A model generated the notes under the pieces. It saw only the letters and a program-made list of their open reading frames with translations. It did no database searches and was not told where the DNA came from. A stretch of DNA of 64,000 bases from Herbidospora galbida. GTDB taxonomy: Bacteria; Actinomycetota; Actinomycetes; Streptosporangiales; Streptosporangiaceae. The position numbers and the translations under genes are program-made. The first letter of the stretch is position 1. Every line of letters begins with the position of its first letter. Shown one piece after another: positions 1 to 64,000 of this stretch. The DNA lies in NCBI RefSeq assembly GCF_005233835.1, contig NZ_SZQA01000037.1, positions 1 through 64,000 on the forward strand, given 5' to 3'.

Positions 1-124
1 CTTGAGATGAGGTCTCCCACCTGTGAAGGGTAAGGCCCCCGGTAGACGACCGGGTTGATAGGCCGGGAGTGGAAGCGCGGTAACGTGTGGAGCTGACCGG
101 TACTAATAGGCCGAGGACTTGACC
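1..124 (+). rRNA. rrl: 23S ribosomal RNA, 3' end (partial)
   Basis: The first ~124 bases match the conserved 3' end of bacterial 23S rRNA, including the block GACCGGTACTAATAGGCCGA just before the terminus. The 5' part lies outside the window. A 5S gene follows about 50 bases downstream in the same direction, the usual rRNA operon order. The exact 3' end is approximate. Confidence 0.95.
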
Positions 125-176
125 ATAAATGCTCGCGTCGACTATGCAACTCTCAGGCTGCAAACAGCCTAGTAGA

Positions 177-295
177 GTTACGGCGGTTATGGCGGAGGGG
201 AAACACCCGGTTACATTCCGAACCCGGAAGTTAAGCCCTCCAGCGCCGATGGTACTGCACCGGGGACGGTGTGGGAGAGTAGGACACCGCCGGAC
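177..295 (+). rRNA. rrf: 5S ribosomal RNA
   Basis: The ~118-base sequence has typical actinobacterial 5S blocks: an initial GTTACGGCGG, the internal CCGAACCCGGAAGTTAAGCC, and a 3' CACCGCCGGAC that can pair with the 5' end. It lies ~50 bases after the 23S end and just before a strong terminator, so it closes the rRNA operon. Ends are set by the terminal helix and may be off by one or two bases. Confidence 0.95.
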
Positions 296-304
296 AATTT
301 TCAA

Positions 305-336
305 CGAAAGCCCGACCAGTATTGGTCGGGCTTTCG
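305..336 (+). terminator. rRNA operon terminator
   Basis: A perfect 14-bp inverted repeat (arms 305-318 and 323-336, loop GTAT) begins ten bases after the 5S gene. The stem is GC rich at its core, its 3' arm ends in CTTTCG, and TCATTT follows. Position and structure fit intrinsic termination of the rRNA operon. Confidence 0.85.
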
Positions 337-375
337 TCATTTCCGGGCAGGTCCGCATCACCTGCGAAGACTTGC

Positions 376-415
376 TAGGCTGGCGTAGCCGGGCCACCCT
401 GACGAACGGGTGGCC
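376..415 (+). promoter_or_regulatory. Possible promoter and leader hairpin for the repeat protein
   Basis: An extended -10-like element (TGC then TAGGCT, 376-381) is followed by an 8-bp hairpin, GGCCACCC (392-399) with GGGTGGCC (408-415). Both lie between the rRNA terminator and the GTG at 522. No convincing -35 is visible, so this is a weak prediction. Confidence 0.3.
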
Positions 416-521
416 TTCGTCGCGTCAGAGGAATACGCGACCCCTAACAGTGCCCATACCGCGCACCCGCCTCGCAGCCAGAGACGTAGATCCGTACGCG
501 GTGGAGCAACAGAGGATCAAA

Positions 522-3035
522 GTGAACAGAGAAGACGGGCGTGACGGCGCGGGCCGTGGCGATGAGCGAAACGACCGACCGGCCGGCGGCCGCGACGGCG
601 ACAGGTATGGCCGCGGCGATGCCGGCGGCAGAGGTGGCCAGGTAGACGGCCAGAACGACCGGGGCAACCGCCCCTTCCGCGCGAACAGCCGCGGTGGTTA
701 CCGCGACCGCGACGAGGTCCGCGGCGGCGGCTTCGGCGGCCGCTACGGTGTGCGCGACTCCCGCCCCCAGCGGTCGTCCGGCGACCGCGGCGACCGCGGT
801 GACCGCCCCCAGCGTTCTTACGGCGACCGTGACGACCGGCGCGGCTTCCAGCCCCGCGACGACCGCCCCCAGCGCCCCTTCAACGACCGCGGCGACCGTG
901 GCGACCGCCCGCAGCGGCCTTTCAACGACCGAGGCGATCGTCCCCAGCGGCCCTTCAGCGACCGTGGTGACCGTGGTGACCGCCCCCAGCGGTCTTTCAA
1001 CGACCGGGGTGACCGCCCGCAGCGGTCCTTCGGTGACCGTGGCGACCGGCCGCAGCGTTCGTTCGGTGACCGTGGTGACCGCCCTCAGCGGCCTTACCAG
1101 GACCGCGGCGACCGTCCCCAGCGGCCTTTCAACGACCGTGGTGACCGTGGTGACCGGCCCCAGCGGTCTTTCAACGACCGGGGTGACCGCCCGCAGCGGT
1201 CCTTCGGTGACCGTGGCGACCGTCCCCAGCGGCCTTTCCAGGACCGTGGTGACCGGCCGCAGCGTTCCTTCCAGGACCGTGGTGACAGGCCGCAGCGCCC
1301 GTATGGCGACCGGGGTGACCGCCCGCAGCGATCGTTCGGTGACCGTGGCGACCGCCCTCAGCGGCCTTTCCAGGATCGTGGTGACCGCCCTCAGCGGCCG
1401 TTCCAGGATCGTGGTGACCGTCCCCAGAGGTCCTTCAACGACCGTGGCGACCGGCCCCAGCGTCCCTACCAGGACCGCGACGACCGTCGTGGCTTCCAGG
1501 ACCGGGGCGACCGTCCGCAGCGTTCCTTCCAGGATCGCGGTGACCGGCCCCAGCGGTCCTACGGCGATCGTGACGACCGTCAGTCCCGGCCCTTCCAGAA
1601 CCGTGACGACCGTCCGCAGCGCTCCTACGGAGACCGCGACGACCGTCCGCAGCGGCCGTTCCAGAACCGGGATGACCGGCCTCAGCGGTCGTTCCAGGAT
1701 CGCGGTGACCGTCCGCAGAGGTCCTATGGCGACCGTGACGAGCGGCCTTCCTACGGTGACCGTGATCGCTTCCGGGGTGGGGACCGTCCGCAGCGGTCGT
1801 ACGGGAACCGGGATGACCGGTCCCAGCGGTCCTTCCAGGATCGTGGCGACCGGCCGCAGCGGCCCTTCCAGGACCGTGACCGCCGGCCTTCCGGCGACCG
1901 CGACGACCGTCCGCGCCGCAGCTTCGACGACCGTGGTGACCGTCCGCAGCGGTCCTTCGATGACGACCGGGGCGGCAGCCGTACCCGCTATGGGCGTGAA
2001 GACGAGCCGCAGCGCGAGCGCGAGGTGCTGCCCGAGCTCGAGGCGGACATCACCGCCGAGGAGCTCGACCGCGAGGCCCGTGGCGAGCTGAAGTCGCTGC
2101 CGGGCGATCTGGCCGAGCTGGTGGCCAAGCACCTGGTCGCGGCGACGCGCGCCCTGGCGGCGGAGGACGCCGAGAAGGCCTACGAGCACGCCAAGGTCGC
2201 GCGCCGGTTCGCCGGACGCATCGGTGTGGTCCGGGAGGCGGTGGGCATCGCCGCCTACCACGCGGGACAGTACGCCGAGGCGCTCAGCGACCTGCGGGCC
2301 GCCCGCCGGATGACCGGTTCGGAGGCGTTCCTCCCCGTCATGGCCGACTGCGAGCGCGGCATGGGCCGGCCGGAGCGCGCGCTCGACCTGGTGAAGTCCA
2401 AGGAGGCCGAGAAGCTCGACCGGTCCGGCAAGATCGAACTGGCCATCGTCGAGTCGGGCGCCCGGCGCGACCTGGGCCAGCTCGACGCGGCCGTCGTGAC
2501 CCTCCAGCGCCTGCCCGAACTCCGCGACCCGCAGCCCCGTGACTGGTCGGCCCGCCTGGCCTTCGCCTACGCCGACGCCCTCGCGGCCGCCGGCCACGCG
2601 AGCGCCGCCGCCGACTGGTTCGGCCGCGCCGCCTCCTTCGACGAGGACGGCGAGACCGACGCGGCCGAGCGCTACGCGGAGTTGACCGGCGCGGTGATCG
2701 AGGACCTGGAAGAGGACGACGACTTCGAGGACGACTTCGCCGACGACGTCTCGGACGAGGACGTTCTCGACGACGAGGACTCCGGGGACTCCGAGGACGA
2801 AGCTCCGGAGACCGCCTCCACGGAGGAGGACTCCGACGTGGACGACTCGGAGGTAGACGACGCGGACGCCTCCGACGACGACTTCGACGACGAGGACCTC
2901 GACGAGAAGCCGGCCCCGGCCCCGGTGAAGGCCGAGGCCGACAAGCCCGCCGAGGAGGCCGGGTTCGGTCCGGCGTTCATCGAACCCGACTACGGCGACG
3001 TCCTCGACGGACCGGCGGACAAGCCGGAGGCCTGA
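522..3035 (+). CDS. RPQR tandem-repeat protein with TPR-like domain and acidic tail
   Basis: The predicted protein has 837 residues in three regions. Residues ~1-80 are Gly/Arg/Asp rich. Residues ~81-485 hold about 29 units of roughly ten residues, typified by DRGDRPQRPF, with Ser/Pro and Phe/Tyr alternating in the last two positions. Residues ~500-726 form a helical TPR-like domain (Ala/Leu-rich helix pairs such as AYEHAKVARRFAGR). Residues ~727-800 are strongly acidic (Asp/Glu/Ser). I chose GTG 522 because AGAGGA lies at 511-516; the reading frame stays open upstream through the 5S gene but that part is not credible coding. The TPR part resembles proteins encoded near tlyA in other actinobacteria. 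The function is unknown; RGG-like disorder plus its place beside the rRNA operon make RNA or ribosome association plausible, but this is inference. It ends back to back with the convergent MBL gene. Confidence 0.8.
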   Translation: MNREDGRDGAGRGDERNDRPAGGRDGDRYGRGDAGGRGGQVDGQNDRGNRPFRANSRGGYRDRDEVRGGGFGGRYGVRDSRPQRSSGDRGDRGDRPQRSYGDRDDRRGFQPRDDRPQRPFNDRGDRGDRPQRPFNDRGDRPQRPFSDRGDRGDRPQRSFNDRGDRPQRSFGDRGDRPQRSFGDRGDRPQRPYQDRGDRPQRPFNDRGDRGDRPQRSFNDRGDRPQRSFGDRGDRPQRPFQDRGDRPQRSFQDRGDRPQRPYGDRGDRPQRSFGDRGDRPQRPFQDRGDRPQRPFQDRGDRPQRSFNDRGDRPQRPYQDRDDRRGFQDRGDRPQRSFQDRGDRPQRSYGDRDDRQSRPFQNRDDRPQRSYGDRDDRPQRPFQNRDDRPQRSFQDRGDRPQRSYGDRDERPSYGDRDRFRGGDRPQRSYGNRDDRSQRSFQDRGDRPQRPFQDRDRRPSGDRDDRPRRSFDDRGDRPQRSFDDDRGGSRTRYGREDEPQREREVLPELEADITAEELDREARGELKSLPGDLAELVAKHLVAATRALAAEDAEKAYEHAKVARRFAGRIGVVREAVGIAAYHAGQYAEALSDLRAARRMTGSEAFLPVMADCERGMGRPERALDLVKSKEAEKLDRSGKIELAIVESGARRDLGQLDAAVVTLQRLPELRDPQPRDWSARLAFAYADALAAAGHASAAADWFGRAASFDEDGETDAAERYAELTGAVIEDLEEDDDFEDDFADDVSDEDVLDDEDSGDSEDEAPETASTEEDSDVDDSEVDDADASDDDFDDEDLDEKPAPAPVKAEADKPAEEAGFGPAFIEPDYGDVLDGPADKPEA
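760..1980 (+). repeat. Coding tandem repeat, ~30-bp period
   Basis: About 40 degenerate units of 30 bp encode the decapeptide related to DRGDRPQRPF. Many neighbouring units share long identical stretches (for example CCGCAGCGGTCCTTC-type blocks), and some units are shortened or fused as DRGDRGDR. The array lies wholly within the gene starting at 522. Copy number could change by slippage or unequal recombination. Confidence 0.9.
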
Positions 3036-3962
3036 TCAGGCCTCCGGGCGGTCGAGCCAGTGCATGATCCCCGCCAGGTTCGGCTCGGTGCCGCTGAGCA
3101 TCTCGATGTGCTCAGCGGCCTTGTCGCCGGGCGCGGGCCGGGCATAACGGTCACGGGTGCGCTGGTCGACCATCGCCACGGCGTGGTCGAGGTCGAGCTG
3201 CTCGCCCTTGGCCTGCTTGGCCAGATCCACCCAGATCAGTAGTTCCTCGGCGGATCGCTCCAGAATCGAGCCGACCTCGTCGACCGGGCCGTAGTGGCTG
3301 AACAGCAGCCGCTGCGGCCCGAGCGCTTCGAAGAGGGCGATCGACGCCAGAGCGGTCTCGAGGTCGAAATCCGGCGGCGGCGTGGACGGCCGGACGTCCC
3401 CGGTGTCCGGGATGTACACCCCGGCGGCATCCCCGACGTACAGGTCACCCGTCAGCGAGTCGACCAGCCCGACGTGATGCTTCGCGTGTCCGGGCGAATA
3501 GTGGCTGGTCAGCTGCCTCCCGTTGCCCAGATCGATGGCCCCGGTGTCGCCGAGCGCCCGGATCCGGGCCGCGTCGGTCGGTTTCAGCATCCCGAAGAGG
3601 GTGTCGAGCCGGTCACCCCAGACCATCCGGGCACTGGACATGAGCCGGGACGGATCGGCCAGATGCCGGGCCCCTTTCTCGTGTACGACGATCTCCGCCG
3701 CCGGGAACATGGCGGAGATGTCGCCCACGCCACCCGCGTGGTCGAGATGGATGTGCGTCACGACGACCGTGGCGAGATCGCCGGCCCCGACACCGAGCGA
3801 GGCCAACGCGTCGCGGACGACCGGCGCCGAGGTCGACGTACCCGTCTCCACCAGGCATGGTCGATCACCGAGAATCGCATATCCGGCAGTGATTCCGGCA
3901 TATCCGGCCAGCCTCGTGTCGATTTCGTACACGTCTCCGCCGAGCGGGGTCACGTTTTCCAC
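3036..3962 (-). CDS. MBL-fold metallo-hydrolase
   Basis: The 308-residue protein belongs to the metallo-beta-lactamase fold superfamily. The metal-binding motif HIHLDH is at residues 70-75, followed by GHAKHH near residue 158 and SHYGP near 223, which supply the further histidines. The motif is of the hydrolase/glyoxalase II-like type. No signal peptide is seen, so it should be cytoplasmic. The substrate cannot be told from sequence. The stop codon abuts that of the convergent repeat-protein gene with no gap. The ATG start at 3962 has a purine-rich GAGGTGAGC just upstream. Confidence 0.85.
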   Translation of the reverse strand: MENVTPLGGDVYEIDTRLAGYAGITAGYAILGDRPCLVETGTSTSAPVVRDALASLGVGAGDLATVVVTHIHLDHAGGVGDISAMFPAAEIVVHEKGARHLADPSRLMSSARMVWGDRLDTLFGMLKPTDAARIRALGDTGAIDLGNGRQLTSHYSPGHAKHHVGLVDSLTGDLYVGDAAGVYIPDTGDVRPSTPPPDFDLETALASIALFEALGPQRLLFSHYGPVDEVGSILERSAEELLIWVDLAKQAKGEQLDLDHAVAMVDQRTRDRYARPAPGDKAAEHIEMLSGTEPNLAGIMHWLDRPEA

Positions 3963-4062
3963 AGCTCACCTCAGAGCGAGAACGGGTTCTCACAGAATGG
4001 GACTCGAATAGCCGGTGCAGCAGCATAGTCACCGACAGTGGTGCCCGAGAGAAGGGGATCAC

Positions 4063-4440
4063 ATGTCAGTTGATCAAATGGTGAGCGCTCCTGCCCACCA
4101 CAACGAGGTCGTTCTCGTCGGCCGCCTGTCCAAGGGCCCGGAGGCCCGCCTCCTGCCCAGCGGCACCGAGCTGATTCAGTGGCGCCTCGCCGTCCGCCGC
4201 CCCACCCCCGACAACGAGAAGGGCCGCGCCGACGCCATCGAGTGCGTGACCTACGACCCGATCGTCCGCGAGTCCCTGACGGGCCTGACCGTCGACGACG
4301 TGGTCGAGGTCCAGGGCGCCCTCCGCCGCCGCTGGTGGCGCGGCGGCAGCGCCTTCGAAGTCGAGGCCCGCTCGGTACGCCTGGCGCACCGCGCCGGGAC
4401 GGGTGATACCGAGGCCAGGCCGGAGGAACCTTCGGAGTGA
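4063..4440 (+). CDS. Single-stranded DNA-binding protein, short form
   Basis: The 125-residue protein contains one OB-fold of the SSB family: an N-terminal NEVVLVGRLSKGPEAR strand region, then ELIQWRLAVRRP and a C-terminal VVEVQGALRRRWW segment. It lacks the long Gly/Pro linker and acidic DDDIPF-like tip of the main replicative SSB, so it looks like a secondary SSB, as in SsbB-type paralogues of actinomycetes. The start ATG 4063 follows GAAGGGG (4051-4057) at 5-base spacing; another in-frame ATG lies at 4078. The gene stands at the left edge of the IS-scarred zone. Confidence 0.8.
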   Translation: MSVDQMVSAPAHHNEVVLVGRLSKGPEARLLPSGTELIQWRLAVRRPTPDNEKGRADAIECVTYDPIVRESLTGLTVDDVVEVQGALRRRWWRGGSAFEVEARSVRLAHRAGTGDTEARPEEPSE

Positions 4441-4543
4441 GGCTATAGAACCCTGCGGAGCGTCCTTGCGGCCGGCAGTTCGTGAGGTGGCGCTCCGGTT
4501 ATCACGGCGCTGCACCTGGTTCCCGCAGACGAACCCTTGCCTT

Positions 4544-5110
4544 TCAACCGACAGGCGGTCCCAGCGAGTCACGGGTATGGGCCAGGCGGGCGATGATGAC
4601 CGCGGCTCGGTAGCGGATGGCGGGCTTGTTGTAGCGGGTGGTGATTCCGTGGAGGCGTTTGAGCTGGTTGAAGCAGTGTTTGACGATGTTGCGCCGCTTG
4701 TGGCGCTCCCGGTCGATCCCGCAGCGGCGCCATCCGCGCCGGGCCGAGTGCGGCCGGCTGTCCACCCGCTCGGGAAGGGTGTGAGAGATCCGGCGCGGCC
4801 GCAGGTGGGTGCGGTCGATGCCGGTGGAGTATCCCTTGCCGGCCGCCAGGTGAGCGGGACGGCTGTGTGGTCGTCCCGGTCCGGTCCAGGCGATGGAGAT
4901 GGCCTCCACCACGGTGATCAGGCGGGTGCGGTCGTTGATGTTGCCGCCGGTGATGACGAAAGGCCGGCGGCAGGCCGCGTCCTTCGCACGCCAGGTGGAT
5001 CTTTGTGGTCAGGCCGCCCGGGGATCGTCCGAGCACGTGGTCGTCGGGTTCGGGTCCTTGTTGCGGAGTGAGCCGGCCTGAGCCCGGATCGTGCCGTTAT
5101 CACCGGAAGA
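4544..5110 (-). pseudogene. IS5-family transposase remnant (C-terminal part)
   Basis: On the minus strand, conceptual segments in different frames match the DDE transposase of IS5-like elements common in actinomycetes: GRSPGGLTTKIHLACEGRG, then ITGGNINDRTRLITVVEAIS, then a C-terminal RERHKRRNIV with FNQLKRLHGITTRYNKPA. At least two frameshifts separate these blocks, and the N-terminal third is absent from this strand. A ~355-bp part of it is repeated inverted at 7443-7799. It is non-functional. Confidence 0.75.
4582..4936 (-). repeat. Left arm of IS-derived inverted repeat
   Basis: The reverse complement of this segment aligns nearly base for base with 7443-7799, with only a few substitutions and a one- or two-base length difference seen by eye. 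The similarity stops at GCCCGCCTGG at one end and AACGACCGCACCC at the other. Both copies derive from the transposase C-terminal half. Confidence 0.85.
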
Positions 5111-5125
5111 TCCGGACCGGAGTGG

Positions 5126-5365
5126 ATGGTGGCGCGATCACCGGCAGGTGATCAACGCAATCCCGTAGAAGATCCGCACCGGTGCCGACTGGCGGGACTT
5201 GCCCGACCGGTACGGGCCCAGGCAGACCCCTCTACCAGCGGTTCCGGCGTGGCGCAGGTCCACGACGACAGCGCAGGCCGAGTCGACTGGAGCATCGTGC
5301 CCGCTCACCAGTACGCGGCCGGCGCGCGAAAAGAGGATTGCGGAAGAGACGAACCTTCATCGTGA
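5126..5365 (+). pseudogene. IS5-family transposase remnant (N-terminal part)
   Basis: The plus strand encodes pieces typical of the N-terminal half of the same transposase type: INAIPYKIRTGADWRDLP-like residues in shifted frames, a YQRFRRW-like region, and VDWSIVPAHQYAAGARK. The fragment ends near DEPSS, which is where the C-terminal remnant on the opposite strand (5110 down to 4544) would continue. Orientation opposite to its likely other half suggests a small local inversion. Confidence 0.65.
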
Positions 5366-5391
5366 GTTCGTGACGGCGCACCATGCCACCA

Positions 5392-5957
5392 TCAAGCCAC
5401 ACCACCTAGATCAAGGTCTGCAAGCCGAGCCGGTCGGCCAAGTCCACCACCTTCCGGCAGCGGCATGTGGAGCGGCGACGTCCAGCGCGCAGGTATCGCG
5501 GACAGACCGTAAACGGCTTCCGCCAGGCCTCCCGTCACGGCGGCGACCGTGTCGGTGTCGCCGCCGATACCGCCGAACCTGGGCAGGATCAGACGGCGCC
5601 GTTGAACTCCGTCGCCGACGTGGGATGCCATCCTTACGCCGTGACCGTGGCATACCGGTCGCGATGGTCGGGGTGTACGGCCCCCAGGTGGTGCAAGGGG
5701 CCACCTCCGGTCAAGGCGACGCGGATCAGCTCGTGGAAGATCACCCGCGAAGTAGACCGCCGCCGTGGTGGTGCGCATCAAGGAACCGTTGCCCGCCGCG
5801 TGGCGAGCTGTGCGGAAATGGGCGGCGGCGGCGCTGGGCCGCCGACGACCCCAAGGACATCGGCCTACAGACCGAGGACGTGCTGACCCGTGGCCCCGGG
5901 CGCGTCGCCCACGGCGGAGCCGACGATCACCCCGGCGGCGCGCTCTGTGCGGTCCAT
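5392..5957 (-). pseudogene. ADP-ribosylglycohydrolase (DraG-like) pseudogene
   Basis: The start at 5957 encodes MDRTERAAGVIVGSAVGDA, the typical N-terminus of ADP-ribosylglycohydrolases, which remove ADP-ribose from proteins or related substrates using two metal ions. Further on, out-of-frame pieces read ATEFNGAV and then GGDTDTVAAVTGGLAEAVYG with AIPARW, the C-terminal metal-binding block. The middle of the family (usually ~300 residues in total) is missing and several frameshifts separate the rest, so it cannot make an active enzyme. It lies inside the zone bounded by IS-derived inverted repeats. Confidence 0.75.
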
Positions 5958-5967
5958 GTCGGCAATT

Positions 5968-6837
5968 ATGATCACCCGCATGTTCTCACCCAGATTCGGG
6001 GCGATCGTCATCACTGTCGCCGTTTCGACCGGCTGCGGAGACGGCGGTGGGGGCACGGCGCGCACGCCCGCCGAGGCGGTGACCCTGGCGATGACGGGCT
6101 CTTCCGGGGTGAAGGTCACCAGGAACATACGCTTCGACTACGGCGAGCAGGCCGCGAAGGAAGACGGCAGCTTCAGTTTCGCCGGCGAGTACGAGGAGAG
6201 CCGCACGACCGGCGTCGTCGGCGCGACCGGCGCCGACCTGACCACGACGTTCCATTACATCGGCATCCCTGACGAGCTGAAGGGGATCATCCCGGCCGAT
6301 CTCGACCACATGACGACCCGGACGATCACGATCCCCGGCTCCGGCACCTACCTGAACCGCGTCGACCGGAGGGATGTCCCCGAGGGCAAGTCCTGGCTCT
6401 ACGGCCGCGACGCCACATGTGAACAACTGCTGGACCTCAAGGGCCCGGCCACCATCCATGACCTGCTCTCCCCCGAGATGCTGGGGAAGCTGACGGCCGC
6501 GCCCCCTTCTCCCGGGGAGACCGTCGACGGAGCCGCCACGCTCGTGTACGAGGGAAGCGCTCCCCAGTCGGAGTTCGGCGTCGAGGTCCAGAACGACGAC
6601 CCGGTGTTGAGAGCCCAGTTCCGCGAGCAGTTCGGCTCGGCGCGGATCTCCTGGCGGCTCTGGGTCGGGCCCGATCTGCTCCCCCGCCGGGCACACGTCA
6701 CCTTCACCCAGGACGGAGAACCCACGGCGGGCAGGGCCGAGATCGACCTCACCGCCTGGGGTACCGAGGTGACCGTAGAGCCCCCGCCATCCGACCAGGT
6801 GCACGAGACCACATCCTGCCAGGACCCGGAACCGTGA
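5968..6837 (+). CDS. Putative secreted lipoprotein
   Basis: The 289-residue protein starts MITRMFSPRFG, has a short hydrophobic segment AIVITVAV and a lipobox-like STGC followed by a Gly-rich spacer, so lipid anchoring outside the membrane is likely. The rest is a soluble beta-rich domain of the kind found in actinobacterial LppX/LprG-like or related unassigned lipoproteins; no catalytic motif is seen. ATG 5980 is an alternative start. The start lies only 10 bases from the divergent ADP-ribosylglycohydrolase remnant start, leaving little room for separate promoters, so the junction may be rearranged. Coding quality looks intact up to the TGA stop. Confidence 0.65.
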   Translation: MITRMFSPRFGAIVITVAVSTGCGDGGGGTARTPAEAVTLAMTGSSGVKVTRNIRFDYGEQAAKEDGSFSFAGEYEESRTTGVVGATGADLTTTFHYIGIPDELKGIIPADLDHMTTRTITIPGSGTYLNRVDRRDVPEGKSWLYGRDATCEQLLDLKGPATIHDLLSPEMLGKLTAAPPSPGETVDGAATLVYEGSAPQSEFGVEVQNDDPVLRAQFREQFGSARISWRLWVGPDLLPRRAHVTFTQDGEPTAGRAEIDLTAWGTEVTVEPPPSDQVHETTSCQDPEP

Positions 6838-6899
6838 CGGGTGACACCTGAGGGCCACCCGTCAGGCGGCCAGCAGCCCACCATCGTCGCGATCGCTGC

Positions 6900-7145
6900 G
6901 GGACTTCGTGCGCTGGGCGGACCTGACGCGTCAAGCCACCCTCCTCGACGACGCTCCGGTCGTGCCATCACCGCACCACGACGTCGGCGCGATCTCGGCC
7001 GCCTGGCGGTGGCCCTGGCCCCCGTCGAGGACCTGGACCTGGACGCCGAGGCCGCCCGCACCTGCGAGACGGCTCTCGCGCGCACCCAGAACCCGGCCGA
7101 ACGGGCCATCCTGCAAGGGCGGCTGGAGGAGTTGCGGTCAGGGCG
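6900..7145 (+). pseudogene. Unrecognised gene remnant (ECF sigma tail-like)
   Basis: Two plus-strand frames carry protein-like pieces: DFVRWADLTRQATLLDD, then after a frame change EALARTQNPAERAILQ-like residues ending LEELRSG. The last piece resembles the C-terminal helix of some ECF sigma factors (ALTANPAERAFLERRLAEL type). No complete reading frame exists. The family assignment is tentative. Confidence 0.3.
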
Positions 7146-7259
7146 ACTTCCACCGGCTCTTGCCCCGCGCACGCCGGAAACGCCTGGGCCCGCGCCACAG
7201 CGGATACTCGAACGAGTACAGCTGCGCCGCCTCCACCAGGGTGGTCACCATGCGCCCCC

Positions 7260-7442
7260 GCGGCTGCGAGCCGAGCTCTTCACCTGCTCCAGCAGGAGGA
7301 CGCCGAGTTGCGCCCAGGCCGGTATGACATGGCCGTTTCCGGTGACGACCACGCCCGCCCGCCGGGCGCGCGGATCCGGGGTCCCTTCGAGGGCGCGGCG
7401 GTAGAACGGCAGGGCATCGCCGGGCCGCCGCAGCATCTCGTG
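7260..7442 (-). pseudogene. TPR-like gene fragment
   Basis: On the minus strand the residues LRRPGDALPFYRRALEGTPD and PAWAQLGVLLLEQ look like one TPR unit and an adjoining helix. The fragment is cut at its 5' side exactly where the IS-derived arm begins (7443), so it was probably truncated by that insertion. Parent gene unknown. Confidence 0.35.
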
Positions 7443-7799
7443 GAACGACCGCACCCGCCTGATCACCGTGGTGGAGGCCATCTCCATCGCCCGGACCGGA
7501 CCGGGACGACCACACAGCCGTCCCGCTCACCTGGCGGCCGGCAAGGGATACTCCACCGGCATCGACCGCACCCACCTGCGGCCGCGCCGGATCTCTCACA
7601 CCCTTCCCGAGCGGGTGGACCAGCCGGTCGCACTCGGCCCGGCGCGGATGGCGCCGCTGCGGGATCGACCGGGAGCGCCACAAGCGGCGCAACATCGTCG
7701 AACGCCGCTTCAACCAGCTCAAACGCCTCCGCGGAATCACCACCCGCTACGACAAGCCCGCCATCCACTACCGAGCCGCGGTCACCATCGCCCGCCTGG
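7443..7799 (+). repeat. Right arm of IS-derived inverted repeat
   Basis: This segment is the inverted partner of 4582-4936. The two arms enclose about 2.5 kb holding the N-terminal transposase fragment, the ADP-ribosylglycohydrolase remnant, the lipoprotein gene and the two unrecognised fragments. Confidence 0.85.
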
Positions 7800-7891
7800 T
7801 GCTCCGACTCAACCACGATCCACCAAACACGCCCTACGCAGTGGTCTTCACGCCGGGCAAGCCGAACTCCCTGAAGGCCTGTCCGCAGTGA
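7443..7891 (+). pseudogene. IS5-family transposase remnant (C-terminal part, second copy)
   Basis: Plus-strand pieces read NDRTRLITVVEAIS (with the first residue at the arm boundary), then after a frameshift near 7620 the C-terminal block RERHKRRNIVERRFNQLKRL and YDKPAIHYRAAVTIARLVL, ending at TGA 7889-7891. The C-terminus is better preserved than in the left copy. There is no N-terminal half or terminal inverted repeat beside it. The next ~235 bases (7892-8127) hold no gene that I can recognise. Confidence 0.75.
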
Positions 7892-8127
7892 CCCTCACGC
7901 TGGGCAAGCCGAACATCCGAAAGGACCGCCCGTGGCGGCTTTCACGCTGGGCGGGGCGGACCGATCGTCCGCATGGAGGGTGTGGTGGTCGTGCGCGGAG
8001 TCGGTTCGCGGTATCCGTCACGCCGGGCAGTCGGCCGCGCGTGCAAGTCGGCCAGTGGCGGCCCTCATGCCAGGCGGGCTGATCGGCTTCGGGGCCTGCC
8101 GATCCGGGACACGCATCATGCGCCCGC

Positions 8128-9363
8128 TCAGCCGGTGGCGAAGGTTCTCAGGACCAGGCCGGTGGCGGGTTTCGGGCTGAAGGAGGTCGATTTTCTCGGG
8201 ACTCGCTCGCCTTCTTCGGCTACGGCGAAGACGTCGGCCGCGTTCAGAGGACGCATCAGGACCGCCGTGCCGTTGGACCGCCCGGCCTGGTGGGCGGCGG
8301 CGGTGTGGTCGTGGTGGACGATCTGGACGTGTTCCTCGTCGTCGTCGATGCCCCAGACCTTGGGGAGGAGGAACTCGTTCAGGACGGCGGTGGCCAGGGA
8401 GCGCCAGCGGGCCGAGCGGTCTTTCGGCATGGCCAGGTTCAGCTGGAGGGGGTCGGGATTGGTCAGGAGGTGGGCAGTCTGGCCTGCGGTGACGACGTAG
8501 GCGGGGTCCTCCGCTGTGGCCAGGGCGGCGAGGGCTTCGTCCAGGTTGGGGTGGTCGTGGACCTGCCAGGCGCCCTTGGCGCGGGCGACCGCCTCGCTGA
8601 GGGGGAGGTCCGGGATCACGCGGTGGATCGCCTTCAGGTCGGGCGGATAGGCCGTGGAGTCGACCAGGTAGGCGAGGCCGCCGTCCCAGGGGCCGGGTTC
8701 GTCGTGTTCGGCCTGGAGTTCGCGGTAGGTGGCGTAGCGGTGGTGGCCGTCGGCGATCATGGCGCGGTGGTCGGCCAGGTCGGTGGCGATCTTGTCCAGG
8801 GCGCCGGGGTCGGTGATGGCCCAGAGGCGGTGCCTGGTGTGCTCGCTCAGCTGGACGTCCACCAGAGGGGGTCTCGTCGAGGCCGTCTCCTCGACGAGGG
8901 CGGTGGCGGGGCCGTCTCCGGCGTACAGGAGGAAGATGGGTTCGAGGTTGGCCTCGGTGGTGCGCATGAGGGCCAGGCGGTCGGCCACGGGGCCGGGCAT
9001 GACGTTCTCGTGGGGGAGGACGGCGTCGGAGCCGACCCCCACGGCGCCGATCAGGCCGCGCTGGACGAAGGTGGGGCCGCTCTGTTCGTACACATAGAGA
9101 GCGGGTTGCTCGTCGGCGGCCAGGATCCCCTCGCTGAGCCACGCGGCCAGGGTGTCGCGGGCCTCGGTGTAGTGGCCGGCGCCGGGAAGGATCAGGCGGA
9201 CCACGTTGTTCGGATGGGCGTCAGCGAGCCGCCGAGCCTCGGCGGGGGAGATGAGGTCGTAGGGCGGCGAGGTGAGGGCGCTCAGATCGTCGGCCGTGTA
9301 TCGCACGCCGCGGAACGGGCGCAGCACCAGTCCCGCCCGTTCAGATCTCTCCATATCGGGCAT
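8128..9363 (-). CDS. DUF1015 family protein
   Basis: The 411-residue protein matches the DUF1015 family across its length: an N-terminal LRPFRGVRY, then SPPYDLISPAEARRL, HPNNVVRLILP, and the conserved ADGHHRYATY in the middle, which holds likely functional histidines. It is predicted to be soluble. The biochemical role of most family members is not established. I chose ATG 9363 (MPDMERSER); ATG 9354 is possible. It is divergent from the TPR gene at 9439, with a 75-base gap between the two starts that must hold both promoters. Confidence 0.85.
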   Translation of the reverse strand: MPDMERSERAGLVLRPFRGVRYTADDLSALTSPPYDLISPAEARRLADAHPNNVVRLILPGAGHYTEARDTLAAWLSEGILAADEQPALYVYEQSGPTFVQRGLIGAVGVGSDAVLPHENVMPGPVADRLALMRTTEANLEPIFLLYAGDGPATALVEETASTRPPLVDVQLSEHTRHRLWAITDPGALDKIATDLADHRAMIADGHHRYATYRELQAEHDEPGPWDGGLAYLVDSTAYPPDLKAIHRVIPDLPLSEAVARAKGAWQVHDHPNLDEALAALATAEDPAYVVTAGQTAHLLTNPDPLQLNLAMPKDRSARWRSLATAVLNEFLLPKVWGIDDDEEHVQIVHHDHTAAAHQAGRSNGTAVLMRPLNAADVFAVAEEGERVPRKSTSFSPKPATGLVLRTFATG

Positions 9364-9438
9364 GCTGCCATAAAGGCCCGGACTCCCCACTGCCGCGGTG
9401 CCCGGTTGGAACCGAAATCGGAAGCAGGAGGCCATTGC

Positions 9439-9861
9439 GTGACACGGCATGATCAGAATGGAGTGGGCGATACGTCCGGCAGCCCGTCGGGCGACGTATA
9501 CGAGTGGTACCAGCGTGGCATGAAGCTCCTCCAGGAGGGCAGCCCCGCCGCCGCCGCGGCGCTCCTCGAGCGCGCGGCCGACGCCGAGCCCGACTCCCGG
9601 AGCATCCGCGAGGGCCTGGCTCGGGCCCAGTTCAACTCGCGCCGGTACGAGGACGCGGCCACCAGCTTCCGCTGGATCGTGGACGCGAACCCGGCCGAAG
9701 ACTACGCCTACTACGGTCTCGGTATGGCACTTTGGCGAACCGGTGACATCGAAGGCGCCCAGGAACCCCTGGCCGTCGCCGTTGCGATGCGTCCCGACGA
9801 ACGAAACTACGTCTCCGCCCTCACCCAGATCCGGGCGACCCTGCGCGCGAGGCGCGCGTGA
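9439..9861 (+). CDS. Small tetratricopeptide-repeat protein
   Basis: The 140-residue protein is made of three to four TPR-like helix pairs (WYQRGMKLLQEGSPAAAAALLERA, residues ~19-42, split here at natural helix ends; then YEDAATSFRWIV and YAYYGLGMALWRTGD). It should be a cytoplasmic scaffold with no enzymatic site. The GTG start follows AGGAGG (9426-9431) at 7-base spacing. Its stop overlaps the GTG of the next gene, so the two are translationally coupled. M. tuberculosis has Rv1691 in the equivalent place before its phosphatase gene Rv1692. Confidence 0.8.
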   Translation: MTRHDQNGVGDTSGSPSGDVYEWYQRGMKLLQEGSPAAAAALLERAADAEPDSRSIREGLARAQFNSRRYEDAATSFRWIVDANPAEDYAYYGLGMALWRTGDIEGAQEPLAVAVAMRPDERNYVSALTQIRATLRARRA

Positions 9862-10847
9862 ATCACCTGCTCGACGCGTACGACACCTTGCTCCTCGACC
9901 TCGACGGTGTGGTCTACCTGGGACGGCACGCGGTCCCGGGCGCACCGGAGGCGCTGGCCCTGGCCGGGGAGCGGGGCGTACGCCTGGCTTACGTCACCAA
10001 CAACGCCTCCCGCACCCCGGCGGCGATCGCCGAACACCTGACCCACCTGGGGGTGCCCGCGTCGCCCGACGACGTGGTGACCTCCGCGCAGGCCGCCGCC
10101 CGGCTCGTGGCCGAACACGTACCGGCCGGGTCTCCCGTGCTCGTCGTCGGCGGCATGGGGCTGCGGTCGGCGCTGCGCGCACACGGGCTGCGGCCGGTGA
10201 CGACCGCGCTGGAGGGGCCGGCGGCGGTCGTCCAGGGCATCTGGGACGGCATCTCCTACGGGCTGCTCAGCGAGGGGACGCTGGCGGTGCGGGCCGGGGC
10301 CTGGTTCGTGGCGGCCAACCACGACAGCACGATGCCGACCGACCGGGGCGAGATGCCCGGGAACGGGTCGATGCTGAAGGTGATCGAGTCGGCGACCGGG
10401 GTGAGCCCGGTGGTGGCGGGGAAGCCGGAGCCTCCGCTGCATCGGGAGTCGATGATCCGTACCGAGGCGAAGCGGCCCTTGATCGTGGGCGATCGGCTCG
10501 ACACCGACATCGAAGGCGCCAACCGGGCCGGGGTCGACAGTCTGCTGGTGCTGACCGGGGTGGCCACGCCGCTCGACCTGCTGACGGCAGAGCCGGTTCA
10601 TCGGCCCACCCACGTGGCGGACGACCTTTCCGGGCTGCATCAGCCTGCTGCCTCGGCCCGTGCCATCGACGATGGGTGGGAGTGCGGCGGGTGGGTGGCT
10701 TCCTGGGATGGCGGGCGGTTGCGGCTGACCGGCGGCGGGGAGTCGATCGACGCGTTGCGGGCGGCTTGCGCTGCTACGTGGGCCGGCGTGGGGGATGGGC
10801 GAGCGGAGGAGGATGCCGTCAAGCCGGCGCTTCGGGCCTTGGGCTAG
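9858..10847 (+). CDS. HAD-IIA phosphatase, likely glycerol-3-phosphate phosphatase
   Basis: The 329-residue protein has the HAD motifs LLDLDGVVYLG (nucleophile Asp near residue 14), TNNASRTP, a C2-type cap, KPEPPLH with the conserved Lys, and GDRLDTDIEGANRAG with the acidic metal site. It is of the NagD/PGP type. The syntenic M. tuberculosis Rv1692 is a glycerol-3-phosphate phosphatase that recycles glycerol from phospholipid breakdown, so the same role is likely here. A C-terminal extension of ~70 residues follows the HAD core. GTG start overlaps the TPR gene stop by 4 bases. Confidence 0.8.
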   Translation: MNHLLDAYDTLLLDLDGVVYLGRHAVPGAPEALALAGERGVRLAYVTNNASRTPAAIAEHLTHLGVPASPDDVVTSAQAAARLVAEHVPAGSPVLVVGGMGLRSALRAHGLRPVTTALEGPAAVVQGIWDGISYGLLSEGTLAVRAGAWFVAANHDSTMPTDRGEMPGNGSMLKVIESATGVSPVVAGKPEPPLHRESMIRTEAKRPLIVGDRLDTDIEGANRAGVDSLLVLTGVATPLDLLTAEPVHRPTHVADDLSGLHQPAASARAIDDGWECGGWVASWDGGRLRLTGGGESIDALRAACAATWAGVGDGRAEEDAVKPALRALG

Positions 10848-11594
10848 GGCTCAGGCCGGGTTGGTTTCCCAGGCTTCGGGCGGTGGCCTGTTGCCGTGAG
10901 GACCGAGCGGGTCATGCGCGGCAGCCGAGCAGGTCATGTGCGAGCGGCAGAGGGCTTGAGTATCGCCTACGGCGGGTTACCCCGTCGGGCGGGCGGATTC
11001 TCGGCTGTGACTCTTTCGCGTGGTATTGAATTGTCGCTGCGCGGAGGTGGGCGGGTCGGCTTTCTCGGTTGGGCTTACGGGGCTGGAGCGGTTGCGGCTC
11101 CGGGCTGGAGTAGGCGCGGACTGGTAGCCATTCGAAGGAGCTGCTTGGGCCGTCTGTCGGCTTCAGACGCAATGAGTTCGTGCAGTGGCTGGGCGGGGTG
11201 CTTGCGTTCGCCTTTCTTGGGAGTCGGATCGGTCGTTTCGTTGGGGCTTTAGAACTTAAACCCCTTGAAACGGTGCGGGACGCCGGATGCCGCGCCGAAT
11301 TCGTCGCGATGGGGTGGAAGCCCTCCAGGTGTGGTCTCCCGGCTGTGGTCGTGGTGGAGCGGTGCGCGTTCACGGCGGAGGTCTCAGATGGGGGTCTGCA
11401 CTCGCGGTGGGGTGTTGTCGTAGGAGCCCTCTGACCGGTAGTCCATCGCACCGGCGGTCGGTGTGGTGGTCTGGGTCGCGTCGCGGACCACCACACCGGG
11501 CGTGCGGGTGCGGTCGTCGGGACGGGAATCGGGGTCGCGTTGAGGGGTTCTCGGCTCGCGGGAAGCAGGCGGAGGGCGGGCCGGATGGGGGCGT
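10848..11594 (+). other. Gene-poor 747-base interval
   Basis: No reading frame here has protein-like composition or a recognisable family. Stretches around 11000-11290 are less GC rich than the neighbours. The only clear structure is a perfect 13-bp hairpin at 11459-11498. It could be decayed sequence after the HAD gene. Confidence 0.5.
11459..11498. other. Strong hairpin (13-bp perfect stem)
   Basis: Arms CGGTGTGGTGGTC (11459-11471) and GACCACCACACCG (11486-11498) are perfectly complementary with a 14-base loop. No T-tract follows on either strand. It lies about 96 bases downstream of the minus-strand SCP2-like gene, so it may act as its terminator. Confidence 0.5.
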
Positions 11595-11942
11595 TCAGAG
11601 GAGGCGGCGGAGGCGGAGGAGGTCGCCGAGGCTCGCGTCGATTTTGACTCTGCCGGTGAAAAGGGCTCTGGCCATGTCGAGTTCGCCGTTGACGAGGGCG
11701 ATGAGGTCTTCGCTGCCCACGGTGAGTTTCACTTCGGCGGGACGGCCGTCGGCCGGGGGGATCTCGGTGAAGGGGTCGAGACCTTCGCGGTGAATGCGGC
11801 CGTAGAAGGTGACGTTCAGGTCGGAGATGCGGCATTGGAGCCGGCGCTCGACGACGTGTTTGGCTCGGTCCTCGTCACTGATCTCGTGGAACTGCTCGCC
11901 CAATTTGTCCAATGCGGCACGGCATTCTTCGATCGTCGCCAT
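11595..11942 (-). CDS. SCP2 sterol-binding-like protein
   Basis: The 115-residue protein looks like a stand-alone SCP2-type lipid-binding domain. It has CRISDLNVTFYGRIH, a central EVKLTVGSEDLIALVNGELD and ALFTGRVKIDASLGDLLRL, the typical C-terminal pattern in which the domain closes on a hydrophobic helix. Such domains hold lipids or acyl groups in a hydrophobic tunnel. It has no signal peptide. It is divergent from the basic histone-like gene at 12064. Confidence 0.75.
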   Translation of the reverse strand: MATIEECRAALDKLGEQFHEISDEDRAKHVVERRLQCRISDLNVTFYGRIHREGLDPFTEIPPADGRPAEVKLTVGSEDLIALVNGELDMARALFTGRVKIDASLGDLLRLRRLL

Positions 11943-12022
11943 GCGTCATCCCCCTTAAGCCAGGACCGGTCAAATGCCCATCTACCAACGGACGGTAGCG
12001 TTCAACCTGAGTACTACGCGAA

Positions 12023-12048
12023 ATCTGACACGTGGGGGCGTGTCAGAT
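12023..12048. promoter_or_regulatory. Palindrome/hairpin before the histone-like gene
   Basis: Perfect 10-bp arms ATCTGACACG (12023-12032) and CGTGTCAGAT (12039-12048) flank TGGGGG. The structure ends four bases before the ribosome binding site (12052-12058) of the gene at 12064. It could be a protein operator or an RNA hairpin affecting translation. Each arm contains GACAC. Confidence 0.55.
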
Positions 12049-12063
12049 GACAAGGGGGTTCGC

Positions 12064-13350
12064 ATGGTGTTCCACACGTTGCGTGGCATCGTACAGATGG
12101 CCACGTCACTCACCGAGACGGCCACGAGCAACGCCCGTGCAGCCGTCATCGACATGCTCGACACGGACTCGTCGCGGTCCGCCAAGGGGCGGCGGGCATC
12201 GTCCCGTTCGTCCCGGTCGGCGCGGTCGTCGAAGGGGATTCAGGGGCTCGTCCGGTCGGGGGCCGACCAGGTGCTCGGGGTGTTCGACCTCGCGCGCAAG
12301 GACGAGGTCGACCGGCTGCGGTCGCAGGTCCGCGAACTGCAGGGACGTCTGAAACCGGCCAGTCGCGCCAACAGGTCGCGGACGAGCACCCGGGCGAAGG
12401 CGGCCTCGGCGCGGACGTCCCGGGGGGTGTCGTCCCGGGTGACCGGGATGGCGGCCCAGGCCGAGCGGACCATCTCGGCCATCAGCGGGAAGGCCGCTTC
12501 GGCGACCGCCACGAAGACGTCGGCGGCCAAGCGGACCGCCAAGGCGGCCGCTTCGGGGACGACGGCCCGCAAGACGTCGGCCGCCCGTTCCGGCACGGCG
12601 CGCAAGGCCGTGACCGCGCGCACCGCCGCGTCTCGGAAGGCCTCGACGACGGCCCGTACCGCCGCGTCGCGGTCCAGGGCCGGGCTCAACGGCGCGTCGG
12701 CGGGATCCGCGTCCGCGCACAGTGCGTCCGCGCGTACTACGTCGGCGTCTCGTGCGTCGGCGGCGGGTTCGCGGGCCGGTTCGGCTCGTCGGGCTGCCGG
12801 CTCGCGGGCGGCGGGGGCCGCCAAGGCGTCGGCCGGTTCCGCCCGTAAGGCGTCGGCTGGTTCCGCGCGTAAGGCGTCGGGTTCGCGTTCCACGGCGGCC
12901 AAGTCCGTGGCGGCTCGTTCCGCCGCCTCGGGTTCCGCGCGGAAGGCGTCGGCCTCCCGGTCGGCCTCGGCTGCTCGTAAGGCGTCCACCTCGGCTCGGG
13001 CCTCGGCCGCTCGGAAGGGCTCCTCGGTCACCGCCGGGAACCGGATCGCGCAGGCCGAGAAGGCCGCCGCGCGGATCGTCAAGGCCACCGGGTCCACCCG
13101 TGTCGCGCGGGCCGAGAAGATGGCCGCCCGGATGGCCCACGCCGTCGGGACCGCTCGCACGCCGGCCACCGCCGCGTCCCGGATGGTCAAGGCCACCGGG
13201 TCGGCTCGGGCGGCCAAGGCGCTGGGGGCGGCCTCGCACGCGGGGAACGTCGTGGCGGCCAAGCTGTCGACCGCGCCCGGGAAGGGCGGGAAGAAGGCCG
13301 CCAAGAAGGCGATCGCCAAGAAGCCGGGCAAGAAGGCCGGCAAGAAGTAG
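12064..13350 (+). CDS. Basic Ala/Ser/Arg/Lys-rich histone H1-like protein
   Basis: The 428-residue protein has an N-terminal helical segment (residues ~1-30, FHTLRGIVQMATSLTETA), a coiled-coil-like LARKDEVDRLRSQVRELQGRL near residues 74-95, and then a long disordered tail of Ala, Ser, Arg and Lys with repeats of the SAGSARKA type. It ends in a histone H1-like lysine cluster, AAKKAIAKKPGKKAGKK. This layout fits a nucleoid-associated protein; the N-terminus is faintly like phasin-type polyhydroxyalkanoate granule proteins. ATG 12064 follows AAGGGGG at 5-base spacing. Codon use is dominated by GC-rich Ala codons, which opens long spurious frames on both strands. Confidence 0.7.
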   Translation: MVFHTLRGIVQMATSLTETATSNARAAVIDMLDTDSSRSAKGRRASSRSSRSARSSKGIQGLVRSGADQVLGVFDLARKDEVDRLRSQVRELQGRLKPASRANRSRTSTRAKAASARTSRGVSSRVTGMAAQAERTISAISGKAASATATKTSAAKRTAKAAASGTTARKTSAARSGTARKAVTARTAASRKASTTARTAASRSRAGLNGASAGSASAHSASARTTSASRASAAGSRAGSARRAAGSRAAGAAKASAGSARKASAGSARKASGSRSTAAKSVAARSAASGSARKASASRSASAARKASTSARASAARKGSSVTAGNRIAQAEKAAARIVKATGSTRVARAEKMAARMAHAVGTARTPATAASRMVKATGSARAAKALGAASHAGNVVAAKLSTAPGKGGKKAAKKAIAKKPGKKAGKK

Positions 13351-13510
13351 CGGCGCCGCCGCAGGCGGGTGGGCGGCGGGCGACGTCGTCGGCCCGGTCC
13401 GCTACCGTCGAGGCGGCGGAGCGTCTGAGGCCCGTGTTCGGGAGCCTTGTTTCGGGTGCCTCGTGAGGCGTTTCGGGCGAGGGCCGCGTATCTGACACCG
13501 GAGGGGGCGC

Positions 13511-13804
13511 ATGACCGAGATGAACTCGGCCGGCGGTGGGGAAGCCGTCGTGCCGGTGCAGGCCGCTGTGTCCGCGGATGCCGGTTCGCCGGCGGACGTC
13601 ATGGCGACCCCGACAATCAACGTGGTGCCGGCCGTTGCCCCGGCCGGCACCCAACCGCCCGGCGCCGAGGCCGATCCGGAGGCGGCGGTCCGCGCCGCCG
13701 TCGAACGGCTCGCGGAGGTGCCGGTGGCGGCTCATGTCGAGGTGTACGAGCAGGTGCTCGGCACGTTGGAGGAGACCCTTGCCGCTGTGGACGACCGCCC
13801 GTGA
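13511..13804 (+). CDS. Small conserved protein upstream of tlyA
   Basis: The 97-residue protein has a disordered Ala/Pro/Val-rich N-terminus and a conserved-looking C-terminal helix, AHVEVYEQVLGTLEETLAAV. A small unassigned protein (Rv1693 in M. tuberculosis) holds the same position just before tlyA. ATG 13511 follows GGAGGGGG (13500-13507). Function unknown. Confidence 0.7.
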   Translation: MTEMNSAGGGEAVVPVQAAVSADAGSPADVMATPTINVVPAVAPAGTQPPGAEADPEAAVRAAVERLAEVPVAAHVEVYEQVLGTLEETLAAVDDRP

Positions 13805-13844
13805 TCGATAATCCCCCCACCACGTCCTTCGCCAGGGGTGACCG

Positions 13845-14657
13845 TTGAGTCAGCGCCGCCGTCTCGACAGCGAGCTGGTGCGGCGCAAGCTGGCCCGCTC
13901 GCGGGAGCAGGCCGCCCAGCTCATCGAGGCGGGCCGGGTCACCATCGGTGGCCAGCCCGCTTCCAAAGCGGCCACGCAGGTCGACACCGCCGCCCCGATC
14001 GTGGTCGCCGAGGCCCCCGACGGGCCCGACTACGTCTCGCGGGGGGCGCACAAGCTCATCGGCGCGCTCGACGTCTTCACCGACCTCGACGTCACGGGGC
14101 GGCGCTGCCTCGACGCGGGCGCGTCGACCGGCGGGTTCACCGACGTGCTGCTGCGGCGGGGGGCCGCCCACGTGCTGGCGGTCGACGTCGGCTACGGGCA
14201 GCTGGCCTGGTCGCTGCGGACCGACGAGCGGGTCACCGTGATGGAGCGGGTGAACGTCCGCGACCTCACCCCCGAGATGGTCGGGGAGCCGCCCACGCTC
14301 GTCGTCGGCGACCTGTCGTTCATCTCGCTGCGGCTGGTGCTGCCCGCGCTGACCGCGTGCCTGGCCGAGGGCGGAGAGCTGGTCATGCTGGTCAAGCCGC
14401 AGTTCGAGGTGGGGAAGGAACGCGTGGGCGCCGGAGGGGTCGTCCGCGACCCGGAACTGCGGGCCGAGGCGGTGCGCGACGCCGCGGCGGCGGCGCGGCA
14501 GCTGGGGCTCACGGTCAAGGGCGTGACGGCCAGTCCGCTGCCGGGACCTTCGGGGAATGTGGAATACCTGATCCGGCTCGGGAAGGGGCCTGGTCACGAG
14601 GCGGTCGGCGATGTGGCCGCCGCCGTCGCGCGTGCCGTCGAGGAGGGGCCCCGATGA
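13845..14657 (+). CDS. tlyA: TlyA family rRNA 2'-O-methyltransferase
   Basis: The 270-residue protein has an N-terminal S4 RNA-binding domain (RLDSELVRRKLARSREQA, residues ~5-60) and a FtsJ-like Rossmann methyltransferase domain with the SAM-binding LDAGASTGGFTD (near residue 88) and the conserved LVVGDLSFIS. TlyA methylates C1409 of 16S rRNA and, in many species, C1920 of 23S rRNA; this affects sensitivity to capreomycin. Start is TTG (13845); its stop overlaps the NAD kinase ATG by four bases. Length is typical. Confidence 0.93.
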   Translation: MSQRRRLDSELVRRKLARSREQAAQLIEAGRVTIGGQPASKAATQVDTAAPIVVAEAPDGPDYVSRGAHKLIGALDVFTDLDVTGRRCLDAGASTGGFTDVLLRRGAAHVLAVDVGYGQLAWSLRTDERVTVMERVNVRDLTPEMVGEPPTLVVGDLSFISLRLVLPALTACLAEGGELVMLVKPQFEVGKERVGAGGVVRDPELRAEAVRDAAAAARQLGLTVKGVTASPLPGPSGNVEYLIRLGKGPGHEAVGDVAAAVARAVEEGPR

Positions 14658-15559
14658 GCGACAGCCGATCGGTCCTGATCACCACCCACACCGGGCGTGA
14701 CGCCGCGGTCGAGAGCGCCCGGCTGGTCATCGACCGGCTGCTCAAGGAGGGGCTGACGGTCCGGGTTCTGGCCGACGAGGCCGAAGAGGTGGCCCGGCTG
14801 GGCGTCGAGGTCGTCCCGGCCGACGAGCGGGCCGCCTTCGGCGCGGAGATCATCATCGTCCTGGGGGGCGACGGAACGCTCCTGCGGGCCGCCGAGATCT
14901 CCCGGCCCACGGGCGTGCCGCTGCTGGGCGTCAACCTCGGGCACGTCGGCTTCCTGGCCGAGGCCGAGGTGGAAGACCTGCACGTCGTCGTCGACCGGGT
15001 CGTCGACGGGCGGTTCGAGGTCGAGGAGCGCATGACCCTCGACGTGACCGTGCGCAACGGCACCGTGCTGGCGCGCACGTGGGCGCTCAACGAGGCGTCG
15101 GTGGAGAAGCGCGACCGCATGCTGGAGGTCGTGGCCGAGATCGACGGGCATCCGCTGTCCCGCTGGGGCTGCGACGGCGTCATCTGCGCCACGTCGACCG
15201 GGTCGACCGCCTACGCGTTCTCCGCCGGAGGGCCCGTCGTGTGGCCTCAGGTCGAGGCGCTGCTGGTGGTGCCCAACAGCGCCCACGCGCTGTTCGCGCG
15301 GCCTCTCGTGGTGGCCCCGACCAGCTCGATCGCGATCGAGCTGCTCTCGACGACACACCCGGGTGAGCTGTGGTGCGACGGCCGCCGCCGCTTCGATCTG
15401 CCGCCGGGCGCGCGCGTGGAGGTCCGCAAGGGCACCCATCCGGTACGCCTCGCGCGCATGCTCGGCGTCGACTCCACGGGCGTCCCGTTCACCGACCGGT
15501 TGGTCGCCAAGTTCGGCCTTCCGGTAGAGGGATGGCGCGGCCGCGCCAGGCCCGCCTGA
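14654..15559 (+). CDS. nadK: NAD kinase
   Basis: The 301-residue protein phosphorylates NAD to NADP. It has the GGDGT motif at residues 71-75, GVNLGHVGFLAE, and the NAD-binding TSTGSTAYAFSAGGP with the conserved Ser/Thr-Gly cluster. Coupling to tlyA by an ATGA overlap and to recN downstream gives the common actinobacterial tlyA-nadK-recN order. ATG 14654 has GGAGGGGCC just upstream. Confidence 0.95.
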   Translation: MSDSRSVLITTHTGRDAAVESARLVIDRLLKEGLTVRVLADEAEEVARLGVEVVPADERAAFGAEIIIVLGGDGTLLRAAEISRPTGVPLLGVNLGHVGFLAEAEVEDLHVVVDRVVDGRFEVEERMTLDVTVRNGTVLARTWALNEASVEKRDRMLEVVAEIDGHPLSRWGCDGVICATSTGSTAYAFSAGGPVVWPQVEALLVVPNSAHALFARPLVVAPTSSIAIELLSTTHPGELWCDGRRRFDLPPGARVEVRKGTHPVRLARMLGVDSTGVPFTDRLVAKFGLPVEGWRGRARPA

Positions 15560-15635
15560 GGTCCGAGCGACTCGAAAATCTTGGCGAGTTGCGCGTAGGA
15601 TCGCTTGCGACATTGACGTTGAACGGGAGGGACCA

Positions 15636-17354
15636 GTGCGGCCGAGGGTCGAGGAGGTCCGCATCCAGGGACTGGGTGTCATCGACGAGGCCGTCCTCGA
15701 GTTGTCACCCGGTTTCACCGTTGTCACAGGTGAGACGGGCGCCGGCAAGACCATGGTGGTGACGGGCCTGGGGCTGCTGTTCGGCGGCCGGGCCGATCCC
15801 GCGCGGGTCCGGCCGGGGGCCGACAAGGCGACCGTCGAGGGCACGCTCATCGTCGATCCGAGCGGCCGGGCCGCTCAGCAGGTGTTCGACATCGGCGGTG
15901 AGGTCGACAACGGCGAGCTCATCATCTCCCGCACCGTCTCCTCCGAGGGCCGCTCGCGGGCCTGGCTCGGCGGGCGCACCGTCCCGGTCGGGACGCTCAC
16001 GTTCCTGGCCGACGACCTGGTGGCCGTCCACGGGCAGATGGACCAGCAGCGGCTCCTGCAGCCGGGCCGCCAGCGCGCCGCGCTCGACCGCTACGCCGGA
16101 GACGAGCTGGTCAAGCCGCTGCGCGCCTACGAGCAGGCCTACAAGCGCCACAAGCAGGTCGGCGACCTGCTCGCCGAGCTGACCGGCCGGGCGCGCGAGC
16201 GCGCGCAGGAGGCCGACGTGCTGCGGTTCGGCCTGGAGGAGATCGAGAAGGTCGCCCCCCTGGCCGGCGAAGACGCCGAGCTGAAAGAGGAGGCCGAGCG
16301 CCTCACCCACGCCGACACCCTGCGCACGGCCGCCACGACCGCCCACACCGCGCTGCTGGGCGACCCGATGTCGGGGCCCGAGGCGGCGCCCGACGCGGTG
16401 TCGCTGATCGGGCAGGCGCGGTCGGCCGTCGAGTCGGCCCGCGACTACGACCCCGCCCTCGCGGGCCTCGCCGAGCGGCTGGCCGAGGCCGGCTACCTGC
16501 TCAACGACGTGGCGACCGAGCTGGCCGCCTACGCCGAGTCGGTGGAGGCCGACCCCCAGCGCCTGTCGATCGTGCACGAGCGCCGGGCCCTGCTCAACGG
16601 GCTGACCCGCAAATACGGCGCCGACGTCGCCGAGGTGCTGGCCTGGGCGCAGCGGGCGGCCGTCCGCGTCGGCGAGCTCGACGGCGACGACGACCGCATC
16701 GGCGAGCTGACCCGCGAACACGAGGAGCTGACCGCCCGGCTCGGCGAGCTGGCCGGTGAGCTGACCCGAATCCGCGAGGCCGCCGCCGAACGCTTCGCGG
16801 TCGCGGTGACCGAGGAGCTGACCGCCCTGGCCATGCCCCACGCCCGGGTCGCCGTCGTGATCGAGTCGAGCGGCGACTTCGGCCCTACGGGGGTCGACGA
16901 GGTCGAGCTGCGCATGGCGCCCCACCCGGCGTCCCCGCCGCTGCCGCTGAACAAGGGCGCGTCGGGGGGCGAGCTCAGCCGCGTCATGCTGGCCATCGAG
17001 GTCGTGTTCGCCGGCGCCGACCCGGTGCCGACGTTCGTCTTCGACGAGGTCGACGCGGGCGTCGGCGGCAAGGCGGCCGTGGAGATCGGGCGGCGGCTGG
17101 CCAAGCTGGCCCGCACCGCCCAGGTCATCGTGGTCACCCACCTGCCCCAGGTGGCGGCCTTCGCCGACCAGCATCTCGTGGTCGAGAAAGACAGCGACGG
17201 CAGCGTGGTCCGCAGCGGCGTGGTCACCCTCGACCGCGAGGCCCGCAAGCGCGAGCTCGCCCGCATGCTGGCCGGCATGGAGGACTCCGAGCTCGGCCGC
17301 GCCCACGCGGAGGAACTCCTGGCCACGGCGGCCGCCGCGAAGTCGGTCGGCTGA
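15636..17354 (+). CDS. recN: DNA repair protein RecN
   Basis: The 572-residue SMC-like ATPase has the Walker A motif GETGAGKT at residues 32-39, a long coiled-coil middle (residues ~160-370), an ABC signature region KGASGGELSRVMLA and Walker B TFVFDEVDAGVGG. RecN helps hold and process double-strand DNA ends. The GTG start at 15636 follows GGGAGG (15626-15631). A 76-base gap separates it from nadK. Confidence 0.95.
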   Translation: MRPRVEEVRIQGLGVIDEAVLELSPGFTVVTGETGAGKTMVVTGLGLLFGGRADPARVRPGADKATVEGTLIVDPSGRAAQQVFDIGGEVDNGELIISRTVSSEGRSRAWLGGRTVPVGTLTFLADDLVAVHGQMDQQRLLQPGRQRAALDRYAGDELVKPLRAYEQAYKRHKQVGDLLAELTGRARERAQEADVLRFGLEEIEKVAPLAGEDAELKEEAERLTHADTLRTAATTAHTALLGDPMSGPEAAPDAVSLIGQARSAVESARDYDPALAGLAERLAEAGYLLNDVATELAAYAESVEADPQRLSIVHERRALLNGLTRKYGADVAEVLAWAQRAAVRVGELDGDDDRIGELTREHEELTARLGELAGELTRIREAAAERFAVAVTEELTALAMPHARVAVVIESSGDFGPTGVDEVELRMAPHPASPPLPLNKGASGGELSRVMLAIEVVFAGADPVPTFVFDEVDAGVGGKAAVEIGRRLAKLARTAQVIVVTHLPQVAAFADQHLVVEKDSDGSVVRSGVVTLDREARKRELARMLAGMEDSELGRAHAEELLATAAAAKSVG

Positions 17355-17788
17355 CGGTCTCCGTCGTCGCGGTGAGCGGCCCGATCGGAGCCTGGCGCCG
17401 GATGCGGCGCGGCGGGGCGTCGGCGGGCGGGGCCGGGTGGGCGGAGCCGTAACGGAAGCGAATAAGCAGGTCAGTGTGGGCGGCGGGAGAGCGGAATCAC
17501 GACCTCGCCTTAATCACATATCGGAAACGTGTCAGCGAATCTCACGAAATTCGGCCAGGCTGGAGTCACGACGGATGCCGGTCGCGCGGGGGCGTGGGAC
17601 CGGTCGGCCGGAAACGCTTCCCGCGACGGGTGACATCGGTTCGTGTTCTGGGCATATGTGGGCATCGTGCCCGGACGAGGCCGGATGGCGACATGGGGGA
17701 CGGCAGCATGAGGGCAGGGTGGCGACAAAGCTGGCGGGTGCCGGGGTGTCGGGCCTTCACGCTCGTCGCCTCTGGCAGGATGGTCCCG
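17355..17788 (+). other. 434-base leader between recN and steA
   Basis: No convincing gene lies here. A patch around 17500-17550 is unusually AT rich for this genome (TTAATCACATATCGG), as expected for a promoter region. A near-palindrome GGAAACGCTTCC lies at 17610-17621 and a CGTGTCAG at 17528-17535. These may serve steA, but no factor can be named. Confidence 0.4.
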
Positions 17789-18985
17789 ATGAAGGTCTCG
17801 AGCGTCAGGGTTCCAGGCCTCCGCCGCCGGAAGGTCAGTGTCCTTCCCGGGGTGACTGCGACGGCGCGCATCGACCGACGCACGAAGAGGCTCACCAAAC
17901 GCCTTCGCCCGGGGGAAGTCGCGATCATCGATCACGTCGACATCGACCGGGTCAGCGCGGAGGCCCTCGTCGCGTGTGGCGTGGCCGTGGTGGTCAACGT
18001 CGCGGCGAGCGTCTCCGGCCGTTACCCGAACCTGGGGCCGCAGATCCTCCTTGAGGCCGGGGTGACCCTGGTCGACAACGCGACGCCCGACCTGTTCGAG
18101 AAGGTCCGCGACGGCGACACGGTCCGGGTCTCCGACGGCGTCGTCTACGTCGACGAGGAGATCGCCGGCAAAGGCGAGGTGATGACCGCCGAAACGGTCG
18201 AGGCCGCCATGGTCGAGGCCCGCGCGGGGTTGTCAGTCCAGATCGAGGCGTTCACCGTCAACACCATGGAATACGTGCGCCGCGAGCGCGACCTGCTCAT
18301 CGACGGCGTGGGCGTGCCCGACATCCGCACCAAGCTCGACGGGCGCCACGCGCTGATCGTGGTCCGCGGCTACCACTACAAGGAAGACATCGCCGCCCTG
18401 CGGCCCTACATCCGCGAATACCGCCCGGTCATGATCGGGGTCGACGGCGGCGCCGACGCGCTGCTGGAGGCCGGCTACCGGCCCGACATCATCGTCGGCG
18501 ACTTCGACTCGGTGTCCGACGAGGCGCTGACCGGCGGCGCCGAGCTTGTCGTCCACGCCTATCCCGACGGGCGGGCCCCCGGGCTCGACCGGGTGCGCAA
18601 GCTGGGGCGCGACGCCGTGGTCTTCCCGGCCGCCGCCACCAGCGAGGACATCGCGATGCTGCTGGCCGACGAGAAGGGCGCCTCGCTCATCGTCGCGGTC
18701 GGCACCCACGCCACGCTCGTCGAGTTCCTCGACAAGGGCCGGTCGGGCATGGCCAGCACCTTCCTCACCCGGCTCCGGCTGGGCAGCAAGCTCATCGACG
18801 CAAAGGGCGTCAGCAGGCTCTATCGCAGCCGCATCTCCGCGGCGTCGCTGCTACTCCTGGTGGCCACCACCATCGTGACGATCGGCGTGGTGCTGTTCGT
18901 CTCGCCGGTCGGCAAGATCTGGCTCGACGGGGCGCAGGACGTCTGGAACGGCTTCATATTCTGGGTGGTCGGACTCTTCTCGTGA
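17789..18985 (+). CDS. steA: Cytokinetic-ring protein SteA
   Basis: The 398-residue protein matches the SteA family (Rv1697 type; earlier described as thiamine pyrophosphokinase-like). The middle has DHVDIDRVSAEALV and a conserved GVDGGADALLEAG and VGDFDSVSD, followed by one C-terminal membrane span (SLLLLVATTIVTIGVVLFV). In Corynebacterium glutamicum, SteA works with SteB at the division septum to regulate cell-wall hydrolysis. I chose ATG 17789 with GCAGGA at 8-base spacing; ATG 17780 is an alternative. Its stop overlaps the steB start by four bases, so the two are coupled. Confidence 0.85.
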   Translation: MKVSSVRVPGLRRRKVSVLPGVTATARIDRRTKRLTKRLRPGEVAIIDHVDIDRVSAEALVACGVAVVVNVAASVSGRYPNLGPQILLEAGVTLVDNATPDLFEKVRDGDTVRVSDGVVYVDEEIAGKGEVMTAETVEAAMVEARAGLSVQIEAFTVNTMEYVRRERDLLIDGVGVPDIRTKLDGRHALIVVRGYHYKEDIAALRPYIREYRPVMIGVDGGADALLEAGYRPDIIVGDFDSVSDEALTGGAELVVHAYPDGRAPGLDRVRKLGRDAVVFPAAATSEDIAMLLADEKGASLIVAVGTHATLVEFLDKGRSGMASTFLTRLRLGSKLIDAKGVSRLYRSRISAASLLLLVATTIVTIGVVLFVSPVGKIWLDGAQDVWNGFIFWVVGLFS

Positions 18986-19986
18986 TCGATTTTCGCTATC
19001 ACCTCGTCTCCATCGTGGCGATCTTCCTGGCGCTGACCGTGGGCATCGTGCTCGGCAGCACCGTCATCCAGGATCCGATCATCGAGTCGACGCAGGTGAC
19101 CGCCGAGACCTTGAAGAAGGAGAACCTGACCCTGCGGGCCGAGATGGCCGCGCAGCAGGCCCGCGAAGACGGCAACAACACCTTCGTCGGCGCCGCCACC
19201 GCCGAACTGGTCGAGCGTGACCTGGCGGGCGAGCGGGTCGTGGTCGTCGAGGCGCCGGGCGCGCCCACGGCCCTGCGCGACCCGCTGCGCGAGGTGCTGG
19301 AGCTGGCCGGGGCGACCTACACGGGCCGGGTGTCGCTCACCGACGGCTTCCTGGAGCCCGAGCAGGCCGGGGTCGTCGACGGCCTGGCGACCCAGCTCGC
19401 CCCGGCGGGGGCGGCCTTCCCCGAGGGCGCGACGCCCTACGACAAGGCGGGCACCGTCCTGGCCGCCGCGCTCGTGACGAACATGCGGCCGCAGGCGGGC
19501 ACCGTCAACACCGCCACCTCGACCGTGCTGTCGGCCTTCCAGGAGGGCGGGTTCATCGCGGTCTCCGGCGAGCCGGCCGACCGGGCCACCCTGGCGATCG
19601 TGGTCGCGCCCGCGCTGCCCTACGAGGGCGAGACCGCCGAGACCATGAACGGGGCGATCGTTTCGGTATCGGGCGCCCTCGACAAGGCCGGGCTCGGTAC
19701 CGTCATGACCGGCACCACCGCCGCCTCGGCGACCGGCGGCGTCATCGCCGCGCTGCTCGACTCGGGCGAGGAGACCTCCCAGGTCTCCAGCGTCGACACC
19801 CTCGACCTGCCGTCGGGCCGGATCGTGGTGGTCGACGCGCTCCGGGAGCAGCTCGGCGGCCAGTCGGGCGCCTACGGGATCGGCAGCGGCGCGACCGCGT
19901 TCGAGCCGGCCCCGGCCGTGCCCGCGATCACGCCGTCCGTCACCCCCTCTGCCACCCCGTCTCCCGTGGCCTCGTCCACGGGCTGA
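18982..19986 (+). CDS. steB: SteB / MctB-family membrane protein
   Basis: The 334-residue protein has an N-terminal membrane span directly after IDFRYHLVSIVAIF, a coiled-coil ENLTLRAEMAAQQAR stretch, and a large extracytoplasmic domain with a Pro/Ser/Thr-rich tail. It corresponds to Rv1698 (MctB, linked to copper handling in mycobacteria) and to corynebacterial SteB, which partners SteA. Which role applies here cannot be read from sequence, but the overlap with steA favours division. GTG start 18982. Confidence 0.85.
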   Translation: MIDFRYHLVSIVAIFLALTVGIVLGSTVIQDPIIESTQVTAETLKKENLTLRAEMAAQQAREDGNNTFVGAATAELVERDLAGERVVVVEAPGAPTALRDPLREVLELAGATYTGRVSLTDGFLEPEQAGVVDGLATQLAPAGAAFPEGATPYDKAGTVLAAALVTNMRPQAGTVNTATSTVLSAFQEGGFIAVSGEPADRATLAIVVAPALPYEGETAETMNGAIVSVSGALDKAGLGTVMTGTTAASATGGVIAALLDSGEETSQVSSVDTLDLPSGRIVVVDALREQLGGQSGAYGIGSGATAFEPAPAVPAITPSVTPSATPSPVASSTG

Positions 19987-20002
19987 CCCGGAAGGATCCG
20001 CC

Positions 20003-20851
20003 GTGACTCAACGTCCCCTGCTCCTCGCCCTGGCGGGGGCGGCGCTCGGCGCGGCCGCCGCGAGGGTCGCCTACACGACCTTCACGAAGAGGCAGCCCTT
20101 CGGCGACGAGAAGACCTGGGCCCGCGTCAACCATCGCGGCGAGCCCGTCACGCTGCTCGAAGGCCCGGCGTTCGCGGCGGGGGCGGGGGCCGCGCTGGCG
20201 CTCACGCCCGGTCTGCCGGTGAAGGTGAAGGCGGCCGGGGTGCTGACCTCCGTCGCCTGCGGCGCGCTCGGCGCCTACGACGATGTGTTCGGCACCAGCG
20301 CGTCCAAGGGGTTCAAGGGGCATCTGTCGGCGCTGCGCCGGGGGCAGGTCACCAGCGGCGCGGTGAAGATCCTCGGGATCGGCGCGACCGGCCTCGCCGC
20401 CGCCGCGCTGACCCGCCGGAACGCGGCCGACATCGTCGTCGACGGCCTGCTGATCGCCGGGTCGGCCAACCTGGCCAACCTGTTCGACCTGCGGCCCGGC
20501 CGGGCGATCAAGGTCGGACTGCTGGCCGGGGCCCCGCTCGCGGGCTCGCCGCTGGCGGCCGTGCCCCTCGGCGCGGCCGCGGCGCTGCTCCCCGACGACC
20601 TGGCCGAGCGCGCCATGCTGGGCGACACCGGCGCCAACGCGCTGGGGGCGCTGCTGGGGCTGGCCGCCGCACAGCAGCTGGGGCGTCCGGGGCGGCTGGC
20701 CGTGCTGGGCGCCGTCGCGGCGCTGACGGCCGCCTCGGAGAAGGTGTCGTTCACCAAGGTCATCGCGGGTAATCCGGTGCTGAACCGGCTCGACATGCTC
20801 GGGCGTCGCCCGGTGCCGCCTCCGGCCGAGGTCATCCGGCCCACCCCTTGA
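20003..20851 (+). CDS. MraY/WecA-like phospho-sugar transferase, divergent
   Basis: The 282-residue polytopic membrane protein belongs to the UDP-sugar: polyprenyl phosphate transferase superfamily. Diagnostic sites are AYDDVFG (the Asp pair, with no following Lys), LANLFDLRPGRA in place of the usual Asn-Asp-Gly motif, and MLGDTGANALGALLG. The DLRPGRA form marks a less studied branch of the family and the protein is shorter than standard MraY (~350). It probably loads a sugar phosphate onto a lipid carrier. GTG start at 20003; its stop overlaps the TTG of murJ. Confidence 0.75.
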   Translation: MTQRPLLLALAGAALGAAAARVAYTTFTKRQPFGDEKTWARVNHRGEPVTLLEGPAFAAGAGAALALTPGLPVKVKAAGVLTSVACGALGAYDDVFGTSASKGFKGHLSALRRGQVTSGAVKILGIGATGLAAAALTRRNAADIVVDGLLIAGSANLANLFDLRPGRAIKVGLLAGAPLAGSPLAAVPLGAAAALLPDDLAERAMLGDTGANALGALLGLAAAQQLGRPGRLAVLGAVAALTAASEKVSFTKVIAGNPVLNRLDMLGRRPVPPPAEVIRPTP

Positions 20852-22416
20852 CCGTCCGGGGGGTCGCCGGCGCGGCCCTGCTCATCGGCGTCATCACGAT
20901 CGCGGCGCGGGTCACCGGCTTCGCCAAACAGCTGGTGTTCGCCAAGACGGTCGGCACCGGCTGCCTGTCGACGGCCTATTTCACGGCGAACGCCGTACCG
21001 AACCTGATCTTCGAGATCGTCGTCGGGGGCGCGCTGGCGGGCATGGTCGTGCCGGTGCTCGCGGGCGCGGCCGAGCGCGGCGACACGGAGACCACCGGGC
21101 GGATCGCCTCGGGGCTGCTGACCTGGGTCGTGGTGCTGCTGGTCCCGCTGAGCGCGCTGACCGCGCTGCTCGCGGGCCCGGTCGTGTGGGTGTTCGTGCC
21201 GGGCGCGATGGACGGGTGCGACGCCGGTGACGTCGTGGCGCTCGCCGCGCACATGCTCGTCGTCTTCGCGCCCCAGATTCTCCTGTACGGTCTGGCGGTC
21301 GTCCTCTACGGCGTCCTGCAGGCCCACCGGAGGTTCGCCGGGCCCGCCCTGGCCCCGCTCGTGTCGAGCGTCGTCGTCATCGCGGCCTACCTGGCGTTCG
21401 TCCCGCTCGGCGGCACGATCGAGATCACCGGGCTGCCCCGCGCGGCCGAACTCGTGCTCTCGATCGGCACCACCCTCGGCGTGCTGTGCCTGGTGCTGAC
21501 CGTGCTGTGGCCGGTCGCCCGGCTCGGCCTGCGCTGGCGGCCGACCCTGAGCTTCCCGCCCGGGGTCGCGCCCCAGGTCAGACGCCTGGCGGTGGCCGGG
21601 CTGAGCGCCCTGCTGGCCCAGCAGGCGGCGATGGCCGTGGTGGTCAGGCTGGCCAACGAGGGCGGCGCGGGGCGGCTGGCCGCCTACAACTACGCGTGGG
21701 CGATCTACCTGGTCCCGTACGCCGTCCTCGCCGTCCCGATCGCGACCAGCGCGTTCCCCGTGCTGTCGGCCCGCTGGGAGACCGGCGACGCGCGGGGGTT
21801 CGCGGAACTGGCCGCCCGCACCACGCGCGCGGTGCTCCTCATCTCCGGCCTGGCCGCGGGCGCGCTGGTGGCCGTGGCCGCGCCGGTCGCCGAGGTGTTC
21901 CTGGCGACCCGCTCGAAGGTCCCGCCCGACCAGCTCACCCTGGGCATCGTCGCCTTCGCCCCCGGCCTGGTGGGTTACGGCCTGATGGCCCACCTGTCGC
22001 GCGTCCTGTACGCCGGCGGCCACGGCCGCCCCGCCGCCCGCGACCAGGTGATCGGCTGGCTCGTGGTGATCGCCGCCCAGGTGACCCTGGTGCTCACGCT
22101 GCCCGACGACTGGGCGGTCGGCGCCCTCGGCCTGGGCAGCACGATCGGCATGACCACGGCGGGCGTCCTGCTGCTCCTGGCGGTACGCCGCGTCCACGGT
22201 CCCCTCGCCGGGCTCTCCCGGGCCGCGTTCGCCTCCGTCGCCGGCGGCGTGACGGGCGCGGCGGCCGGTTCGGCCGTCGTCTGGCTGCTCGGCACCCCGG
22301 GCCTGTGGCTCAGCGTGCTGGTGGCGGGCCTGGCCGGGATCGTGGCGGCCGGCTTCGGCGGGGCGGTCGCCGCCGCGATCGACCGCGACGACCTCAAGGA
22401 AGTGATCAGACGGTGA
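20848..22416 (+). CDS. murJ: MurJ-like lipid flippase
   Basis: The 522-residue protein has about 14 hydrophobic spans and MurJ family features: an N-terminal GVITIAARVTGFAKQL, then STAYFTANAVPNLIFEIVVG, and a central LSALLAQQAAMAVVVRL. MurJ proteins flip lipid-linked cell-wall precursors across the membrane. Here it sits between the MraY-like transferase and a glycosyltransferase, overlapping both (TTG start in the preceding stop, own stop in the next GTG), so it may serve a product of this operon rather than lipid II alone. Confidence 0.85.
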   Translation: MTVRGVAGAALLIGVITIAARVTGFAKQLVFAKTVGTGCLSTAYFTANAVPNLIFEIVVGGALAGMVVPVLAGAAERGDTETTGRIASGLLTWVVVLLVPLSALTALLAGPVVWVFVPGAMDGCDAGDVVALAAHMLVVFAPQILLYGLAVVLYGVLQAHRRFAGPALAPLVSSVVVIAAYLAFVPLGGTIEITGLPRAAELVLSIGTTLGVLCLVLTVLWPVARLGLRWRPTLSFPPGVAPQVRRLAVAGLSALLAQQAAMAVVVRLANEGGAGRLAAYNYAWAIYLVPYAVLAVPIATSAFPVLSARWETGDARGFAELAARTTRAVLLISGLAAGALVAVAAPVAEVFLATRSKVPPDQLTLGIVAFAPGLVGYGLMAHLSRVLYAGGHGRPAARDQVIGWLVVIAAQVTLVLTLPDDWAVGALGLGSTIGMTTAGVLLLLAVRRVHGPLAGLSRAAFASVAGGVTGAAAGSAVVWLLGTPGLWLSVLVAGLAGIVAAGFGGAVAAAIDRDDLKEVIRR

Positions 22417-23429
22417 AGATCCTGCTGACCCTCGGCACCAGCGCCGGGGGAGTGGGCCGCCACGTCCGCACCCTCGCCGACGGCCTCCAGGCCCGGGGGC
22501 ACGAGGTCGTCGTCGCGGGCCCGGCCGAGACCAGGCACCGCTTCGGCTTCACCCAGACCTTCGTCGAGATCCCGGTCGCCGACCGGCCCCACCCGGTCAA
22601 CGACGCCCGGACGGTCGGCGTCCTGCGCCGGATCACGGCCGACGTCGTGCACGCCCACGGCCTGCGGGCCGGCGCCCTGGCCGCGCTGGCCCGGCCGCGC
22701 CGGCTCGTGGTCACGCTGCACAACGCGGTCACCGCCGGGGGCGCGATCGGCGCGGTCTACGCGACCCTCGAACGGGTCGTGGCCCGGCGGGCCGACGTGG
22801 TGCTGGGCGTCTCGCCCGACCTCTGCGAGCGCATGACGGCGCTCGGCGCACGGGCCGTCGCCCCGGCCGTGGTGCCGGCGCCGCCGCTGGCCGACCTGCC
22901 CGCCACCACCGAGTTCGGCGGGAAGAGGGTGCTGCTGACCGTGGCGCGGCTGGCCCAGCAGAAGGGGCTGGAGGTGCTGCTCGACGCGGCGGCGGGGGCG
23001 TACCCGCCTGATGTGGTCTTCGCCGTGGCCGGGGAAGGGCCGCTGCGCGACGCGCTCCAGGAGCGGGTGACCCGCGAGAACCTGCCCGTGATCCTGCTCG
23101 GCCCCCGCGACGACGTGGCGGCGCTGCTGAGGGCCGCGACCGCCCTGGTGGTGCCGAGCCGGTGGGAGGGGCAGCCGCTGGTCGTCCAGGAGGCGCTGCG
23201 GGCCGGGGTGCCCGTCGTGGGCTTCGCCGTGGGGGGCGTCCCCTCGATGGTGGGCGAGGCGGGGCTGCTGGTGCCGTCCGGCGACGACGGGCGGCTGCGG
23301 GCCGAGCTGGTGCGGCTGCTCCTCGACGCGAAGCTGGCCGAGGACCTGTCGGCCGCCGCGCTGGCCAGGGGAAGGGCGCTGCCGGACGAGGCGGACGCCG
23401 TTGAGGCCGCCTTGAAGAACTACGGCTGA
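22413..23429 (+). CDS. GT4-type glycosyltransferase
   Basis: The 338-residue protein is a GT-B fold glycosyltransferase of family 4 type. It has an N-terminal LGTSAGGVGRHVRTLADGL, an acceptor-side VVHAHGLRAG, and the donor-binding LLTVARLAQQKGLEVLL plus PSRWEGQPLVVQEALRAGVPVV, with the conserved E-x7-E pattern. It should be cytoplasmic face. Sugar and acceptor are unknown. Operon position after MraY-like and MurJ-like genes points to a lipid-linked glycan. GTG start overlaps the murJ stop. Confidence 0.85.
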   Translation: MKILLTLGTSAGGVGRHVRTLADGLQARGHEVVVAGPAETRHRFGFTQTFVEIPVADRPHPVNDARTVGVLRRITADVVHAHGLRAGALAALARPRRLVVTLHNAVTAGGAIGAVYATLERVVARRADVVLGVSPDLCERMTALGARAVAPAVVPAPPLADLPATTEFGGKRVLLTVARLAQQKGLEVLLDAAAGAYPPDVVFAVAGEGPLRDALQERVTRENLPVILLGPRDDVAALLRAATALVVPSRWEGQPLVVQEALRAGVPVVGFAVGGVPSMVGEAGLLVPSGDDGRLRAELVRLLLDAKLAEDLSAAALARGRALPDEADAVEAALKNYG

Positions 23430-23521
23430 CCGGGGAATCACCCGGGCTTGTTCCGGGTTGAGAGGAATAATTCGTTCAGGAAACCTGGCCCTGGGGTTCA
23501 GTAGCCCTTGGGCATGGTCTC

Positions 23522-23527
23522 TATACT
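23522..23527 (+). promoter_or_regulatory. Promoter -10 for the TerC transcript
   Basis: TATACT, a good -10 hexamer, lies nine bases before the predicted riboswitch start, so transcription would begin at about 23534. No clear -35 is visible at normal spacing. Confidence 0.5.
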
Positions 23528-23535
23528 GTTCGCGT

Positions 23536-23640
23536 TGGGGGGGAGTATCCCTTCGCGACGGTCCCGTCATCACGGTGTCAGCACCCGGGGCCGTCGGTCC
23601 GTGTCTGGAAGATTTCCAGGGGCGGGAGAGACCTCCGGCA
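23536..23640 (+). promoter_or_regulatory. yybP-ykoY (manganese) riboswitch
   Basis: The leader has the two conserved halves of this class: GGGGAGTA near 23538-23546, a CGTCATCACGG segment, and GAGAGACC at 23626-23633. Flanking bases GTTGGGGG and CCTCCGGC can form the closing helix with G-U pairs. yybP-ykoY riboswitches sense Mn2+ and are commonly found in front of TerC-family and other Mn-export genes. Here the next gene is TerC family, starting 35 bases downstream, so it probably raises expression when Mn is high. Confidence 0.75.
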
Positions 23641-23674
23641 GTGTGTCTTGTCGCGCGCCGGAGGGATTAAGAGA

Positions 23675-24661
23675 GTGGACATTCCCGTGTGGGGTTGGGC
23701 TGCCGTCATCATCGGCCTGCTCGTGGTCATCGCCATCGATCTGTGGGTCGTGGACCGTGGAGAACCCAAGGAGTTCTCCATCCGTCAGGCGGGCTTCTGG
23801 GTGGGTCTCTACGTCGCGCTCGCCGTGCTGTTCGGCATCGGCCTGCTGATCTTCGCGGGGCCCCAGCAGTCGGGTGAGTTCTTCGCCGGTTACATCACCG
23901 AATACAGCCTGAGCATCGACAACCTGTTCGTGTTCTTCATCATCATGTCCAGGTTCGCGGTGCCGAAGGCCTACCAGCACAAGGTGCTGACGATCGGCAT
24001 CCTGATAGCGCTGGTCATGCGCGGGTTCTTCATCGTCGTCGGCGCCGCCGCCCTCAACTCCTTCCACTGGCTCTTCTACGTGTTCGGCGCGATCCTCCTC
24101 TACACCGCGTACACGATGATCCGCGACCACAACAAGAGCGAAGAGGACTTCGACGAGAACATCCTGCTGCGCTACGCGCGCCGGGCGTTCCCGACCACCC
24201 CCGACTACGTCGGCTCCAAGATGATCGTCCGGGTCGACGGCAAGAAGATGGTCACCCCGATGCTGATCGTCATGATCGCCATCGGCAGCACCGACCTGCT
24301 GTTCGCCCTCGACTCCATCCCCGCGATCTTCGGTCTGACCACCGACGCGTTCATCGTCTTCACCGCCAACGCGTTCGCCCTGATGGGTCTGCGGCAGCTC
24401 TACTTCCTGCTCGGCGGCCTGCTGCAGCGCCTGGTCTACCTCAGCTACGGCCTGGCGTTCATCCTCGCCTTCATCGGCGTGAAGCTGATCCTCGAGGCCA
24501 TGCACGACATCGTCGACTGGGCGCCGAAGATCCCGATCCAGGTCTCCCTGGGCGTCATCATCGGCACGATGCTGATCACCACGGTGGCGAGCATCGTCAA
24601 GTCCCGCCGCACTCCGGCCGTCCCGACGGACGCCGCCCCCGAGCAGGCGGAGCGCCACTAA
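23675..24661 (+). CDS. TerC family integral membrane protein
   Basis: The 328-residue protein has about nine hydrophobic spans and TerC motifs: EYSLSIDNLFVFFIIM with the acidic Asp-Asn pair, RGFFIVVGAAAL, and TDLLFALDSIPAIFG with a second acidic site. TerC proteins were first linked to tellurite resistance; several are now implicated in Mn2+ export or metal supply to secreted enzymes. The Mn riboswitch in the leader supports a manganese role. GTG start 23675 has GGAGGG (23660-23665) upstream. Confidence 0.88.
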   Translation: MDIPVWGWAAVIIGLLVVIAIDLWVVDRGEPKEFSIRQAGFWVGLYVALAVLFGIGLLIFAGPQQSGEFFAGYITEYSLSIDNLFVFFIIMSRFAVPKAYQHKVLTIGILIALVMRGFFIVVGAAALNSFHWLFYVFGAILLYTAYTMIRDHNKSEEDFDENILLRYARRAFPTTPDYVGSKMIVRVDGKKMVTPMLIVMIAIGSTDLLFALDSIPAIFGLTTDAFIVFTANAFALMGLRQLYFLLGGLLQRLVYLSYGLAFILAFIGVKLILEAMHDIVDWAPKIPIQVSLGVIIGTMLITTVASIVKSRRTPAVPTDAAPEQAERH

Positions 24662-24700
24662 GCCTCGAAAACCCCGCTGGGGTGCCGCGCTTGACGCGAA

Positions 24701-24771
24701 AGAGGACGGTTAGGGACTGTGGCATCGGTAACATAACTGCTTAAGTCGCAAATCCGTCCTCTAGTCGCAAA
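24701..24771 (+). promoter_or_regulatory. Repeat-containing control region before psd
   Basis: The interval between terC and psd has a 9-bp inverted repeat, AGAGGACGG (24701-24709) and CCGTCCTCT (24754-24762), and a direct repeat AGTCGCAAA at 24744-24752 and 24763-24771. The second half is AT richer than its surroundings. These look like operator or promoter elements for the phospholipid genes; the regulator is unknown. Confidence 0.45.
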
Positions 24772-24789
24772 AGAGTACAAAGGCTCCTA

Positions 24790-25434
24790 GTGTCGAACGA
24801 AATGGAAAGTCCTCGCCCGCGCGTACGGCTCGCGCGCGGTGTGTCGCCGTGGCTGGCTCCGACTGCGGCCGCGGCGGCCGTGACCGCGGCCCTGACCGCT
24901 CGGTCTCCCAAGTGGGCTCTCGCGGCGGTGCCGCTGACGGCCCTCACGGGAGGGATGCTCTGGTTCTTCCGCGATCCTGACCGTTCGCCCGGCGCCGGGC
25001 GGCTTATCTCGCCCGCCGACGGCGTCGTGCAGAGCGTCGACCCCTGGGCCGACGGCCGCACTCGCGTCGCCATCTTCATGAGCCCGCTGAACGTCCACGT
25101 CAACCGTGCGCCCGTCGCCGGGACCGTCGTCTCGGTCGAGCACGTCGCGGGGGGCTTCGTGCCCGCGTTCAACAAGGACAGCGACAAGAACGAACGCGTG
25201 GTGTGGCACTTCGACACCGCGCTCGGCGACATCGAGATGGTCCAGATCGCCGGGGCCGTCGCGCGCCGAATCGTCCCCTATCTGCAGGCCGGCGCGAAGG
25301 TCGCCCAGGGCGACCGCGTCGGGCTGATCCGGCTGGGCTCCCGGGTCGACCTCTACCTGCCCGAGGGCGTCGAGCCCGCCGTGACCGTCGGCGACAAGAC
25401 CGTGGCAGGGGTGACCCGCATTGACCGCGCCTGA
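24790..25434 (+). CDS. psd: Phosphatidylserine decarboxylase
   Basis: The 214-residue protein makes phosphatidylethanolamine from phosphatidylserine. It is the short form of the family, with an N-terminal hydrophobic anchor, FRDPDRSPG, ISPADGVV, the conserved FMSPLNVHVNRAP and the self-cleavage site LGSR near residue 191, where Ser becomes the pyruvoyl group. GTG start 24790 follows AAAGG at 6 bases. It overlaps pssA by 14 bases, forming a two-step phospholipid operon. Confidence 0.9.
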   Translation: MSNEMESPRPRVRLARGVSPWLAPTAAAAAVTAALTARSPKWALAAVPLTALTGGMLWFFRDPDRSPGAGRLISPADGVVQSVDPWADGRTRVAIFMSPLNVHVNRAPVAGTVVSVEHVAGGFVPAFNKDSDKNERVVWHFDTALGDIEMVQIAGAVARRIVPYLQAGAKVAQGDRVGLIRLGSRVDLYLPEGVEPAVTVGDKTVAGVTRIDRA

Positions 25435-26248
25435 TATCAGGGCCGGAAGCTGGTCCGTCGAAGAAGAGGAAGAACCGACAGGGCCGGTCGGCAAGGCGTT
25501 CCGCCTGTCGGCGGCCGACCTGCTCTCTCTGGGCAACGCGCTGTCGGGGTTCCTGTCGGTCGTCGTGCTGGCGTACAGCGCGATCGACCAGCTCAGGATG
25601 ACCGGCAAGTTCGAGCCCGACCCGCGCTTCTTCGGGACCGCCGTCGTGCTGCTGCTCGTCGGGGCGACCTGTGACCTGTTCGACGGGCTGGTGGCCCGCC
25701 GGTTCCGGGCCTCGGCGATGGGCGCCGAGCTCGACAACCTCGCCGACGTGATCAGCTTCGGCTTCGCACCGGCGTTCATGATCGTGATCTGGGGCGGGTT
25801 CGACGCCCCGCTGCCCCTGTGGCTCGTCTTGGCGGCCGCGGCGTCGGTGCTGCTCGCCGGGGTGATCCGGCTCGCCCGGTTCGCCTGCGTGAAGACCAAG
25901 AGCGGCGACTTCATGGGGCTGCCCATCCCCATGGGCGCCATGACGATCGTCTCGATCGTGCTGCTGTTCCAGCCGACGATCTGGACGGTCCTCGGCATCT
26001 TCGCCACGTCCTACCTGATGATCAGCCGGATCGAGTACCCCAAGCCCAAGGGCAACCTGGCGGCCCTCGTCCTCGGCTGGATGATGATCAACGTGGCCTG
26101 CCTCACGATCTGGGCGGCCGGTCTCCCCGGCGGCGACCAGCTCATCCAGGTCGGCGCGATCATGCAGATCGCGATCGTGTCGGCGATCCCCCTGCGGGTG
26201 CTGATGTTCCGGCGGGCCCAGCGCAAGGAGCGCCGCTCGGCGGGATGA
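25421..26248 (+). CDS. pssA: CDP-diacylglycerol-serine O-phosphatidyltransferase
   Basis: The 275-residue membrane protein makes phosphatidylserine. It carries the CDP-alcohol phosphatidyltransferase signature DLFDGLVAR, then GAELDNLAD with the spaced Asp residues that bind metal and CDP. About seven hydrophobic spans follow an acidic N-terminus. TTG start 25421 lies inside psd. Its product is the substrate of Psd. Confidence 0.92.
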   Translation: MTAPDIRAGSWSVEEEEEPTGPVGKAFRLSAADLLSLGNALSGFLSVVVLAYSAIDQLRMTGKFEPDPRFFGTAVVLLLVGATCDLFDGLVARRFRASAMGAELDNLADVISFGFAPAFMIVIWGGFDAPLPLWLVLAAAASVLLAGVIRLARFACVKTKSGDFMGLPIPMGAMTIVSIVLLFQPTIWTVLGIFATSYLMISRIEYPKPKGNLAALVLGWMMINVACLTIWAAGLPGGDQLIQVGAIMQIAIVSAIPLRVLMFRRAQRKERRSAG

Positions 26249-26284
26249 CTTTCCGGGGCGGGACCGCCGTTGTTCAATGAACGC

Positions 26285-26557
26285 ATGGCGACCGCCCCGC
26301 GTGAGCTCACCCGGTCTTATTTCCTCGGCAAGCTGGCGCGTGAGCTCGAACAGCGCGGCTTCGCCGTCACCCTGCGGCTCGACCCGCCGTCGCTGAAGGT
26401 GAGCGACCCGGAGGCCGCCCTGCTCAACGAGACCGTCGACTGCGTCTCGCTGCAGGGCGGCTGGTTCTACCGGTGGTCGTGGGGCGAGATCGTCGAGAGC
26501 GCCGACGATCCCGACGCCGCCGCCACCCTCATCGCCAAGGTGCTGGGCGCGCGCTGA
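26285..26557 (+). CDS. Small hypothetical protein
   Basis: The 90-residue protein has RSYFLGKLARELEQRGFAV, LRLDPPSLKVSDPE and a Trp/Tyr-rich GGWFYRWSWGEIVES followed by a C-terminal helix. It looks like one folded domain and is acidic; I do not recognise the family. ATG 26285 is used, with TTG 26270 as alternative; no strong ribosome binding site is seen. It ends directly against the convergent MBL gene. Confidence 0.65.
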   Translation: MATAPRELTRSYFLGKLARELEQRGFAVTLRLDPPSLKVSDPEAALLNETVDCVSLQGGWFYRWSWGEIVESADDPDAAATLIAKVLGAR

Positions 26558-27196
26558 CTACCAGCCGCGCGCCTTCCATTCGGGCAGCGCGGGGCGCTCT
26601 GCCCCGAGCGTGGTGTCCTTGCCATGACCCGGGTAGACCCAGGTCTCGTCGCCGAACCGGTCGAAGATCCGCTCCACCACGTCGGTGTAGAGCCGGTTGA
26701 ACCGCTCCGGATCCTTCATGGTGTTGCCCACCCCGCCCGGGAACAGCGAGTCTCCCGTGAAGACGTGGCCCGGGTAGTAGAGGGCGATCGAGCCCGGCGT
26801 GTGGCCGCGCAGGTGGATCACCTCCAGGTCGGTCACGCCGACGGTCACCCGGTCGCCGCCGTCGACGGGCCGGGCCTCGACCGGCAGCGCCGCGGCGTCC
26901 TCGCGGCCCGCCACCACGGTCGCGCCGGTCGCCCTGGCGACCTCCTCCAGGGCGCCCCAGTGGTCGCCGTGCTGGTGGGTGGTCACGATCACGCTGATGG
27001 GCTGTCGCCCGATCAGCTCCAGGAGTCTCTCGGGCTCGGCGGCGGCGTCGATCAGCATGCCGTCGCCGGTCTCGCGGCAGCGGATCAGGTAGGCGTTGTT
27101 GCCGAAGTCGCCGACCTCCATCTTGGCTATGGTGATCTTCTCCAGCTCCCGGACGTCGGCCGGGCCGCCCTTGGACACGTCTCCCGTATAGGTCAT
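26558..27196 (-). CDS. MBL-fold hydrolase, glyoxalase II-like
   Basis: The 212-residue protein has the full metallo-beta-lactamase metal site: THQHGDHWGA (residues ~73-82), HLRGHTPGS, FTGDSLF and YPGHGKDT. Length and motifs fit glyoxalase II-like thioester hydrolases. In actinobacteria it is often next to a mycothiol-dependent enzyme gene and uvrA (M. tuberculosis Rv1637c-uvrA), as here. A role in mycothiol-linked detoxification is plausible but unproven. Confidence 0.85.
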   Translation of the reverse strand: MTYTGDVSKGGPADVRELEKITIAKMEVGDFGNNAYLIRCRETGDGMLIDAAAEPERLLELIGRQPISVIVTTHQHGDHWGALEEVARATGATVVAGREDAAALPVEARPVDGGDRVTVGVTDLEVIHLRGHTPGSIALYYPGHVFTGDSLFPGGVGNTMKDPERFNRLYTDVVERIFDRFGDETWVYPGHGKDTTLGAERPALPEWKARGW

Positions 27197-27200
27197 GAGA

Positions 27201-27902
27201 TCACGCTAGGCCTTCGGGGGCGGACCGGACCATCCAGGGCGGGGGAGCGGGGAAGCCGCCGGGGGCGTGGCGGCCGATCAGCCAGGCGACGAGCTCGCGC
27301 TTGGTGGCCTGGAGGTCCGGGCCGTCGGTGCCGCCGATCTTCTCGCCGGTGTCGGTCGCGGTGAGGCTCCGGTACGTCGGCTCGCCCAGCAGCGCGGGGG
27401 AGTCGCGCCACTCCCAGTCGACGTAGCGGTCGGGCCAGTCGCGCCAGGTGTACTCGGTGCCGAGGTCGCCGTGGTGGATCTCGACCTCGCGCAGGCGGCG
27501 CATCACGACGTACCAGGCGGGGTGCTCGGGCGGGCGGGTGCCGCTGATCAGGGCGTTCCACCGCTCCTCGGGGATCGCGTCCATGGCCGCGGCGAAGCGG
27601 GCGGTGCTCTCCTCAAGGTCGGCGAGCTGCTCCTTCGCGGGACGGCCGTAGCCCGCCTCGATGCCGGCGTCGCGTTCGGACGCGTCGCGGTACTGCGGGG
27701 TGACCACGCCCGTACGGGCCCAGGTGAGCAGGTTGACCAGGGAGTCGGCGTTGCGGGCGACGTGGGTGACCGCGTGGCCCCGGGTCCAGCCGGGCAGGGC
27801 CGAGGGCGCGCGCATCTCCTCGTCGGACAGGGCGGCCACGGTGGAGATCAGCCGGGCGTCGGCGGCCTGGAGCTCCGCCCGGTAGTCGTCAAGAAGGGAC
27901 AT
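27201..27902 (-). CDS. Mycothiol-dependent maleylpyruvate isomerase-family protein
   Basis: The 233-residue protein has the DinB-like MDMPI fold: an N-terminal four-helix bundle with LPGWTRGHAVTHVARNADSL (first metal His), and VEIHHGDLGTEY, the second His pair, then a C-terminal extension ending PWMVRS. Family members use mycothiol as cofactor for isomerase, transferase or conjugation reactions. The reaction here is not known. ATG 27902 is the first codon with the family N-terminus. It precedes the MBL gene by four bases, so the two are probably cotranscribed. Confidence 0.8.
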   Translation of the reverse strand: MSLLDDYRAELQAADARLISTVAALSDEEMRAPSALPGWTRGHAVTHVARNADSLVNLLTWARTGVVTPQYRDASERDAGIEAGYGRPAKEQLADLEESTARFAAAMDAIPEERWNALISGTRPPEHPAWYVVMRRLREVEIHHGDLGTEYTWRDWPDRYVDWEWRDSPALLGEPTYRSLTATDTGEKIGGTDGPDLQATKRELVAWLIGRHAPGGFPAPPPWMVRSAPEGLA

Positions 27903-28050
27903 GGCTTCATCCTGGACCACGGGACAACAGGTTTGACCGGCTGCATACTCTGGATGAGCAGGGGGAGACCGGCCCGGCCGGTTTTTGTCGGTGGCGGCGG
28001 ATAGCCTGCCCGACGCACACCTGTAGACCCCAACGACCATCGGGAACGCT

Positions 28051-30891
<2,841 letters not shown>

Positions 30892-30998
30892 GTGCATTTC
30901 TTCATATTCCGGTGGGATCCGGTAGGCCAGGCTGAACCACGAACGGGGTTGGGCCCGTACCTACCAATGATCGGGAAGTCCCCCAGCGGAGGATGGAA

Positions 30999-31586
30999 AT
31001 GAACGTTAACGGCACCTCTGAGCAGGAGCAGGTCACGAGCGCGCTGACGCGGCGGGGCCTGGTCTTCGCGGTGGGCGGCGCCGGGCTGGCCGCCGCCCTG
31101 ACGGCGTGCACCGGCTACTCCTCCGGCACGGCCACCAGCGCCGAGCCGCCGGGGTCGGTGCCCGCCGACCAGGCGAAGCCGGCCTGGGGCGACAATCCGC
31201 CTCCCGCCGGCGACACCGAGTCCGAAGCGCCCCCGGCCGACCAGCCGGAAGAGGAGCCGGCCGACCCGCCGGCCGAGGAGGAGCCGCCCGCCCAGGCGGC
31301 CAACGCCTTCGCCAAGACCGCCGACATCCCCGAGGGCGGCGGCAAGATCTTCGAGGCGGAGAAGGTCGTCATCACCCAGCCGACGCCGGGCAACTTCAAG
31401 TGCTTCACCGCGGTCTGCACCCACGCGGGCTGCACGGTGGCCAGCATCTCCGGCGGCACCATCAACTGCCCCTGCCACGGCAGCAAGTTCAAGATCGCCG
31501 ATGGGTCGGTGGCGGGCGGCCCCGCGCCGTCGCCGCTGGAGGAGAAGCAGATCACGGTGAACGGGGACAGCATCGTCCTCGCGTAG
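30999..31586 (+). CDS. Rieske 2Fe-2S protein, Tat-exported lipoprotein
   Basis: The 195-residue protein has a twin-Arg pair (TRRGLVF, residues 17-23), a hydrophobic stretch, and lipobox LTAC with Cys37, so it should leave by the Tat route and be lipid anchored. A Pro/Glu-rich linker (residues ~45-100) leads to the Rieske domain: CTHAGC at 140-145 and CPCHGS at 157-162, giving cluster ligands C140, H142, C157, H160 and a C145-C159 disulfide. Folded clusters are typical Tat cargo. Its redox partner is unknown; it is not beside cytochrome bc genes. ATG 30999 has GGAGGA five bases upstream. Confidence 0.88.
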   Translation: MNVNGTSEQEQVTSALTRRGLVFAVGGAGLAAALTACTGYSSGTATSAEPPGSVPADQAKPAWGDNPPPAGDTESEAPPADQPEEEPADPPAEEEPPAQAANAFAKTADIPEGGGKIFEAEKVVITQPTPGNFKCFTAVCTHAGCTVASISGGTINCPCHGSKFKIADGSVAGGPAPSPLEEKQITVNGDSIVLA

Positions 31587-31592
31587 TGTGAT

Positions 31593-31613
31593 GGCGCGTG
31601 CTCCGCACGCGCC
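31593..31613 (+). terminator. Terminator-like hairpin after the Rieske gene
   Basis: A perfect 8-bp GC stem, GGCGCGTG with CACGCGCC and a 5-base loop, begins seven bases after the stop. No T-tract follows. Confidence 0.5.
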
Positions 31614-31741
31614 CGAGCGGAGGTCTGGCTTGTGGTCATCGGGAACGCGGATCGGCGCGGTCCGGGCGGAGGTCGTGGACGGGCAGGCCCGCCCTTGGGG
31701 TGTCGGGGGTGCTCGGTTGACGGTCGGTTGATGATCATGGA

Positions 31742-32800
31742 GTGGTGTGGGGGTTCGCGCGGGCCGGTCGGCCGGGGTGGTTCGTCCTGGCCGCGGGGGC
31801 GGTGCTGGGGTGGGGGGTGCTCGTCGCCTTCCGGCACGCCTGGCTGGCGGACTGGGACCTCCATGTCGCCACCCTGCGGGCGATGCTCGACGAGCCGCCG
31901 GCCGGGGGCTGGACGCCGACGCCCTACGTCCTCGGGCTGGCGATGCTGGCCCGGATCTCCGGCGCCGGGCCCGAGACCGTTCTCGGGGTCGCCGGCTTAC
32001 TGAACGTCCTGTTGCTGCTGGTGGCCCTGCGGGCGTTCGGGCGGGAGCTCGGCGCGCGTGACTCCGTCGCGGCGCTCGCGGCGGTCTTCACGGTGGTGCT
32101 GTGGGGGGTCAGCGGGTTCGGGGCCACCGGGTTCCCGGGGCTCACCTCCTTGTCGTTCTCGTTCGCCTTCCCCTCGACGCCCGCGTTGGCGCTGATGGTG
32201 CTGACCTGGACGGTGTTCGTGCGGTTCCGGGAGACCGGGCGCGGGCTCGTCGGGCTGGTGCTGCTGCCGCCGATGATCCTGCTCGTCCATCCGTTCGCGG
32301 CCGTGGCGACGCTGCTCGGGGTGGTGGGCATCCTGGTGGCCCGGCGGTGGGAGTGGCGGCGGCTGGTGCTGATCGTTCCCGCCGGGGTGGGGGCGATCGC
32401 GCTGGCGCTGGCGTGGCCCTATCCCGACGTGACCGGGGTGCTCGGCGATTCGCCGGAGTTCTCCGAGGTGCACGCGCCGCTGCTGGAGGACCCGCATCTC
32501 CGGTACGGCCTCGCGCTGCTCGGCGTCCCCGCCCTCCTCTACGGCGTGCGCCGGCGGCTCGGCAGGGAACTGCTGATCATCGCCGCCCTCGGGACCGGGG
32601 TCGTCGGGGTGGCCGCGTGGGCGGGGCGCTATGAGTTCGCCCGCTTTGTACCGGTCGTCGTGCTGATGTGCCATCTGGCGCTGGCGCGGCACCTGGCGGA
32701 GCGGATGACGGGCTGGCGGCCCTACGCCGTTGTGACCGCCATCGGCTGTGTCGCCGGGTTCGTGGCGGCGATGCCGCAGATGGTGGAGACGCTCCCGTGA
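31742..32800 (+). CDS. Polytopic membrane protein of unknown function
   Basis: The 352-residue protein has about nine or ten hydrophobic spans and a short cytoplasmic start. Between spans 1 and 2 it has WLADWDLHVATLRAMLDEPP, an acidic loop of the kind seen in GT-C-type lipid-linked sugar transferases, which may be the active-site loop. I cannot assign it to a named family. Start is uncertain: GTG 31742 and 31745 are both possible. The next gene (uvrC) is 51 bases downstream. Confidence 0.65.
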   Translation: MVWGFARAGRPGWFVLAAGAVLGWGVLVAFRHAWLADWDLHVATLRAMLDEPPAGGWTPTPYVLGLAMLARISGAGPETVLGVAGLLNVLLLLVALRAFGRELGARDSVAALAAVFTVVLWGVSGFGATGFPGLTSLSFSFAFPSTPALALMVLTWTVFVRFRETGRGLVGLVLLPPMILLVHPFAAVATLLGVVGILVARRWEWRRLVLIVPAGVGAIALALAWPYPDVTGVLGDSPEFSEVHAPLLEDPHLRYGLALLGVPALLYGVRRRLGRELLIIAALGTGVVGVAAWAGRYEFARFVPVVVLMCHLALARHLAERMTGWRPYAVVTAIGCVAGFVAAMPQMVETLP

Positions 32801-32851
32801 TGTCCTCGATCATGGAATCGGAATGTCAGCGGGGGCGGATAGTCTTTGAGG

Positions 32852-34753
32852 GTGGCTGATCCGGCAACCTATCGGCCCGCACCCGGATCGATCCCCGAGT
32901 CTCCCGGCGTCTACCGTTTCAGGGATCCCTCCGGCCGGGTGATCTACGTGGGCAAGGCGAAGAGCCTGCGGCAACGACTGAACTCCTACTTCGCCGACTT
33001 CGCGAGCCTCCACTTCCGCACGCAGTCGATGCTGACCACCGCCGCCCGCGTCGACTGGACCGTCGTCGGCACCGAGGTCGAGGCCCTCCAGCTCGAATAC
33101 TCCTGGATCAAGGAGTTCGACCCCCACTTCAACGTCAAATACCGCGACGACAAGTCCTATCCCTACCTCGCCGTGACGATGTCCGACGAGTTCCCCCGCG
33201 TCCAGGTCATGCGCGGCGCCAAGCGCAAGGGCACCCGTTACTTCGGGCCCTACAGTCACGCCTGGGCCATCCGCGAGACCGTCGACCTGCTGCTGCGGGT
33301 CTTCCCGGTCCGCACCTGCTCGGCGGGTGTGTTCAAACGGGCCGGCCAGATCGGGCGGCCCTGCCTGCTCGGCTACATCGACAAGTGCTCGGCGCCGTGC
33401 GTCGGCCGGGTCACGCCTGAGCAGCACCGCGACTTGGCCGAAGATTTCTGCGACTTCATGGCCGGCAACACCACCCGCTTCATCAAGCGCATCGAACAGG
33501 AGATGCGCGAGGCCGCCGCGGTGGAGGAGTACGAACGCGCCGCCCGCCTGCGCGACGACGTCCAGGCCCTCCAGAAGGCGCTGGAGAAGCAGGCCGTGGT
33601 GCTCGGCGACGCCACCGACGCCGATGTGGTGGCCCTGGCCGAAGACGACCTCGAGGCCGCCATCCAGGTCTTCTACGTGCGCGGCGGGCGCATCCGCGGC
33701 CAGCGCGGCTGGGTCGTCGACAAGGTCGAGGAGTCCACGCCCGGCGACCTGGTCGAGCACTTCCTCATCCAGATGTACTCCGAGGCCGAGATCCCGCGCG
33801 AGATCCTCGTCCCGGCGAACCCGCCCGACCTCGACGCCGTGGTCGAGCTGCTCTCCGAGGCGAAGGGCGCCCGCGTCCAGGTGAGGGTGCCGCAGCGCGG
33901 CGACAAGAAGGCGCTCATGGAGACCGTCGAGCGCAACGCCAAAGAGGCCCTCACCCAGCACAAGCTGCGCCGCTCCAGCGATCTGACCAGCCGCAGCAAG
34001 GCCCTCCAGGAGCTCGCCGAGGGGCTCGACCTCGACCAGGCGCCGCTGCGCGTCGAGTGCTACGACGTCTCCCACATCCAGGGCACCAACGTGGTCGCCT
34101 CGATGGTCGTCTTCGAAGACGGGCTGGCCCGCAAGAGCGAATACCGGCGGTTCCAGATCAAATCCGCCGAAGGCGACGTCGCCTCCATCCACGAGGTCAT
34201 CACCCGGCGGTTCCGCCGCTACCTCGAGGAGCGCAGCGCCACGGGCGAGCTCGGCGGCGAACCGACCGGCGAGCCGATCGACCCCGAGACCGGCCGGCCG
34301 CGCAAGTTCGCCTACCCGCCCAACCTGGTCGTCGTCGACGGCGGCCCCGCGCAGGCCGCGGCGGCCCAGCGGGCCCTCGACGAGCTCGGCATCGACGACG
34401 TGGCGGTGTGCGGCCTGGCCAAGCGGCTCGAAGAGGTCTGGCTGCCGGGCGACGACCAGCCGGTGATCCTGCCGCGCACGAGCGAGGCCCTCTACCTTCT
34501 GCAGCGGCTCCGTGACGAAGCGCATCGCTTCGCGATCACCTACCATCGTGCCAAGAGGTCCCGATCGCTCAAAGAGAGCGCTCTGGACGCGGTCCCCGGT
34601 CTCGGTCCCGCCCGGCGGCAGGCTCTTCTCCGTCACTTCGGCTCCGTGAAACGCCTTGGTGACGCGACGGCCGCCGAGATATGCGAGGTTCCCGGCATCG
34701 GGCCGGCGACGGCCGAGGCCATCGTCGCGGCGTTGAAGGGGGAGAGCGCATGA
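32852..34753 (+). CDS. uvrC: Excinuclease ABC subunit C
   Basis: The 633-residue protein has the GIY-YIG nuclease domain (GVYRFRD and [18 protein letters not shown]), a UVR motif [14 protein letters not shown], the RNase H-like nuclease region ([17 protein letters not shown]) and two helix-hairpin-helix motifs near the C-terminus ([25 protein letters not shown]). It makes both incisions in nucleotide excision repair. GTG 32852 gives the MADP start common in the family; TTG 32846 is possible. It opens the uvrC-rapZ-yvcK-whiA cluster. Confidence 0.96.
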
Positions 34754-35628
34754 GCGAGAACGGCTCCGGCGAGCCCGGTTTCGTGATCGTCACCGGAATG
34801 TCCGGCGCCGGGCGGAGCACCGCGGCCAAGGCGCTGGAGGACCTGGGCTGGTTCGTCATCGACAACCTGCCGCCCGGCCTGCTGTTCTCGCTGGCCGAGG
34901 AGGCCGGGCGGGTCAAGCTGGCCGCCGACCACGTCGCGGCGGTCGTCGACGTCCGGTCGCTGGCGTTCACCACCGACCTCAACGCGGCGATCGAGGAGCT
35001 CGACGGCCGCGGGGTCGAGGTCCGGGTGGTGTTCCTGGAGGCCAGCGACGACGAACTGGTGCGCCGGTTCGAGAACGTGCGCCGGCCCCACCCGCTCCAG
35101 GGGGAGAACCGCCTGGTCGACGGCATCGACCGTGAGCGGGGCATCCTGCGCGAGGTCCGGGCCAACGCCGACCTGGTGATCGACACCTCCAAGCTCAACG
35201 TCCACGAACTCCGCAAGAAGATCGTCTCGTTCTTCGGCGGGGAGGACCGGCCAGGCCTTAAGGTCAACGTGGTGTCGTTCGGTTACAAATACGGCCTTCC
35301 GGTCGATGCCGACCTCGTGGTCGACTGCCGTTTCCTGCCCAACCCTCACTGGGTGCCGGAACTGCGGCCGATGAACGGTCTCGACGTACCGGTGAGGGAA
35401 TACGTGCTCAGCCAGCCCGGCGCCAAGGAGTTCCTCGACGGCTACGAGGAGGTCTTCGGCGTGGTCGCCGCCGGTTACACCCGCGAGGGCAAGGGCTATG
35501 CCACCCTCGCCGTCGGCTGCACCGGTGGCAAGCACCGCAGCGTGGCCATGTCCGAGCAGCTCGGCGCGCGGCTGCGCGAACGCGGCATGGACGTCCAGGT
35601 GAGCCACCGCGATGTAGGCCGCGAGTGA
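34750..35628 (+). CDS. rapZ: RapZ-family nucleotide-binding protein
   Basis: The 292-residue protein has an N-terminal P-loop domain and the conserved C-terminal domain. The P-loop reads GMSGAGRST, with Arg where Walker A normally has Lys, a form seen in other actinobacterial RapZ. Further family signs are [14 protein letters not shown] and the C-terminal [17 protein letters not shown]. In E. coli RapZ senses GlcN6P and controls glmS via small RNA; its actinobacterial role is less clear, but it is always near yvcK and whiA. The ATG overlaps the uvrC stop. Confidence 0.93.
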
Positions 35629-36560
35629 GCGAGGGCGTCAGAGTCGTCGCGCTGGGAGGCGGCCACGGTCTGCACGCCTCGCTCTCCGCCCTGCGCCGGG
35701 TCACCACCGACCTCACCGCCGTGGTCACGGTCGCCGACGACGGCGGCTCCAGCGGCCGGCTGCGCCGCGAACTCGGCGTGCTGCCGCCCGGCGACCTGCG
35801 CATGGCGCTGGCCGCGCTCTGCGGCGACGACGAGTGGGGCCAGACGTGGTCCCGGGTCGTCCAGCACCGCTTCCACGGCGAGGGCGACCTGCAGGGGCAC
35901 GCGGTCGGCAACCTGCTGATCGTGGCGCTCTGGGAGCTCCTTGACGACCCTGTCAAGGCGCTCGAGTGGGTCGGCCGCCTTCTCGGCGCCCACGGGCGGG
36001 TGCTGCCGATGGCCTCGGTGCCGCTCGACATCCAGGCCGAGGTCGAGCTCGACGGCGCGGTGACGACCGTCCGGGGGCAGGTCGCGTGCGCGCTCACGCC
36101 CGGTCGCGTGCGGGCGATTTCGCTCGTTCCATCCGATCCGCCGGTGTCTCCCGAGGCGGTCCGCGCCATCCACGAGGCCGACTGGGTGGTGTTCGGGCCC
36201 GGCTCCTGGTTCACCAGCGTGCTGCCGCATCTGAAGGTCCCCGAGCTGGCCAGGGCGCTGGCGACCACCACCGCCCGGCGCCTGGTGATCCTCAACCTGG
36301 CTCCTCAGCCGGGGGAGACCGACGGCTTCTCGCCCGAGAACCATCTGGAGGTGCTCCGCGACCACGCGCCGACGCTGCTGGTCGACGCCGTCGTCGCAGA
36401 TCGGGGCGTCGTTCCCGAACCGGGCGAACTGGAGAAGGCCGTGGTGGCCCTCGGGGGCCGCCTGGTATTGGCCGATGTGGGCGCCTCTGACGGATCTCCC
36501 AGGCACGATGCACCACGCCTTGCCGCTGTCCTGGACGAGATTTTCCGCGAGAAGCGGTGA
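35625..36560 (+). CDS. yvcK: YvcK/CofD-like gluconeogenesis factor
   Basis: The 311-residue protein has the CofD-like fold: N-terminal VVALGGGHGLHASL, VTVADDGGSSGRLRRELG, PPGDLR and a C-terminal VLNLAPQPGETDGF region. In Firmicutes and mycobacteria YvcK-type proteins bind UDP-sugars and affect cell-wall growth on gluconeogenic carbon. GTG start at 35625 overlaps the rapZ stop by four bases, so it is coupled. Confidence 0.93.
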   Translation: MSEGVRVVALGGGHGLHASLSALRRVTTDLTAVVTVADDGGSSGRLRRELGVLPPGDLRMALAALCGDDEWGQTWSRVVQHRFHGEGDLQGHAVGNLLIVALWELLDDPVKALEWVGRLLGAHGRVLPMASVPLDIQAEVELDGAVTTVRGQVACALTPGRVRAISLVPSDPPVSPEAVRAIHEADWVVFGPGSWFTSVLPHLKVPELARALATTTARRLVILNLAPQPGETDGFSPENHLEVLRDHAPTLLVDAVVADRGVVPEPGELEKAVVALGGRLVLADVGASDGSPRHDAPRLAAVLDEIFREKR

Positions 36561-36623
36561 TACCCCCTAGTCAGCGTGCGAGAGACTAACGGCCATAGTC
36601 TGTTTGGGGGAGGACACGCGCTA

Positions 36624-37604
36624 ATGGCCATGACAGGCGTGGTAAAAGACGAGCTGAGCCGCCTGCCGGTGCTGAAGCCCTGCTGCCGCAAGGCCGAGGT
36701 GTCGACGCTGCTCAGGTTCGCCAGCGGGCTCCATCTGGTGGGCGGCCGGATCGTGATCGAGGCCGAGCTCGACACCAACGTGACGGCCCGCCGCCTGATC
36801 AAGGACATTGGCGAGGTGTTCGGCCACAAGGCCGAGGTCCTGGTGCTGGCCCCGGCGGGGCTGCGGAAGGGGTCGCGTTACGTCGTGCGCGTCTACAAGG
36901 ACGGCGAGGCGCTGGCGCGGCAGACCGGCTTGATCGACAACCACGGCCGCCCGGTGCGGGGCCTGCCCCGACAGGTCGTGTCAGGAGCGACGTGCGACGC
37001 CGAGGCCGCCTGGCGGGGCGCGTTCCTGGCCCACGGCTCGCTGACCGAGCCGGGCCGGTCCATGTCGCTCGAGGTGACCTGCCCCGGCCCCGAGGCCGCG
37101 CTGGCCCTGGTCGGGTCCGCGCGCCGCCTGAAGATCCACGCCAAGGCGCGCGAGGTGCGCGGCGTCGACCGCGTGGTCGTCCGCGACGGCGACGCCATCA
37201 GCGCCCTGCTGACCCGCCTGGGCGCCCACGACAGCGTGCTGGCCTGGGAGGAGCGCCGGATGCGGCGCGAGGTCCGGGCCACCGCCAACCGCCTCGCCAA
37301 CTTCGACGACGCCAACCTGCGCCGCTCGGCCCGCGCGGCCGTGGCCGCCGGGGCGCGCGTCCAGCGGGCCCTGGAGATCCTCGGCGACGACGCCCCCGAG
37401 CACCTGGTGATCGCCGGGCGGCTGCGGGTGGAGCACAAGCAGGCGTCGCTGGAGGAGCTCGGCCAGATCGCCGACCCGCCCCTGACGAAGGACGCCATCG
37501 CCGGCCGCATCCGCCGCCTTCTCGCCATGGCCGACAAGCGGGCCCAGGACCTCGGCCTGCCGACCACCGAGGCGAGCCTCACGGCCGACATGCTCAGCGG
37601 CTGA
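36624..37604 (+). CDS. whiA: WhiA sporulation/cell-division regulator
   Basis: The 326-residue protein has the LAGLIDADG-like N-terminal domain (residues ~20-200) and a C-terminal helix-turn-helix ending [20 protein letters not shown]. WhiA controls division and sporulation genes in streptomycetes with WhiB. ATG 36624 follows GGGGGAGGA; ATG 36630 is possible. The leader has inverted AGACTA/TAGTCT arms (36583-36601) holding a -10-like TAGTCT, and a GACAC (36613-36617), which matches the reported WhiA motif, so autoregulation is possible. Confidence 0.93.
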
Positions 37605-37634
37605 GCTGTCGAATAGGGGCAATTTTTTACAGTT

Positions 37635-37680
37635 AGCCGCCCCGCTTTGCGGCTTTCTTACGCTATGCCGCCCTGCGGCA
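37635..37680 (+). terminator. Two tandem hairpins after whiA
   Basis: AGCCGC (37635-37640) pairs with GCGGCT (37649-37654), followed by TTCTTA; then TGCCGC (37666-37671) pairs with GCGGCA (37675-37680). The first has a short T-rich tail and likely ends the whiA transcript. Confidence 0.6.
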
Positions 37681-37687
37681 GACCCGC

Positions 37688-38772
<1,085 letters not shown>

Positions 38773-38773
<1 letters not shown>

Positions 38774-39960
38774 TGCGTGGTCTCGACGAGCTCGACGTGA
38801 AAGGTCGGCGCGTCCTCGTGCGCGCCGACCTGAACGTTCCCCTCGACGGGGACGTGATCACCGATGACGGCCGCATCCGCGCCTCGCTCCCGACGATCCG
38901 GGAGCTGGCCGGCAAGGGCGCCAAGGTGATCGTCTGCGCTCACCTGGGCCGTCCCAAGGGCCAGGTCAAGCCGGAGTTCTCGCTGGCCCCCGTGGCCAAG
39001 CGGCTCTCCGAGCTGCTGGGCGAGCCGGTCGCCTTCGCCGCCGACGTGGTCGGCGACTCCGCCCGCGCCACCGTCGCGGCGCTGGAAGAGGGCCAGGTGG
39101 CCCTGCTGGAGAACCTGCGCTACGAGCCGGGCGAGGAGTCCAAGGACGACGCCGCCCGCGCCGAGTTCGCGGCCCGCCTGGCCATGCTCGCCGACCTCTA
39201 CGTCGGCGACGGCTTCGGAGCGGTCCACCGCAAGCACGCGTCGGTCTACGACGTGCCCAAGCAGCTTCCGCACGCGGTCGGCGGCCTGATCGCCGCCGAG
39301 GTCGACGTGCTGAAGAAGCTGACCGTCGACCCGGCCCGCCCCTATGCGGTGGTGCTGGGCGGTGCGAAGGTCTCCGACAAGCTCGGCGTCATCGCCAACC
39401 TGCTGACCAAGGTCGACCGCCTGCTGATCGGCGGCGGCATGGCCTACACCTTCCTCAAGGCCCAGGGCTACGAGGTCGGCAGGTCGCTGCTGCAGGAAGA
39501 CCAGCTCGACACGGTCCGCGGGTTCCTCAACCAGGCCGCCTCGCTCGGCGTCGAACTGGTGCTGCCGGTCGACATCGTCGCGGCCACCCACTTCGCCGAG
39601 GACGCGGAACACGAGGTCGTCGACGCCACCGCCATCCCGGCCGACCGGGAGGGCCTGGACATCGGCCCGCGCACGCGCGAGCTGTTCGCCCAGAAGCTGG
39701 CCGACGCCCAGACCGTGTTCTGGAACGGCCCGATGGGCGTGTTCGAGTTCGACGCGTTCGCGAACGGCACCCGCGCGGTCGCCGAGGCGCTCGTGCGCTC
39801 CGAGGCGTTCACCGTGGTCGGCGGCGGCGACTCCGCCGCGGCGGTCCGCAAGTTCGGCCTGCCGGAAGACGGCTTCTCGCACATCTCGACCGGAGGCGGC
39901 GCCTCCCTCGAGTACCTCGAGGGCAAAGAACTGCCCGGCCTGATCGCGCTGGAGGACTGA
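38773..39960 (+). CDS. pgk: Phosphoglycerate kinase
   Basis: The 395-residue protein has [14 protein letters not shown] at the N-terminus, the substrate-binding [33 protein letters not shown], and the ATP-site [13 protein letters not shown]. It forms ATP from 1,3-bisphosphoglycerate. Overlap with gapA is one base; tpiA starts two bases later. Confidence 0.97.
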
Positions 39961-39961
39961 C

Positions 39962-40726
39962 GTGAGCCGCAAGCCGCTCATCGCCGGCAACTGGAAGATG
40001 AACAAGAACCACCTTGAGGCGATCAAGCTGGTTCAGGAACTCGCCTTCTCCCTGACCGACAAGGACTTCGACAAGGTCGAGGTCGCGGTGCTGCCGCCGT
40101 TCACCGACCTGCGCAGCGTCCAGACGCTGGTCGACGGCGACAAGCTCCGCATCGTCTACGGCGGCCAGGACCTGTCCGCCTACGACGGCGGCGCCTACAC
40201 CGGCGAGATCTCCGGCGCCATGCTCGGCAAGCTCGGCTGCACCTTCGTGGCGATCGGCCACTCGGAGCGCCGGCAGTACCACGCCGAGGACGACGCTCTG
40301 GTCAACGCCAAGGTCCAGGCGGCCTACCGCCACTCGGTGACGCCGATCCTGTGCGTCGGCGAGGGCCTGCCGGTCCGGCAGGCGGGCAACCAGGTCGAGC
40401 ACACGCTGGCCCAGGTCGACGGCGCCCTCAAGGGTGTCTCGGCCGAGCAGGCGAAGACGATCGTGATCGCTTATGAGCCGGTCTGGGCGATCGGCACCGG
40501 CGAGGTCGCCACTCCTGACGACGCTCAGGAGGTGTGCGGCGCGATTCGCGTGCGACTCGCCGAGCTGTACGACACGGAAGTCGCCGACGCCGTCCGTATT
40601 CTTTACGGAGGCTCGGTGAAGTCTGACAACATCGCGGGGATCATGGCACAGCCCGACGTCGACGGCGCGCTCGTCGGCGGGGCCAGCCTCGACCCGGCGG
40701 AGTTCGTGAAGATCTGCCGGTTTTAG
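39962..40726 (+). CDS. tpiA: Triosephosphate isomerase
   Basis: The 254-residue protein has AGNWKMNKN with Asn10 and Lys12, the catalytic His in [10 protein letters not shown], and the catalytic Glu in [11 protein letters not shown]. It interconverts the triose phosphates. GTG start 39962. It closes the gapA-pgk-tpiA operon. Confidence 0.97.
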
Positions 40727-40752
40727 CGCAGATGTCGGCCTAGCTGGGTCAT

Positions 40753-40790
40753 TATGGGGGTGCGACTTGACACCAGGTCGTACCCTCATA
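40753..40790 (+). terminator. tpiA terminator hairpin, with a -35-like loop
   Basis: A 14-bp stem (40753-40766 with 40777-40790, two G-U pairs) ends the glycolytic operon. The loop region carries TTGACA (40767-40772), a consensus -35, so secG may start from within or just after it. No T-tract follows. Confidence 0.55.
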
Positions 40791-40842
40791 GAGCACGTTT
40801 GAATCGTCATGCCGCTCAGGCGCTATCCGGAAAAGGTCTGCC

Positions 40843-41073
40843 GTGACTATCGGAATCTCCATCGCCCTCATTCTGTCGAGCGCCCTCATGGTGCTGCTGG
40901 TTCTGCTCCACAAGGGCAAGGGTGGCGGTCTGACGGACATGTTCGGCGGCGGCTTCGCGTCGTCGTTCGGCGGTTCGTCCGTCGTGGAGCGCAACCTTGA
41001 CCGTCTGACGGTCATCACCGGCGTCGTGTGGTTCGTCTGCATCATCGCGCTCGGCCTGCTGCTCAAGCCGTAG
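40843..41073 (+). CDS. secG: Preprotein translocase subunit SecG
   Basis: The 76-residue protein has two membrane spans (residues ~3-22 and ~52-73) with the SecG loop VLLHKGKGGGLTDMFGGG between them. It stimulates SecYE in protein export. GTG start 40843. It lies between tpiA and rbpA. Confidence 0.95.
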   Translation: MTIGISIALILSSALMVLLVLLHKGKGGGLTDMFGGGFASSFGGSSVVERNLDRLTVITGVVWFVCIIALGLLLKP

Positions 41074-41145
41074 CAGCCCCAAGCGTCACATAGGGTTCAT
41101 TCTCTCCCCGTGTTCCCCGCGGGGCGATCGAGCGAGGAGTAATCC

Positions 41146-41493
41146 GTGGGTAGTGGCAACGCGATCCGTGGCAGTCGAGTCGGAGCCGGCCCGATGGGCG
41201 AGGCCGAGCGCGGCGAGGCGGCCCCCCGAGTGCGTGTCGCCTTCTGGTGCGCGAATCTTCACGAGACGCGTCCCAGTTTCGCCAGTGACGCGGCCGTCCC
41301 GGAATTCTGGGACTGCCCCCGTTGCGGCCTGCCCGCCGGTCAGGACCAGGCCAACCCGCCTGCTCCGCCGCGCAATGAGCCCTACAAGACCCACCTTGCC
41401 TACGTGAAGGAGCGCCGGAGCGACAAGGACGGCGCGCAGATCCTCGCGGAGGCGCTGGAGCGGCTGCGTTCCTCCTCGCGTCCGATCTACTAG
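41146..41493 (+). CDS. rbpA: RNA polymerase-binding protein RbpA
   Basis: The 115-residue protein has the N-terminal GSGNAIRGSRVGAGPMGE tail, a zinc site of C35, H39, C57 and C60 (WCANLHE and DCPRC), and a C-terminal sigma-binding helix AQILAEALERLRSS. RbpA stabilises open complexes with the main sigma factor in actinobacteria. GTG start at 41146 after GCGAGGAG. The upstream gap has a -10-like TAGGGT (41090-41095). Confidence 0.95.
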   Translation: MGSGNAIRGSRVGAGPMGEAERGEAAPRVRVAFWCANLHETRPSFASDAAVPEFWDCPRCGLPAGQDQANPPAPPRNEPYKTHLAYVKERRSDKDGAQILAEALERLRSSSRPIY

Positions 41494-41500
41494 GACTCGC

Positions 41501-41538
41501 CGAAACGGCCCCGCTGCGCAGGCAGCGGGGCCGTTTCG
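41501..41538. terminator. Bidirectional terminator between rbpA and amidohydrolase
   Basis: A perfect 17-bp stem (41501-41517 and 41522-41538, loop GCAG) lies between the two convergent genes. Both outer ends are CGAAAC/GTTTCG, so each strand ends with a short T run. Confidence 0.85.
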
Positions 41539-41542
41539 CGTT

Positions 41543-43171
41543 TCACCGCGCGAAGACCTGGTTTCCGTCCACGAACGTCGCCCGGACCTCGGTGAGGGCG
41601 ATCTCGCCGGCCGGCTGGGCGAAGGGATCCCGGTCGAGCACGACCAGGTCGGCAGGCCGGCCCGGTTCGATCACGCCCGCCGGTGAGCCGTTCAGCCAGG
41701 CGCTTCCCTCCGTGTACGCCGTCATGATCGTCCGCAGGTCGAGCGCCTGCCCCGGGAGGAACGGCGCCGCGGTGTGCCCGGCGTGGTGGGAGCCGGGCGG
41801 CTCGACCCGGTTGACCGCGACGTGCATGCCTTCGAGGGGGTCGGCCGAGGAGACCGGCCAGTCGGAGCCCGCCGCCAGCCGGGCGCCCGAGGCGACCAGG
41901 TCGCCGAACGGATACTGCCACGACGAGCGGGGCTCGCCCAGGTAGGGCAGGGTGAGCTCGTCCATCTGGGGGCTGTGGGCGGCCCACAGCGGCTGGAGGT
42001 TGGCCACCGCGCCCAGCTCGGCGAACCGGGGCACGTCGTCGGGGGTGATGATCTGCAGGTGGGCGATGTGGTGGCGGTTGGCCGGGTCGGTGCCCTCCAG
42101 GGAGTCGAGCACCTCCCTGACCGCGCGCTCGCCGATGGCGTGGAAGTGCACCTGGAAGCCCAGCGCGTCGAGCTCGCGGACGTAGCCCTTCAGCAGCGCG
42201 GGATCCACGTAGGACAGGCCGGTCCCGCCGCAGTGACATCCGGTCTCACTCCGACTTCTGAGATCGGGCCGGTTGTAGGGCTCGATCACGGCCGCCGTGA
42301 AGTTCTCGGCGATGCCGTCCTGCATGATCTTGATCGAGGTGGCACGGAACCGGTCGAGGCCCTCGGCCGAGGCCCGGCGCTCCACCAGTGACGGGATCTG
42401 CTCGGCGCCCCGCGTCCGGTCCCACCACAGGGCGGCCACCACGCGGGCGGTGAGCATGCCCTTCCCAGCCACCGACAGGTAGGTGGGGAGCTGGTCGTCG
42501 GAGCCCGCGTACGAGCCGACGATCGCGTCCTGCCAGCCGGTGATGCCCAGGGAGAACAGGTGCCGCTGGGCGTCCAGCAGCGCGGCCTCCTGGTCGGCGG
42601 CGGTGGGGCGGGGGGTGAGCAGGCCGACCAGGTCCATCGCGCCCTCGTGCAGGACGCCGGTCGGGGTGCCGTCGGGGTCGCGTTCGATGCGGCCGTCGGC
42701 GGGGTCGGGGGTGTCCCTGCCGATGCCGGCCCGCTCCAGGGCCCGCGTGTTGACCCAGGCCGCGTGGTGGTCGCGCTGGATCAGGTAGGCGGGGCGGTCG
42801 AGGAAGTCGAGCTGCTCGCGGCGGGGCAGACCGCCGGGGAAGGCGGCCATGTCCCAGCCGCCGCCCTGGATCCACTCGCGGTCGGGGTGGGCGGCGGCGT
42901 ACTCCCGCACCTCGCCCAAGTAGGCCTCCAGGCCGTACACCTCCGACAGTTCGCACAGCGCCCGTTCGAGACCGGCCTGGACCGGGTGGACGTGGCTGTC
43001 GGTGAATCCCGGCGTCAGCAGTCCGCCGGCCAGGTCGAACGGCTCGGCGGCCGGAGTGGCGAGGTCGTCGAGCGTCCCCACGGCGGCGATGACTCCGTCG
43101 CGGACCAGCACCGCTTCGGCGAAGCCGCCGGGGGTGAAGACGCGGCCTCCGTGGAACAGGGTCTCGGTCAA
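41543..43171 (-). CDS. Amidohydrolase, YtcJ-like
   Basis: The 542-residue protein is of the Amidohydro_3 type. The metal site begins TDSHVHP (residues ~57-63); KIMQDGIAENFTAAV, HFHAIGERAVREVL and HHIAHLQII supply further His residues, and AAGSDWPVSSADPL the catalytic Asp. Such enzymes hydrolyse amide or imide bonds in diverse small molecules; the substrate is not known. It follows an FAD oxidoreductase gene by one base and shares its transcript. Confidence 0.85.
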   Translation of the reverse strand: MTETLFHGGRVFTPGGFAEAVLVRDGVIAAVGTLDDLATPAAEPFDLAGGLLTPGFTDSHVHPVQAGLERALCELSEVYGLEAYLGEVREYAAAHPDREWIQGGGWDMAAFPGGLPRREQLDFLDRPAYLIQRDHHAAWVNTRALERAGIGRDTPDPADGRIERDPDGTPTGVLHEGAMDLVGLLTPRPTAADQEAALLDAQRHLFSLGITGWQDAIVGSYAGSDDQLPTYLSVAGKGMLTARVVAALWWDRTRGAEQIPSLVERRASAEGLDRFRATSIKIMQDGIAENFTAAVIEPYNRPDLRSRSETGCHCGGTGLSYVDPALLKGYVRELDALGFQVHFHAIGERAVREVLDSLEGTDPANRHHIAHLQIITPDDVPRFAELGAVANLQPLWAAHSPQMDELTLPYLGEPRSSWQYPFGDLVASGARLAAGSDWPVSSADPLEGMHVAVNRVEPPGSHHAGHTAAPFLPGQALDLRTIMTAYTEGSAWLNGSPAGVIEPGRPADLVVLDRDPFAQPAGEIALTEVRATFVDGNQVFAR

Positions 43172-43172
43172 T

Positions 43173-44561
43173 TCAGTGTCCTGTGATCTTGTCGGCGATT
43201 CTGGCCAGCACGGACGTGCGGGGCACGCCCCCGGCCTCCCGGGCGTCGGCGAGCCGGTAGAGACGGTACATCGCGTGCACCCCCGTCCAGCGCAGGGGTT
43301 CGGGCTCCCACTTGCGCACCCTGCGGCCCACCCAGGGCAGCGCGGTCAGCTCGGTGTCGCGGCCCAGCACGAGGTCGCGCAGGGTGCGTCCGGCGACGTT
43401 GGTGGCGGTGACGCCGTGGCCGGTGTAGCCGCCGGCCCAGCCGAGGCCCGTCGAACGGTCCAGGCCCACGGTGGCGCACCAGTCGCGCGGCACGCCCAGC
43501 ACGCCCGACCAGGCGTGCGCGATCGTGGTCGAGCGGGCGGCGGGGAAGAAGCCGAGCAGCAGTCGCCAGAGGGCGTCGACGGTCCAGCCGTGGGTGCGGC
43601 CCCGGTCGTCGACCCGGGAGCCGTAGAGGTAGGGGCGGCCCCGGCCGCCGAAGGCGATGCGGTCGTCGGCGGTGCGCTGGGCGTACATGTAGTAGTGCGC
43701 GAAGTCGCCGAGGAGCTCGTGGCCCTGCCAGCCGACCTCGTCCCAGAAGCGCTGGGGGAGCGGCTCGGTGACGATCATGGAGCTGTTCATCGGCAGCCAG
43801 TCGCGGTGGTTGTCCTTCAGCGTCGCGGTGAAGCCCTCGGTGCAGCGCAGGATCACGTCGGCGCGGACCGTGCCGCGCGCCGTCGTCACCCGGCCGGGCG
43901 CGATGCCGGTCACCTCGGTGCCCTCGTAGAGCTCCACCCCCAGGTTCTGTACGACCCCCGCCAGCCCCCTGGCCAGCTTCGCCGGCTGCACCCGCGCACA
44001 GTGAGGGCTCCAGGAGGCCGTCAGGGCCCCCTGGACCCGGATGCGCTCGTCCACGGGCACCACGGCCACGTCCTCGGGGCCCCAGCCCCAGGCGTGCTGG
44101 CCCTCGACCTCCTGCTCCAGGCGCAGCGCCTGCGCGGGGGTCCTGGCGACGTTGAAGACGCCGCCCTTCACCACGTCGGCGTCGATGCCCTCGGCCGTAC
44201 AGACGGAGATGACCTCGTCGACGGCGCTGAACAGCTCCCGCTGGAACGCCCGCGCGGCCTCGGCGCCGTGGGTCTCGGCGTAGCGCCGCGGGCTCCCTGG
44301 CAGCAGCCCGGCCAGCCAGCCGCCGTTGCGGCCCGAGGCGCCGAATCCGGCGAACTCCTTCTCCAGGACCACGACGTGCAGCGACGGGTCGGCCTTCACC
44401 AGGTAGTACGCCGTCCACAGGCCCGTGTAGCCGCCGCCGACGATCGCCACGTCGGCCCGCAGGTCGCCGTCGAGCCGGCGGGCGGGCTCGGGGACGCCGA
44501 GCGCCCGATACCAATAGGAGACGTCACCGTTGGCGAAGGAATCGGAGAGCGGAGCGTTCAT
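43173..44561 (-). CDS. FAD-dependent oxidoreductase, DAO/PuuB-like
   Basis: The 462-residue protein has the N-terminal Rossmann motif ADVAIVGGGYTGLWTAYYL with the GxGxxG variant, FGASGRNGGWLAG, and a C-terminal GWAGGYTGHGVTATNVAGR that closes the FAD site. It matches the gamma-glutamylputrescine oxidase/D-amino acid oxidase group that oxidises amines or amino acids. Paired with the amidohydrolase it suggests a small amine/amide breakdown unit; this is inference. Confidence 0.85.
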   Translation of the reverse strand: MNAPLSDSFANGDVSYWYRALGVPEPARRLDGDLRADVAIVGGGYTGLWTAYYLVKADPSLHVVVLEKEFAGFGASGRNGGWLAGLLPGSPRRYAETHGAEAARAFQRELFSAVDEVISVCTAEGIDADVVKGGVFNVARTPAQALRLEQEVEGQHAWGWGPEDVAVVPVDERIRVQGALTASWSPHCARVQPAKLARGLAGVVQNLGVELYEGTEVTGIAPGRVTTARGTVRADVILRCTEGFTATLKDNHRDWLPMNSSMIVTEPLPQRFWDEVGWQGHELLGDFAHYYMYAQRTADDRIAFGGRGRPYLYGSRVDDRGRTHGWTVDALWRLLLGFFPAARSTTIAHAWSGVLGVPRDWCATVGLDRSTGLGWAGGYTGHGVTATNVAGRTLRDLVLGRDTELTALPWVGRRVRKWEPEPLRWTGVHAMYRLYRLADAREAGGVPRTSVLARIADKITGH

Positions 44562-44660
44562 AGGGGCAATCCTGCTCTATTCGTCACCTAGGCCGCATCT
44601 CACGACGGAACGCGTGGCGCAAGGCGGTATTGAGCCCCGTTATGCGAAGTCTTAACAGAA

Positions 44661-44674
44661 TTTGTCATGACGAA
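44661..44674. promoter_or_regulatory. Possible operator in the divergent intergenic region
   Basis: TTTGTCATGACGAA is a 14-bp palindrome with one mismatch, in an AT-richer stretch between the FAD gene (minus) and the ACT-GNAT gene (plus). CTTAACAG just upstream may be part of a promoter. The regulator is unknown. Confidence 0.4.
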
Positions 44675-44750
44675 ACGGATGGCACACCGCCATGTAGCAA
44701 ATGCGTAACAACGCTGCCCCAGGCTGGGACGCAGCGGAGGGAGAGATGTT

Positions 44751-45782
44751 ATGGGGTTTCTGCGGATCAGGACGACGGTCGACGAACGTCCCGGGCGGCT
44801 GGCGTCACTGGCGTCGGCGCTCGCGGCCAAGGGCGGCAACATCCTCGGCCTGTCCGTGCAACCCGACTCCGACGGCACCGTCGACGAGTTCATCGCCGAC
44901 ATCCCGGCCTCGGCGGACGACGTGCGGGTCGCCCTCGAGGAGGCCGGAGGCCGGCGGGTCAAGGTCGTCCCGGCGACCGCCCACGAACTGACCGACGAGC
45001 CGACGCGGGTGCTGCTGCTGGCCGCGCGGCTGCGGGCGATGCCGTGGCGGCTGCCGGAGATCCTCGGCGACCTGCTGCGCGCCGACGACGCCCGCTGGGT
45101 GTTCGGCGCCGTGAAGGGCGAGCTGCCCGACCCCACCCTGCTGGTGGTGCCGGTGGCGCCCCGGCGGTCGATCCGGCTGCGACGGACCGGCCTGCCCTTC
45201 ACCATGACCGAGGCGGCCCGCGCCGCCGCGCTGGTCCGGCTGGCCCAGCCGCCGGCCGACCCCGTCTCGGCCGAGCGCGACGTGACGCTCGGCGACGGGA
45301 CGCAGGTGCAGGTGAAGTCGCTGGCCCCGATCTACCGCGAGGCCGTACGGGACCTGCACGAGCGCTGCTCCCCGGAGACCCGCAGGTTCCGCTACTTCAC
45401 CTCGTCCCCCAGCCTGCCCCCGAGGGTCTTCGACCGGCTCTGCGACCGGTCGAAGGGCCACTCGCTGGTGGCCGGGTACGACGGCCAGGTGGTCGCGCTG
45501 GCCAGCCTGAACTTCGGCGCCGAACCCGGCACCGCCGAGTTCACCCTCCTGGTCGAAGATCGCTGGCAGGGCCGCGGCCTCGGGGCCGCCCTGACCCGGT
45601 TGCTGCTGGAGGAGGCCCGTGACCTGGGCCTGGCCGAAGTGCGGGCCACGCTGCTCTCCGACAACGCGCGCATGCGGAGTCTGCTGATCTCCCTCGGCGC
45701 CACGCTGGGCTACACCGATGATCCCGGTGTGGTCGAGGCGCGGATCGCCGTGGGTGTGCTGGCGCCGGTCGTCCCGGCCTAG
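44751..45782 (+). CDS. ACT domain-GNAT acetyltransferase fusion
   Basis: The 343-residue protein joins an N-terminal ACT domain (residues ~1-75, with VDERPGRLASLASALAAKGGNILGL, the amino-acid-binding loop) to a C-terminal GNAT domain (residues ~190-330, with the acetyl-CoA loop VEDRWQGRGLGAALTRLLLE). Between them is a ~110-residue helical linker. ACT-GNAT proteins in actinomycetes such as Micromonospora and Streptomyces are lysine acetyltransferases whose activity responds to amino acids; targets include acetyl-CoA synthetase. The same role is likely but the effector here is unknown. ATG 44751 follows GGAGGGAG. Confidence 0.85.
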   Translation: MGFLRIRTTVDERPGRLASLASALAAKGGNILGLSVQPDSDGTVDEFIADIPASADDVRVALEEAGGRRVKVVPATAHELTDEPTRVLLLAARLRAMPWRLPEILGDLLRADDARWVFGAVKGELPDPTLLVVPVAPRRSIRLRRTGLPFTMTEAARAAALVRLAQPPADPVSAERDVTLGDGTQVQVKSLAPIYREAVRDLHERCSPETRRFRYFTSSPSLPPRVFDRLCDRSKGHSLVAGYDGQVVALASLNFGAEPGTAEFTLLVEDRWQGRGLGAALTRLLLEEARDLGLAEVRATLLSDNARMRSLLISLGATLGYTDDPGVVEARIAVGVLAPVVPA

Positions 45783-45798
45783 ACCGCGCCACACGAGA

Positions 45799-45839
45799 CA
45801 TTCCGGTCCGGGGCGGCTCAGGGGCCCCGGACCGGAATG
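45799..45839. terminator. Bidirectional terminator
   Basis: A perfect 15-bp inverted repeat (45799-45813 and 45825-45839) lies between the ACT-GNAT gene and the convergent Clp_N gene. On the plus strand TGATCATTT follows. Confidence 0.8.
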
Positions 45840-45840
45840 A

Positions 45841-46458
45841 TCATTTCTCCGGGTCGGGCGGCACACCCATCGCGTCGAGCCGCCGGTGGAGGCTCTCGAG
45901 GCTGTCGAGGACCTGCCGGAGCAGCTGCCGGTCGGCGGTGTGGCGGCGCAGGGTGGTGCGGATGGCGTCGTCGCCGGGCGCGGTCAGCCGGTCCATCACC
46001 GACCGGTCCTTGGCGGCCTGGTCGTCCATCCGCCCGATCAGCGCCTGTTTGAGCACCTCGGGTTCGACGCCGCACTCGCGCAGGGCGTGGACGCCCACGT
46101 TCTCGCCCTCGTTCAGCGCGCTCAGCAGCAGGTGCTCGGTGCCGATGTGCTTGTCGTAGCGCCGCAGGGCCTCCAGGTGCGACATCTCCAGGACCTTCTT
46201 CGCCCGTGGGGTGAAGGGGATGTGGCCCGGCGTCGGCGCGTCGGGGTCGGACGGGCCGGTGAGGCGGACGACGACGGCCCTCATCTCGTCGAGCCGCGCG
46301 CCGCATTCGGCGACCGCCTGGCCGGCCAGGCCCTGTCCTTCGTTGATCAGCCCCAGCACGATGTGCTCGACGCCGATGTAGGGGTGCTGCAGTTCCCGGG
46401 CTTCCTGGTTGGCCAGGACGACGACCTGGCGGGTGCGGTCGGTGAAGCGCTCGAACAC
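45841..46458 (-). CDS. Free-standing Clp N-terminal domain protein
   Basis: The 205-residue protein consists of two Clp_N repeats (FERFTDRTRQVVVLANQEAR, residues 2-75; FTPRAKKVLEMSHLEALRR and GTEHLLLSALNEGE, residues ~82-145) and a helical tail. It lacks the ATPase modules of ClpC. Clp_N domains bind adaptors, substrates or phosphoarginine, so it may compete with or feed the ClpC-ClpP protease. Such orphan proteins are common in actinomycetes. ATG 46458 has GGAGGAAAC before it. Confidence 0.88.
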   Translation of the reverse strand: MFERFTDRTRQVVVLANQEARELQHPYIGVEHIVLGLINEGQGLAGQAVAECGARLDEMRAVVVRLTGPSDPDAPTPGHIPFTPRAKKVLEMSHLEALRRYDKHIGTEHLLLSALNEGENVGVHALRECGVEPEVLKQALIGRMDDQAAKDRSVMDRLTAPGDDAIRTTLRRHTADRQLLRQVLDSLESLHRRLDAMGVPPDPEK

Positions 46459-46495
46459 GGGTTTCCTCCGTGTGGAGTGTGGGGGACTGCCCCCA

Positions 46496-47002
46496 CTATG
46501 CGCCGGAAACGGCGGGCGCGCGAAGCGTGTAGACGTGGACGGGCCCGTGCTCGCCGATCCGGGTCCGGGTGCGGATCATGCCCAGCTTCTCGGCCAGCCG
46601 CTGCGAGGCGGTGTTGGCGGCGTCGGTCTCGGCCACCACCTCGGGCGCGCCCCGGGTCTCGAAGGCGAACCCGACCACCAGGCGGGCCGCCTCCAGCGCC
46701 AGCCCCCGGCCCTGCCATTTCGGATCTACACTGTAAAGGAGCTCGGCCGCGTGGTCGTCGGTGGTGCGCAGCCCGCACACCCCGATCTCGTGGTCGTGGA
46801 CGATCGCCCACAGGCCGTAGCCGTGGGTGTCGAAGTCCTCACGGCTGTCGCCCACGATCTCGGCCACCAGCGCCGCCGAGACGAGCGAGTCGTCGAACAG
46901 GTGCCGCCGCACGCTCGGCTCGTTCCAGTGGACCAGCAGCCACGGCGCGTCCGACGGGGCGATCGGGCGGAGGGTCAGCCGGTCTCCGCGCAACTCGGTC
47001 AT
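46496..47002 (-). CDS. GNAT family N-acetyltransferase
   Basis: The 168-residue protein is of the RimJ/RimL type: RLTLRPIAPSDAPWL at the N-terminus, then PKWQGRGLALEAARLVVGFAF with the acetyl-CoA loop, and ETDAANTASQRLAEKLGM. Substrate unknown. It starts 23 bases from the divergent gene at 47026. Confidence 0.85.
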   Translation of the reverse strand: MTELRGDRLTLRPIAPSDAPWLLVHWNEPSVRRHLFDDSLVSAALVAEIVGDSREDFDTHGYGLWAIVHDHEIGVCGLRTTDDHAAELLYSVDPKWQGRGLALEAARLVVGFAFETRGAPEVVAETDAANTASQRLAEKLGMIRTRTRIGEHGPVHVYTLRAPAVSGA

Positions 47003-47025
47003 GCGGGCCAGGGTATGACCTCTCC

Positions 47026-47775
47026 GTGAACCGTGAAGAGGCTGCCGACCAGCTTTACGCCCTGCCCCCGGAAGAGTTCACCGCCGCGCGGAACCGGCTC
47101 GTCAAGGAGACCGGCGACAAGGAGATCGGGAAGCTGCGCAAGCCCACCGTGCTGGCGTGGGCGGTCAACCAGGTGGTGCGCTCACATCCCTCGGAGATCG
47201 GCGAACTCCTGGCCGTGGGGGAGGAGATGCGGACCGCCTGGGCCTCCGGCGACGGCGACGCCCTGGCCGCCCTCGGCCCGCGCCGCTCCGCCGCCGTGGC
47301 CGCCGTCTCCCGCCTGGTGCTCAAGGCCGCCGGCCGGTCGATCTCGCCGGCCGAGCTGGAGCAGACCCTCGACGCCGCCGTGATCGACGCCGAGGCGGCC
47401 GCCCTGGTCCGTTCGGGGCGGCTGGCGGGGGCCCTGAGCTACAGCGGCTTCGTGCCCACGGCCGTCCCTCCTTCGTCCTCCGTACGCCGCAAGCCCGCCG
47501 CGCCCGACCCGTCGATCCGGGCCGCGGCCGAGGCGGCCGTGGCGACGGCGCGGGACCGCCACGCGGAATGGGCCGACCAGCTGGGACCGGCCGTCGCCGA
47601 ACGCGACGAGGCGCTCGACGGCGTCGCCGGGGCGGAGCGCGCCCTGACCGAGGCGCGCAAACGGGCGTCGGCGGCCGAGCAGCGCCACGACGTCGTCAGA
47701 AAGGAGGAGGCCAAGGCCCGGCAGGCGCTCACCGACGCAGAAAGCGCGCTGAGACGCGCCTCTACGGACAGATGA
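47026..47775 (+). CDS. Hypothetical protein with C-terminal coiled coil
   Basis: The 249-residue protein has an N-terminal helical domain (EEAADQLYALPPEEFTAARN, KPTVLAWAVNQVV) and a C-terminal coiled coil rich in Ala, Glu and Arg (residues ~165-245). It resembles unassigned actinobacterial proteins that begin the same way. Cytoplasmic. GTG start 47026. Its last 14 bases overlap the convergent MDR gene. Confidence 0.7.
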   Translation: MNREEAADQLYALPPEEFTAARNRLVKETGDKEIGKLRKPTVLAWAVNQVVRSHPSEIGELLAVGEEMRTAWASGDGDALAALGPRRSAAVAAVSRLVLKAAGRSISPAELEQTLDAAVIDAEAAALVRSGRLAGALSYSGFVPTAVPPSSSVRRKPAAPDPSIRAAAEAAVATARDRHAEWADQLGPAVAERDEALDGVAGAERALTEARKRASAAEQRHDVVRKEEAKARQALTDAESALRRASTDR

Positions 47776-48718
47776 CGACCCGCCCCGGAGGCCGCTTCGC
47801 GACCGCCTCGTAGGCGTCGCCGGCCAGTTCCAGGCCGAAGGTGAACGCGATGGGCGGCGGCCGGAACTCGCCCGACTCCAGGTGGGACGTGATCTGGCCG
47901 AGCAGTTCGGCGCACCGGACGGCGCCGAGCCGCCGGGTGTCCAGGCCCAGCATGCGCACCTCCCGGTGGTAGAAGTCGGGCAGGTCGATCTCGACCTTGC
48001 GCGTTCCGGTCGAGGCGATGACGACGAGCCTGCCCTGGTGGGCCAGGCAGGCCAGGGCCGAGGAGGTGGTGACCCCGCCGACGGCGTCGTACACGACCTC
48101 GGCGCCGGCGCCCCGGGTCAGCCGCCGCACCTCGGGGGCGACGTCGCCGTGCAGCAGGACGAAGTCGTCGAGGGCCGCCTCGTCCACCGGAGGTTTCCGG
48201 TCGATCCCGATGACCCTCGCCCCCCGGACGCGGGCGATCTGCGCCACCGCCGAGCCGACGCCGCCGTTGACCCCGAAGATCGCGATCGTCTCCCCCTTCT
48301 CCAGCAGGGCGGTCTCGACGACGCCGAGCCAGCCGACGACGAAGTTGACCCCGAGGACCGAGGCCTCGGCGAAGGTGAGCCTCTCGGGCTTGCGGATCAG
48401 CGCCGAGACCGGGACCACGACGAGTTCGGCGTGCGAGCCGTCGCGGGTGTACCCCAGGTCGCCGCCGGTGCCCCACACCTCCGCGCCGATCCAGTCGTGC
48501 GGCCCGCCGACGACCACCCCGGCGAAGTCGCGGCCCGGGACGCGGGGCAGCGAGGTGCCCGGGACGTAGCCGGAGACGGTCTTCAGGTCCGACGGGGTGA
48601 CCGAGGCGGCCCTGATCGAGACGAGGGCGTCGCCGCCGTTCAGCTCGGGCTCGGTGACGTCGACGATCTCCAGGACGTCGGCGGGCGAGCCGTAACGGGT
48701 GAAGCGCAGGGCGCGCAT
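47762..48718 (-). CDS. Zinc-independent alcohol dehydrogenase/quinone oxidoreductase-like MDR
   Basis: The 318-residue protein has the MDR fold: a GroES-like N-terminus (LPRVPGRDFAGVVVGG), the NADP-binding IAIFGVNGGVGSAVAQIAR and YDAVGG. No structural zinc Cys cluster is seen, so it is the QOR-like type that reduces enones or quinones with NADPH. It starts one base after the dioxygenase stop and is probably cotranscribed, which would fit reduction of a ring-cleavage product such as maleylacetate-type acids, though that is inference. Confidence 0.85.
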   Translation of the reverse strand: MRALRFTRYGSPADVLEIVDVTEPELNGGDALVSIRAASVTPSDLKTVSGYVPGTSLPRVPGRDFAGVVVGGPHDWIGAEVWGTGGDLGYTRDGSHAELVVVPVSALIRKPERLTFAEASVLGVNFVVGWLGVVETALLEKGETIAIFGVNGGVGSAVAQIARVRGARVIGIDRKPPVDEAALDDFVLLHGDVAPEVRRLTRGAGAEVVYDAVGGVTTSSALACLAHQGRLVVIASTGTRKVEIDLPDFYHREVRMLGLDTRRLGAVRCAELLGQITSHLESGEFRPPPIAFTFGLELAGDAYEAVAKRPPGRVVICP

Positions 48719-48719
48719 G

Positions 48720-49607
48720 TCACGGCCTCCTCTCCGGCCCGGCCGGGGTGAGCGTGAAGGTCCAGTCGACGGTCTGGAACGGCTCGCCGACCTCGGTCCC
48801 GTCGGGCGCGGTCCCGGGCTCGCGGTGGACGAAGTCGACGACCAGCGACCGCTTGACCGCGAAGACGGCGTCCTGGTCGAGGTAGGGGTCGTCGCGCCGG
48901 AACAGCATGGTGATCAGGGGCCGGTAGCCGTCGGCGTGCAGCCGGAAGTGGAGGTGCTCGGGCCGCATCGCCGAGCGTCCGGCGGCCCGCATGATCTCCC
49001 CGCACGGCCCGTCGACCGGCACCGGGTAGAACCGCGGCGCGATCGACCGGTACCAGAACCGGCCGTCGTCGTCGGTGGTCAGCAGGGCCCGCATGGCCGG
49101 GCGGCCGTGCAGCCGCTCTTCCTGCTGGACGTCGTAGTGCCCCTCGCCGTCGCTGTGCCAGGTGTCGACCCTGACCCCGGAGAGGGGACCGCCGTCCGGC
49201 CCGAGGACCCGGCCGGTGAAGAACAGGGGCGTGCCCGGCACCCCGCCGGAGATGTCGGCGCCGTTGGGGGCCTCCGGGCGTCCTTCGACGTAGAAGGGGC
49301 CGAGCAGGGTGCTGTCGGTGGTGTGCGGCCCGTGGTGCTCGTTGATCAGGTCGACCAGGACGCTCAGCCCGAGGATGTCGGAGAGCAGCACGAACTCCTG
49401 GCGCGTGAGCGTAGTGATCTTGCCGACGCGCTCCAGGAAGTCCATCGCGGTGAACCACTCGTCGCCGGTGAGCCGCGTCTCCCGGGCGAAGTCGTGCAGA
49501 TGCCGCACCAGCTCGACGAACAACTCGCGGGTGCGCGGGTCGTGACAGCCGTCGAAGGTGCTCTGCACCTCTTTGGTGATCGTGTCCTCGGTCAGGTCGA
49601 TCGACAT
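48720..49607 (-). CDS. Intradiol ring-cleavage dioxygenase (hydroxyquinol/catechol 1,2-dioxygenase type)
   Basis: The 295-residue protein has the N-terminal helical dimerisation domain (RELFVELVRHLHDFARE) and the intradiol core: STLLGPFYVEG, VDTWHSDGEGHYD with a tyrosine iron ligand, RSIAPRFYPVPVDGP with the second Tyr, and RPEHLHFRLHADG with the His pair. These bind non-haem Fe(III). Domain order matches hydroxyquinol and catechol 1,2-dioxygenases. ATG 49607 is preceded by GAGGGGAGGG. Confidence 0.88.
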   Translation of the reverse strand: MSIDLTEDTITKEVQSTFDGCHDPRTRELFVELVRHLHDFARETRLTGDEWFTAMDFLERVGKITTLTRQEFVLLSDILGLSVLVDLINEHHGPHTTDSTLLGPFYVEGRPEAPNGADISGGVPGTPLFFTGRVLGPDGGPLSGVRVDTWHSDGEGHYDVQQEERLHGRPAMRALLTTDDDGRFWYRSIAPRFYPVPVDGPCGEIMRAAGRSAMRPEHLHFRLHADGYRPLITMLFRRDDPYLDQDAVFAVKRSLVVDFVHREPGTAPDGTEVGEPFQTVDWTFTLTPAGPERRP

Positions 49608-49810
49608 GATCCCTCCCCTCGTCCGTGGACCACTCAAACGACACTATCCGCAGGTCAGAAGAGGGTTCTCGGACGCGGGGCGGGCCGCGTAAAAGCGGCC
49701 ACAACGCCGGGCAGGAGGGGTTCTCGCGGCGTCGCGCCGCCGCAAGGCCGGGCTCGGGGCCCGGTCAAGCGCGGGCCCCCGCCCGGCAAATCCCGGCTTT
49801 ACCCGCCGGG

Positions 49811-50539
49811 CTACTGGCCGGGGATCTCGGCGGCCGAGGCCCGGTCGATCAGGAACAGGGTCTTCTCCACCCCGCGCGCGCCCGCCGCCGGGGCGGCGAG
49901 CTGGTCGCACGTCAGGGCGACCCGCACCGCGGCCGCCTTCTCGGCGCCCGACGCGATCACCCAGACCTCGCGCGCCGCCTGGATGGCGGGGAAGGTCAGG
50001 GACACCCGCGTGGGCGGTGGCTTGGGGGAGTCGTGCACGGCCACGACCAGGCGGTCGTTCTCGTGGAGCGCCGGGTGGCCGGGGAACAGGGAGGCCACGT
50101 GGGAGTCGGGGCCCATGCCCAGCATCAGGACGTCGAAGGCCACCCCGGAGCCCAGGGCGGCGGCGTACCGGTCGGCGGCCTCCTCGGCGGACAGGCCCGC
50201 ATGGGAAGCGGGCATCGGGTGGACCCGCTCCGGGTCCAGGTCGAGCACGTCGAGCAGGGCCTCGCGGGCCTGCTTCTCGTTGCGGTCGGGGGAGTCGGCG
50301 GGGACGAACCGCTCGTCGCCCCACCAGACGTCCACCGCGCGCCAGTCGACCGCGTCGCGGGCCGGGGAGGCGGCCACGGCGGCCAGCGTGGCGATGCCGA
50401 TCGTGCCGCCGGTCAGCACGACCGACGCCGTCCCCCGCTCCGTCTGCACGTCGGTCAGCCTCGTGATCAGCCGGGCCGCCACGGCCTGGGCCAGGACGGC
50501 CGGGTCCGGGTGGACCACGACGAAGGGGACTGCGCTCAT
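49811..50539 (-). CDS. pgl: 6-phosphogluconolactonase
   Basis: The 242-residue protein hydrolyses 6-phosphogluconolactone. It has VVLTGGTIGIATLAAV, WWGDERFVP and LMLGMGPDSHVASLFPGHPAL, all hallmark sites. It is the last gene of the tkt-tal-pgi-zwf-opcA-pgl series, but a terminator-like hairpin stands between it and opcA. ATG 50539 has GGAGGTACG upstream. Confidence 0.93.
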   Translation of the reverse strand: MSAVPFVVVHPDPAVLAQAVAARLITRLTDVQTERGTASVVLTGGTIGIATLAAVAASPARDAVDWRAVDVWWGDERFVPADSPDRNEKQAREALLDVLDLDPERVHPMPASHAGLSAEEAADRYAAALGSGVAFDVLMLGMGPDSHVASLFPGHPALHENDRLVVAVHDSPKPPPTRVSLTFPAIQAAREVWVIASGAEKAAAVRVALTCDQLAAPAAGARGVEKTLFLIDRASAAEIPGQ

Positions 50540-50561
50540 GACGTACCTCCGATAAAAGAGA

Positions 50562-50596
50562 AACCGCCCGTCTCCCGGAAGGGGAGACGGGCGGTT
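50562..50596 (-). terminator. Intrinsic terminator between opcA and pgl
   Basis: A perfect 15-bp stem (50562-50576 with 50582-50596, loop of 5) is followed in the minus direction by TTTCTCTTTTATC. It ends the zwf-opcA transcript or attenuates read-through into pgl, whose start is 23 bases beyond the stem. Confidence 0.75.
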
Positions 50597-50603
50597 GACG
50601 ATC

Positions 50604-51509
50604 TTATTGTCCGGCGAGGTTCTTCAGCGCGCCCGCGTAGATCTCGTCGGGGTCGAGCCGCCGCAGCTCCTCGGCCAGCAGCTCCGACTCGGTGCGGCGG
50701 GCCAGCGCGACGTTGCGGTCGGGCTGTCCCGGCCGCGACAGGGTCGCCAGCCGCGCGTCGCCGCGGACCAGCGACAGCTCGCCGCCCTTGGCCAGCGTCA
50801 GCCGCACGGCGGTCAGGCCGGGGCCCTCCGACTCGCCGACGGCGATGTCGGCGCCGAGCTTGTCGGACAGCCACGACGCCAGCAGGCAGGCACTGGGGTG
50901 CCCGGCCGTCGCCTCGACGATGCCGCCCGTGACCGGCCCCACGGGCAGGTCGAACGCCGCCGCCAGGAGCGACCGCCACGGCGTGAGGCGGGTCCAGGCC
51001 AGGTCGGTGTCGCCCGGGACGTAGCCCGCCCAGCGCGAGGCGATGACCTTGGCGCCGTCGTGGGCGGTGCGGGCGTCGACGATCCGCCGGGTGGCGAGGT
51101 GCCCGACCGGGTCCTTCGCCGGCGCGGACGGCCCGTCGGCCGGCCACCAGACCACCACCGGGGTGTCGGTCAGCAGCAGCGGGCTGAGCACCGAGTCGGC
51201 GTGCTTGGTCAGCTCGCCGTAGAGGCGCAGGATGACGACCTCGCCGGGCGAGGACTCGCCGACGCGCAGTTCCGCGTCGAGCCGGTCGCCCTCGCGGGCG
51301 TCGCGCCGGATCACCACCAGGATCCTCGACGGGTGCTCGCGCGCCGCGTCGGTGGCGGCGCGCACCGCGTCGTACTGGCCCGCCTCGTCGGAGACCACCA
51401 CGAGCGTGAGCACCATGCCGACGGCAGGGGCGCCCATCTGGTGGCGGAGCTTGGTCAGCGCGGAGCTGATCTTCGAGGCGGTGGTCGCGGTCAGGTTGAA
51501 ACTGGTCAC
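50604..51509 (-). CDS. opcA: OpcA, glucose-6-phosphate dehydrogenase assembly protein
   Basis: The 301-residue protein has the OpcA N-terminus [20 protein letters not shown] and the conserved [13 protein letters not shown] and [11 protein letters not shown]. It is needed for active G6PDH in actinobacteria and cyanobacteria. GTG 51509 overlaps the zwf stop by four bases, as usual for this pair, so the longer upstream reading frame is not used. Confidence 0.92.
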
Positions 51510-53116
51510 AGCCGCCTCCAGACACGTCCGTCGCGGGCGAGCATCTCGTCGGCGCCCGCGGGACCCCACGTGCCGGCCGGGTAGCCCTCGGGGCGGCCGT
51601 GGGTGGCCCAGTACTCCTCGATCGGGTCGAGGATCTGCCAGGACAGCTCCACCTCCCGCTGGTGCGGGAACAGCGGCGGGTCGCCGATCAGGACGTCCAG
51701 CAGCAGCCGCTCGTAGGCCTCGGGGCTGCTCTCCATGAACGACTCGCCGTAGGCGAAGTCCATGGACACGTCGCGGACCTCCATGGCCGTGCCGGGCACC
51801 TTCGACCCGAACCGCACCGTGATGCCCTCGTCGGGCTGGACGCGGATGACCAGGGCGTTCTGGCCGAGGATCTCGGTGTCGTCCTTGCTGAACGGCAGGT
51901 GCGGCGCCCGCTGGAACACCACGGCGACCTCGGTCACCCGGCGGCCCAGGCGCTTGCCCGCGCGCAGGTAGAACGGCACCCCGGCCCAGCGGCGGTTGGC
52001 CACCTCGAGCTTGATGGCGGCGTAGGTGTCGGTCAGCGAGTCCTTCGGGATGCCGTCTTCCTCGAGGTAGCCGATGACCTTGTCACCGCCCTGCCAGCCG
52101 GCGGTGTACTGGCCCCGGATCGCGCCGGTCGCCAGGTCGTCGGGCAGCCGGACCGCCTTGAGGACCTTCTCCTTCTCGCGGCGCAGCGAGTTGGCGTCGA
52201 AGGACGTCGGGTCCTCCATCGCGACCAGCGCCAGGAGCTGGAGCAGGTGGTTCTGGATGACGTCACGGGCCGCGCCGATGCCGTCGTAGTAGCCCGCCCG
52301 CGAACCGATGCCGATGTCTTCGGCCATCGTGATCTGCACGTGGTCGACGAAGCTGCGGTTCCAGATGGGCTCGTAGAGGTTGTTGGCGAAGCGCAGGGCC
52401 AGGATGTTCTGGACCGTCTCCTTGCCCAGGTAGTGGTCGATCCGGAAGACCGAGCTCTCCGGGAAGACCGCGCTGGTGATGCGGTTGAGGTCCTGCGCGC
52501 TGGCCAGGTCGTGGCCGAACGGCTTCTCGATCACCACGCGGCGCCACGACCCGTCGGGGTGCTGCGCCAGACCGGTGCGCTTGAGCTGCTCGACGACCGT
52601 CGGGAAGAACTTCGGCGGGACCGACAGGTAGAAGGCGTAGTTGCCGCCCGTGCCCCGGGTCTCGTCGATCTCCTTCAGCATCATCGACAGGCAGTCGAAC
52701 GCGCCGTCGTCGTGGAACTCTCCCGGGCAGAAGTGGATGCCCTCGGAGATCTGCTTCCAGACCTCCTCCCGGAACGGGGTCCGGGCGTGCTCCTTGACGG
52801 CCTCGTAGGTGACGTTGGCGAAGTCCTCGTGCGCCCAGTCGCGGCGGGCGAAGCCGACCAGGGAGAAGCCCGGCGGCAGCAGGCCGCGGTTGCCCAGGTC
52901 GTAGATCGCCGGCAGCAGCTTGCGCTTGGCCAGGTCGCCCGTGACGCCGAACAGCACCAGGACGCACGGCCCGGCCACCCGGGGCAGCCGCTTGTCACGC
53001 GGGTCGCGCAACGGGTTCTCGGCGATGGTCTGGTCGGTGACCGCGACCTCCGCTATGGCCGTGGTCGAGACCTGGGTCTCGTCGGCGAGGGCGGCGGGCT
53101 CGTTTTCAGACATCAT
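51506..53116 (-). CDS. zwf: Glucose-6-phosphate dehydrogenase
   Basis: The 536-residue protein has a ~45-residue N-terminal extension, then the NADP motif [15 protein letters not shown], the active-site [13 protein letters not shown] with Asp-His and Lys, and [13 protein letters not shown]. It starts the oxidative pentose phosphate route. ATG 53116 (MMSENEP) follows AGGAGGG at seven bases; ATG 53113 is the alternative. Confidence 0.96.
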
Positions 53117-53163
53117 TCGGCGCCCTCCTGTGCGACGGCTCCGTTTTGATCTCATGCATCAGG

Positions 53164-54777
53164 TCAGAGCTCCTCGGCGACCGAGAGCAGATGGGCGACG
53201 CCCGCCCGCCGGTCGGTCAGGTGGAGGCGCACGGTCGGACGCCCCCGCGACTGGAGCGCCCCGAGGTCGCCCAGCGCCTGCGCGAGCTGGAGCTCGGCCA
53301 GGCCGTAGGGCCGGCCGGGAACCTCCACGTCGTCGCTGTTGACGCCGGTGATCTGCAGGAACACTCCGACCTGCGGGCCACCCTTGTGGTATTGGCCCGT
53401 GGAGTGCAGGAACCGGGGCCCCCACCCGAAGGTGACGGCGTGGTCGGTGCGGTAGTCGAGCAGGTTGCGCAGCGTCGCGACGTCGGCCGCGGCCCACGCC
53501 TCGGTCGTCTGCTCGAAGTCGCCTCCGCCCAGGATCGCGGCGTCGAAGGCCGCCTCCCGGTCGAGGTAGGCCATGATCGCCAGGTAGCCGTTCTCGGGGA
53601 TCTCCCGCAGCACCCAGGTGAGCACGTCGGCCAGGTTGTCGCAGTTCTCGCCGACGTCGCCGTAGACCTCGACCGGCCCGTCGACCACGACGGGGTAGGC
53701 GCTCTCGGGCCTGCCCTGGAGGATCTTGGCGGTGTTCTCCTTCGACTCGGCCACGTTGGGCTGGTTGAAGGGGTCGATCTCCAGCACGCGGCCGGCGATC
53801 GCGGTGGCGTACTCCCACACGAGGAACTGCGCGCCCAGCGGGCCGTCGACGTGGACGTCGCCCTCGGGGCCGATGTCGACCGAGAACTGGTCGGCGGCCT
53901 CGGCCGAGTCGGCGCCGACGACGGGCAGGATGCCCTTGCCCGACTTGCCGGTCGACTCGGCGATGAGCTGCTCGATCCAGTCGGGCAGCCCGGTGATGTC
54001 GGACAGCGCGTCGCGCAGGATCAGCTTGTCGCGGCCGGCCAGCGCCTGGGCGCCCAGAAGCGCGCCCAGCTCGAGACCGGGGTTGCCCTCGTTCCGGGCC
54101 AGCGACGGGGCGACCTCGGCGGCGTCGTCGAGCAGCTTCACGACGTCGGCGCCGGCCAGCGCGCTCGGCACCAGGCCGAACGCGCTGAGCGCGCTGTAAC
54201 GCCCGCCGACGTTGGGGTCGGCCAGGAAGACCTGGTAACCCGCCTCGGCGGCGGTCTTCTCCAGAGGTGAACCCGGGTCGGTCACGACGACGATCCGGTC
54301 GGCCGGGTCGATGCCGGCGTCGCGGAAGGCCTTCTCGTAGATCCGGCGGTGGCTGTCGGTCTCGACGGTGCCGCCGCTCTTCGACGCGACCACCACGACC
54401 GTGTTCTCCAGCCGCTCGCCCAGGGCGCGCAGCACCTGGCCGGGGTCGGTGGTGTCGAGCACGGTCAGCGGCACGTCCTCGGTCGCGCAGATGACCTCGG
54501 GCGCCAGCGACGAGCCGCCCATGCCGGCCAGCACGACGTGGTCGAGCCCTTCGGCCCGCACCCGCTCCACCAGCTTGGTCAGCTCGGGAAGCAGTTCCCG
54601 GCTGGTGGTGGGCAGGGTCAGCCAGCCGAGGCGGATCGCCGCCTCGGTCTGCGCCTCGGGCCCCCAGAGGGTCGAGTCGCCCGCCGCGAGAGCGGCCGGC
54701 ACGCCCTCGGCGACCAGCTTGTCCTTGACGGCCGCCGCGGCCTCAGCCGCGTGACCCAGGGTCACCTCTACCGCCAT
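53164..54777 (-). CDS. pgi: Glucose-6-phosphate isomerase
   Basis: The 537-residue protein has sugar-isomerase domains with the phosphate-binding GMGGSSLAPEV and VVASKSGGTVETDSH, and a C-terminal FGWGPRFLHSTGQYHKGGP with catalytic His and Lys. It is the actinobacterial form seen between tal and zwf. It interconverts glucose- and fructose-6-phosphate and links the cluster to glycolysis. Confidence 0.93.
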   Translation of the reverse strand: MAVEVTLGHAAEAAAAVKDKLVAEGVPAALAAGDSTLWGPEAQTEAAIRLGWLTLPTTSRELLPELTKLVERVRAEGLDHVVLAGMGGSSLAPEVICATEDVPLTVLDTTDPGQVLRALGERLENTVVVVASKSGGTVETDSHRRIYEKAFRDAGIDPADRIVVVTDPGSPLEKTAAEAGYQVFLADPNVGGRYSALSAFGLVPSALAGADVVKLLDDAAEVAPSLARNEGNPGLELGALLGAQALAGRDKLILRDALSDITGLPDWIEQLIAESTGKSGKGILPVVGADSAEAADQFSVDIGPEGDVHVDGPLGAQFLVWEYATAIAGRVLEIDPFNQPNVAESKENTAKILQGRPESAYPVVVDGPVEVYGDVGENCDNLADVLTWVLREIPENGYLAIMAYLDREAAFDAAILGGGDFEQTTEAWAAADVATLRNLLDYRTDHAVTFGWGPRFLHSTGQYHKGGPQVGVFLQITGVNSDDVEVPGRPYGLAELQLAQALGDLGALQSRGRPTVRLHLTDRRAGVAHLLSVAEEL

Positions 54778-54780
54778 GAG

Positions 54781-55887
54781 TTATCGGGCCTTCCCCAGCT
54801 CGGTGGTGACGGTCTCCAGCAGTTCGTTCCACGAGACGGCGAACTTGTCGACGCCTTCGTCCTCGAGCGCCTTCACGACGTCGTCGTAGTCGATGCCGAC
54901 GCTCTTGAGGGCGGCCATGGCGTTCCAGGCGGCCTCGTAGAACGGACGGATCGTGTCGCCCGAGATACGGCCGTGGTCGGCCACGGCGTTCAGCGTCTTC
55001 TCCGGCATCGTGTTGACGGTGCCGGCGGTGACGAGCTCGTCGACGTAGAGCGTGTCGGGGTAGTCGGGGCTCTTGGTGCCCGTGGAGGCCCACAGCGGGC
55101 GCTGGGGACGCGCCCCGGCCGCGCGCAGCTCCTGCCAGCGCGGGGTGTTCACGACCTCCTCGAAGGCGGCGTAGGCCAGGCGCGCGTTGGCGACGGCGGC
55201 CTTGCCCTTGAGCTCCAGCGCCTCGGGGGTGCCGATCTTGTCGAGCCGGGAGTCGATCTCGGAGTCGACGCGGCTGACGAAGAACGAGGCCACCGACTCG
55301 ATCTGGGACAGGTCGAGGCCCTTGGCCTTGGCCTGCTCCAGGCCGTCGAGCCAGGCGTCCATGACCGCGCGGTAGCGCTCGAGGGAGAAGATCAGCGTGA
55401 CGTTGACGCTGATGCCCTCGGCGATGGCCGCGGTGATCGCGGGCAGGCCCTCGAGGGTCGCCGGGATCTTGATGAACAGGTTCGGCCGGTCGACGAGCCA
55501 CCACAGGGCGCGGGCCTCGGCGATGGTCGCCTCGGTCTCGCGGGCCAGGCGGGGGTCGACCTCGATGGAGACGCGGCCGTCGACGCCGGAGGTGGCGTCG
55601 TAGACCGGGCGCAGCACGTCGGCGGCCCAGCGGATGTCGAACGTGGTGATCGCGCGCACGGCCTCGTCGACCGAGACCTTGCGGACCGCGAGGTCGTGCA
55701 GCTGGGTCTCGTAGGCGTCGCCCTTGCTCAGCGCGGACGCGAAGATCGTCGGGTTGGAGGTGACACCGGTCACGTTCTTCTCGCGGATCAGGGCCGCGAG
55801 GTTGCCGGTGCGCAGGCGCTCACGGCTGATGTCGTCGAGCCAGATCGACACGCCGAATTTGGTCAGCTTGGAAAGGTTCTCACTCAT
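54781..55887 (-). CDS. tal: Transaldolase
   Basis: The 368-residue protein has the N-terminal [30 protein letters not shown], and the Schiff-base lysine in [34 protein letters not shown] is the later conserved block. It is the ~370-residue TalB-like actinobacterial type. ATG 55887 lies two bases after the tkt stop. Confidence 0.95.
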
Positions 55888-55889
55888 AT

Positions 55890-57992
55890 TCAGTTTCCCG
55901 TCGTCTCGCCCTTGTCGGCGCCGGTCTTGGCGAGCGAGGCCTTCGCCGCCGCGGCCACGCGCTCCGCCGTGAGGCCGAACTGCTCGTAGAGGGTCCTGTA
56001 GGGGGCCGAGGCGCCGAAGTGCTCCAGGCTCACCACGACGCCATCGTCTCCTACGAACTCGCGCCAGCCCAGCGCGATTCCCGCCTCGACGGCGACCCGC
56101 GCGTGAACATTCGGTGGCAGGACCTCCTGCCGGTAGGCGGCGTCCTGCGCGTGGAACCACTCGACGCACGGCATCGAGACGACGCGCGTCGGGATGCCCT
56201 GCGCCTCGAGGCTCTTGCGGGCTCCGACGGCGATCTCGACCTCGGAGCCGGTGCCGATGATGACGACCTGCGGCTGCCCGTTCGAGGCGTCTTCAAGCAC
56301 GTAGCCGCCCTTGGCCACCTTGGTCGCGTCGGCGGTGCCGGCGTAGACCGGCAGGTTCTGCCTGGTCAGCGCGAGCGCGGCCGGGCGGTCGTTGTGCTCC
56401 ATGATGATCCGCCAGGCGGCGGCGGTCTCGTTGGCGTCGGCCGGGCGGACCACGTCGAGGCCCGGGATCGCGCGCAGCGCCCACAGGTGCTCGATCGGCT
56501 GGTGCGTCGGGCCGTCTTCGCCGAGGCCGATGGAGTCGTGCGTCCAGACGTAGGTGACCGGCAGCTTCATCAGCGCGGCCAGGCGCACCGCGGGGCGCAT
56601 GTAGTCGCTGAAGACCAGGAAGGTGCCGCCGTAGGGGCGGGTGCCGCCGTGCAGGGCGATGCCGTTGAGGATGGCGCCCATGCCGTGCTCGCGGATGCCG
56701 AAGTGGAGGGTGCGGCCGTAGGGCCCGCCGGGGAACTCCTTGGTCTGGAACTCCTCGGGGATGAACGACGGCTCGCCCTTCATCGTGGTGTTGTTCGACT
56801 CGGCCAGGTCGGCCGAACCGCCCCACAGCTCGGGCAGCACCGGCGCCAGGGCGCTCAGCACCTCACCGGACGCCTTGCGGGTGGCCATGGAGCCACCGGC
56901 CTCGAAGGTCGGCAGCGCCCCGGTCCAGCCGATGGGCAGCTCCTTGGCGCTGAGCCGGTCGAGCAGGGCGGCCCGCTCGGGGTTGGCGGCGCGCCACTCC
57001 TGGTAGCCCTTGTCCCACTCGGCGTGGGCGGCCCGGCCGCGCTCGACGACGCCGCGGGCGTGCTCCAGCACGGCCACCGGGACGACGAACGACTCGTTCG
57101 GGTCCATGCCGAGGATCTTCTTGGTGGCGGCGATCTCGTCGGCGCCCAGCGCCGAACCGTGGATCTTGCCGGTGTTCTGCTTGTTCGGGGCCGGCCAGCC
57201 GATGATCGTGCGCAGCCGGATGAACGAGGGGCGGTCGGTCTCGGCGCGGGCGGCCTCCAGAGCGGCGTGGAGGGCGGCGACGTCCTCCACGTAGTCGCCG
57301 GTCTGGGTCCAGTCGACGGTCTGGGTGTGCCAGCCGTAGGCCTCGTAGCGGGCCACCACGTCTTCGGAGAGGGCGATCTGGGTGTCGTCCTCGATGGAGA
57401 TGTGGTTGGAGTCGAAGACCACGGTCAGGTTGCCCAGGCGCTGGTGGCCGGCCAGGGCGCTGACCTCGTGGCTGATGCCCTCTTCGATGTCGCCTTCGGA
57501 GGCCACGCACCAGATGTGGTGGTCGAAGGGGGAGGTGCCGGGGGCGGCGTCGGGGTCGTAGAGGCCGCGCTCGCGGCGGGCCGCCATGGCCATGCCGACG
57601 GCGTTGCCGATGCCCTGGCCCAGCGGGCCGGTGGTGGTCTCGACGCCGAGCGTGTGGCCGTGCTCGGGGTGACCGGGGGTCAGGCTGTCCCAGGTGCGCA
57701 GGGCCTTGATGTCGTCGAGGCTCAGACCGTAACCGGACAGGTAAAGCTGGATGTACAGTGTCAGACTCGAATGACCACAGGACAGTACAAATCGGTCACG
57801 ACCCACCCAGTGGGAATCGGTCGGGTCGTGTCGCATCGTCTTCTGGAACAGCAGGTAGGCGGCGGGGGCCAGGCTCATCGCCGTACCGGGGTGTCCCGAG
57901 CCCGCCTTCTCGACAGCGTCCATCGCCAGGGCGCGCACCACGTCGACGGCCTGCCGATCGAGGTCGCTCCACTCAAGACCAGCACTGCTCAC
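55890..57992 (-). CDS. tkt: Transketolase
   Basis: The 700-residue protein has the thiamine-pyrophosphate region [12 protein letters not shown] with a later [24 protein letters not shown] near residue 105, and the pyrimidine-domain [19 protein letters not shown] with RPADANET. It moves two-carbon units between sugars. GTG 57992 ([13 protein letters not shown]) has GAGGGG nine bases upstream. It is the first gene of the pentose-phosphate cluster, divergent from ctaB across 245 bases that hold both promoters and no gene. Confidence 0.95.
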
Positions 57993-58237
57993 TCGCTCGA
58001 TCCCCTCTTGTTTACACTCACGCGGTTCAGGCGTTCCCGCCCACACGGGACCCTAACGGGTGCGGATGCGTACCGTCTGGTAGGCACCCCCCAAACGATC
58101 AGGGGGTGGGTGAGCAGCCCCGATTCAGGGACCACGGGCCCGTCCCACTACAGTGATTTCCCTAGTTCCGGCTGCTGCCCGGAGATCCCGCTCTAATCCC
58201 GAGGTTACGCGTTGACCCCGCACGTGCTGGAAGCGCC

Positions 58238-59173
58238 TTGACGGTGCTCATGAAGAACGAAGCGATGGCCCCCGCCGCGGTTCGCCGCGGCGCAGGCGAG
58301 GTCATCCGGGCCTATGTGGCGCTGACCAAGCCGCGGATCATCGAGCTGCTCCTGATCACGACGCTGCCGGTCATGTTCCTCGCCGCCAAGGGCCTTCCCG
58401 ACCTGTGGCTCGCGATCAACACCATGGTGTTCGGCACCCTGTCGGCAGGCAGCGCCAACGCGCTGAACTGCTACATCGACCGCGACATCGACGAGGTGAT
58501 GCGCCGCACCCGGCGCCGCCCGCTGGCCCGTCACACGGTGTCCCCGAGGGGCGCGCTCACTTTTGGCGTGATTTTGGGCGCGGCTTCCACGCTGGGCCTC
58601 GGCCTGACCGTGAACTGGCTGGCCGCCGCCCTGTCCTTGGGGGCGATCCTCTTCTACGTCCTGGTCTATTCGATGTTCCTGAAGCGGCGCACGTCGCAGA
58701 ACATCGTCTGGGGCGGCATCGCCGGGTGCATGCCCGTGCTGATCGGCTGGGCCGGCATCACCGGCGGCATGTCGTGGGCGCCGGTCGTGCTGTTCGGCGT
58801 GGTGTTCTTCTGGACGCCGCCGCACACCTGGACGCTCGCCATGCGCTACCGAGAGGACTATGCCGCCGCGAAGGTGCCGATGCTCCCGACGGTGGCCTCC
58901 GAGGCCACGGTCGTGAAGCAGGTCATCTGGTACACGTGGGCGACCGTGGTCTGCTCGCTGCTGCTGTGGCCGGTGGCCGGGACCTCCCTGTTCTACCCCG
59001 CCGTCGCGGCCGTCCTGGGCGCCGCCTGCCTGTTCGAGGTGTACGCCCTGCGCCACCGCCTGAAGGCGGGCAAGACCGGCGTCGACCTGCGCCCGATGCG
59101 GTTCTTCCACTGGTCGAACATCTACCTGGCGCTGCTGTTCCTGGCCGTGGCGATCGACTCCCTGATCGCCTGA
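58238..59173 (+). CDS. ctaB: Protohaem IX farnesyltransferase (haem O synthase)
   Basis: The 311-residue membrane protein has the UbiA-family site [19 protein letters not shown] with spaced acidic residues, and the second motif near [15 protein letters not shown]. It attaches a farnesyl group to haem B for the terminal oxidase. About nine spans. TTG 58238 is the first in-frame start; ATG 58250 is an equally good choice. Confidence 0.93.
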
Positions 59174-59209
59174 GCGGACAGCGCGTCGAGGTTCCGTTAC
59201 GCTCACGGA

Positions 59210-60370
59210 ATGGCGAGCCTGGATCCGCGATCGGTGTTGAGGGGGCGCCCGTCCTTCGGGCTCATCATCGGGCTTGTGGTGGCGGGCATCTGCGCGACCG
59301 TGTCGTTCTCGTTCGACATCCTCAACGGCGACCCGGTCGAGTTCTTCATCGCGCTGGCGGCGGCGATCGCGCCCGTCCCGCTGCTGCTGGCGGGGGTGCT
59401 GGCGCTCGACCGCATGGAGCCCGAGCCGCGCAGCAACCTGATCTTCGCCTTCATGTGGGGCGCCGGGATCGCGGTGCTGTTCGCCGGCCTGCTCAACTCG
59501 CTCAACCTGATCTACGTCGAGAACGCGCTGGGCGACCCCGAGGGCGCCCGCAACTACGTCGCCACCTTCGGCGCCCCGCTCGTCGAGGAGTCGATGAAGG
59601 GGCTGGTGCTGGTCGGCCTCCTGCGCTACCGGCGGCAGGAGCTCGACGGCCCGACCGACGGCATCATCTACGCCAGCATGGTGGGCCTGGGCTTCGCGAT
59701 GTCCGAGAACGTCAGCTACTACCTGGCGGCCCTCACCGAGAACGGCCCCGAGGGCCTGGCCGCCACGGTGGTGCTGCGCGGGGTGCTCTCACCGCTGGCC
59801 CACCCGCTGTTCACCTCGCTGATCGGGATCGCGGTCGCCTACGCCGCCCAGCCGCAGAACCGGGGCGCGCGCGGGGTCTGGATGGTGGTCCTCGGCTGGA
59901 TCGGCGCGATGATCCTGCACGGCCTCTGGAACGGGTTCGCCTCGTTCGCGGGCTTCAACGGGCTGATCGTGGCCTATCTGATACTGATGGCGCTGCTCTT
60001 CGTGGAGCTGTGGGTCATCGTGCGCGACCGGAAGCGGGTGGTCGGCATGATCCAGCACTACCTGCCGCCCTACGAGCGCACCGGGCTGATCACGGCCGCC
60101 GACGTCGTCATGCTCTCCTCGCTGAAGCACCGGCGGGAGGCCCGCAAGTGGGCCCGGCAGCACGGCGGCCGGCGCGGGCAGCAGGCGATGAGCGACTACC
60201 AGCTGGCCGCCACCGAGCTCGGGCTGCTGCATGAGCGGGCGGTGCGCGGCGGGGTCTCCGAGGCCGACTTCCTCACCACCCAGCGGTCGCTGGCCGACCT
60301 GATGGCCTACTCGCGGGGCATGTTCCCGGTGCCGCCGCCGCGCGTGACCGTACCGCCGCCCTGGGCTTGA
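59210..60370 (+). CDS. PrsW-type intramembrane metalloprotease
   Basis: The 386-residue protein has about nine membrane spans and the family sites EEVxK-like GAPLVEESMKGLVLVG, GFAMSENVSYYL, HPLFTSLIGIAV and HGLWNGFASFAG. The Glu pairs and His residues form the metal site. B. subtilis PrsW cleaves an anti-sigma factor; here the target is unknown. A ~100-residue cytoplasmic tail, rich in Arg, follows the last span. ATG 59210. Confidence 0.85.
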   Translation: MASLDPRSVLRGRPSFGLIIGLVVAGICATVSFSFDILNGDPVEFFIALAAAIAPVPLLLAGVLALDRMEPEPRSNLIFAFMWGAGIAVLFAGLLNSLNLIYVENALGDPEGARNYVATFGAPLVEESMKGLVLVGLLRYRRQELDGPTDGIIYASMVGLGFAMSENVSYYLAALTENGPEGLAATVVLRGVLSPLAHPLFTSLIGIAVAYAAQPQNRGARGVWMVVLGWIGAMILHGLWNGFASFAGFNGLIVAYLILMALLFVELWVIVRDRKRVVGMIQHYLPPYERTGLITAADVVMLSSLKHRREARKWARQHGGRRGQQAMSDYQLAATELGLLHERAVRGGVSEADFLTTQRSLADLMAYSRGMFPVPPPRVTVPPPWA

Positions 60371-60502
60371 AATCTTCCTGTCAAGAGGGCTTCCGGTGAC
60401 AGGTTCACACGGATTCGGTGTCGCCTCAGTTACAAATCTTGTGTTATTTCACATTTGATCACTACGAATTAAGGCACGCACTCTGATCACGGAGGTTCTC
60501 TG

Positions 60503-63106
60503 TTGCGTGCCCCCACCGCCCTCCTGAGCGTCGCCGTCGCGGCCACGCTCCTCGTTCCGACGGGTTCGGCCTCCGCCGAGCCGACCCCGCCGCCCGGGGT
60601 GACCACCCGCGACTTCGGCAACGGTCCCGAGCGCAACGAGGAGGCCGCCGGCGTCGCCGATCCGGCCGCCGCCACGTTACGCGCCCTGGCGGGCGACACG
60701 ACCCCCGCTGCCGCCGCCGAGCGGCTCAGGCAGTTCCCCTTCTTCCGCGACTTCAAGGACAAGGAGCGCGGCTACCCCCGCCAGACCCGCCTGCCGGTTC
60801 CCGCCGAGAACCCGGCCGACGCCTCCATCAAGCTGGGCCTGACGCCCTACCACGCCATCGCCGGCAAGCTGAACGCCCTCCAGGCCCGCAGCAACCGCGT
60901 CAGCGTCGAGATCATCGCCACCTCCCACCAGGGCCGCGACCTCTACCTCGTGACGGTCACCGCGCCCGAGAGCAAGCACCAGGCCCGCGAGCAGGACGCG
61001 ATCCGCGACCGGATCGAGAACGACTCGGCCAAGGCCGCCAAGGACCGCAAGCTGCCCGGGAAGTACAAGGCGCCGGTCTTCATCAACAACAACATCCACG
61101 GCAACGAGTGGGAGGGCACCGACGCCGCCCTGCGCGTGATCGAGGAGCTGGCCACCAGCAACGACAAGAAGATCGTCGACCTGCTGAACCGCACCCGGCT
61201 CTACTTCAACGTCACCGCCAACCCCGACGGCCGGTTCGGCAACACCCGCGCCAACGGCGCCGGCTTCGACATGAACCGCGACTTCATCACCGCCTCGCAG
61301 CCCGAGGTCCAGGCGATGCGCCAGGTCATGATCGACACCCAGCCGGTCGCCATGATCGACCTGCACGGCTACGTCAACGGCACCCTCATCGAGCCGACGA
61401 CCCCGCCGCACGGCGCCAACTACGAGTACGACGTGTTCATCAAGAACACCTACGCCAACGGCCTGGCCATGGAGCAGGCGGTGCTGGGCCTGGGCTACAC
61501 GCCCGAGAAGGACGGCGTGAACCCGCCGACCATCCCGTTCCGCGACGACGCCGAGGGCTGGGACGACTGGCCTCCGATCTTCACCCCGCAGTACGCCCCC
61601 TTCCAGGGCGCGGTGGCCTCGCACACCATCGAGTTCCCGATGCGGGTCAACAACGCCGACTACGCCAACCTCCCGGTGGAGGAGCTGCGGCGCCGCTCGG
61701 CCATCAACACCAACATCGCGGCGGCGGTGATGCGGGCGACGTACACCTTCGTGCAGGAGCGCCACGACCAGCTGATCGCCGACCAGATCGAGGTGTTCCG
61801 CCGGGGCGCCGCCGGTGAGGCCTCCAAGCAGGTGCCGCTGGACATCGTGCCCGGCTTCGGCCCGGAGGACGTCTACAACACCACCTTCCCGCGCGCCTAC
61901 GTGATCCCGGCGGGCGACGGGCAGCGTTCGGCCACCGCCGCCGCGCGCCTGGTCGACCACCTGATCGCCAACGACGTGCGGGTCGAGCGGGCCAAGCGGG
62001 CCTTCCAGGCCAACGGCAAGTGGTACGCCGAGGGCTCCTACATCGTCGACATGCACCAGCCCAAGCGCGGCATCGCGAACGTGATGCTGGAGCCGGGCGC
62101 CGACATCACCCCGCGCGTCGACTCCATGTACGACATCTCCGGCTGGAGCCACGCCCTGCTCTGGGGCGCGACGGTCGACTCGGTCGGCTCCCTGCGGGCC
62201 GACGCCAAGACCGTCGACCGGGCCGACCTCGACGGCTCCGTGCCGTGGACGAACCGCTCGCTGTCGCTGCGGGTCACCGACGGCCGCGAGATCCAGGCCG
62301 TCAACGAGCTGCTCGGCCAGGGCGTCCAGGTCACCTGGGCGGACAGCGGCACCGCCGTGATCCCAGCCTCGGCCCGCCGCGCCGCCGAGGGCGTCGCCCG
62401 CAAGTACGGCGTCACCTTCGGCGTCGCAGACAAGGCCGCAGGCGCCAAGCTCGGCCAGGTCCGGATCGCCGCCGCGGTCTCGGCCGACGAGCTGTTCACC
62501 CTGCGTGAGCTGGGCTTCCAGGTCACGCCGGTGTCGACGGCCGTGCTGAACGCCGGGTTCGACTGGAGCGCGACCGACGTGCTCTTCGTCTCCAGCGGCC
62601 TCAACTACGCCCAGCTCAACGCCGAGGCCAAGGCCGCGCTCGACGCCTACCTGACGACGGGCGGCGTGGTCACCCGCGGCAGCACCGGCGCGACCTTCAA
62701 CGGCGCCGCCGGCCTGCTCACCGTGACCTCGGTCGCCGGTCGCAGCGACGCCAACGGCGTGGTGAAGGTGACCTCGCCGGGCGGCCCGGTCGGCGGCGAC
62801 GCCCCCGCCAACTCGTTCGTCTACTCGCCGCGCTGGTTCACCGGCCTCGGTTCGGAGGTCCGCGTCGAGCAGGCGTACGCGACCGACGGCCCGCTGGTCA
62901 GCGGCCACTGGCGGGCCAACGCCAACGGCACCGGCGGCCAGGACGCCGCCCGCGGCCAGGCGGCCGTGGTCAGCGGCCGGGACGAGCGCGGCGCGGCCGT
63001 GGTCATGTTCGGCACCGAGCCGATGTTCCGCAACCACCCCAAGGGCCTGTTCGCCCAGGTGGCCAAGGCGCTCTACTGGTCGTCCTCCGCGGCCGACGTG
63101 AAGTAG
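60503..63106 (+). CDS. Secreted M14 zinc carboxypeptidase
   Basis: The 867-residue protein has a Sec signal peptide (residues 1-26, cleaved near ASAEP), a propeptide-like stretch, and the M14 domain (residues ~110-430) with zinc ligands in NNIHGNEWEGTDA, the substrate-binding NPDGRFGNTRANG and FDMNRDF, IDLHGYVNG with the third ligand, and a TIEFPM Glu. A ~430-residue C-terminal region follows. It should act outside the cell on peptides. TTG start follows GGAGGT at six bases. The upstream 130 bases are unusually AT rich with a short palindrome TGTG-N6-CACA (60440-60453). Confidence 0.9.
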   Translation: MRAPTALLSVAVAATLLVPTGSASAEPTPPPGVTTRDFGNGPERNEEAAGVADPAAATLRALAGDTTPAAAAERLRQFPFFRDFKDKERGYPRQTRLPVPAENPADASIKLGLTPYHAIAGKLNALQARSNRVSVEIIATSHQGRDLYLVTVTAPESKHQAREQDAIRDRIENDSAKAAKDRKLPGKYKAPVFINNNIHGNEWEGTDAALRVIEELATSNDKKIVDLLNRTRLYFNVTANPDGRFGNTRANGAGFDMNRDFITASQPEVQAMRQVMIDTQPVAMIDLHGYVNGTLIEPTTPPHGANYEYDVFIKNTYANGLAMEQAVLGLGYTPEKDGVNPPTIPFRDDAEGWDDWPPIFTPQYAPFQGAVASHTIEFPMRVNNADYANLPVEELRRRSAINTNIAAAVMRATYTFVQERHDQLIADQIEVFRRGAAGEASKQVPLDIVPGFGPEDVYNTTFPRAYVIPAGDGQRSATAAARLVDHLIANDVRVERAKRAFQANGKWYAEGSYIVDMHQPKRGIANVMLEPGADITPRVDSMYDISGWSHALLWGATVDSVGSLRADAKTVDRADLDGSVPWTNRSLSLRVTDGREIQAVNELLGQGVQVTWADSGTAVIPASARRAAEGVARKYGVTFGVADKAAGAKLGQVRIAAAVSADELFTLRELGFQVTPVSTAVLNAGFDWSATDVLFVSSGLNYAQLNAEAKAALDAYLTTGGVVTRGSTGATFNGAAGLLTVTSVAGRSDANGVVKVTSPGGPVGGDAPANSFVYSPRWFTGLGSEVRVEQAYATDGPLVSGHWRANANGTGGQDAARGQAAVVSGRDERGAAVVMFGTEPMFRNHPKGLFAQVAKALYWSSSAADVK

Positions 63107-63122
63107 ACGTGAACTGAACGAG

Positions 63123-63158
63123 ACACGGCCCCTGGCGCTCCGGCCGGGGGCCGTGTTT
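63123..63158 (+). terminator. Terminator after the M14 gene
   Basis: A 10-bp stem, ACACGGCCCC with GGGGCCGTGT (63123-63132 and 63147-63156), followed by TTCAATT. It lies 17 bases after the stop. Confidence 0.75.
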
Positions 63159-63220
63159 CAATTCCGGCGGGCCCGAACCCACGTGACGATCGTCGATCCG
63201 TCACGCCTGGAGGGCCCCCG

Positions 63221-63652
63221 TTGAAGAGAAACTCCCTCACCGCCCTTGCCGTCCTCGTCCTGGTCGCCGGGGCGGCGCTGATCGCCTGGCGGATCATGGG
63301 GAGACCCGCCGAGGCGGTCCACTTCCACCCCTCGCCGTCGCCCGCCGTCGCGGCCTCCAAGTGCACCGCCGACGTCAAGCTGATCACCACCTGGCCTGGG
63401 GGTTTCCAGGGTGAGGCCAAGATCACCAACACCGGCACGGCGCCGATCAACGACTGGTACGTCCAGTGGAACGTCCCGCTGGAGGCCAAGATCACCCAGT
63501 CGTGGAACGGCACGTGGATGCAGAGCGGCCCCTCGGTGATGATCCACGCCGAGAAGTGGAACAAGGTGCTCAAGCCGGGTGCGACCGAGGTCGCCGGCTT
63601 CAAGGGCGACGCGAAAGAGGCCCCCACCATCGCCGACATCTACTGCGGCTGA
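63221..63652 (+). CDS. Membrane-anchored CBM2-like carbohydrate-binding protein
   Basis: The 143-residue protein has one N-terminal hydrophobic segment (residues ~7-26), a short Pro/Ser/His linker, and a single domain between Cys48 and the C-terminal Cys142 that matches the CBM2 pattern: WPGGFQGEAKITNTGTAPI, WYVQWNV, ITQSWNGTW and VAGFKG. CBM2 modules bind cellulose or chitin. There is no catalytic domain. TTG start 63221 with GGAGGG upstream. An AA10 oxidase gene follows ~175 bases later, so the two may act on the same polymer. Confidence 0.75.
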   Translation: MKRNSLTALAVLVLVAGAALIAWRIMGRPAEAVHFHPSPSPAVAASKCTADVKLITTWPGGFQGEAKITNTGTAPINDWYVQWNVPLEAKITQSWNGTWMQSGPSVMIHAEKWNKVLKPGATEVAGFKGDAKEAPTIADIYCG

Positions 63653-63826
63653 AACGTTCAGGGGTTTCCCCTGGTCAGCGCCCCGGGCCGGGCCGTCTCC
63701 TCGACGCCCCGGCCGGGCCGGTGTCATCGTCCGGATCGTCACGCAGGTCATCGGGCCCCCTGTTTCCGGGTGGGCCGTCTTTCCGGAGGGCGTACCACGC
63801 ATGCCCCCGACCGAGAGGACCGCATC

Positions 63827-64000
63827 GTGACCCGACCCCTGATCGCCGTGGTGGCCGCCTTGGCGGCACTCGTGGCGATGGTCGTCGCATCGCCGTCGGC
63901 GCAGGCCCACGGCGCCACCACCAATCCGGCCAGCCGCACCTACGCGTGCTACGTCGACGGCCTGACCGGCGGCCAGATCATCCCGAAGAACGCCGCCTGC
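63827..64000 (+). CDS. AA10 lytic polysaccharide monooxygenase, N-terminal part (cut by window end)
   Basis: The first 58 codons give a Sec signal peptide (residues 1-27, ending PSAQA) followed by a mature N-terminus HGATTNPASRTYACY, the signature of AA10 (CBM33) copper oxidases: the new N-terminal His28 is one of the two histidines of the copper brace. They oxidatively cleave chitin or cellulose. GTG 63827 follows GAGAGGA at seven bases. The rest lies beyond the window, so it is an incomplete gene here and not evidence of truncation. Confidence 0.85.
   Translation, partial: MTRPLIAVVAALAALVAMVVASPSAQAHGATTNPASRTYACYVDGLTGGQIIPKNAAC

Follow-up and report, generated by a model that had tools for sequence, protein, structure and literature searches.

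An Arg-rich repeat, TPR and acidic-tail protein encoded behind an rRNA operon in Herbidospora galbida, and its actinobacterial relatives

The window analyzed here, a 64,000-nucleotide stretch of the Herbidospora galbida (Streptosporangiaceae) genome, opens with the end of an rRNA operon, and the gene that follows (Table 1) encodes a protein composed of an Arg- and aromatic-rich repeat region, a TPR domain and an acidic tail. The protein belongs to a widespread family whose gene is often the first conserved one past the rRNA operon. Its TPR domain was identified in 38 of 41 related genomes, the window's own included (G028, G032, and G034 gave no match), and a profile search for it was positive in 53 of 119 phylum-sampled genomes, again including its own, among which G118 and other weak profile matches (E of 1e-11 to 1e-13) may not represent orthologs. 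Our literature search, for which subscription papers were mostly beyond reach, found no paper describing the rrn-linked TPR family, and in the literature searched the family is without a described function. We tentatively propose, at somewhat less than an even chance, that the protein is a scaffold that works on rRNA or on ribosomes under assembly, near RNA polymerase.

Table 1. Features of the rRNA operon end, the TPR gene and its conserved downstream neighbors in the window.
Feature	Position	Strand	Details
23S rRNA 3' end	1..126	+	Rfam RF02541
5S rRNA gene	179..295	+	Rfam RF00001, 103 bits
Probable terminator of the rRNA operon, a perfect 15-bp inverted repeat downstream of 5S	304..337	+	
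Conserved element: CTTGCTAGGCTGG (extended -10 like), inverted repeat and TTCGTCGCGT	371..425	+	63 Streptosporangiaceae sequences aligned
Inverted repeat GGCCACCC-N8-GGGTGGCC within the element	392..415	+	
Arg-rich/TPR/acidic-tail protein gene	522..3035	+	837 aa plus stop, GTG start, open frame
N-terminal low-complexity region with DRGDRPQR[PS][FY] units	522..2018	+	499 aa
TPR domain	2019..2708	+	230 aa; alignment of 31 sequences
Acidic tail	2709..3032	+	residues 730-837, 108 aa, net -47, 47% D+E
C-terminal motif PAFIEPDYGDVLD	2970..3008	+	includes FIEP
HAD-like gene	9858..10640	+	tblastn, 51% identical to gene after TPR in L145
tlyA, S4 and FtsJ-like methyltransferase	13845..14654	+	
NAD-kinase-like gene	14654..15544	+	tblastn with gene after tlyA in L145

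Architecture of the protein and its family

An earlier, sequence-only reading of this DNA had described one gene with about 29 near-regular N-terminal repeat units, a TPR-like domain and a polyacidic tail, and that layout was confirmed on the plus strand, including the repeat number and the strongly negative end. The reading frame remains open upstream to position 129, within the rRNA, so that taking GTG 522 as the start involves a choice, one supported by the conservation among Streptosporangiaceae of the first residues (VNREDGRDG or VNSDNGRDG) and of the bases immediately 5' of the GTG. The gene had a single match in its own genome and is thus present in a single copy. An antisense frame of 717 codons opposite the repeats (444-2597, minus strand) was not taken as a gene; we attribute it to the codon pattern of the repeats.

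RPQR occurs 29 times and DRGDRPQR 23 times in the N-terminal half, with 11 residues as the commonest spacing, and 27 of the 40 spacings between its 41 aromatic residues are exactly 11. A comparison of repeat number, which the sequence-only reading had suggested, gave 28-30 RPQR in each of seven Herbidospora sequences. When 24 units were aligned, most of their DNA differences fell on third codon positions (399, 266, and 1331 differences at positions 1, 2, and 3, respectively; 1050 synonymous versus 476 non-synonymous differing codons in 3036 compared), which argues that the repeat peptide is kept. At 27% Arg and 19% Asp, with a net charge of +32 over 499 residues, the region is a weakly positive polyampholyte; the protein as a whole sums to a net charge of -28. 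The earlier description of positive, RG-rich disorder is corrected in two respects: the positive charge is weak, and the region is not of the RGG-box kind. The protein has five RGG triplets with no three within 12 residues, for which reason the RGG-box class of RNA-binding proteins was dropped, and clustered RGG triplets were found in just one of 63 sequences checked.

Across the Streptosporangiaceae, the N-terminal regions span 285-641 residues and are net positive in all 63 sequences with a recognized start, a motif that is absent in 18 of the 81 loci. The 51 of these 63 that passed the TPR-start pattern contain 6921 Arg versus 30 Lys in their N-terminal regions, with 7.4% aromatic and 0.4% aliphatic residues, while in the TPR domains of the same proteins Lys makes up 13% of the basic residues. 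The commonest 8-mer of the region varies by genus (DRGDRPQR, DRGPRREG, RDDRGPRR, RGERRPFN, and others), so that its chemistry is conserved more than its sequence. Among 51 wider relatives with a readable N-terminus (12 rows open at the 5' end were excluded), the tail is net positive in 49; it reaches at least 100 residues in 28, measures 13-45 in several and is a single residue in L151, so that the range for the family as a whole is 1 to 641 residues. These lengths depend on starts picked by rule, at least one of which (L124) was placed too far in, and short Arg-rich tails call for caution because translated GC-rich DNA is Arg-rich in itself.

The assignment of the central domain is by itself weak, since the profile search proposed for it matched TPR_12 at E values (0.0044 with the domain alone, 0.041 with the full-length protein) that are both under the Pfam cut-off. 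It is through the relatives that membership of the TPR superfamily is established, as 26 of the 31 aligned sequences match TPR_12 at E of 0.01 or lower (best 2.5e-07). Seventy columns of this alignment are kept in at least 90% of the sequences, and 11 of the 70 are Arg. The closest named records are from six Herbidospora species, whose TPR domains are 93-100% identical to that of the window, and in the other aligned relatives identity is 49-83%. Searches of Pfam and NCBIfam matched no dedicated family, found no helicase or nuclease domain, and otherwise returned solely weak TPR-type or chance matches. A homolog in the PDB was also sought by sequence and dropped, as the search gave weak TPR hits alone.

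All 81 Streptosporangiaceae loci have a negative C-terminal tail and all 81 sequences have FIEP within their final 70 residues. Outside that set, FIEP was seen among the distant C-termini inspected in L118 and L119 alone, both of the same taxonomic family as the window. Scored as at least 20 residues with a net charge of -5 or lower, an acidic tail occurs in 20 of the 50 relatives whose C-terminus is complete and is not part of the family core. Long repeats and acidic tails are features of part of the family only. The core layout, a basic tail and a TPR domain, looks old; Streptosporangiaceae carry the long repeat tail and the long acidic end.

The rRNA operon and the surrounding gene order

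The start codon lies 227 bases past the 5S gene and 185 past the arms of the terminator-like hairpin, as had been claimed for the distance to the terminator; a scan for T-run terminators did not pick out this inverted repeat. A 5S gene on the same strand less than 5 kb upstream of the TPR domain was found in 59 of 88 genomes from 23 families (28 of 38 related and 31 of 50 phylum-sampled genomes). The remaining 29 comprise 17 assigned to a contig edge no more than 4 kb away and 12 others, where edges were called on both strands and on contigs of known size in the first set and for plus-strand genes alone in the second. Such edges are what repeated rRNA operons usually cause in assemblies. One of the nine second-set genomes classed in this way, G060, was wrongly so, as a tyrS-like gene directly precedes its TPR gene (L153). 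The 12 others include near misses: a 5S fragment 1.4 kb upstream at a contig end (G077, L148), a contig that ends 379 bases upstream (G071), and a 5S fragment 7 kb upstream (G013). In G055 the distance is 12 kb. In G014, G041, G046, G075, G078, G118, G133, and G134 the TPR gene is without 5S linkage in the data; in G118, G134, G046, and G075 it stands apart from rrn. G062 has six 5S genes, and its TPR gene is behind exactly one of them. At another locus (L140), two 5S genes of the same strand, both preceded by a 23S end, are separated by 8 kb, and the TPR gene follows the second.

The order mpg-tyrS-rrn-TPR-HAD-tlyA-nadK was found, in part or whole, in Streptosporangiaceae, in relatives that we call mycobacterium-like from their gene order, and in more distant genomes. 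The tlyA neighborhood expected from other actinobacteria was thus recovered at those loci and in the window itself, where 5S, TPR, HAD-like, tlyA, and nadK-like genes follow one another with other genes interspersed (Table 1); the names HAD and nadK for the window genes are ones we assume from the mycobacterial and the known gene order, respectively. Because mpg and tyrS are kept across the rRNA operon, the rrn linkage belongs to an old gene order, which weakens the case for a tie of its own between rrn and the TPR gene and explains part of the linkage. In G040, rrn, TPR, and HAD form one group, and some 0.84 Mb separates them from mpg-tyrS and tlyA-nadK, which stay near each other, an arrangement that favors a tie between rrn and the TPR gene. 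Conversely, G134, G046, G075, and G060 retain the TPR gene with no rrn separating it from a tyrS-like gene and show that such a tie is not needed.

Several local arrangements were also observed. At three loci from a single family (f24), L151, L152, and L153, a tyrS-like gene immediately precedes the TPR gene with no rrn in between, and the N-terminal tail has 1-14 residues; the tyrS-like matches at these loci and at L156, L160, and L161 have 26-31% identity and may be another type of synthetase. Three more distant loci (L123, L124, and L129) have NUDIX and MgsA/RarA-type ATPase genes directly after the TPR gene, replacing the usual order. In the window, a gene of the metallo-beta-lactamase fold (3036-3962, minus strand) is convergent with the TPR gene and was matched in 79 of 80 Streptosporangiaceae loci (L031-L110), the exception being the short L089; a small gene resembling SSB (4063-4437, plus strand) was matched in 73 of the same 80. 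A 356-base repeat occurs at 4582-4936 and 7444-7799, between the TPR gene and tlyA, in opposite orientation and at 97% identity; it looks like transposase debris, but a single frame alone gave a match to a DDE transposase, and that one sub-threshold (E 0.0074).

A conserved element ahead of the start

Between the 5S terminator and the gene, positions 371-425 are the most conserved stretch ahead of the start region in the 63 aligned Streptosporangiaceae sequences. This is probably the gene's own promoter together with a leader hairpin or leader start, or else an operator, which could serve some regulator. The strict short pattern of the element is present in 54 of 81 loci. Of the 27 misses, 13 have at most 1003 bases before the TPR domain, and the other 14, with more than 1003, have a copy that departs from the 16-base pattern at no more than 3 positions, scored without a shuffle control. 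The right arm lies within a narrow range of the start (95-208 bases, 51 loci) and within a wide one of the 5S gene (111 to 2603 bases, 41 loci), and the element thus goes with the gene. In 41 genomes the exact pattern had 15 matches, distributed over 13 genomes and including one in the window's own, compared with two for a reversed control pattern (one each in G006 and G018). It stands immediately before the TPR gene in 12 of the 41 and nowhere else in 11 of these; G009 has one extra copy elsewhere, and both copies in G023 are away from the TPR gene.

A promoter of a type shared with rRNA was considered and rejected: judged by pattern matches alone, G018 and G021 have TTGAC-type matches before 16S, and the element is an extended -10 with no conserved -35, so shared regulation with rRNA is not supported. 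A known Rfam leader was likewise dropped, its matches being sub-threshold. The stem is nearly invariant in 45 distinct sequences and yields no RNA covariation, as a consequence of which an RNA hairpin and a DNA operator cannot be told apart, and the 153-nt leader folds little better than its shuffles (z -1.26).

Possible functions and related systems

If the protein is a scaffold on rRNA or in ribosome assembly, its Arg/aromatic tail would bind structured RNA via many weak contacts and might drive condensation, the TPR domain would, via its conserved arginines, hold a protein partner or a phosphate-rich ligand, and the acidic tail with its FIEP end would either vie with RNA for binding to the Arg tail or to the groove of the TPR domain or dock a partner, thereby tuning release. 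Such an RNA or ribosome direction is supported by the position of the gene behind rRNA operons in most genomes with the domain, by N-terminal tails that are almost always net basic with an extreme bias to Arg over Lys and to aromatics, and by the mycobacterial relative, which was recovered in an RNA-polymerase pull-down whose most enriched cellular component was "ribosome" and showed no DNA association (PMC7092591). Against it stand the weak net positive charge and high Asp content of the N-terminal tail and the negative charge of the whole protein, as well as the rRNA neighborhood, which may be inherited gene order, and, as regards the pull-down, the fact that ribosomal proteins are common contaminants (PMC10433963). 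The papers found contain no report of RNA binding, ribosome binding or a phenotype for the family.

The main alternative, which we consider somewhat unlikely, is that the protein serves RNA/protein condensates in general as a scaffold, or acts as a stress chaperone, without being specially linked to rRNA, and that its gene has inherited its position beside rrn. A sticker-and-spacer composition that is independent of the repeat unit would suit such a protein; the conserved order in many loci indicates that the linkage is not specific to the TPR gene, and the gene survives without rrn in G134 and the three f24 genomes. Against this reading, rrn and TPR (with HAD) have kept together in G040 although the other genes of the block lie at a distance, and a basic tail is kept even at 13-45 residues, which we judge too short for droplets alone. 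That the repeats expanded neutrally or merely to confer solubility, with the TPR domain alone of importance, seems very unlikely, for although the repeat unit changes between genera and the tail varies from a single residue to several hundred, its composition is tightly kept, its units differ mostly by synonymous changes, and the RPQR number is nearly constant within Herbidospora.

Two further readings draw on the mycobacterial relative. An anti-RNA-polymerase formaldehyde pull-down from M. smegmatis retained 275 proteins, and from its high-confidence list the authors selected the TPR protein MSMEG_3754 (Rv1691) for further work; no DNA came down with its tagged form, and they considered RNA association possible (PMC7092591). 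These data would fit a factor on the transcription side that binds RNA polymerase or nascent RNA and aids rRNA transcription, by elongation or antitermination, yet "ribosome" was the most enriched cellular component of the pull-down (PMC7092591), making proximity unspecific, and with domain searches that gave weak TPR-type or chance matches alone we regard this role as quite unlikely. MSMEG_3754 is also in a ClpC1 interactome, as would be expected of an adaptor or substrate whose TPR domain engages this protease or a different chaperone, but that list is broad, with about 13% translation proteins, and its authors warn of contaminants (PMC10433963), leaving the idea with only a slight probability.

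A scaffold on rRNA, if confirmed, would add an actinobacterial step to the making of ribosomes, and the natural range of tails, from about 13 to more than 600 residues, would provide a ready system for the study of Arg/aromatic disorder in bacteria. We offer as a long shot a reading in which the gene stays beside the rRNA operon for the sake of a protein that would be translated at the rrn locus and act on the spot, its Arg/aromatic tail capturing nascent pre-rRNA and seeding a nucleolus-like assembly center and its acidic tail setting release.

Among known systems, MamA and designed TPR proteins share the TPR fold and gave weak PDB sequence hits to the window domain (E 0.003 to 0.16), with no functional link. 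RG/RGG low-complexity RNA-binding proteins form a comparison class that the window protein resembles in its Arg-rich low-complexity repeats and regularly spaced aromatics and from which it differs in having no RGG box, the composition of an Asp-rich polyampholyte, and a TPR domain that follows. Actinobacterial Rho and RNase E carry Arg/Asp-rich disordered insertions, a similar case of Arg-rich disorder on RNA-handling proteins, whereas no helicase or nuclease domain was found in the window protein.

The nearest system is Rv1691/MSMEG_3754, annotated as a TPR-repeat-containing protein. A homologous TPR domain, compared among the aligned relatives, and the order of the neighboring genes place the window protein in the same actinobacterial rrn-linked TPR family; for MSMEG_3754 the orthology is based on gene order and printed locus tags. 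MSMEG_3756 and MSMEG_3757 are the 23S and 16S genes, two and three tags away from MSMEG_3754 (PMC3779251), from which we infer that MSMEG_3755 is the 5S gene; mycobacterial rrnB sits behind tyrS (PMC10218544); and the lprJ-recN operon is described as including both Rv1691 and tlyA (PMC3072309). The mycobacterium-like L114, L139, and L145 differ from the window protein in their N-terminal tails of 40-58 residues and lack of an acidic tail, but they share its TPR family, and the order tyrS, rrn, TPR, HAD, tlyA is found in L114 and L139 and is kept without rrn in L145.
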